In this document: piece by piece, positions 1 to 32,784 of the stretch
Layout of the letters: the number at the start of each line of letters is the position of its first letter
Numbering within the stretch: position 1 is the stretch's first letter
NCBI GenBank assembly: GCA_944358535.1
Contig: CALVRH010000014.1
Coordinates: 1 to 32,784, forward strand
Length of the DNA stretch: 32,784 bases
Direction of reading: 5' to 3'
Source: an uncultured Bacilli bacterium
GTDB lineage: Bacteria > Bacillota_I > Bacilli_A > RF39 > UBA660
Notes under the pieces: generated by a model
Seen by the model: the letters and a program-made list of their open reading frames with translations, nothing else
Database searches by the model: none
Told to the model about the DNA's origin: nothing
Program-made: the position numbers and the translations under genes

Positions 1-206
1 TTCAAAGTCTCTGCTACTGGAGCTGGTGTTGGCATAGCACCAGTATTCAAAGTCTCTGCTACTGGAGCTGGTGTTGGTGTAGCACCAGTATTCAAAGTCT
101 CTGCTACTGGAGCTGGTGTTGGCATAGCACCAGTATTCAAAGTCTCTGCTACTGGAGCTGGTGTTGGCATAGCACCAGTATTCAAAGTCTCTGCTACTGG
201 GGCTGA
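1..206. repeat. 45-bp tandem minisatellite inside a coding region
   Basis: There are four full 45-bp units (1-45, 46-90, 91-135, 136-180) and a partial unit from 181. The units are identical except for two bases in the second one (ggtgta instead of ggcata). A 45-bp unit keeps the reading frame, so copy-number changes would alter protein length without a frameshift. The array continues past the left edge. Confidence 0.97.
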
Positions 207-320
207 TTGAACACTATTTTGTACTGGAGTAGTATTATCAACTTGATTAGCGAAGTCAAAACTATAACTCATAGTATCTTGATTACCATTATTATTTATT
301 GTATTATTTTTTTCATCCAT
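1..320 (-). CDS. Proline-rich tandem-repeat protein, N-terminal part (runs off the left edge)
   Basis: I do not recognise this protein. The start is the ATG at 320, with GGAGG about 8 nt upstream. The first ~46 residues are Asn/Gln/Thr-rich and hydrophilic (beginning MDEKNNTINNNGNQ), with no signal peptide or membrane segment. After that comes a 15-residue repeat, TGAMPTPAPVAETLN, present four times in the window plus a partial first copy, so it continues outside. One copy has Thr instead of Met. The gene follows recA but has its own promoter directly after the recA terminator. Pro/Ala/Thr repeats of this kind usually form extended linkers or surface stalks, and a C-terminal functional or membrane domain may lie outside the window. 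The function is unknown; that it is a coding gene is well supported by the start, ribosome site and promoter. Confidence 0.8.
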   Translation of the reverse strand, partial: MDEKNNTINNNGNQDTMSYSFDFANQVDNTTPVQNSVQSAPVAETLNTGAMPTPAPVAETLNTGAMPTPAPVAETLNTGATPTPAPVAETLNTGAMPTPAPVAETL

Positions 321-347
321 ATAACAATCCCTCCATATTCTAAAATA

Positions 348-376
348 ATTATATCTAAAATAATATAAAAAGTCAA
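348..376 (-). promoter_or_regulatory. Sigma-A-type promoter of the repeat-protein gene
   Basis: On the minus strand TTGACT (371-376) and TATAAT (348-353) are separated by 17 bp, about 28 bp upstream of the ATG at 320. The -35 box begins just after the T-tract of the recA terminator, so the repeat protein is a separate transcription unit. Confidence 0.8.
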
Positions 377-411
377 AAAAAACTAGCAAAGTTTTAAAAA
401 CTTTGCTAGTT
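373..411 (-). terminator. Rho-independent terminator of recA
   Basis: An 11-bp perfect stem (aactagcaaag at 381-391 with ctttgctagtt at 401-411) is followed on the minus strand by a run of Ts. It begins directly after the recA stop codon. Confidence 0.92.
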
Positions 412-1410
412 TTATTTCATATTATAATGTTCACGAACTTTTTTATTAATTTCTTCTTCAATCTTTGGATTTGCTTTCAAATAATCCTTAACATTTTCCT
501 TGCCTTGACCAATTTTTTCACCATTATAAGCATACCAAGCACCAGACTTCTGAATAATATCCGCTTGTGAACCTAAATCAATAAGCTCTCCCTCATGTGA
601 AATACCAGTACCATACATAATATCAACTTCACAAGTCTTAAAAGGTGGCGCCATTTTGTTTTTAACAACTTTAACTTTAACTTTATTACCAACTATTTCA
701 TTTCCAAGTTTAATCTGTTCACTTTTCCTAATATCAAGTCTAATAGAAGAATAAAATTTTAAAGCTCTACCTCCAGGAGTAACCTCTGGATTACCATAAA
801 CAACTCCCACTTTTTCTCTTAACTGATTAATAAAAATAGCAATCGTATTTGTTTTATTAATAACACCGGCTAATTTTCTCAAAGCTTTACTCATAAGTCT
901 TGCTTGTAAACCAACTTGCGAATCTCCCATTTCTCCCTCAATCTCCGCTTTAGGCACTAACGCTGCAACCGAATCAATTACTATAACACTAATAGCACCA
1001 CTACGTACTAAAGCCTCAGTAATTTCTAACGCTTGCTCCCCATTATCAGGTTGAGAAAGTAATAATTCATCTATATTAACTCCAAGATGAGCTGCGTACT
1101 GTGGATCTAATGAGTTTTCCGCATCAATAAATGCAACTTTGCCACCAGCCTTTTGAGCCTCCGCAATTGCATGTAAAGCAAAAGTTGTTTTACCACTAGA
1201 TTCAGGACCATATATTTCTATAATTCTACCTTTAGGATAACCTCCAATGCCAAGCGCAACATCAAGTGCAATACTTCCACTAGATATAACGTCTATTTCT
1301 CTATGTTCATTATCACCCAAACGCATTAATGAACCTTTACCAAATTGTTTTTCAATATCAGCTAAAACTTGTTTTAAATTTTGATCAGCTTCACTAGTTG
1401 TTTTTGCCAT
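412..1410 (-). CDS. recA: Recombinase RecA
   Basis: RecA is the DNA-dependent ATPase that forms filaments on single-stranded DNA, carries out strand exchange and triggers LexA self-cleavage in the SOS response. The protein has 332 residues. Walker A GPESSGKT is at about residues 68-75, the hydrophobic Walker B strand ([12 protein letters not shown]) follows, and the conserved [27 protein letters not shown] segment that contains the DNA-binding loop is present. The C-terminus is slightly shorter than in Bacillus (about 350 residues). The ATG at 1410 is preceded by AAGGAGG. The gene has its own promoter with a LexA box and its own terminator, so it is monocistronic although pgsA lies immediately upstream. 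Confidence 0.98.
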
Positions 1411-1442
1411 TTAATTTCCTCCTTCTTCACTCCTACAATGAC

Positions 1443-1471
1443 ATTTTATAATATTTAAAAATAAAAGTCAA
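1443..1471 (-). promoter_or_regulatory. recA promoter
   Basis: On the minus strand TTGACT (1466-1471) and TAAAAT (1443-1448) are separated by 17 bp, about 33 bp upstream of the recA start. The LexA box lies just upstream of the -35 element. Confidence 0.75.
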
Positions 1472-1478
1472 CACTTTT

Positions 1479-1492
1479 GCGAACATTTGTTC
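1479..1492 (-). promoter_or_regulatory. LexA (SOS) operator of recA
   Basis: The minus strand reads TGAACAAATGTTCG, which matches the Bacillus-type SOS box CGAACRNRYGTTYG at all positions but the first. It lies about 8 bp upstream of the recA -35 box. It indicates that the organism has a LexA-controlled SOS response. Confidence 0.85.
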
Positions 1493-1518
1493 AAAAAAAT
1501 AATAAAAAAAAAGAAATA

Positions 1519-2118
1519 TTACATTCCTTCTTCAAATATAAATTTCTTATTCATTGTAAAATATTGAATTCCAGAAATAATAGAAAGTACACACGCCACA
1601 ATAAGTAAGAAATCAGAAATGTGAATATTCCATAGCTCAAACGGTAAATTATAAAATAAAGTAAGTACAATACCAACCATTAATGAAGCAGTTTTAAACT
1701 TTCCAGTTTTAATAGCTGCAACCACCTTCCCCTTTGAACCTGCAACCATTTTTATAGAATCAACAATTGTATCTCTCACAATAATCACAACTGGTATAAT
1801 AGGATGAATAAATCCTTGTGCACATAAAATAATTAAAACTGAATTAACTAAAATCTTATCTGCAATCGCATCCATCATCTTACCAAAATCTGTAATTAAA
1901 TTACGAGAACGTGCAATATATCCATCAACAAAATCAGTAAGTGATGCTAAAATAAATAACACTCCCGCAATTGGATAACGAATATCAACCCTAATAGATT
2001 CATTGATAAAAAGTTGTGTAACATTAATACCCATTGCTGAAAATGGAAATAATAAAATTACAATAATCAAAAACGTCATAAAAATTCTAGTCATCGTTAA
2101 TTTATTTGGTAAATTCAT
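1519..2118 (-). CDS. pgsA: CDP-diacylglycerol--glycerol-3-phosphate 3-phosphatidyltransferase
   Basis: This integral membrane enzyme makes phosphatidylglycerol phosphate from CDP-diacylglycerol and glycerol-3-phosphate, the committed step to phosphatidylglycerol. The 199-residue protein carries the CDP-alcohol phosphotransferase signature D-G-x2-A-R-x8-G-x3-D-x3-D at D65-G66, A69-R70, G79, D83 and D87. Several hydrophobic helices are visible (about residues 10-30, 48-62, 90-117, 145-160 and 165-185). The start ATG at 2118 has AGGTAG upstream and lies 6 nt after the stop of the RodZ-like gene, so the two are co-transcribed. The order rodZ-pgsA-recA is the one found in many Firmicutes. Confidence 0.95.
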   Translation of the reverse strand: MNLPNKLTMTRIFMTFLIIVILLFPFSAMGINVTQLFINESIRVDIRYPIAGVLFILASLTDFVDGYIARSRNLITDFGKMMDAIADKILVNSVLIILCAQGFIHPIIPVVIIVRDTIVDSIKMVAGSKGKVVAAIKTGKFKTASLMVGIVLTLFYNLPFELWNIHISDFLLIVACVLSIISGIQYFTMNKKFIFEEGM

Positions 2119-2124
2119 TATCTA

Positions 2125-2595
2125 CTACCTACTTTCCGTTATAATAGTACCTTCGACAAAATCATCATCATCCTCATGATTCAAACTAATAATTAAATAT
2201 ACAATTAATATAATTAAAATTACAATAACTGCATAAACAGTAAACATAATAATCGAAGTTCTATTTTTCTTCTCCATTGTATATGGTGACTTAATTTTCT
2301 TATTTTCCTTTTTTTTCTTCTTAGCTGCCTTTATATCATCTAAAGAAAGCCTTGAAGTATAATCAAATAAATATTCATTAAATTCATCAATTAAATCTTC
2401 TTTATCAAGTCCCAAATACTTTGCATAATCTCTAATAAAATATTTTAAATAAAAAACATCCTTAAAAGCATCCGTATTACCAGCCTCAATGTTTTCTATC
2501 TGAGATGGCCTTAACTTTAAATCTTCAGCCACTTCTTCAATTGAAACACCAATGCTTTCTCGGGCTTCCTTTAATTTTTCGCCAATCTCTTTCAT
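2125..2595 (-). CDS. rodZ: RodZ-like membrane-anchored helix-turn-helix protein
   Basis: In this family a cytoplasmic Xre-like helix-turn-helix contacts MreB and links the elongation machinery to the membrane. The protein has 156 residues: an HTH at about residues 5-62, a lysine-rich linker (91-111), one membrane helix (about 113-137), then a short acidic tail of about 19 residues. The large periplasmic domain of longer RodZ proteins is absent, as in the short forms of several Firmicutes. GGAAGG precedes the ATG at 2595. The gene starts only about 18 nt after the 3' end of rnpB with no terminator between them, and it is followed by pgsA. The protein could instead be described simply as a membrane-bound Xre protein; the pgsA-recA context favours RodZ. 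Confidence 0.85.
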   Translation of the reverse strand: MKEIGEKLKEARESIGVSIEEVAEDLKLRPSQIENIEAGNTDAFKDVFYLKYFIRDYAKYLGLDKEDLIDEFNEYLFDYTSRLSLDDIKAAKKKKKENKKIKSPYTMEKKNRTSIIMFTVYAVIVILIILIVYLIISLNHEDDDDFVEGTIITESR

Positions 2596-2612
2596 TATAA
2601 TCCTTCCTTAAA

Positions 2613-2972
2613 TAAAATAATATTTTATAAGCCATGTTCTGTTCCTATTTCTAGGCGGCAAACATTTATCTATTGCTAAAAGCAATCCCATAAGAAATTC
2701 TAATTCTCTCTTATTAGGTTCCCCTACCAAAATTTGGGTTTCTTACTTGCGGGGTTTACCACGTTTCACTCTTTTATTTCTAAAAGCATCGTCACTGCGG
2801 CACTTTATGAAGCTTCACCATATCAAAGACTTAGGTTAAACTTCGCCGTTAGCCAAAAAGCTACCATAGGTTATTTTTTCCCTATGCACAAACACTACAA
2901 TCATCACAGACTGTGTAAGCATGGACTTTCCTCTACATTATAAAAATGCAGCGTTTGCCAAAATATTATTTA
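2613..2972 (-). ncRNA. rnpB: RNase P RNA, type B
   Basis: This is the catalytic RNA that removes 5' leaders from tRNA precursors. The minus strand contains the hallmark GAGGAAAGTCCATGCT near the 5' end, the Bacillus-like block AAACCCAAATTTTGGTAGGG in the middle, and TTGCCGCCTAGA followed by ACATGGCTTATA near the 3' end. The closing P1 helix is formed by the strand at 2960-2971 and its perfect complement at 2615-2626, which sets the ends. The 5' strand of P1 overlaps the gpsB stop codon (2966-2968), and rodZ begins about 18 nt after the 3' end. Position after gpsB matches Bacillus subtilis. Confidence 0.96.
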
Positions 2973-3295
2973 CTAGTCTCACCATAAATAATCTTCTCAA
3001 GATTAGATAAACGTCTAAGCAAATCCGCATTAGATACCTCTGTCGGAGCAGCATTTCTTAAAACGTCCAATTTAGTTCTCGCATTACGTACTTCTTGTTT
3101 TAATCGTATGTTTTCATCAATTAAATCTTTTTTTTCTCGTTCTAAATCTTTAATCATTGAAATCATTTCGTCGTAATCACTTATTACCTCATCTAAGAAT
3201 TTATCCACCTCTTGGGGTCTATAACCTCTTGTATCGATTTTAAACTCTTTTTCCAAAATATCCTTTGGTGTAAGTAACAATCTTTCCTGAAGCAC
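2966..3295 (-). CDS. gpsB: Cell division protein GpsB (DivIVA family)
   Basis: GpsB is a small cytoplasmic coiled-coil adaptor that shuttles cell-wall synthases between the septum and the side wall. The DivIVA/GpsB membrane-binding domain is clear (LTPKDILEKEFKIDTRGYRP then QEVDKFLDEVISDY), followed by a coiled coil rich in E/K/R/L and a C-terminal RRLSNLEK trimerisation-like segment. The start chosen is the GTG at 3295 because AGGAGG (3304-3309) lies 8 nt upstream. Upstream in-frame ATGs would sit on top of this ribosome site or inside the preceding terminator. That gives 109 residues, the usual size. rnpB follows directly. Confidence 0.93.
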   Translation of the reverse strand: MLQERLLLTPKDILEKEFKIDTRGYRPQEVDKFLDEVISDYDEMISMIKDLEREKKDLIDENIRLKQEVRNARTKLDVLRNAAPTEVSNADLLRRLSNLEKIIYGETSK

Positions 3296-3320
3296 GGTCA
3301 TCCCCTCCTTAAACACTATC

Positions 3321-3349
3321 ATTTTCTCAAAAAAAAGACTATTTGTCAA
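3321..3349 (-). promoter_or_regulatory. gpsB promoter nested in the upstream terminator
   Basis: On the minus strand a perfect TTGACA (3344-3349) and GAAAAT (3321-3326) are 17 bp apart. The spacer contains one arm and the T-tract of the terminator at 3329-3376, so the terminator of the DUF4116 gene and the promoter of gpsB share bases. Confidence 0.6.
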
Positions 3350-3376
3350 TGACCATAAATTGCCATCTAAATAGTC
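3329..3376 (-). terminator. Terminator of the short DUF4116 gene
   Basis: A perfect 8-bp stem (gactattt 3337-3344 with aaatagtc 3369-3376) is followed on the minus strand by T8. Part of the long loop can also pair internally (ATGGC with GTCAT). Confidence 0.8.
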
Positions 3377-3383
3377 AAAAAAA

Positions 3384-3809
3384 TTATTTTGTTTTTTGCT
3401 TGCCCTTTTGCTCACTCAAATTTTCTTTTGTCATAAACTTAAGTAAACTTCCAAGATTTTCTAACTCATCTATTATTGCATTATTAAACTCTTCTCTTGT
3501 CATTTGTTGCAAATAATTATAATTTTCATTTTTTAATTTTCTAACTTCTAAAATACCATAATGAACAATTTGTTTTTGTAAATTGCTATTAGCAAATTGT
3601 AAAGCAAGCACATTTTGATTAATTGCTGCCTCTACAACATCAACATCATTTTGTAATCTCTCACTTACAAACTTTAAATTCATTCCATTTAAGCGAACAG
3701 CCACCATCACTAAAGCTTTATTATCCTTAACAGAATCGGGAGCAAAAGACAAAGAAACTCCATTTTCAAAATCTTTAATCCATCTACTCTTTGCGTTTTC
3801 GCTCAACAT
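3384..3809 (-). CDS. DUF4116 repeat protein (short)
   Basis: 141 residues of unknown function. The start is the ATG at 3809 with GAGGAGG 8 nt upstream; the longer reading frame would begin inside the promoter. The protein contains about two to three copies of the ~25-residue DUF4116 helical unit (pattern: L.FAS..L..D..VV..AV...G..), for example around LKFVSERLQNDVDVVEAAI, then a helical tail that does not fit the repeat and ends in a Lys/Gln-rich segment. It is soluble, with no signal peptide. It lies directly downstream of a larger DUF4116 gene but has its own promoter and terminator. The family has no established biochemical role; tandem helical repeats suggest a protein-interaction surface. 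Confidence 0.85.
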   Translation of the reverse strand: MLSENAKSRWIKDFENGVSLSFAPDSVKDNKALVMVAVRLNGMNLKFVSERLQNDVDVVEAAINQNVLALQFANSNLQKQIVHYGILEVRKLKNENYNYLQQMTREEFNNAIIDELENLGSLLKFMTKENLSEQKGKQKTK

Positions 3810-3837
3810 ATTTCCAACCTCCTCAAATTTGACACTT

Positions 3838-3871
3838 ATTATAACACAAACCATTATTTTGTCAAAATAAT
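3838..3871 (-). promoter_or_regulatory. Promoter with a perfect 19-bp palindrome over the -35 box
   Basis: On the minus strand TTGACA (3860-3865) and TATAAT (3838-3843) are 16 bp apart, upstream of the short DUF4116 gene. The -35 box lies inside a perfect palindrome at 3853-3871 (arms attattttg and caaaataat around one central base). There is no T-run after it, so it looks more like an operator than a terminator. Confidence 0.65.
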
Positions 3872-3888
3872 GTATAATAACTCTCAAC

Positions 3889-4809
3889 CTATTTTTTTAA
3901 TTTAATTTTTTCCCTCTCATCTATATTTCTAACATAACTAGGCTCTATATACATAAGCAAACATCTTATTTTTTTTTGTTTTTGAATAATAAGCCTTTGT
4001 TCTTTTAATAACCTTTCATACTCATTTTTTAAAGTATTAGTTACTCCATATTGAAAATCAAAATTTTCCTCATAACAAGACCTTAAATAAATATTTATAA
4101 TCTCATCATCAATTTGTAAATCTCTATCTACATACTTTATTGCCTTATCACATTTTTTAATAGCCATTATAGCAAGCTCTTTATCTCGCTTTAATCTTGT
4201 ACTTGCCCATTTAAGTGCACTATAATCCTCCATCACAGCTTCCATAACTATATCTTTATTGTCCGCTAGCAGTTCATTCGCATATTGTAAAGCCCAGCCA
4301 TTATTCTTAACAGCCGCAAATACAACATCATAATCACCACGTAATTTATCGCTAGCATACTTAAGCGCATAACCATAATTACTAACAGCAGCCATTACTA
4401 CTTCTTTATCTCCTCGAAGACGTTTACTAACATATTCTAAAAGATTACCATAACCATGAACCGCCAAAAGAGCTAACTTTTTATTATTATGTAATCGTCT
4501 ACTTGCATAAGCAAAAGCACTTGCATTATTTTCCACAGCCTTGAAAACAACTCTCTCATCATTTTTCAATTCTTTACTTGCAAAAAGCAAAACATAACCA
4601 TCATTTTCAACAGCCTTCATTACAATATCCCTATCACCTCGTAATCGCTTGCTCGCAAACTTAAGTTCATATCCCTTTCTACTTACTGCAAGTAATACTA
4701 CATCTTTATCATCTTGTAATCTCCTACTTACTATAGATAAAGATTTTCCTTGATTTCCAATTAAATTCAAAGCTTCTGACTTATCATCAATATTAAAATT
4801 CATTCTCAT
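3889..4809 (-). CDS. DUF4116 repeat protein (long, nine repeats)
   Basis: 306 residues of unknown function. After a short leader the protein is built almost entirely of about nine 25-residue DUF4116 units covering residues ~17-245. Each has the pattern LKYAS.RLR.D...V..AV...GYA: a predicted helix-turn-helix hairpin repeated without gaps. A basic, Glu/Lys-rich C-terminal helix follows. There is no signal peptide or membrane helix, so it is cytoplasmic. AAGGGG lies 8 nt upstream of the ATG at 4809 and an extended -10 promoter lies just before it. Its neighbour downstream is a shorter member of the same family, probably a duplication. An alpha-solenoid scaffold is an inference from the repeat geometry. 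Confidence 0.88.
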   Translation of the reverse strand: MRMNFNIDDKSEALNLIGNQGKSLSIVSRRLQDDKDVVLLAVSRKGYELKFASKRLRGDRDIVMKAVENDGYVLLFASKELKNDERVVFKAVENNASAFAYASRRLHNNKKLALLAVHGYGNLLEYVSKRLRGDKEVVMAAVSNYGYALKYASDKLRGDYDVVFAAVKNNGWALQYANELLADNKDIVMEAVMEDYSALKWASTRLKRDKELAIMAIKKCDKAIKYVDRDLQIDDEIINIYLRSCYEENFDFQYGVTNTLKNEYERLLKEQRLIIQKQKKIRCLLMYIEPSYVRNIDEREKIKLKK

Positions 4810-4824
4810 ATAATATTCCCCTTT

Positions 4825-4835
4825 ATTATTATACC
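4825..4835 (-). promoter_or_regulatory. Extended -10 promoter of the long DUF4116 gene
   Basis: The minus strand reads TTGGTATAAT, an extended -10 (TGGTATAAT), about 20 bp upstream of the ATG. No good -35 box is visible. It follows the alaS terminator directly. Confidence 0.6.
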
Positions 4836-4839
4836 AAGA

Positions 4840-4871
4840 GCAAAAGAAAAAGACTACTGTAAAATAGCCTT
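4840..4871 (-). terminator. alaS terminator overlapping the stop codon
   Basis: Minus-strand AAGGCTA (4865-4871) pairs with TAGTCTT (4850-4856), with one G-T pair, and a T-rich tail follows. The last codons and the stop of alaS lie within the hairpin. Confidence 0.65.
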
Positions 4872-6602
4872 TATTCTTCTAACACCTGCACTACTAGCTT
4901 CTTCTTTTTTTATCTTAAAATGTCCAAGTTCTCCAGTATGACTAACATGTGGTCCACCACATAATTCCATAGATACATCACCAATTTTATAAACTGTAAC
5001 AATATCAGGATATCTATCAATAAATGTGCATTCTGCACCAGATTCAATAGCTTCATCCTTACTCATTTCTAACTTTTCAACAGTCAAATCTTCTTCTATC
5101 CATTTATTAACTAAATCTTCAACACGTTTTTTTTCTTCATCAGTCATCTTATGATCACAAGGAAAATCAAACCTAAGTCTCTCAGGTGTGATATTACTGC
5201 CTAACTGATGAACTTCTGGTCCAATAACCTCTTTTAAAGCCGCATTAAGCAAATGCGTAGCTGTATGATACTTAGTCTCTATCTCACTATTACCAGAAAG
5301 TCCACCCTTAAATTTTCCCTTAGATGCAGTTCTTGATTTCTCTTGATGTTCTCTAAACTTTTCATAAAATCCATCAATATCAACAGTCATACCTCTATCT
5401 TTAGCTTCCTCTATCGTAAGTTCAATTGGAAAGCCATATGTATCATATAATTTAAAAGAAATATCCTTTCCAATAACCTTCTCATCAGAATTTACTAATT
5501 TTTCAAATTCTCTTAAACCTTTTTCTAAAGTTCTACTAAACTTCTTTTTTTCATTAGCAAGTACATCTAATACTACTTGTTTATTTAAATCAAGCTCACT
5601 ATAATATTTTTCATATTTACTTATAATAAGTAATGCGATCTGTTCATCAAAATTACTATTAATATCTATACCAAGTTTTCTGGCTTGACGAATAGCTCTT
5701 CTAATTAATCTTCTTAAAATATAACCTTGATCAGTATTACTTGGTTTAATGCCCGCAGGATCTGCTGCAATAAATACAGCAGTTCTAATATGATCTACTA
5801 TAATTCTCATAGATTTTTCATTACCCTCATAAGATAAACCACTAATTTCCTCTAATTCATCAATAATATCAGACCATATAGAACTTTTATAATTATCATC
5901 CACACCTTCTAAAACAGCAACAATTCGTTCAAGTCCCATTCCAGTATCAACATTTTTTTGTTTAAGCTCACTTATTTTTCCATCTTCATCTTTATAAAAT
6001 TCCATAAACACATTATTCCAAATTTCCACCCATCTATCATCCTCTGGATCAAATTTTTCTGGAATCTCATCATCACTTCTAAAATAGAAAATTTCCGTAT
6101 CTCCTCCACAAGGACCAGACTCACCTGCTATCCAAAAATTATCACGAATACCTAAATAAGCAATTCTATCATCACTAATTCCAAGTTCTTTCCACCTACA
6201 AGCCGAAACCTCATCACGTGGGATATTATCATCACCCTCAAATACCGTAACAGCTAGTCTTTCTACAGGAATATTTAAAATCTTAGTCAAAAATTCAAAA
6301 CTATATCCAATAGCTTCTCTTTTAAAATAATCACCTAAACTCCAGTTACCTAACATTTCAAAAAAAGTATGATGCGTCTTATCACCAATTTCATCCAAAT
6401 CAGTTAATCTCACGCACTTTTGATAATCACAAAGTCTTTTCCCATAAGGATGCTCTTCTCCCATCAAATAAGGAACAAGTGGCTGCATCCCTGCTGTATT
6501 AAATAAAACCGTTGGATCATTTTCGGGTACAATAGGTGCGCTTGGTATTTGTCTATGACCATTTTTTTCAAAATATTTTATAAATTCATCTCTAATATTC
6601 AT
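4854..6602 (-). CDS. alaS: Alanyl-tRNA synthetase, short form without the C-Ala domain
   Basis: It charges tRNA-Ala with alanine and edits mischarged Ser and Gly. The 582-residue protein has the class II catalytic core (motif 2 region HHTFFEMLGNWSLGDYFKRE), the tRNA-recognition middle domain and the editing domain with its zinc-type ligands H446, H450, C548 and H552 (HTATH ... CGGPH). It ends at the editing domain (...SSAGVRRIKAIL). The coiled-coil linker and DHHA1-type C-Ala domain found in the usual ~870-residue enzyme are missing, and there is no leftover coding sequence downstream: a terminator overlaps the stop. The ATG at 6602 has AGGAAGG upstream and overlaps the end of the preceding kinase gene by 11 nt. 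Confidence 0.95.
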   Translation of the reverse strand: MNIRDEFIKYFEKNGHRQIPSAPIVPENDPTVLFNTAGMQPLVPYLMGEEHPYGKRLCDYQKCVRLTDLDEIGDKTHHTFFEMLGNWSLGDYFKREAIGYSFEFLTKILNIPVERLAVTVFEGDDNIPRDEVSACRWKELGISDDRIAYLGIRDNFWIAGESGPCGGDTEIFYFRSDDEIPEKFDPEDDRWVEIWNNVFMEFYKDEDGKISELKQKNVDTGMGLERIVAVLEGVDDNYKSSIWSDIIDELEEISGLSYEGNEKSMRIIVDHIRTAVFIAADPAGIKPSNTDQGYILRRLIRRAIRQARKLGIDINSNFDEQIALLIISKYEKYYSELDLNKQVVLDVLANEKKKFSRTLEKGLREFEKLVNSDEKVIGKDISFKLYDTYGFPIELTIEEAKDRGMTVDIDGFYEKFREHQEKSRTASKGKFKGGLSGNSEIETKYHTATHLLNAALKEVIGPEVHQLGSNITPERLRFDFPCDHKMTDEEKKRVEDLVNKWIEEDLTVEKLEMSKDEAIESGAECTFIDRYPDIVTVYKIGDVSMELCGGPHVSHTGELGHFKIKKEEASSAGVRRIKAILQ

Positions 6603-7134
6603 GTTCTACCTTCCTCACTACATCAGAAACTTTAATTTTTAAATCATCTAAAGTTCCATCATTATGAATGACATAATCGTAATTATTATACTCATCTAAT
6701 GCTACCTCAGTCAAATGTTTTTGCTCTTTTTCTGATAAAACACTATCATATCCATCTCGAATTACCCTAATATTAATTACATTATCAAAGTTTTTCTTTG
6801 GCCATTCAAGTTCATTAGGAAACCTTGCATCAGAAATAGTTATAATATCAAAATAATAGCTATAAACCTTAATATCCTCACAAATCCTTCTGACAAAAAA
6901 ATCATTATCTATTTTTTTCCGTATAACATCCGTACCAAGTTCTTGTAATAACTCTCTAGGTTTAGTTTCTTCCGTGCCATCCCAATTACTAATTTTCTTC
7001 GCATACTCTTTGATATAACTTCCGTAAGATAAATTAATAACCTTTAACCCTTTACCTTCATATATCTCTTTGACATCCATAGCCACTGTATCTTTACCAT
7101 GTCTTGCTTTACCAGAAATAACATATATCTTCAT
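6592..7134 (-). CDS. P-loop nucleotide kinase, deoxynucleoside-monophosphate-kinase-like
   Basis: A 180-residue soluble P-loop protein with Walker A GKARHGKDT near the N-terminus, a middle segment RELLQELGTDVIRKKIDNDFF and a second motif ISDARFPNELE. This combination is typical of the phage T4 gp1-like deoxynucleoside monophosphate kinases and related dephospho-CoA-kinase-like proteins, which transfer phosphate from ATP to (d)NMPs. The start is the ATG at 7134, 6 nt after a run of seven Gs that serves as ribosome site (a TTG one codon upstream is less likely). The stop lies 11 nt inside alaS, so the two genes are translationally coupled. The substrate is not determined by the sequence alone. 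Confidence 0.75.
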   Translation of the reverse strand: MKIYVISGKARHGKDTVAMDVKEIYEGKGLKVINLSYGSYIKEYAKKISNWDGTEETKPRELLQELGTDVIRKKIDNDFFVRRICEDIKVYSYYFDIITISDARFPNELEWPKKNFDNVINIRVIRDGYDSVLSEKEQKHLTEVALDEYNNYDYVIHNDGTLDDLKIKVSDVVRKVEHEY

Positions 7135-7154
7135 CAAAATCCCCCCCTATATGT

Positions 7155-7178
7155 AAAAACCACCTAATTGTGGTTTTA
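7155..7178 (-). terminator. Terminator after the AI-2E permease gene
   Basis: An 8-bp perfect stem (aaaaccac 7156-7163, gtggtttt 7170-7177) includes the stop codon of the permease gene. The T-tail is short on the minus strand, so it may be leaky and allow readthrough into the kinase-alaS pair. Confidence 0.7.
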
Positions 7179-8333
7179 TTCTTCTTTATATATTTTTTCA
7201 TCCTTTTCTATAATACCATACTTCTCATCATAAAACTTAAATATTGTTTTAAGCGCAGCTATGACAGGTGTTGAAATAAGCATTCCAATAATTCCAAAGA
7301 AATAGCCAAAAATAAGTAAACCTAGCATTATTGTTACTGGATGTAACTTAGTTGTTTTTGACATAATTATTGGTTGTAAAAAATTACCCTCTAAAAATTG
7401 AATAATCGCAATAACAACCAAACTCAAAATACCAACAGTAGGACTTTGAGTAAGACCAACAATAACAGCTGGCGCTCCACCAATATAAGGTCCAGCATAA
7501 GGAATAATATTAGTCAACCCACAAAATAGACCAAATAGCATTGGTGCTTGTAAACCTACTATCCAAAACGCTAAAGATGAAAGTACAAATATTAGCGTAC
7601 AATCAAGAACAGCTCCTTTAACATAACTTCTTAAAGACACATTAACATCATCTAATAATGCAACTGTTGTTTTCCTAAACTTCTTCGGAATAAAATTAAA
7701 CAAATTAGAACTATTATCAAAATTTACTATTAAGAAAAATCCAATGATTAAACCAAGGACAAACACTCCAAGACCAGAAAATAAACTAGATATAAAACCT
7801 AAAATATTTTGTGGCATTGTTGTAGTTATATTAGTAGCAAACCCTTCAAGTGAAGTAAGTACTTCATGTTTCATCTTTTCAAAATCAATCAAATTAGAGT
7901 TATCTAAATTATTAAACAAATCTAAACTCCACTCTTTTACTGTATCAAATACATTCGGAATAATACGTGCAAATTCACGAACTTGATCTATCAAAAGAGG
8001 TATCAACGTTACTAGTACTAAAAATATAACCAAAAAAATCAGTAAATAAGTAATAAGTGCTCCTAAAGTTCGCTTTATTTTCTTAGTCTCAAGCCATTTA
8101 ATAAATGGATCAAAAAGCCAAGCTATTAAAATACCAATAAAAAGAGGTAAACAAATTTCTAAAATTTTAAATATAAAATCCAAAATTTTTGTTTCTTTAA
8201 ATAATCTAATTACTACATAAGCAATTGCCGCAATAAGTAAAAGATATAAAACTCTTAAAACCTTAGAAGCTAAATCAGTAACCTCATTTACCTTTCTAAC
8301 ATCCAATTCTTTACTAACCTTCCGTCCAAACAT
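7176..8333 (-). CDS. AI-2E family (PerM/YdiK-like) membrane permease
   Basis: A ~385-residue polytopic membrane protein of the AI-2E transporter superfamily. Two N-terminal membrane helices (LLLIAAIAYVVIRLF and ICLPLFIGILIAWLF) are followed by the family signature FDPFIKWLETKKIKRTLGA. A large soluble segment comes next, then a C-terminal membrane bundle with the conserved GLTNIIPYAGPYIGGAPAVIVGL, EGNFLQPIIMSK and HPVTIMLGLLIFG motifs. Members export autoinducer-2 or small ions, or work as Na+/H+ antiporters; the substrate cannot be assigned here. The start is uncertain: GTG 8342, ATG 8339 and ATG 8333 are all in frame. 8333 is preferred because AGGTGA lies 5 nt before it. The gene follows frr with no gap. 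Confidence 0.88.
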   Translation of the reverse strand: MFGRKVSKELDVRKVNEVTDLASKVLRVLYLLLIAAIAYVVIRLFKETKILDFIFKILEICLPLFIGILIAWLFDPFIKWLETKKIKRTLGALITYLLIFLVIFLVLVTLIPLLIDQVREFARIIPNVFDTVKEWSLDLFNNLDNSNLIDFEKMKHEVLTSLEGFATNITTTMPQNILGFISSLFSGLGVFVLGLIIGFFLIVNFDNSSNLFNFIPKKFRKTTVALLDDVNVSLRSYVKGAVLDCTLIFVLSSLAFWIVGLQAPMLFGLFCGLTNIIPYAGPYIGGAPAVIVGLTQSPTVGILSLVVIAIIQFLEGNFLQPIIMSKTTKLHPVTIMLGLLIFGYFFGIIGMLISTPVIAALKTIFKFYDEKYGIIEKDEKIYKEE

Positions 8334-8342
8334 ATTCATCAC

Positions 8343-8888
8343 CTAGACAGTTAATAGTTCTTTTTCTTTTTCTTTTTCTTTTTCATCAATTACTTTATTA
8401 TACTTATTAATTAATTCTTGAACATCATCCATTAAGTTATCTTTTTCATCATCAGTTAAATCTTCATTTTTCTTAATATCATTATTACTATCTTGTCTAA
8501 TATTTCTTAAATTAATTTTTCCGTCTTCCGCAATCTGCTTAACTTGTTTAACATATTCTTTTCTAGTTTCTTCAGTTAAAGCTGGAATATTTAAAATAAT
8601 GCACTCTCCATTATTATTAGGTGTAAGTCCAATATTAGCTTCATAAATTCCTTTTTCAATATCACTTAAACTAGATCTATCAAACGGTTTAATCATTAAC
8701 TGTCTAGCTTCAGGAATTGAAATAGTAGCTAAAGACTTAAGTGGTGTTGGTGTTCCATAATAACTAACTGTAACACCATCTAAAATAGCTGGATTAGCTC
8801 TTCCTGCTCTAACATTTGTAAAACGTTTTTCCATCGTTTCAATTGCTTTTTTCATCTTGCTTTCTGTTTCATTTAAAACATCGTTCAT
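8343..8888 (-). CDS. frr: Ribosome recycling factor
   Basis: It splits the post-termination ribosome together with EF-G so that subunits can be reused. The protein has 181 residues from the ATG at 8888 (GGAG 9 nt upstream); a longer reading frame would start upstream of the promoter -10 box. The conserved RRF core is present: KRFTNVRAGRANPAILDG, then TPLKSLATISIPEARQLMIKPFD, IGLTPNNNGECI and a C-terminal three-helix-bundle strand ending in a Lys/Glu-rich tail. The usual upstream partner pyrH is absent; the gene instead starts a unit with the AI-2E permease. Confidence 0.96.
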   Translation of the reverse strand: MNDVLNETESKMKKAIETMEKRFTNVRAGRANPAILDGVTVSYYGTPTPLKSLATISIPEARQLMIKPFDRSSLSDIEKGIYEANIGLTPNNNGECIILNIPALTEETRKEYVKQVKQIAEDGKINLRNIRQDSNNDIKKNEDLTDDEKDNLMDDVQELINKYNKVIDEKEKEKEKELLTV

Positions 8889-8907
8889 CTTATCACTCTC
8901 CAAAATA

Positions 8908-8936
8908 ATTATAATATATTTACCCTTTATTAGCAA
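8908..8936 (-). promoter_or_regulatory. frr promoter
   Basis: On the minus strand TTGCTA (8931-8936) and a perfect TATAAT (8908-8913) are 17 bp apart, about 20 bp upstream of the start codon. Confidence 0.8.
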
Positions 8937-9059
8937 GCAAACTAATAAAAATTTCCTATTATAATTATATGAATTGTCATAAATAATTTCATTAAGTTTA
9001 AAACATAAATTTAATATAAAATAATTTTACTGTATAAAAATATTTTTTAAATTTTAAAA

Positions 9060-9082
9060 GTTATTTCATTAAATCGAAATAA
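9060..9082 (-). terminator. Second hairpin downstream of the ATPase gene
   Basis: A perfect 8-bp stem (gttatttc 9060-9067, gaaataac 9075-9082) is followed on the minus strand by TTTTAAAATTT. It sits just after the stronger hairpin at 9086-9118, giving tandem terminators. The remaining sequence 8940-9059 is very AT-rich and shows no gene. Confidence 0.6.
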
Positions 9083-9085
9083 CGT

Positions 9086-9118
9086 AAAAAAAAAGCTAAT
9101 CACAAAATTAACCTCTTA
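9086..9118 (-). terminator. Terminator copy A, left copy of a flanking direct repeat
   Basis: On the minus strand a stem starting at the stop codon (AAGAGGTTAAT pairing with ATTAGCTTTTT, some G-T pairs) is followed by nine Ts. Nearly the same sequence terminates the aldehyde dehydrogenase gene at 10285-10318, so the two copies flank the ATPase gene as a direct repeat. Confidence 0.85.
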
Positions 9119-10264
9119 ATCTATTTTATCTGTAAGTAACCAATCAATCATATTGACATGTTTAATGCCATCTCTTGAAAAATCTTCTTCATCAAGTGAC
9201 ACCACATATTTTGGAAAATTATCATTTAGATTTTTATATGCACCAAATTCTCTTTCTGTAACCTTTTCTCCATCGAGTTTATATGCCACTTGAACATATA
9301 TCTGTTCCTCATATCTTTTAGCAATAAAATCAATCTCACCATTTTTAGTTTTTCCAATATAAACATCATAGCCCCTTGCAATCAAATCATTATAAATTAC
9401 ATTTTCCAAAGCAAAACTTTTATTGATTTCAAAATTATTATTTTTAATCTGTGAAATTCCTAAATCTGTCATGTAATATTTATTAAGTGTTTTTAAAATA
9501 GCTTTCCCATGAATATTATAACGGTAAACCTTTTTAATAATAAGCGCCTTACAAAGAGCATCTATATAATTATAAAGCGTTTCACTAGATATCTCTCTTC
9601 GCTCAGTTTTTAAAAATCCCATAATATTTTTAAATGAAAATTTCCTTCCTGTTGTATCCACAATATATTGCAAAATCAAATTAAATAACGAAACATCTTT
9701 AAGACCTAATCTATCAACCACATCTCTTAAAATAATAGAGTCAAAAACACTATATAAATAATTTTTTATATTTTCTTCATCCTCAAAATCCGTTACATTA
9801 GGAAGACCGCCCCATTTAACATAATCCCAAAAAGTATTTTCATCTTTACCATCTTTTAAAGTAAGGTCTACATACTCTCTATAAGTAAGCGGATTTATTA
9901 AGAAAGAAACATATCTTCCTGAAAGAACCGTAGAAAGTTCATCTGAAAGTAGCTTACTATTAGAACCAGTAATAAATATACTTATATTTTCAAGCGAAGC
10001 TCTAAGTGAATTTATAACCTTTTCAAAATTATCTACATTTTGAATTTCATCAAAAAACACATAATACATTTTTTTATCTATAATTTTACCTTTAATATAT
10101 TTATTTAATGCTCTATAATTTTGCAAATCTTCATATTCAATATATTCAAAATTAACATATATAATATGATCATCACAAACCCCTTTATCACGAAGTTCAT
10201 CGAATATCTGCCTCAAAATAACAGATTTACCGCATCTTCTAATACCAACTAAAATTTTAACCAA
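9116..10264 (-). CDS. AAA ATPase with DUF4143 domain, 5'-truncated
   Basis: A 382-residue member of the AAA_14/DUF4143 family, which is abundant in gut bacteria and has no firm function. Walker A is GIRRCGKS at about residues 7-14 and Walker B is YVFFDEIQN. The ATPase sensor segment IFITGSNSKLL and the YREYVDL segment follow, with a DUF4143 region in the C-terminal half (ENVIYNDLIARGYDV, then GEIDFIAKR). Relatives have about 20 more residues before Walker A. Here the frame is open upstream as FYDSN, then meets a stop at the edge of the repeated terminator sequence, and the only start is a TTG at 10264 with no properly spaced ribosome site. It may be a decaying gene. GC and codon use resemble the neighbours. 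Confidence 0.8.
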   Translation of the reverse strand: MVKILVGIRRCGKSVILRQIFDELRDKGVCDDHIIYVNFEYIEYEDLQNYRALNKYIKGKIIDKKMYYVFFDEIQNVDNFEKVINSLRASLENISIFITGSNSKLLSDELSTVLSGRYVSFLINPLTYREYVDLTLKDGKDENTFWDYVKWGGLPNVTDFEDEENIKNYLYSVFDSIILRDVVDRLGLKDVSLFNLILQYIVDTTGRKFSFKNIMGFLKTERREISSETLYNYIDALCKALIIKKVYRYNIHGKAILKTLNKYYMTDLGISQIKNNNFEINKSFALENVIYNDLIARGYDVYIGKTKNGEIDFIAKRYEEQIYVQVAYKLDGEKVTEREFGAYKNLNDNFPKYVVSLDEEDFSRDGIKHVNMIDWLLTDKID

Positions 10265-10284
10265 ATTACTATCATAAAATCCTC

Positions 10285-10318
10285 AAAAAAAAAGAAGCTA
10301 ATCAAAATTAACCTCTTA
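10285..10318 (-). terminator. Terminator copy B of the aldehyde dehydrogenase gene
   Basis: An 11-bp stem (minus strand AAGAGGTTAAT with ATTAGCTTCTT, two G-T pairs) with a TTTG loop is followed by nine Ts. It begins at the stop codon of the dehydrogenase gene and is nearly identical to the copy at 9086-9118. Confidence 0.92.
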
Positions 10319-11752
10319 TTTAATATTTTTAAGTACAAAAGTCTTAGTTCTACTCATCTCTTCGAAAGTAGTCATAACACCTTCGTTACCAATTCCTGAA
10401 TGTTTCCATCCACCAAATGGCATCTCAAATGGTCTAAAGAATGATGCTCCATTGATAACTGCTCCACCACACTCTAACTTATCAGCTACATACTGACATG
10501 TTTTCATATTTTTTGAAAACACACAGCCACATAAACCATAGCTAGATTGGTTAGCAATCTCTATAGCCTCATCTATATCTTCAAATTCAATAATTGGAAC
10601 AACTGGTCCAAAAATTTCCATATCTTTAGCTACATCCATATCTTTAGTAACATTATCTAAAATTGTAGGTTCATAGAAAGCTCCTTTACGCCTTCCCCCA
10701 AATACTAACTTAGCTCCAGCTTTTACAGTATCATTAACTTGTTTTTCAACGTTTTTAGCTGCTTGTTCACTAATTAAACATCCTAATGTAGCTTCTGGAT
10801 CACTTGGCATTTTCATCGGAATATTTTTAAAAGTGTCAACCAATTTTTTCACAAATTTTTCCTTTACATCCTTATGAACAATAAACCTTTTTGAAGCGCA
10901 GCAAACTTGTCCAGTATTGTAAAGTCTTCCCCAGATGATTTCTTTAACAGCTAAATCAACATCACCATCTTTACATAAGATAAATGCATCATTACCACCT
11001 AACTCCAAAGTTACATGAGTAATATTTTTAGCACATTTAGCCATTGTCTCCGCACCAGCAATAGTTGAACCAGTTAAAGTAACTAAAGCTACACCCGGAT
11101 TTTCAGCTAAAGCTTGTACAGCTTCTCCTCCAGCGCCATTTAATAAATTAATAACTCCCCCTGGAACTCCTGCTTCAATTAATAGCTCTACATACTTAGT
11201 TAAAGTAAGTGGATTATGAGCAGAAGGTTTTAAGATAACACTGTTACCCATAAGTAGTGCTGGCGGTACTTTTTGACAGAACAAATCACTTGGGAAATTA
11301 AATGGAATAACTGCCACAACCACTCCTAGTGGATACCTTTCAGTATATTGAATATGATGTTCTTGCCCTGGTTCTACTCCAGCAGGAATAACCTTCCCAT
11401 ATTCGTGTTTTGCTTTTTCACAAAAAGCTGGAATTCCAATAGAAACATTGGCAATTTCACCTATAGCTTCACTAATAGGTTTACCAGTTTCATCACTAAG
11501 TAACATAGCAAGTTCATCTTTATGCTTCTCTACAAGCTTAACAAACTTCATTAAAATAGAAGCTCTTTCATGAATTGGTTTCTTTTCCCATTCTTTTTGA
11601 CCTTTAATAGCTGCCTCTACAGCTCTATCACAGTCCTCTTTAGTCGTATCAGGAACTGTATCAATTAACTCATTTGTAGCTGGATTATATACTTCGATAA
11701 CTTTACCTGAAGAAGCATCGACCCACTCACTACCTATTAAATTTTTAGCCAA
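10316..11752 (-). CDS. NAD(P)-dependent aldehyde dehydrogenase (probably lactaldehyde or a similar aldehyde)
   Basis: It oxidises an aldehyde to the acid with NAD(P)+. The 478-residue protein is full length, with the catalytic asparagine in IPFNFP (N152), the general base E250 in TLELGGND, the nucleophile C284 in NTGQVC, and the C-terminal EIFGPVVP and MPFGGWKHSGIG motifs. The start is a TTG directly after the stop of the FIST gene, with GGAGG 10 nt upstream; no ATG fits. It is the last gene of a unit with a close homologue of lactaldehyde reductase FucO, so lactaldehyde is a reasonable substrate. Succinate semialdehyde or glyceraldehyde phosphate cannot be excluded from sequence alone. Confidence 0.9.
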   Translation of the reverse strand: MAKNLIGSEWVDASSGKVIEVYNPATNELIDTVPDTTKEDCDRAVEAAIKGQKEWEKKPIHERASILMKFVKLVEKHKDELAMLLSDETGKPISEAIGEIANVSIGIPAFCEKAKHEYGKVIPAGVEPGQEHHIQYTERYPLGVVVAVIPFNFPSDLFCQKVPPALLMGNSVILKPSAHNPLTLTKYVELLIEAGVPGGVINLLNGAGGEAVQALAENPGVALVTLTGSTIAGAETMAKCAKNITHVTLELGGNDAFILCKDGDVDLAVKEIIWGRLYNTGQVCCASKRFIVHKDVKEKFVKKLVDTFKNIPMKMPSDPEATLGCLISEQAAKNVEKQVNDTVKAGAKLVFGGRRKGAFYEPTILDNVTKDMDVAKDMEIFGPVVPIIEFEDIDEAIEIANQSSYGLCGCVFSKNMKTCQYVADKLECGGAVINGASFFRPFEMPFGGWKHSGIGNEGVMTTFEEMSRTKTFVLKNIK

Positions 11753-12931
11753 TTATTCATTACCTCCAAACGCAGTATAAGAAAGTGATAATCCTCCAAC
11801 AGTATTAGATGAATGATCACCCATACCATATTCACCAAATGTAAATACCATTAAGAATTCTTTATTAGGAATAACCTTCTTAACTTCTGGATAAATTTTA
11901 TCCTCAATTTGTGATAAAGCAAGTCCAAGTCTTCTTCCACCACAGTGAACTAAGAAATAAGAATTTGCCTCACTTACCATTAATTTATTTAAATTATTAA
12001 TAGTCTCCTCATTAGCTTTTAAAATACCTTCTGGAGTATTAGTTAATTGAATAACAGCTGTATTAAGAGCTAAATTAGCACCAATATTCATTGATAAATC
12101 ATCATTACCAAACATTGGGTGACGAACAGCTGTAACCTTACCAATTGGATCTTTTACTCCAAGTGGAGCGCAAATAGTTTCAGTAAGTAAATTATTACCC
12201 ATTAAAGACTCTACTGATTTACCAGTCCACTCAGCATATTTTTTAAGTGCTGGCTCATGGTCGATTTCAACAAGTGTTCTTTCATCTCTAACTTTAGTAA
12301 TAACACCAACATTATTAGTTTCATGATAAGCACCTGTATAAAGGTTCTTCATTTCACCTTTAGTATAGAAAATAGCAATTGTTAAACCATCAGCAAATGC
12401 TTCTCCATCATTTAAAATACTCCATTTTCCCTCAACTGTATTATCAGCAGCTGATCCACCAAATACTGGAACATTACCAATAACATCTTGAATACCTTCT
12501 AAATATTCTTCTTCGTTAGCTGGTGAAGCTGACATAAAGAAGAAATCAGGTTCTTTATCTGCCCCTTTAACTTTACTAATAGCATCGCGAGCTACTCTTC
12601 TACCTACTTCTCTTGGAGTTTCGCTAGTTTGTGCACTACCAGCAGTAACAACCTCTAAATCTCCACCAAAAAGCATCATACCAGAATAACCAGTTTCTTT
12701 ATTTAAATATCCATCTTGTGTACATATAGCAGCAGATGAAGTACATCCAATAACTGGTACATCACCTAAAACACTTTTTACTCCTTCCATAATTTTGTTT
12801 TGATCTTGTACGCAACTTGTGAATAATAACCCAACTTGTGGATTTTCAATCACATTTGCCATTTTAGCAGTTTCAGCTCCAGATGCAAAAGCATCAACAT
12901 TTTCACTGTAACCTACTTTTGTTTTTAACAT
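11753..12931 (-). CDS. FIST-domain small-molecule-binding protein
   Basis: A 392-residue cytoplasmic protein with a FIST_N domain (residues ~20-200, containing VGLLFTSCVQD and VPVIGCTSSAAI) and a FIST_C domain (~215-370, containing GVKDPIGKVTAVRHPMFGNDD, CGGRRLGL and the C-terminal VFTFGEYGMG). FIST domains are sensory modules predicted to bind small ligands such as amino acids, and are usually fused to or encoded near signalling proteins. Here there is no fused output domain. The ATG at 12931 has GGAGG 7 nt upstream. The gene lies between fucO (19-nt gap) and the aldehyde dehydrogenase (no gap), so it is co-expressed with both; a role as sensor or carrier in aldehyde metabolism is inference. 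Confidence 0.85.
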   Translation of the reverse strand: MLKTKVGYSENVDAFASGAETAKMANVIENPQVGLLFTSCVQDQNKIMEGVKSVLGDVPVIGCTSSAAICTQDGYLNKETGYSGMMLFGGDLEVVTAGSAQTSETPREVGRRVARDAISKVKGADKEPDFFFMSASPANEEEYLEGIQDVIGNVPVFGGSAADNTVEGKWSILNDGEAFADGLTIAIFYTKGEMKNLYTGAYHETNNVGVITKVRDERTLVEIDHEPALKKYAEWTGKSVESLMGNNLLTETICAPLGVKDPIGKVTAVRHPMFGNDDLSMNIGANLALNTAVIQLTNTPEGILKANEETINNLNKLMVSEANSYFLVHCGGRRLGLALSQIEDKIYPEVKKVIPNKEFLMVFTFGEYGMGDHSSNTVGGLSLSYTAFGGNE

Positions 12932-12950
12932 TAAATAACCTCCCTTTATA

Positions 12951-14096
12951 TTAATAAGCTTCTTCAAATAAACTTATTATATCTTCTTTAGTAACCTCTC
13001 TTGGATTACCACCTGTACATGGATCTTTAAATGCCTTCTCAGCCATAACTTCAAAATCCTCTTTACGAACGCCAAGTTCACTTAAGTGCTGTGGAACTCC
13101 AAGTTTAGTCTCTAACTCTCTAACAGCATTTACTACTAAATCTACACACTCTTCATCACTTTTACCATCAGTATCTAAATCAAATGCTTTAGCCATAGCT
13201 CTATATCTATCTTTAGAGGCTTCACCATTCCATTTTAAAACATAAGGTAAGAATAATGAACAAGCAATACCATGTGCAACATCATAAGTAGCGCCTAATT
13301 GATGAGCCATTGAATGAACTATTCCAAGTCCAACATTAGAAAAGCCCATACCAGCAATATATTGACTTATGCCCATATTAATCATTGCATCTTTGTCTTT
13401 ACTAACAGCTTTCTCTAGGTTATGATAAGTCATTTCCATACTCTTTAGATGGAACATATCTGTCATCTCCCAGTGAGCTTTAGTAATATAACCTTCCATT
13501 GCATGAGTTAAAGCGTCAAGTCCAGTTGCCGCTGCTGTCATCTTAGGCATTCCTGCCATTAATTCCATATCGACAATTGACAATACTGGAATATCATGTG
13601 GATCAACGCAAACCCTCTTAACTACATTTTCCTCATCAGTAATAACATAGTTAATTGTTACCTCAGCTGCTGTACCAGCTGTTGTTGGTAAAGCAATAAT
13701 TGGTAAACAAGGATTTTTAGTATCAGCCGTACCCTCTAATGAATTGATATCATAGAATTCAGGATTTTTAATTACAATACCAATACATTTAGCTGTATCA
13801 ATAACTGATCCACCACCAACTGCCACAATAACATCAGCATTTTCTTTCTGACAAAAATCAATACCTTCTTGGCAGTTAGTAATTGTTGGATTAGGTTTAA
13901 CATCATCATACACTGCATATGAGACATTACCATCTAATTCCTTAATTACCATATCAGTTACCCCACAGTCCATTAAAGTCTTGTCAGTAACTAATAATAC
14001 TTTTTTGAAGTGTCTCTTCTTAATTTCTGGAACTAAATTTTCTCTAGCTCCCCATCCAAAATAAGAAGTTTCATTCAAAATAATCCTATTACTCAT
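12951..14096 (-). CDS. fucO: Lactaldehyde reductase / iron-containing alcohol dehydrogenase
   Basis: It reduces L-lactaldehyde to 1,2-propanediol with NADH (and acts in reverse), disposing of reducing power in fucose or rhamnose fermentation. The protein has 381 residues. It follows E. coli FucO closely over its whole length, including MSNRIILNET at the start, GGGSVIDTAK for NAD binding, ALPTTAGTAAEVTINYVITDEE and CTGGNPREVTKEDI near the end. The iron ligands fall at D194, H198, H261 and H275, each two below the E. coli numbering. The ATG at 14096 was chosen because it aligns with FucO and has GGAAGG upstream. It is the first gene of a unit with FIST and aldehyde dehydrogenase genes. No aldolase or isomerase for deoxy sugars is in the window. 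Confidence 0.92.
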   Translation of the reverse strand: MSNRIILNETSYFGWGARENLVPEIKKRHFKKVLLVTDKTLMDCGVTDMVIKELDGNVSYAVYDDVKPNPTITNCQEGIDFCQKENADVIVAVGGGSVIDTAKCIGIVIKNPEFYDINSLEGTADTKNPCLPIIALPTTAGTAAEVTINYVITDEENVVKRVCVDPHDIPVLSIVDMELMAGMPKMTAAATGLDALTHAMEGYITKAHWEMTDMFHLKSMEMTYHNLEKAVSKDKDAMINMGISQYIAGMGFSNVGLGIVHSMAHQLGATYDVAHGIACSLFLPYVLKWNGEASKDRYRAMAKAFDLDTDGKSDEECVDLVVNAVRELETKLGVPQHLSELGVRKEDFEVMAEKAFKDPCTGGNPREVTKEDIISLFEEAY

Positions 14097-14122
14097 CACA
14101 CCACCTTCCATTCTACAATTTA

Positions 14123-14131
14123 ATTATACCA
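14123..14131 (-). promoter_or_regulatory. Extended -10 promoter of the fucO operon
   Basis: The minus strand has TGGTATAAT (TATAAT at 14123-14128) about 27 bp upstream of the fucO start. The -35 region is a plain A/T tract. Confidence 0.6.
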
Positions 14132-14195
14132 TTTTTAAAAAAACTTTTTTTATTTTTCCACAGTTTTAATTGGAAGAAATGCCAAAAAACGTAAA

Positions 14196-14222
14196 GAAAA
14201 AAGAAGATAAAAGTATATCTTC
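14196..14222 (-). terminator. Terminator of the second ATPase gene
   Basis: A perfect 7-bp stem (gaagata 14203-14209 with tatcttc 14216-14222) is followed on the minus strand by TTTTTTC. It lies 6 nt after the stop codon. Confidence 0.85.
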
Positions 14223-14228
14223 CACAAA

Positions 14229-15581
14229 TTACAAAAGAATGGTCATATAAACTGGCAAATATGTTATTCCACCATTTTCCCTATAATCACCAGTATGAAT
14301 TACATAAGAGTTAGCTAAATAATTATTATATTTTTTTATAAATTTATTTAAAGAAGTCAAAGTATAATTTTTACCAGATTTCACTTCTATTGGTGAAATA
14401 TTATGTCTATTAGTAATTAAAGATTTTGAAATAAGGAAATCAATTTCCATCCTATCATCACTGCTATCTCTAGAACTATTAGAATAAAAATATAATTTAT
14501 GGCCACTAGATACTAGCATCTGTGCCACTACATTTTCAAGTATCATTCCACCATTATATTCTAACTTATCAAACAATATTTTTTTATAAATTTCTTCAGA
14601 TACAATTCCATTTTCATCAAAAGAGTGTGAAATTAAAAGTCCAGTATCAGCCATATAACATTTATAAAAAGTACTATCTAAATTTAAAGAAAGACCTAAA
14701 CTAGGTTCAGTTGTATTAAATGCTTGATTAACAATCATTGCATCATCAAGCCATAAAAAAGCATCTTCATAGTCTCTTGTTTTTGCATTTTTATCCAAAG
14801 AAGTAATTTTAAATTTCTTCTCATGCTTTTGTAATTGTGATGGTATTTCATCAAAAATATTTCTAACCTTCAAACTATACTTGCCAGCATGTTTCACAAT
14901 ATCATCACGGTACAAATCTAAAATATTTCTTTTTATTTGATCCACCTTATTAAAATCTTTAGAATTAACATATTCCTCCACCGCTTGAGGCATTCCTCCA
15001 ACTATCATATACTTTCTAAAATAATCCATTGCTTTTCTATGAAAAACTTCTCCTAATGCTTTTTTCTCATTAAAGCACTTTCTAATCAATTCCATTAAAT
15101 TGTCATTTCCCATTGCCCATAAAAATTCTTCAAAATCCATCGGATACATTTTTAAATGTTGTTCTTCTGAAGGAATTAAAATATCACTAACATTTTCTTT
15201 TGTTGAAACAAGTGAACCAGTTTCGATATAATCATATCTTCCATCTGCCACTAAATACTTAATTGCTGATCTTGCTCTTGGATATAACTGTACTTCGTCA
15301 AAAATTATTAAACTGTCTCTTTCATATAACTTAACATTATAGTAATTAGATAAATATAAAAATAAACTGTCCAAATCATCTAAATATAAATCAAATAATT
15401 TTTTTATTTCTTCTGGAACTCTATTAAAATCAAGAAGAATGTAACTCTTATAATTTTCTTTAGCAAACTCTTCCACTATATAACTTTTACCTGTACGTCT
15501 AGCTCCATAGGTAAGCAAAGCTGTTTTTCCATTAGAATCATTTTTCCATTTAACTAACTTATCATAAATTTTCCTTCGCAT
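14229..15581 (-). CDS. AAA ATPase with DUF4143 (PD-(D/E)XK-like) domain
   Basis: A complete 450-residue AAA_14/DUF4143 protein. Walker A is GARRTGKS at about residues 26-33, Walker B is LIIFDEVQLYP, the sensor segment is YIETGSL, and the family motif YPMDFEEFLWA follows. The C-terminal domain has ENVVAQMLVSSGHKLYFY and then EIDFLIS ... PIEVKSGK, which fits a PD-(D/E)XK nuclease fold (Asp and E-x-K). AGGAGG precedes the ATG at 15581. The family is widespread in host-associated bacteria, often in many copies, and has no proven function; DNA binding or a defence role are guesses. It is a single-gene unit with a repeat-bearing promoter and its own terminator. Confidence 0.88.
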   Translation of the reverse strand: MRRKIYDKLVKWKNDSNGKTALLTYGARRTGKSYIVEEFAKENYKSYILLDFNRVPEEIKKLFDLYLDDLDSLFLYLSNYYNVKLYERDSLIIFDEVQLYPRARSAIKYLVADGRYDYIETGSLVSTKENVSDILIPSEEQHLKMYPMDFEEFLWAMGNDNLMELIRKCFNEKKALGEVFHRKAMDYFRKYMIVGGMPQAVEEYVNSKDFNKVDQIKRNILDLYRDDIVKHAGKYSLKVRNIFDEIPSQLQKHEKKFKITSLDKNAKTRDYEDAFLWLDDAMIVNQAFNTTEPSLGLSLNLDSTFYKCYMADTGLLISHSFDENGIVSEEIYKKILFDKLEYNGGMILENVVAQMLVSSGHKLYFYSNSSRDSSDDRMEIDFLISKSLITNRHNISPIEVKSGKNYTLTSLNKFIKKYNNYLANSYVIHTGDYRENGGITYLPVYMTILL

Positions 15582-15604
15582 AATATTGCCTCCTAATTAT
15601 GTTA

Positions 15605-15692
15605 TACACGAAATCAAAAATTTTACAACAATATTTTTACACCAAATCAAGATTTTTATATAGCGAAATTTACACCAAATCAAGAATTTTTG
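15605..15692 (-). repeat. Three direct repeats at 33-bp spacing in the ATPase promoter region
   Basis: The motif tacaccaaatcaagaattttt occurs at 15638 and 15671 and in degenerate form (tacacgaaatcaaaaatttt) at 15605, exactly 33 bp apart, about three helical turns. The copy nearest the gene overlaps a likely promoter (minus strand TTGTAA, 16 bp, TATAAC), which suggests operator sites for a regulator. The rest of the gap 15582-15780 shows no gene. Confidence 0.75.
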
Positions 15693-15757
15693 AAATAAAA
15701 AAGGAAGTAATGAATCATGTCCATGTGGAACTCATAAAAAATATAAACATTAATATG

Positions 15758-15786
15758 GAAAAAATAGGCCCAAAATAAGCCTATTT
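15758..15786 (-). terminator. Terminator of the pfl operon
   Basis: An 8-bp perfect stem (aaataggc 15762-15769, gcctattt 15779-15786) is followed by TTTTTTCC on the minus strand. It overlaps the stop region of the ArsC-like gene. Confidence 0.88.
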
Positions 15787-16119
15787 TAAACTATCGTAAT
15801 TCTTAAATCCTGGGATAATTTTCTCACCAACAATAAGTGGTCTTTTTATAAGCATTCCATCACTAGAAAGTAATTTAACTTTTTCCTCAAAACTCATACT
15901 ATCTAGTTTATCTTTTAAACCAAGTTCTCTATACTTCATACCAGATGTATTAAAAAATTTTTTAATATCTAAACCACTTTCATTTATCCATTTAGTAAGT
16001 TCTTCTTCAGTTGGAGTCTCTAGAACTATATCTCTTAAAGTATATTCAATATTATTATCATCAAGCCATTTCTTAGCCTTCTGACATGTTGAACACTTGG
16101 CATGCCATATAAAAATCAT
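15781..16119 (-). CDS. ArsC/Spx-family thioredoxin-fold protein
   Basis: A 112-residue protein of the arsenate reductase C/Spx/MgsR family. It starts with [19 protein letters not shown], carrying a redox C9-x-x-C12 pair, and contains the family segments DIVLETPTEEEL, FFNTSGMKYRELGLKDK and LIKRPLIVGEK. Such proteins act as thiol reductases or as RNA-polymerase-binding regulators; the short, basic Spx C-terminus is not obvious, so a YffB/ArsC-like role is equally possible. Its start overlaps the pflA stop as ATGA, so it is translated with the pfl genes. Link to anaerobic pyruvate metabolism is inferred from that coupling only. Confidence 0.85.
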   Translation of the reverse strand: MIFIWHAKCSTCQKAKKWLDDNNIEYTLRDIVLETPTEEELTKWINESGLDIKKFFNTSGMKYRELGLKDKLDSMSFEEKVKLLSSDGMLIKRPLIVGEKIIPGFKNYDSLK

Positions 16120-16850
16120 ATATTCTCCTTTAACTCATTGTACTTACTTATAAATTTTTCATATAACTCATCACATTTATCCTTATCCATCTCAGGAATA
16201 TCTTCTAAAAGATTCAAATAATTAAGTTCATCATATTTAGAAAAACCCAAATGATGAAATGGTAAAAATTCAATTTTTTTAATATTTTTTATTTTTAAAA
16301 TATACTTAGCTAAACTATTGATATATTCCTCACTATCCATCATTCCAGGTACAACAACCTGACGAATCCATACATCTTTACCACTCTTATTTAACTCACG
16401 AATAAATCTTTCACTCTCAAGCATATTATAACCAGTTAATTTCTTATAACCATTACCATCAGTATATTTAACATCAAATATAACTAAATCCACCAAATCG
16501 AGAATTTCCTTATAATCACCCAGACCCGCGCCAGCTGTATCTAAAGCAATATTAATTCCTTCTTGTTTTAATAATTTACAGCACTCTACTAAAAAATCTA
16601 TTTGTAAAAGTGGTTCACCACCGGAGAAAGTTACTCCACCCTTTTTACCAAAATAAGGTTTATTACGAATAATTCGCTGAACTAACTCCTCTGGAGTGTA
16701 ATTATCCTTACCTCTAGTCCACATTTCTGGATTATGACAATATAAACATCTGAGCTTACATCCAGTCAAAAACACAACCGTTCTAATACCTGGACCATCA
16801 ACTAAGCCCATTGTTTCAATCGAATCAACAGAACCACTACATTTTTTCAT
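16116..16850 (-). CDS. pflA: Pyruvate formate-lyase-activating enzyme
   Basis: A radical SAM enzyme that abstracts hydrogen from a glycine of pyruvate formate-lyase to install the glycyl radical. The 244-residue protein has the iron-sulphur motif C31-x3-C35-x2-C38 ([16 protein letters not shown]), the GGEPLLQ SAM-binding segment and LFLPFHHLG-like C-terminal residues ([13 protein letters not shown]). The start ATG at 16850 lies 14 nt inside the end of pflB. The gene order pflB-pflA is standard. Confidence 0.96.
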
Positions 16851-19065
16851 GGAATGTTCTCGCTATAACTTCTTCTTGTTGTTTTCTAGTAAGTCTATTA
16901 AATCTAACCGCATAACCAGATACTCTAATTGTAAGAAGTGGATATTTATCAGGATCATTCATCGCTTCTATTAACATTTCTCTATTCAAAACATTAACAT
17001 TCAAATGATGAGCCCCTTGAACAAAATAACCGTCAAGTAAAGAAACTAAATTCTCGGTTCTCTCTTCTTCAGAGTGTCCTAAAGAAGATGGAACAATACT
17101 AAATGTATTAGAAATACCATCGCGGCAGCAATTCGCATAATCAAGTTTAGCCACTGAATTAAGTGATGCGATAGCTCCACTACTATCTCTTCCATGCATT
17201 GGATTAGCTCCAGGTGCGAAAGGTTCACCGGCTTTTCTACCATCAGGTGTAGTACCTGTCTTCTCACCATAAACTACATTAGAAGTAATAGTTAATACTG
17301 ATAAAGTAGGATGCGCATTTCTATAACATTTATGTTTAGAAAGTTCCTTAAACATCTTATCTAATATTTCTTTCGCAATATTATCTACTCTATCATCATC
17401 ATTACCATATTTAGGATAGTCACCATCTATCTCAAAATCTACCGCAATTCCATTTTCATTTCTAATTGGTTTTACTTTCGCATACTTAATAGCTGAAAGT
17501 GAATCAGTTGCGACAGAAAGACCAGCCACACCATATGCCATTAGTCTATTAACATCAGTATCGTGTAAAGCCATTTGTCCAGCTTCATAAGCATATTTAT
17601 CATGCATGTAATGAATAATATTCATCGCATTAGAATAAATATCAGCAACTTTCTCAATCATCTTAAAATAAGCTTCTTTTACCTTATCATAATCAAGTAC
17701 TTCATCAGTCATTTTTTCAAAACCTTCGACTGCAAGTTCTCCGGTTCTCTCATCAACACCACCATTAATCGCATATAAAAGTGATTTAGCTAAATTACAT
17801 CTAGCTCCAAAAAACTGCATATCTTTACCTTCGCGCATAGCTGATACGCAGCACGCAATCGCATAATCATCACCATAAATAGGTCTCATAACATCGTCGT
17901 TTTCATATTGAATAGCATCTGTTTTAATACTCATTTTAGCGCAGTACCTCTTAAATGTCTCAGGTAATTTAGTTGACCAAAGTACTGTCATGTTAGGTTC
18001 TGGCGAAGTATCCAAATTAGTTAAAGTATTTAAAATTCTAAAGCTTGTTTTCGTAACCATACTCTCGCCCTCATCGGTAATACCACCGATAGAGCAAGTT
18101 ACCCAAGTTGGATCTCCAGAGAATAACTCATCATAATCAGGAGTTCTTAAATGTCTAACAAGTCTAAGTTTAATAACAAACTGATCGATTAACTCTTGAA
18201 CCTCTTCTTCTGTAATTAACCCTGCTTTTAAATCTCTTTCGAAATAAATATCGAAAAACGCATCAACACGGCCCAAACTCATAGCCGCACCATTATTTTC
18301 CTTAACAGAAGCTAAATATCCAAAATAAGTCCATTGTACAGCTTCTTTAGAATTAGTTGCCGGTTTAGATATATCAAATCCATATCTTAAAGCCATTTTC
18401 TTGATTTCATCCAAAGCTTTATACTGCATTGAAACTTCTTCTCTAAGTCTAATTAATTCATCAGTCATTGGACCGAGTAACTTATTATCCCATTCATTTT
18501 TCTTTTGTTCCATCAAATAATCAATACCATATAAAGCTACTCTTCTATAATCACCTATAATTCTTCCTCTACCATAAGCATCAGGAAGACCAGTAAGCAA
18601 GCCATTATGTCTAGCTTTTCTAATATCATTAGTATAAGCATCAAAAACACCTTGATTATGTGTTTTTCTATATTCATTAAAATATTTATCAACCTCAGGA
18701 TTTAACTTATAACCATATGCATCCAATTCTTGATAAACCATTCTAATACCACCATAAGGGTTAACCATTCTCTTAAGTGGTGCATCTGTTTGTAGACCAA
18801 CAATTACATCATCATCTTCATTTATATATCCTGGTTCAAAAGCATTAATACCACTCATATGATCTACATCGATATCTAAAACATGCTTTTTTAATTCCTC
18901 TTTTAAAAGTTCTGAACATTTTCCCCAAACACTATCTGTTTTTTTAGTAGTGCCTTTTAAAAATGTTTCATCACCATCATATTTTGTATAATTAGATTTA
19001 ATGAAATCACTAACATTAATTTCGCGTGTCCATTTTCCTTCTTTAAAATCTTTCCATGCTTCCAT
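16837..19065 (-). CDS. pflB: Formate C-acetyltransferase (pyruvate formate-lyase)
   Basis: It cleaves pyruvate with CoA to acetyl-CoA and formate under anaerobic conditions. The 742-residue protein is full length. The active-site cysteine pair is C405-C406 ([13 protein letters not shown]) and the radical glycine is G717 in RVSGYAVRF near the C-terminus. AGGATG precedes the ATG at 19065. It heads the operon pflB-pflA-arsC-like behind a strong promoter with a dyad upstream. With the alcohol/aldehyde genes next door this indicates a strictly fermentative metabolism. Confidence 0.98.
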
Positions 19066-19090
19066 AACATCATCCTACTTTCCACACAAA

Positions 19091-19120
19091 ATTATAATAT
19101 TTTAAATAAGTATTAGTCAA
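19091..19120 (-). promoter_or_regulatory. pfl operon promoter
   Basis: On the minus strand TTGACT (19115-19120) and TATAAT (19091-19096) are 18 bp apart, about 25 bp upstream of pflB. Confidence 0.8.
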
Positions 19121-19147
19121 CAAAATCACTATGTTTCACAAAAAAAA

Positions 19148-19163
19148 TTACAAGTTTGTGTAA
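19148..19163. promoter_or_regulatory. Dyad upstream of the pfl promoter, possible activator site
   Basis: ttacaagtttgtgtaa is an inverted repeat (ttaca / tgtaa around 6 bp) centred about 71 bp upstream of the predicted transcription start. This is a typical position for CRP/FNR-type activators. It does not match a specific consensus well, so the regulator is open. Confidence 0.4.
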
Positions 19164-19207
19164 ACTCATAATTCTTTAAATCAAAACCGCAAATTCGTTT
19201 GAAATAT

Positions 19208-20095
19208 TTATATTATTTTATTTACCTTATTTAATAATAACATACATACCTCACCATCACCAATTAAAGTAATAGAAAATGTTTTATAACCTATTCTATT
19301 TATACTTGCCCCGCAGTGATAAACAATATTACCATCAATTATAAAATATCTATCATGAAAGGAATTATCATAAATAACCTTTAAATTATGATATTGTTTA
19401 TTATATTTCAAAACATCTTGCTTTGTAAGTAAATTATTTGGTTTAGTTATAATAGTTACATTAACTTTTAATCTTTTAATTATATCTAAAATCGTATTAT
19501 CTGCATAACCATCTATTATAATTATCTCTTTTTTGGCCTCTTTAAATATTTCTTGTATTTTTGAATATGCATCATAAATTTGTCCATCAAAATATATTTC
19601 ATTAACCTTTTTCTTTTCTTCTAATTTATTAAATGTACTTTGTAATAGTTTTATTTGAGAGTCATGCTCAAGCACCATATTATTTATATATTTTTGTTCT
19701 ATCAAATTAGATGATATATATTTTCTCATAGCCACAAAAGCTCGCATAATAGTAATACTCATTTCAGTCGCAACTTTTGTTTTAATAATAGTAGCAAGCA
19801 TAGCCACACCTTGTTCGGTAAAAACATAAGGTAATTTCCTTATTCCGCCATAATCATTCCAACTTGAAGTCCCAATTTGGGACTTCAAGTTAAAAAACTC
19901 ATTTTTAGTTAATTGAAAATAAAAATCATCAGGAAATTTATCAACGTTTCTTTTTACAGCTTGATTAATAGTTTTTGTTCCATTAACGCACCCATAAAGT
20001 TTAGCTAAATCGCTATCTAACATCACCTGTACCCCACGAACTTCATAAATTAAATTTTCTATATTAATATAATCCTTATTAATTACCTCATTCAT
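19208..20095 (-). CDS. ORF6N-domain DNA-binding protein with PLD-like C-terminus (copy 1)
   Basis: A 295-residue protein. The N-terminal ORF6N domain (about residues 10-120) is a KilA-N-related DNA-binding module common in phages and mobile regions, with the landmarks IYEVRGVQVMLDSDLAKLYG, KFPDDFYFQLT, LKSQIGTSSW and FTEQGVAMLATI. A coiled linker follows, and then a C-terminal region resembling a single phospholipase-D-like half (IIIIDGYAD ... HDRYFIIDG ... YHCGASINRIG). A strong AAAGGAGG precedes the ATG. The second copy of the gene lies immediately upstream with an almost identical C-terminal half. The biological role is unknown; the family is often called an antirepressor-like phage protein. 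A palindrome lies inside the coding sequence at 19861-19891. Confidence 0.88.
   Translation of the reverse strand: MNEVINKDYINIENLIYEVRGVQVMLDSDLAKLYGCVNGTKTINQAVKRNVDKFPDDFYFQLTKNEFFNLKSQIGTSSWNDYGGIRKLPYVFTEQGVAMLATIIKTKVATEMSITIMRAFVAMRKYISSNLIEQKYINNMVLEHDSQIKLLQSTFNKLEEKKKVNEIYFDGQIYDAYSKIQEIFKEAKKEIIIIDGYADNTILDIIKRLKVNVTIITKPNNLLTKQDVLKYNKQYHNLKVIYDNSFHDRYFIIDGNIVYHCGASINRIGYKTFSITLIGDGEVCMLLLNKVNKII
19261..19670. repeat. Duplicated segment, copy 1 (pairs with 20362-20771)
   Basis: The 3' halves of the two ORF6N genes are nearly identical at the DNA level with a constant offset of 1101 bp and long stretches without any difference (for example about 19385-19650). The 5' halves, which encode the DNA-binding domain, differ clearly. 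This points to recent duplication or gene conversion limited to the 3' half. Confidence 0.93.
19861..19891. repeat. Perfect 31-bp palindrome inside ORF6N copy 1
   Basis: The arms aacttgaagtcccaa and ttgggacttcaagtt (15 bp each) surround one central base. It encodes the NLKSQIGTS part of the ORF6N domain. The second gene carries a related palindrome at the same codons. Confidence 0.97.
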
Positions 20096-20361
20096 AACTA
20101 AACCTCCTTTAGTATATCTTTATCATAAAGTAAACTAACAACGTTTTCATCTATCATTTTAACTTTAATTACCCACAAAATTATAAATATCCTTTCTAAC
20201 ATAAAATACATTATATTTTAATTATTGAAAACTATAACACCTCATTAATTATTATCACTCTTAAAAATTAAAGAAAAAGTATAAAAATGTAACTTATTTT
20301 TAGCTTTATTATATTATTTTATTCACTCTACTTGATAATAATTTACACATATATTCATCAC

Positions 20362-20771
20362 CAATTAAAGTAATAGAAAATGTTTTATAACCTATTCTAT
20401 TTATACTTGCCCCGCAGTGATAAACAGTTTTGCCATCTAATATAAAATATCTATCATGAAAGGAATTATCATAAATAACCTTTAAATTATAATATTGTTT
20501 ATTATATTTCAAAACATCTTGCTTTGTAAGTAAATTATTTGGTTTAGTTATAATAGTTACATTAACTTTTAATCTTTTAATTATATCTAAAATCGTATTA
20601 TCTGCATAACCATCTATTATAATTATCTCTTTTTTGGCCTCTTTAAATATTTCTTGTATTTTTGAATATGCATCATAAATTTGTCCATCAAAATATATTT
20701 CATTAACCTTTTTCTTTTCTTCTAATTTATTAAATGTACTTTGTAATAGTTTAATTTGAGAATCATGCTCA
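20362..20771. repeat. Duplicated segment, copy 2 (pairs with 19261-19670)
   Basis: This is the partner of the near-identical segment described at 19261-19670, in the same orientation. The 213-bp gap between the two genes (20096-20308) is AT-rich and I see no gene, RNA or clear terminator in it. Confidence 0.93.
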
Positions 20772-20951
20772 ATCACCATGTTGTTGATATATTTTTGCTC
20801 AAGCAAATTAGAAGAAATATATTTTCTCATAGCCACAAAAGCATCCATAATAGCAATGCTTACTTTTGTAGCTACATCAGTTTTTAATATTGTGGCAAGC
20901 ATTGCCACACCTTGCTCTGTAAATACTGTATGCCCTTTTCTGGAACCACCC

Positions 20952-20978
20952 TTTGAAGTCGCAATTTGCGACTTCAAA
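20952..20978. repeat. Perfect 27-bp palindrome inside ORF6N copy 2
   Basis: The arms tttgaagtcgcaa and ttgcgacttcaaa surround one central base. Compared with copy 1, the inner C-G pair has become G-C on both arms, so the palindrome is kept by a compensating change. Confidence 0.97.
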
Positions 20979-21234
20979 AATTATACTCACTTTCTGTAAT
21001 TCTAAAGCAAAATCTTTCTGGAAATTTTGCTTTATTTCTATTAACCGCTTCATTTATTCTTTTTGTTTCAGTATGATAAAGCATAGCTAAATCACTATCT
21101 AACATCACCTGTTTACCTCTTACTTCATAAATTAAATTTTCTATATTTACTTCATCTTTAACCATAGTATTATTCATATCATCACCTATATATAACATAC
21201 AATATTTTTAACTAATTTCCTTTTTTTCAAACAC

Positions 21235-21263
21235 AAAAAACAACCAGAAAAAATCTGATTATT
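21235..21263 (-). terminator. Terminator-like hairpin in the gap upstream of ORF6N copy 2
   Basis: A 9-bp stem with two G-T pairs on the minus strand (AATAATCAG with CTGGTTGTT) is followed by TTTTTTG. The dnaJ operon already ends at 21465-21489, so this hairpin would end some other transcript starting between about 21265 and 21460. No open reading frame of note is there. Confidence 0.6.
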
Positions 21264-21303
21264 TAAATTTACAATTTCAAATTAAAACCTCAAAAAAGAT
21301 ATG

Positions 21304-21364
21304 ACTTTAAAATAGTCGAGCTCTTACTTTAAAAAAGTCGGAACTTAATTTTAAAAAAGTCGGA
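21304..21364. repeat. Three direct repeats at 22-bp spacing
   Basis: The motif ttttaaaaaagtcgga recurs three times (AGTCG at 21314, 21336 and 21358), exactly 22 bp, about two helical turns, apart. The first copy is slightly degenerate. It lies in the gap between dnaJ and ORF6N copy 2 and may be a binding array for a regulator. Confidence 0.75.
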
Positions 21365-21462
21365 TTTTAAATATTAAACATCTATAATTATTATTCAATG
21401 TATACTTTCCAGTGAATATTTTTTTCGTAAACAGAACCTTTGGTCCAATGAAAAATTAGAGT

Positions 21463-21490
21463 TCAAAAAAGTGACCATAAAAGCCACTTA
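21463..21490 (-). terminator. Terminator of the heat-shock operon (after dnaJ)
   Basis: A 7-bp stem on the minus strand (AAGTGGC with GTCACTT, one G-T pair) begins in the dnaJ stop codon and is followed by a T-run. Confidence 0.8.
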
Positions 21491-22621
21491 TAAATATTTC
21501 TTAATTCTATCAAATTCTCTAGAATCATCTAAATCAGTTTTAGCTAAACTTTCAAATAACTTCTTCTGATCACGAGAGAGCTTCTTAGGAGTAATAACAT
21601 TTAAAACAATATACATATCACCTTTTCGGCCATTATTCACATCAGCTATACCTTTACCTTTAATACGAAGCTTATCCCCACTTAAAGATCCAGCAGGCAC
21701 ACTAACCTTAACTGTACCATACAAAGTAGGAACCTCAATCTTCGCGCCAAGTACCGCATCAGTAATAGTAATAGGCATATCTAAATAAATATCATTGTCA
21801 TCTCTTTCAAATATAGGATGTTTTCTAACATAAAACTCTAAATAAATATCTCCATTAGGTCCACCATTAACTCCAGCTTCACCTTTACCAGAAATACTAA
21901 GTTGATTTCCAGTATCTACTCCAGCTGGAATAGTAACCTCAATATCTTTGTTCTTTTTAACCCTTCCAGTTCCACGGCAAGTCTTACAAGTATCTTCAAA
22001 TATAGTTCCTCTTCCACCACATTTATCACATGTCGTTCTTGTCATAAATGAACCAAATAAAGTTTGTTGCTGACCAGTAATTGTACCAGAGCCATGACAC
22101 TTATCACATGTTTTAGAACCATGTCCACCCTCTCCATTACAGTCATCACACTTCTCATTCAAAGTTAAATTAATTGTTTTCTTACATCCGAAAGCCGCCT
22201 CTTCAAAATCCAAATCAATTTGAATAACTCTGTCTGGTCCTTTTTGTTTTCTAGTAGAACCTCTTCTACCACCAAATGAACCAAAACCAGAAGAAAAACC
22301 GCCACCAAACATACCATCAAAAATATCGCCTAAATCTATATCTCCAAAATCAAATCCTGAAAATCCTCCATATCCTGCACCAGAGCCTCCAGCTCCTCCA
22401 CTAAATGCGGCATGACCAAATTGATCATACTGTCTACGTTTAGTCTCATCAGATAAAACCGCATATGCTTCCTGTGCCTCTTTAAACTTCTCTGCCGCAT
22501 CAGGTTCCTTAGAAACATCTGGATGGTATTTCTTAGCTAACTTTCTAAAAGCACTTTTAATTTCAGCCTCACTCGCATCTTTTGAAACGCCGAGTACCTC
22601 ATAATAATCTCTTTTATTCAT
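21488..22621 (-). CDS. dnaJ: Chaperone DnaJ (Hsp40)
   Basis: DnaJ stimulates the DnaK ATPase and delivers unfolded clients. The protein has 377 residues from the ATG at 22621 (AGGTGA 5 nt upstream; a GTG three codons earlier overlaps the pepF stop). It has the J-domain with HPD (KKYHPDVSK) at residues ~33-35 and a long Gly/Phe-rich region. The zinc-binding region has four CxxCxGxG repeats ([32 protein letters not shown]), and the two C-terminal client-binding domains are complete. It is the last gene of the hrcA operon, separated from dnaK by pepF. Confidence 0.97.
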
Positions 22622-22626
22622 ACTTA

Positions 22627-24429
22627 TCACCTACTTCGGTAAATATTTTTAAACTCCTCTATTAAATCTTTAAATGTATCCATTGCTGATTGTATAACTT
22701 TAGGGTTATTCATGTCAACACCAGCCACCTTAAGTTCATCTATCGGATCCATACTACCGCCAAGTGTTAAGAACTTCAAATAATTATTCAAAGCCTCCTT
22801 ATCACCATTCATAATATTTTCCGCAATATAACTTGCCGCAGCTAACCCTGTCGCATATTGATACACATAAAAGTTGTAATAGAAATGTGGAATTTTTTCC
22901 CACTCATATCTAATCTCTTTATCGCTAGTCATATTATGACCAGAATATTTTTCATATAATTTATAATATTCATTAGATAAAAACTCACTAGTCAAAACAG
23001 TCCCTTCTTGTTCCTTTTTATGAGTTAAATATTCAAACTCCGCAAACATTGTTTGACGAACAATTGAACCCTTAAATAGTTCCATTAAACTGTCTATTAT
23101 AGATAACTTTTCATTCTTATCATCCGTATGATTAATCAAATACCTAGCTAATATTAACTCATTAACCTGTGAAGCCACTTCTGCTACAAATATCTTATAC
23201 TGATGATATACATAAGGATTGTTCTTATTAGAATAATATGAATGCATCGAATGACCAAGCTCATGAGCTAAAGTTGAAACATCGTCAAACTTGCCATTAA
23301 AATTCAAAAGCAAATAAGGATTAGTAGTATAACTACCCCAAGAATAAGCGCCACCTTTTTTACCATGGCTAGGCATCACATCTATCCACTTTTCATCAAA
23401 TGCTTTCGATAAATCAGTAATATAACTATCACCTAAAATAGATAACGCATCTAAAACAATATCCTTAGCCTCTTCAAAAGTATAATTCTTATTAGATTCT
23501 GGAACTAAACTACTATAAATATCATAAATATGAATCTCATCAAGTCCCATAACCTCTTTCTTTAAAGCATAATAATCATCCATAATATAAAGGTTTTTAT
23601 GTAAAACATCAATCAAATTATCATAAACCTTATTATCAATATTACTATCAAATAAAGCCGCATCTCTCGCATCTTTAAATCCACGCCTTAAAGCCAGCAC
23701 ATTATCCGTATTTACCTTACCACTATAACTAGAAGCAAAAGTATTTTGTAAATTCTCATACTCTTTATAAAGGGTATAAAATGCACTTTTTCTAACTTCC
23801 CTATTATTATCCATAATATACTTTGAAAAATTAATATTAGAAAGCTCTACATCATTATTATCACTATCTTTAATAATTCCAAACTTCATATCAGAATTTC
23901 TTAAATAACTAACTGTATCTTCACTATTATTTAAACTCTTACCTAAACTAGAAAGTAACTCTTCTTCCTTATCAGATAAAATATGATCTTTCATTCGAAG
24001 TACATTTCTAAACTCATATTCATACATCTTAAGTTCAGATTTTTCATTCATAAATCTATCAAAATCTTCTTTAGAAAGCTTAAGTAACTCTGGTAAAACA
24101 TAAGAACTCTTGGCTCCAATATCCGTAAGTACCTTCTCAATCTTACCCTTAAGCTCTTGGTATTTACTATTACTAGTATCCTCATCGAACTTAAGTGCCG
24201 CATACATATAAACCGCATCAGCTTTTTTAGAAAACTCTTCATCAAACATCAAATATTCATAAATAGTATCCGCATTATTAAGTTTTCCTTTAAACACTAA
24301 ATATTTATCACCATTAGACTTCACATATTCATAGTCTTTAAGCCATTCATCTTCTGATATATAAATTTTACTTAAATCCCACTTATACTTCTCATCTATT
24401 TCATCCCTAGTTTTATCTTTTATAATCAT
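22627..24429 (-). CDS. pepF: Oligoendopeptidase F (M3 metallopeptidase)
   Basis: A cytoplasmic zinc endopeptidase that degrades oligopeptides of about 7-17 residues. The 600-residue protein has the PepF N-terminal helical domain and the M3 catalytic domain with the zinc motif HELGHSMHS (first His about residue 389), then the conserved [17 protein letters not shown] glutamate segment and the late [19 protein letters not shown]. The start is the ATG at 24429 with AAAGGA upstream; an ATG five codons earlier lacks a ribosome site. It lies between dnaK and dnaJ, which is unusual, and so is probably induced by heat with the chaperones. A hairpin separates it from dnaK. Confidence 0.95.
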
Positions 24430-24451
24430 ATTTATTCCTTTCATAAAGAGA

Positions 24452-24473
24452 AAGTTCTAGTCTCCTAGAACTT
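24452..24473 (-). terminator. Hairpin between dnaK and pepF (attenuator or processing site)
   Basis: A perfect 9-bp stem (aagttctag 24452-24460, ctagaactt 24465-24473) starts immediately after the dnaK stop and is followed on the minus strand by TCTCTTT. The tail is poor in Ts, so it is likely a leaky terminator or an mRNA-processing/stabilising hairpin that lets dnaK outnumber pepF and dnaJ. Confidence 0.7.
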
Positions 24474-26300
<1,827 letters not shown>

Positions 26301-26311
26301 TCATTCCTTTC

Positions 26312-26935
26312 TTATTCACTAACTTTGACCATAGCTGGTCTAATAACTTTATCTTTAAGCATATAACCCTTCTGCATAACTTCAACTACCATGCCAGGTT
26401 CCATGCCCTCCACCTTCTCAGTAAGCACTGCTTGGTGGAATTTAGGATCAAATGCTTTACCTTTGTCATCGATAGCCTTAACATCATACTTTTCCATAAC
26501 CTCTACCAAATGACAATATATCATCTTAAATCCCGCCAAGAATTTTGAAAGCTCATCATCTAAATTTTCATCATCTAAATTAATTGCTCTTTCAAAATTA
26601 TCAATAGAAGGTAAAATATCTTTAACTAAATCTTCATTAGCAAACTCTAACATCTTACTAACTTCTTCATCTTTTCTTTTTCTATAATTAATATTGTCAG
26701 CTTTTGCTTTTAATACCTCTTCTTCTAATTCTTTTATTTTCTTTAAACTTTCTTCTAACTTATCATCATGACATTTACACTCTTTATGCTTATCATGCTT
26801 ATCGCATTTGCACTTCTTATCTTTGTGCTTATCATGGTGTTCGTGCTTATCTTCATGTTTGTCATAATGTTTTTCATGATCATGATGCTCATGTTTATCA
26901 TGTTCATGCTTTTCATATTTTTCTTCTTTATCCAC
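26312..26935 (-). CDS. grpE: Nucleotide exchange factor GrpE with a His/Cys-rich N-terminal extension
   Basis: GrpE releases ADP from DnaK. The C-terminal ~150 residues are a normal GrpE: a long coiled coil (KLEESLKKIKELEEEV ... NYRKRKDEE), then LPSIDNFERAI, the beta domain with FDPKFHQAV and KGYMLKDKVIRPAMVKV. The first ~58 residues are replaced by an extraordinary His/Lys/Asp/Glu stretch with 15 histidines and two CKC pairs, patterned like metal-binding tails. The acidic tail usual at this position in GrpE has no such His or Cys. The ATG at 26935 lies 5 nt after the hrcA stop and the extension is in frame without other possible starts, so it is part of the protein unless translation starts internally. 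Confidence 0.95.
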   Translation of the reverse strand: MDKEEKYEKHEHDKHEHHDHEKHYDKHEDKHEHHDKHKDKKCKCDKHDKHKECKCHDDKLEESLKKIKELEEEVLKAKADNINYRKRKDEEVSKMLEFANEDLVKDILPSIDNFERAINLDDENLDDELSKFLAGFKMIYCHLVEVMEKYDVKAIDDKGKAFDPKFHQAVLTEKVEGMEPGMVVEVMQKGYMLKDKVIRPAMVKVSE

Positions 26936-26940
26936 CTATA

Positions 26941-27930
26941 TCACCTACCTATATTCTCCTTAATGTAATTAAGTAATGCTTCAGCCCGTCCATATTCCAT
27001 TCTTTTTGGACCAATCAAAGCAATCGTTCCTTCTTCACCATCTTTGTAAAAACTCGTTTTAATAATTGATACATCATCATCAATCGAATTTTCACTTCCA
27101 ATATAAACCTTAATCTCATCATCATCAGTCTTAATACTCTTGATAAGATCTTTATCCTCAAACTTATTTAGTAAAGTTCGAATCTTACTAACATCATCAA
27201 ATTCAGGTTCCATTAATAAATTATTCGTTCCACTCATTCTAATATGTGGCTTAGCCGAAAAATCACTAAACGCATTATAAAATGCATTGTATAAAGCTTC
27301 ATGTTCTTTAACATAACGGTTAATTATCGGTTTAACCTCAAACTCTAAAACCTGACTTACTTCATCAATTGGAACACCTACGATTAATTTACTAATAATA
27401 TCAATAGTCTGCTTAACTTCAGCTTTACTAACATTACCATCAATAACTACATTACGGTTTTCTACATGTCCTTTATCGGTAATTACAATAGCAATCATTT
27501 TATTATCATCTATCGGCACTACCTCAACCTTCGCAATTTTATTGTCACTAGAAGAATGACCTAAAACTATAGCTGTGTAATGCGTAAGTTCTGAAACAAT
27601 TTCCATACTTTTTGTAATCGCATCAGAAAGAACTAATGCATTATTTGAAAATATCTGTTTCAATTTTAACATATCCTCACCATTAAGTTCTTTAGGTACC
27701 ATAATATTATCAACATAATATCTGTACCCTTTATCACTTGGAACTCTACCAGATGAAATATGTGTCTTTTGAATTAAAGAAAGTCCTTCAAGAGCTGCCA
27801 TCTCATTTCTAACCGTTGCACTCGAACACTTCATCTTCTTACATAAAGCCTTAGAACTAACCGGTGTCGCTGTCTTAATATAATTTTCAACAATTAATTT
27901 TAATAATTCTTCTTGCCTTTTCGATAGCAT
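26941..27930 (-). CDS. hrcA: Heat-inducible transcription repressor HrcA
   Basis: HrcA binds CIRCE operators and represses the chaperone genes; GroEL normally keeps it active. The 329-residue protein has the N-terminal winged helix (LSKRQEELLKLIVENYIKTA, then SSATVRNEMAALEGLSLIQKTHISSGRVPSDKGYRYYVD), a GAF-like middle domain and the C-terminal IGPKRMEYGRAEALLNYI signature. GAGGTGATTA precedes the ATG at 27930. It heads its own operon behind two CIRCE elements, so it is autoregulated. Confidence 0.97.
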   Translation of the reverse strand: MLSKRQEELLKLIVENYIKTATPVSSKALCKKMKCSSATVRNEMAALEGLSLIQKTHISSGRVPSDKGYRYYVDNIMVPKELNGEDMLKLKQIFSNNALVLSDAITKSMEIVSELTHYTAIVLGHSSSDNKIAKVEVVPIDDNKMIAIVITDKGHVENRNVVIDGNVSKAEVKQTIDIISKLIVGVPIDEVSQVLEFEVKPIINRYVKEHEALYNAFYNAFSDFSAKPHIRMSGTNNLLMEPEFDDVSKIRTLLNKFEDKDLIKSIKTDDDEIKVYIGSENSIDDDVSIIKTSFYKDGEEGTIALIGPKRMEYGRAEALLNYIKENIGR

Positions 27931-27943
27931 TTAATCACCTCTT

Positions 27944-27970
27944 TTAGCACTCTTTTTATCTGATTGCTAC
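27944..27970. promoter_or_regulatory. CIRCE operator 1 (proximal to hrcA)
   Basis: TTAGCACTC, a 9-bp spacer, then GATTGCTAC. The first arm is perfect and the second has 7 of 9 consensus bases. It lies between the -10 box and the ribosome site. Confidence 0.85.
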
Positions 27971-27973
27971 TTC

Positions 27974-28002
27974 ATTATAACATTGTATTCTAGCACTGTC
28001 AA
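27974..28002 (-). promoter_or_regulatory. Promoter of the hrcA operon
   Basis: On the minus strand a perfect TTGACA (27997-28002), a 17-bp spacer and a perfect TATAAT (27974-27979). The -35 box overlaps the second CIRCE. Confidence 0.93.
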
Positions 28003-28016
28003 TATATGACTGCTAA
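27990..28016. promoter_or_regulatory. CIRCE operator 2 (over the -35 box)
   Basis: CTAGCACTG, a 9-bp spacer, then GACTGCTAA. The arms have 7 and 8 of 9 consensus bases. Together with CIRCE 1 it brackets the promoter. Confidence 0.8.
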
Positions 28017-28071
28017 AAAACTACATTTTTTTTCAAAAAACCAAAAACCATTACAAAAAACAAACTATAAA

Positions 28072-28090
28072 ACGACCGCTTCGCGGTCGT
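28072..28090 (-). terminator. Stable hairpin with GCGAAGC-type loop
   Basis: An 8-bp perfect stem (acgaccgc 28072-28079, gcggtcgt 28083-28090) with a three-base loop reads CGCGAAGCG on the minus strand, followed by TTTTATAG. It probably terminates leftward transcription from the degenerate frame at 28099-28386. Confidence 0.65.
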
Positions 28091-28098
28091 ACAAATAA

Positions 28099-28386
28099 TC
28101 ATTCCAATATGTTTTTAACAATATATAAATATTTTTTATAATTGTTATTATCAAAATTTTTACTTCTAATAATTTCTAAGTTATCAATAACTTTATAACT
28201 AATTTGATAAATATCTAATAATTTAAAACTATTTGTAAATTTAATTAATTTTAATATTTCTTTATCATAACTAAAACTATAATATTTTTCTTTTCTTTTA
28301 ATAATTATTAAATCTCTTTTGTGTAATTTTTTTAAAAATACATATCTATTATACGCACTTAACTTAACACCACCACCTTTATTGTT
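28099..28386 (-). pseudogene. Open frame of ~95 codons without a normal start codon, possible gene remnant
   Basis: On the minus strand a frame runs without stop from 28386 to the TGA at 28099-28101 and would encode a basic, Tyr/Lys/Ile-rich peptide (containing KLSAYNRYVFLKKL and KYLYIVKNILE). No ATG, GTG or TTG lies in frame near the beginning, although AAAGGTGGTG resembles a ribosome site. I recognise no family. In such AT-rich DNA a chance frame is possible. The whole gap 27931-28476 otherwise holds only the hrcA control region and stable hairpins. Confidence 0.3.
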
Positions 28387-28435
28387 TTATCCTTTACATT
28401 TTGTTTACAGTTTGTTTGTCTTGAAATTTGGGCCG

Positions 28436-28472
28436 GTCCCCGTAAGACTTCGCCTTACAGGGGACGCTTCGC
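28436..28472. other. GC-rich hairpins just downstream of the surface-protein gene
   Basis: An 11-bp stem with one bulge (28436-28446 with 28454-28465) carries a GC-GAA-GT loop on the minus strand, and a second mini-hairpin GCGAAGC lies at 28466-28472. They start 4 nt after the stop codon. No T-tract follows, so this is not an ordinary terminator. The local GC content is far above the surroundings. Confidence 0.75.
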
Positions 28473-28476
28473 TGTT

Positions 28477-29415
28477 CTATCCAAGTTGAAATGGATTTCC
28501 TTGACTTCCATCTCCTCCTGTAATTTGTGTTTCGGATGTGAGATATAAGACTGGGCGGACCACAATGGAGTTGGTCACGTGGCGGTTCGCATTGACAAAG
28601 CCAGTACTGAGCAAATAGGCCGCAAAATAACTACTACCGGCATTAGGAGCCTGTAACCATTCATCTACTCTACTAAATAAGTAATCACTGTTTTTACAAC
28701 TACTATTATAATTTCCAAGTGCGGTTGATAAACAGCTACTTCCGGCCGCATACCCATAATCACTTGGATACATTAATCCTATATATTGTGTTGTACTTGC
28801 TGGGTTTCCACTATATACTTGACTGCTATCTCTTTCGGCATTATAGTAGCCACTTGCTGTTAGTGTTTGATAATTATCTTGAGTTGCTCCTCCTAGATAA
28901 TATGTCTCTTCTGATATCATATTTTTATATGTTCCATCTATACTATTATAATATTCTCCATTTAAATAACTTTTTAATGATGCATTATTCCAATTATTGT
29001 TATTAGTTGAATTCCATCGCATACTACCAATACTTTCATTTCTTATTATTTTTATTTTTCCATCTATTACTCCTAGTATTCTCCATAACTCATTATTAAA
29101 ATTTACATAATTATTTGGATTTTTTCCATAATATCTTATATCTCCATGTTCATCTTTATACAGTTCATCTGGATTACTTGGTAACAAATCTGTTATTGTT
29201 TCTCCACCAGTCTTAGGTGGAAAACATACTCCATATAGTTCATCTATCGCATCTTGAACATTGGTTGATTGTAAACCACTCACGCTATTATCATATGTTG
29301 TTTGATTAGATGGAAAATATGTCGCTGCTATTACGCTTATACTTAAGGTTGTTATTAATCCTAATATAAATCCTATTAAATATTTCTTTGAAAATTCTTT
29401 TATTTTTTCTTTCAT
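28477..29415 (-). CDS. Membrane-anchored surface protein, DUF6273-like
   Basis: A 312-residue protein starting at the ATG at 29415 (GGAGAGG upstream). A basic N-terminus and one hydrophobic helix (about residues 10-32, YLIGFILGLITTLSISVIAA) form a signal anchor. A segment VSGLQSTNVQDAIDELYG follows, then a domain with NFNNELWRILGVIDGKIKIIRNE, NNASLKSYLNGEYYNSI, GLMYPSDYGYAAGSSC and the C-terminal VVRPVLYLTS, as in DUF6273-type extracellular proteins of gut Firmicutes. The function is unknown. Codons 28540-28623 are strikingly G/C-ending (19 of 28), unlike the rest of the gene, with many NNC codons just before the RPVL motif. Its promoter region contains 18 consecutive Ts. Confidence 0.82.
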   Translation of the reverse strand: MKEKIKEFSKKYLIGFILGLITTLSISVIAATYFPSNQTTYDNSVSGLQSTNVQDAIDELYGVCFPPKTGGETITDLLPSNPDELYKDEHGDIRYYGKNPNNYVNFNNELWRILGVIDGKIKIIRNESIGSMRWNSTNNNNWNNASLKSYLNGEYYNSIDGTYKNMISEETYYLGGATQDNYQTLTASGYYNAERDSSQVYSGNPASTTQYIGLMYPSDYGYAAGSSCLSTALGNYNSSCKNSDYLFSRVDEWLQAPNAGSSYFAAYLLSTGFVNANRHVTNSIVVRPVLYLTSETQITGGDGSQGNPFQLG

Positions 29416-29448
29416 GACTACCTCTCCTATCTTATCCATATTCAAGAT

Positions 29449-29477
29449 ATCATAAAAAAAAAAAAAAAAAACAAGTA
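29449..29477 (-). promoter_or_regulatory. Probable promoter with an 18-nt T-run as spacer
   Basis: Plus strand 29454-29471 is 18 consecutive As. On the minus strand the T-run ends in TATGAT (29449-29454), a fair -10 box about 34 bp upstream of the start, so the run occupies the spacer and any -35 box would lie at its far end. Slippage would change the spacing. No strong -35 hexamer is visible. Confidence 0.5.
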
Positions 29478-29584
29478 ATATTTTCGGTAGATAAATAATG
29501 TTAATTCCATATTATTTATATTTAATAATTAAATTAATTATAAGATTTTTTAGTAATTTAAAAAACTATTTTGCAAACTACCCA

Positions 29585-29618
29585 AAACAAAAATGTAGGT
29601 AAGTCATTCCTACATTTT

Positions 29619-29619
<1 letters not shown>
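29585..29619 (-). terminator. ligA terminator
   Basis: An 11-bp perfect stem (aaaaatgtagg 29589-29599, cctacattttt 29609-29619) overlaps the ligA stop codon, and the tail is GTTTTGG on the minus strand. Confidence 0.9.
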
Positions 29620-31652
<2,033 letters not shown>

Positions 31653-31671
31653 TTAAAAAAAATAATAAAAA

Positions 31672-31701
31672 CGTACAAAATGTACGAAAGCATAATATAA
31701 T
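31672..31701 (+). promoter_or_regulatory. Promoter with palindrome for the plus-strand ATPase
   Basis: A perfect TATAAT (31696-31701) lies 18 nt before the ATG at 31720. The -35 region is covered by a perfect palindrome, cgtaca-aaa-tgtacg (31672-31686), a candidate operator. Confidence 0.6.
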
Positions 31702-31719
31702 GATATTGAGGTGACCAAA

Positions 31720-32241
31720 ATGTATAGAAAAATTGAAAAAGAATTATTAAATTGGAAAAAAGATTCAAAAACGCCATTAATGTTAATTGGAGCAAGACAA
31801 ACAGGAAAAACTTATATTTTAGAAAAATTTGCCAAAGAAAATTTTAAAAACTACGTTTATATTAATTTAGAAAAAGAAAAAGAAATTTCCAGTATCTTCG
31901 ATGCCACAATTGACCCCAAAGAAATTATTCAAAAAATAGAAATGTTTAAAAAAATAGATTTTGACATCGAAAACACCTTATTATTTTTAGATGAAATTCA
32001 GGTAAATGAAAACGCCATTACCTCATTAAAATATTTCTGTGAAAGTGATGAAAACTATAAAATTGTCTGTGCTGGTTCATTACTGGGAGTTAAGATAAAT
32101 AGATTTCACTCATCATTTCCTGTTGGAAAAGTTACAATTAAATATTTATATCCGATGAATTTTGAAGAATTTTTAATTGCTAATAATGAAAAAAAACTAA
32201 TTGAAGAAAGAACAAAATACCAAAATAAATTTTGGCATTAG
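31720..32241 (+). pseudogene. AAA/DUF4143 ATPase, truncated at an IS200/IS605-type element
   Basis: The only clear plus-strand gene. From the ATG at 31720 (GAGGTGA upstream) it encodes the first ~165 residues of an AAA_14/DUF4143 ATPase resembling the one at 14229: Walker A GARQTGKT, FAKENFKNYVYINLEKE, Walker B LLFLDEIQ, the CAGSLLG sensor and YPMNFEEFLIANNEKKLIEE. Homology ends there, and the frame runs a few odd codons (RTKYQNKFWH) to a stop in sequence that belongs to the end of a mobile element. About 280 residues including the DUF4143 domain are missing or lie beyond the element. Promoter and ribosome site are intact, so a truncated protein could still be made. Confidence 0.85.
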
Positions 32242-32400
32242 CTTACCTCACGGTAAGCTTTTTCTACTTCACAGAAACCTAAGGCTTCTCCATAGACCAG
32301 TATCGGATAGTCGCTACCCTAATTTATATTATTTATTTACCAAAATTTATTGATTAAATAGATTGCTCTAGATATAACATGTATTTTTCTAAACCTTTGA
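32225..32400 (-). ncRNA. Probable omega RNA (TnpB guide RNA scaffold)
   Basis: From the 3' end of tnpB to the element end the minus strand is structured. It has a 12-bp long-range pairing (ccaaaatttatt at 32339-32350 with aataaattttgg at 32225-32236), a 8-bp perfect hairpin at 32238-32257 and GC-richer blocks between (32268-32320). In characterised IS200/IS605 elements the omega RNA is made from exactly this place and ends with a guide copied from the flanking DNA. The bounds are approximate. Confidence 0.55.
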
Positions 32401-32784
32401 ACATTATATTAACTGCTGCATTATAATCACGTTCATGCTCTGTATGACATACTGGACATTCCCATTTCCTTATACTTAAATTTTTTACTTCCTTATTTTG
32501 ATAATTACAAACATTGCAAAGTTGACTACTTGGATAATATCTGTCTATTTGTATTAGTTTTTTATTATTAAAGTTAGCTTTATATTTAAGTACTCTGATA
32601 ATTTCTGAAATAGGATTTTCGTTTAAGCCTTTAGCTACATAGTGATTCTTCTGCATACTTCTTACATCTAAATCTTCAGTTACTATAATGTCATTTTCGT
32701 TTATTAATTTATTTGTTATATCATGTATCATATGTTTTCTTGCATTTCTTATTTTTTGATATAATCTTTGTATTTTTAGTTTCA
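32354..32784 (-). CDS. tnpB: RNA-guided nuclease TnpB, C-terminal part (runs off the right edge)
   Basis: IS200/IS605 TnpB is an omega-RNA-guided DNA nuclease. The 143 C-terminal residues present include the RuvC glutamate (IIVTEDLDV), the region YPSSQLCNVC with a zinc finger of two CxxC pairs (CNVC and CPVC), and the last RuvC aspartate in ERDYNAAVNI. The frame is open to the edge (KLKIQRLYQKIRNARKHMIHD...), so the Met at 32731 is internal. The visible catalytic residues are intact, so this part is not degraded. The gene is convergent with the broken ATPase gene. Confidence 0.92.
   Translation of the reverse strand, partial: KLKIQRLYQKIRNARKHMIHDITNKLINENDIIVTEDLDVRSMQKNHYVAKGLNENPISEIIRVLKYKANFNNKKLIQIDRYYPSSQLCNVCNYQNKEVKNLSIRKWECPVCHTEHERDYNAAVNIMFKGLEKYMLYLEQSI

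Follow-up and report, generated by a model that had tools for sequence, protein, structure and literature searches.

Why does one gene in a 32,784-nt stretch of DNA from an uncultured Bacilli bacterium (hereafter the window) end in a short block of codons unlike those that precede it? Across this gene, which is read on the minus strand, 19% of the codons end in G or C, versus 19 of 28 at positions 28540–28623, the top-scoring 28-codon stretch of the gene. An earlier note on this DNA had drawn attention to the block, which was said to lie near the C-terminus, ahead of VRPVLYL, and to contain the codons GTC, AAC, CGC, CAC, ACC, AAC, TCC, and GTC; a recount confirms the figure, the position and every codon named. 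Diversity-generating retroelements (DGRs) are bacterial systems that copy a fixed template into surface-protein genes, with the adenines being randomised, and the gene had been proposed to be a target of such an element, with reverse transcriptase (RT) and template located elsewhere. We consider it very likely (with a probability of about 0.95) that the window does hold a remote DGR target. The gene and its variable region (VR) are the following.

28477–29415, minus strand: DGR target gene, encoding a probably membrane-anchored DUF6273 protein; ATG at 29415, with an upstream TTG at 29445 as a possible start.
28551–28651, minus strand: VR, homologous to the 101-bp template (TR) at C21:9033–9133.

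C21 is, like C7, C22, C31, C33, C34, and C42, a contig of the genome to which the window belongs (G000). The TR is a 101-bp non-coding repeat that lies about 0.9 kb upstream of a DGR-type RT gene adjoined by an Avd gene, which bears out the proposal that template and enzyme lie elsewhere, and the differences between this repeat and the window VR are, as had been predicted, mainly at adenines. The region singled out in the earlier note was the right one, with the true template-homologous stretch being 28551–28651 rather than 28540–28623 (the block) or 28540–28660 (the expected repeat). The TR contains 30 A in 101 bases; 14 of the 18 differences that separate it from the window VR are at these template adenines and four are elsewhere (P = 4e-6). 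The target gene of the C21 cassette carries a VR identical to that of the window, and thus the same 14 adenine and four other differences, and three more VRs of the genome are related to this TR: those at C7:50885 (14 adenine differences and one other), on C22 (15 and three) and at C34:12021 (15 and none), with P values for the adenine bias ranging from 4e-6 to 5e-10 over these VRs. The suggestion that the codon bias itself stems from mutated AAC codons is only partly borne out: it applies to CGC and CAC, while GCG, GCC, GTG, ACC, AAC, TCC, and GTC are unchanged template codons.

Several of the non-adenine differences may go back to the template itself. An older TR allele with GTCAAT in place of the present GTTGGT would remove three of the four that the window VR shows and two of the three in C22, leaving the window VR with 14 adenine differences and one other relative to this inferred allele, and the TR of a relative, G163, reads GTCAAC at the same place. 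An older template allele is thus the probable source of the window VR. In the sister species G173, the TR is identical over 101 bp and the VR of the cassette target is a different one, with 13 adenine and two other differences.

The cassette on C21 consists, in this order, of the target gene (DUF6273), a hairpin, an ORF of about 94 codons, the TR, a MutS-like ORF, Avd, and RT. The RT has 351 residues, with SQ in motif 4 (LPIGGLSSQ) and YMDD, and its best match by far in the PDB (E = 1.2e-23, 87 bits versus 40 for the next) is 8ub7, whose RT we take to be the Bordetella BPP-1 DGR enzyme. The genome contains two further RVT_1 matches: the one on C42 was set aside as an unrelated group II intron protein, and the one on C33 is a shortened relative. 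Three libraries agree on the family of the Avd gene, with matches to PF22296 bAvd (E 7e-11, above the cut-off), phrog_3206, and NCBIfam NF033474 DivGenRetAVD (E 1e-12, but at 48 bits below its own cut-off of 80). The MutS-like ORF gives a weak match to MutS_I; MutS-like (MSL, PF01624) accessory proteins are known from DGRs (PMC10053308).

The gene had been labelled DUF6273-like from the start, and its match to Pfam DUF6273 (PF19789) is indeed above the curated cut-off (E 4.5e-6, 27.1 bits versus 23.5). Two parts of its product are relevant here.

29344–29415, minus strand: N-terminal hydrophobic helix MKEKIKEFSKKYLIGFILGLITTLSISVIAA, likely a membrane anchor or signal peptide.
28480–29127, minus strand: predicted C-type-lectin-fold domain (AlphaFold2 model), with the VR near its end.

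The hydrophobic helix suggests that the protein is surface-located or secreted, and this stretch is also a helix, at low confidence, in the AlphaFold2 model, which was built with 36 homologs from the genus. Mean pLDDT is 74.6 over the protein and mostly above 80 for residues 107–322. The top structural match of the model, at Z 17.3, is 9qa6, a Thomasclavelia IgA peptidase matched in its N-terminal part, and many C-type lectins are found among the other matches (Z 4–6.5). The C-type-lectin fold is the usual scaffold of DGR targets, and the VR, corresponding to residues 265–299 of 322, occupies the 3′ end of a gene predicted to encode such a fold. DUF6273 has already been published as a lectin-type DGR target for phages (PMC11792537, PMC10743442); remote targets and DUF6273 targets are both established kinds.

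Immediately 3′ of the stop codon, where the earlier note had placed it, a GC-rich hairpin was found; this hairpin and the other features at or beyond the end of the VR are listed below.

28436–28465, minus strand: GC-rich hairpin 3′ of the gene, 11–12 bp with one bulged base.
28551–28560, minus strand: GC-rich invariant 3′ VR end GTCCGCCCAG, common to the TR and all TR1-type VRs of the window genome.
28099–28359, minus strand: open frame of 86 codons without an in-frame ATG, GTG, or TTG start; its homolog in the cassettes is the ORF that separates hairpin and TR.
28175–29001, minus strand: 827-bp tract, 100% identical to C21:9253–10079, by gene conversion or assembly collapse.

The hairpin is also seen in six genomes of the genus (G156, G159, G163, G173, G174, and G176), either within cassettes or following targets; in the seven distinct sequences all of its pairs are kept, and two of the pairs show compensatory changes. 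It is present behind the window and C21 targets and absent in this form behind those of C7, C22, and C34, which may rely on other signals or be used with lower efficiency. In BPP-1, a hairpin of this type is needed for homing, and by analogy with that system the GTCCGCCCAG end is likely to be the initiation-of-mutagenic-homing site (PMC3240598). In G173, the cassette target gene and its hairpin are set apart by non-homologous sequence of about 1.5 kb (contig C13, 2694–4199, minus strand). The ORF between hairpin and TR (C21:9153–9449; window 28099–28359) is conserved in every cassette seen; despite having no ATG, GTG, or TTG in frame, it changes in excess at third positions, like coding sequence, and is therefore probably coding, or once was. 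Considered as a possible Avd, it gave no match in family searches. A Shine-Dalgarno-like AAAGGTGGTG lies ahead of it, and in some species there is an ATG in another frame, which would need a frameshift at TTTTTAAAAAAA.

Could the same pattern have arisen without a retroelement, through ordinary fast evolution or gene conversion in a large paralogous family of surface proteins? Such a family exists (the genome has 51 DUF6273-type matches, and the frames of several are broken), but 58 of the 66 differences that the four distinct VRs show relative to a separate, non-coding template beside an RT are at adenines of that template, and no adenine bias is seen in five DUF6273 paralogs that lack this VR (P 0.14–0.91). 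The 15:0 VR on C34 is enough to refute this explanation, and we hold it to be very improbable. Even less credible is a recent acquisition of the G/C-rich block from a foreign source: third codon positions in the block are unlike those of the rest of the gene, but the TR and the VRs of five loci have the same composition, the gene around the block is native to the genus, and the TR match by itself refutes the idea.

While the status of the window site as a DGR target is secure, it is doubtful that diversification is going on there now. As the C21 cassette target has an identical VR, the window site is, besides a remote target, a duplicate or gene-conversion copy of that target; the two share the 827-bp tract, beyond which their flanks are clearly diverged. 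The Avd frame on C21 is interrupted by an in-frame TAA where G173 has CAA (the frame is intact in sister genomes), and this stop codon, together with a VR equal to that of the cassette within the tract, casts doubt on current activity: the site may be silent, or may last have been rewritten by gene conversion. The site could then be a relic, i.e., a duplicated target at which diversification has ceased owing to the loss of Avd from the cassette, so that its VR moves only by gene conversion between paralogs, a reading that would also suit the older-allele signature of the window VR and to which we give somewhat less than an even chance. Against it, C21 has an intact RT and an intact TR, the stop in Avd could reflect an error of the assembly or one specific to the strain, and the C34 VR, with 15 adenine and no other changes relative to the present TR, implies that homing from this TR was recent. 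It is unlikely, albeit far from negligible, that two near-identical targets were collapsed during assembly and that the true window VR is different. The fragmentation of the assembly (55 contigs), the exact equality over 827 bp despite differing flanks, and the fact that contigs of sister genomes also end at genes of this kind all favor such an artefact, but unique flanks continue on both sides in both contigs and gene conversion would give the same picture.

How a remote target such as the window gene would be written can be proposed from known DGRs. The TR RNA from C21 would be reverse-transcribed by the DGR enzyme with the help of Avd, with errors put at template adenines, chiefly those of AAC and AAT codons. 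DUF6273 genes would then have the homologous 101 bp of their 3′ ends replaced in trans by the cDNA, with the GC-rich VR end and the hairpin behind the gene serving as guides. The resulting protein, membrane-anchored or secreted and with a C-type-lectin fold, would have a randomised binding face, presumably allowing variation in what the cell surface binds.

Several known systems resemble this one in part. In Treponema denticola and cyanobacteria, too, lectin-fold genes that lie far from the cassette with RT and TR carry a VR, and these remote targets include dispersed paralogs and relic targets from an older TR (PMC4891356, PMC7517822); in contrast, the targets described here are DUF6273 proteins of uncultured Bacilli, in a genus with two DGRs, and the window copy carries along its hairpin and the next ORF. 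The DUF6273 domain, its C-type-lectin fold and a VR within it are shared with Faecalibacterium prophages (PMC11792537) and phage tentaclins (PMC10743442). Those are phage proteins, whereas the window gene belongs to a chromosomal multigene family, has an N-terminal membrane helix and lies beside the housekeeping genes hrcA, dnaK, and ligA. The BPP-1 DGR (PMC3240598) likewise combines RT and Avd, adenine-specific changes, a GC-rich VR end, and a hairpin behind the target, but the window hairpin is larger (11–12 bp, with a bulge), has another loop and is separated from the VR by about 85 bp, compared with 4–34 bp in BPP-1; in addition, the cassette contains an extra MutS-like gene and an extra ORF, and the target is on another contig. 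Lastly, Thiohalocapsa PB-PSB1 has several DGR classes, incomplete loci and 15 targets that are likely served in trans (PMC10907252); these are conflict-system sensors, in contrast to the small surface-type proteins of the 1.3-Mb genome considered here.

A second DGR appears to have operated in the same family. About ten further DUF6273 paralogs of the window genome share another VR (WWTLSPNSG...AVRPAITL), from whose alignment a second template (TR2) was inferred by placing A at the variable bases. In the relative G161 this TR2 was found upstream of an RT, and 32 of the 33 predicted adenines are present in it; it is this recovered template that argues for a second DGR. Testing the second VR family without gaps against the G161 TR2 gives weak results because the templates of the species differ at non-adenines and some genes have indels. 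Two copies of TR2 occur in G161 (on its contigs C1 and C2), one of them in a target–hairpin–TR–MutS-like array. In the window genome, only the first part of TR2 is left (at C31:1063–1155, the first 24 bases equal the inferred TR2 exactly and the rest is overwritten) and the C33 RT, which matches the second DGR, is truncated; the second DGR thus looks decayed there, as judged from an assembly that is 90.5% complete. The C31 remnant is preceded by a target gene and by a palindromic hairpin, CAAACTCCTATAGGAGTTTG. The exact inferred TR2 was not found in viral contigs.

A tentative and rather doubtful extension of these data is that the two DGRs serve a dispersed set of lectin-like surface genes, at least five from one template and at least six, probably about ten, from the other, among about 50 paralogs in 1.3 Mb, with fresh VRs being spread by gene conversion and the cassette acting as the sequence source of an antigen-like family. 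About one third of the 51 DUF6273-type paralogs have an in-frame stop, which suggests that many copies are silent or decaying. RT relatives are present in 32 of the 44 genomes of the genus sample, so that the system is common in the lineage, and the named records whose RTs are nearly identical to that of C21 are metagenome-assembled genomes of uncultured Bacilli. No relatives of the target protein were found in viral contigs, which leaves a phage origin of the window target unsupported; two viral contigs matched the VR1 pattern, and neither contains a TR1-like 101-bp match. At the position orthologous to the window site, the contig of the sister genome ends and another relative has a different paralog. 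The targets on C34 and on contig C38 of G173, whose 3′ flanks are alike, were considered as orthologs and left out as strain evidence since their wider flanks differ.

A literature search, with subscription journals mostly outside its reach, returned no description of DGRs in this bacterial group, and chromosomal DUF6273 families of uncultured Bacilli can now join the cellular DGR targets. Should the dispersed repertoire still be active, these small-genome bacteria would possess a large self-mutating set of surface lectins. The codon composition of a single gene can reveal a remote DGR target, of the kind that surveys confined to the surroundings of RTs miss, a limit stated in PMC8144416. Elsewhere in the window, a tandem repeat at 3–389 encodes APVAETLNTGAMPT units in an ORF adjoining recA, and two neighboring ORFs at 19208–20977 have near-identical C-terminal halves and related, antirepressor-like N-terminal domains.
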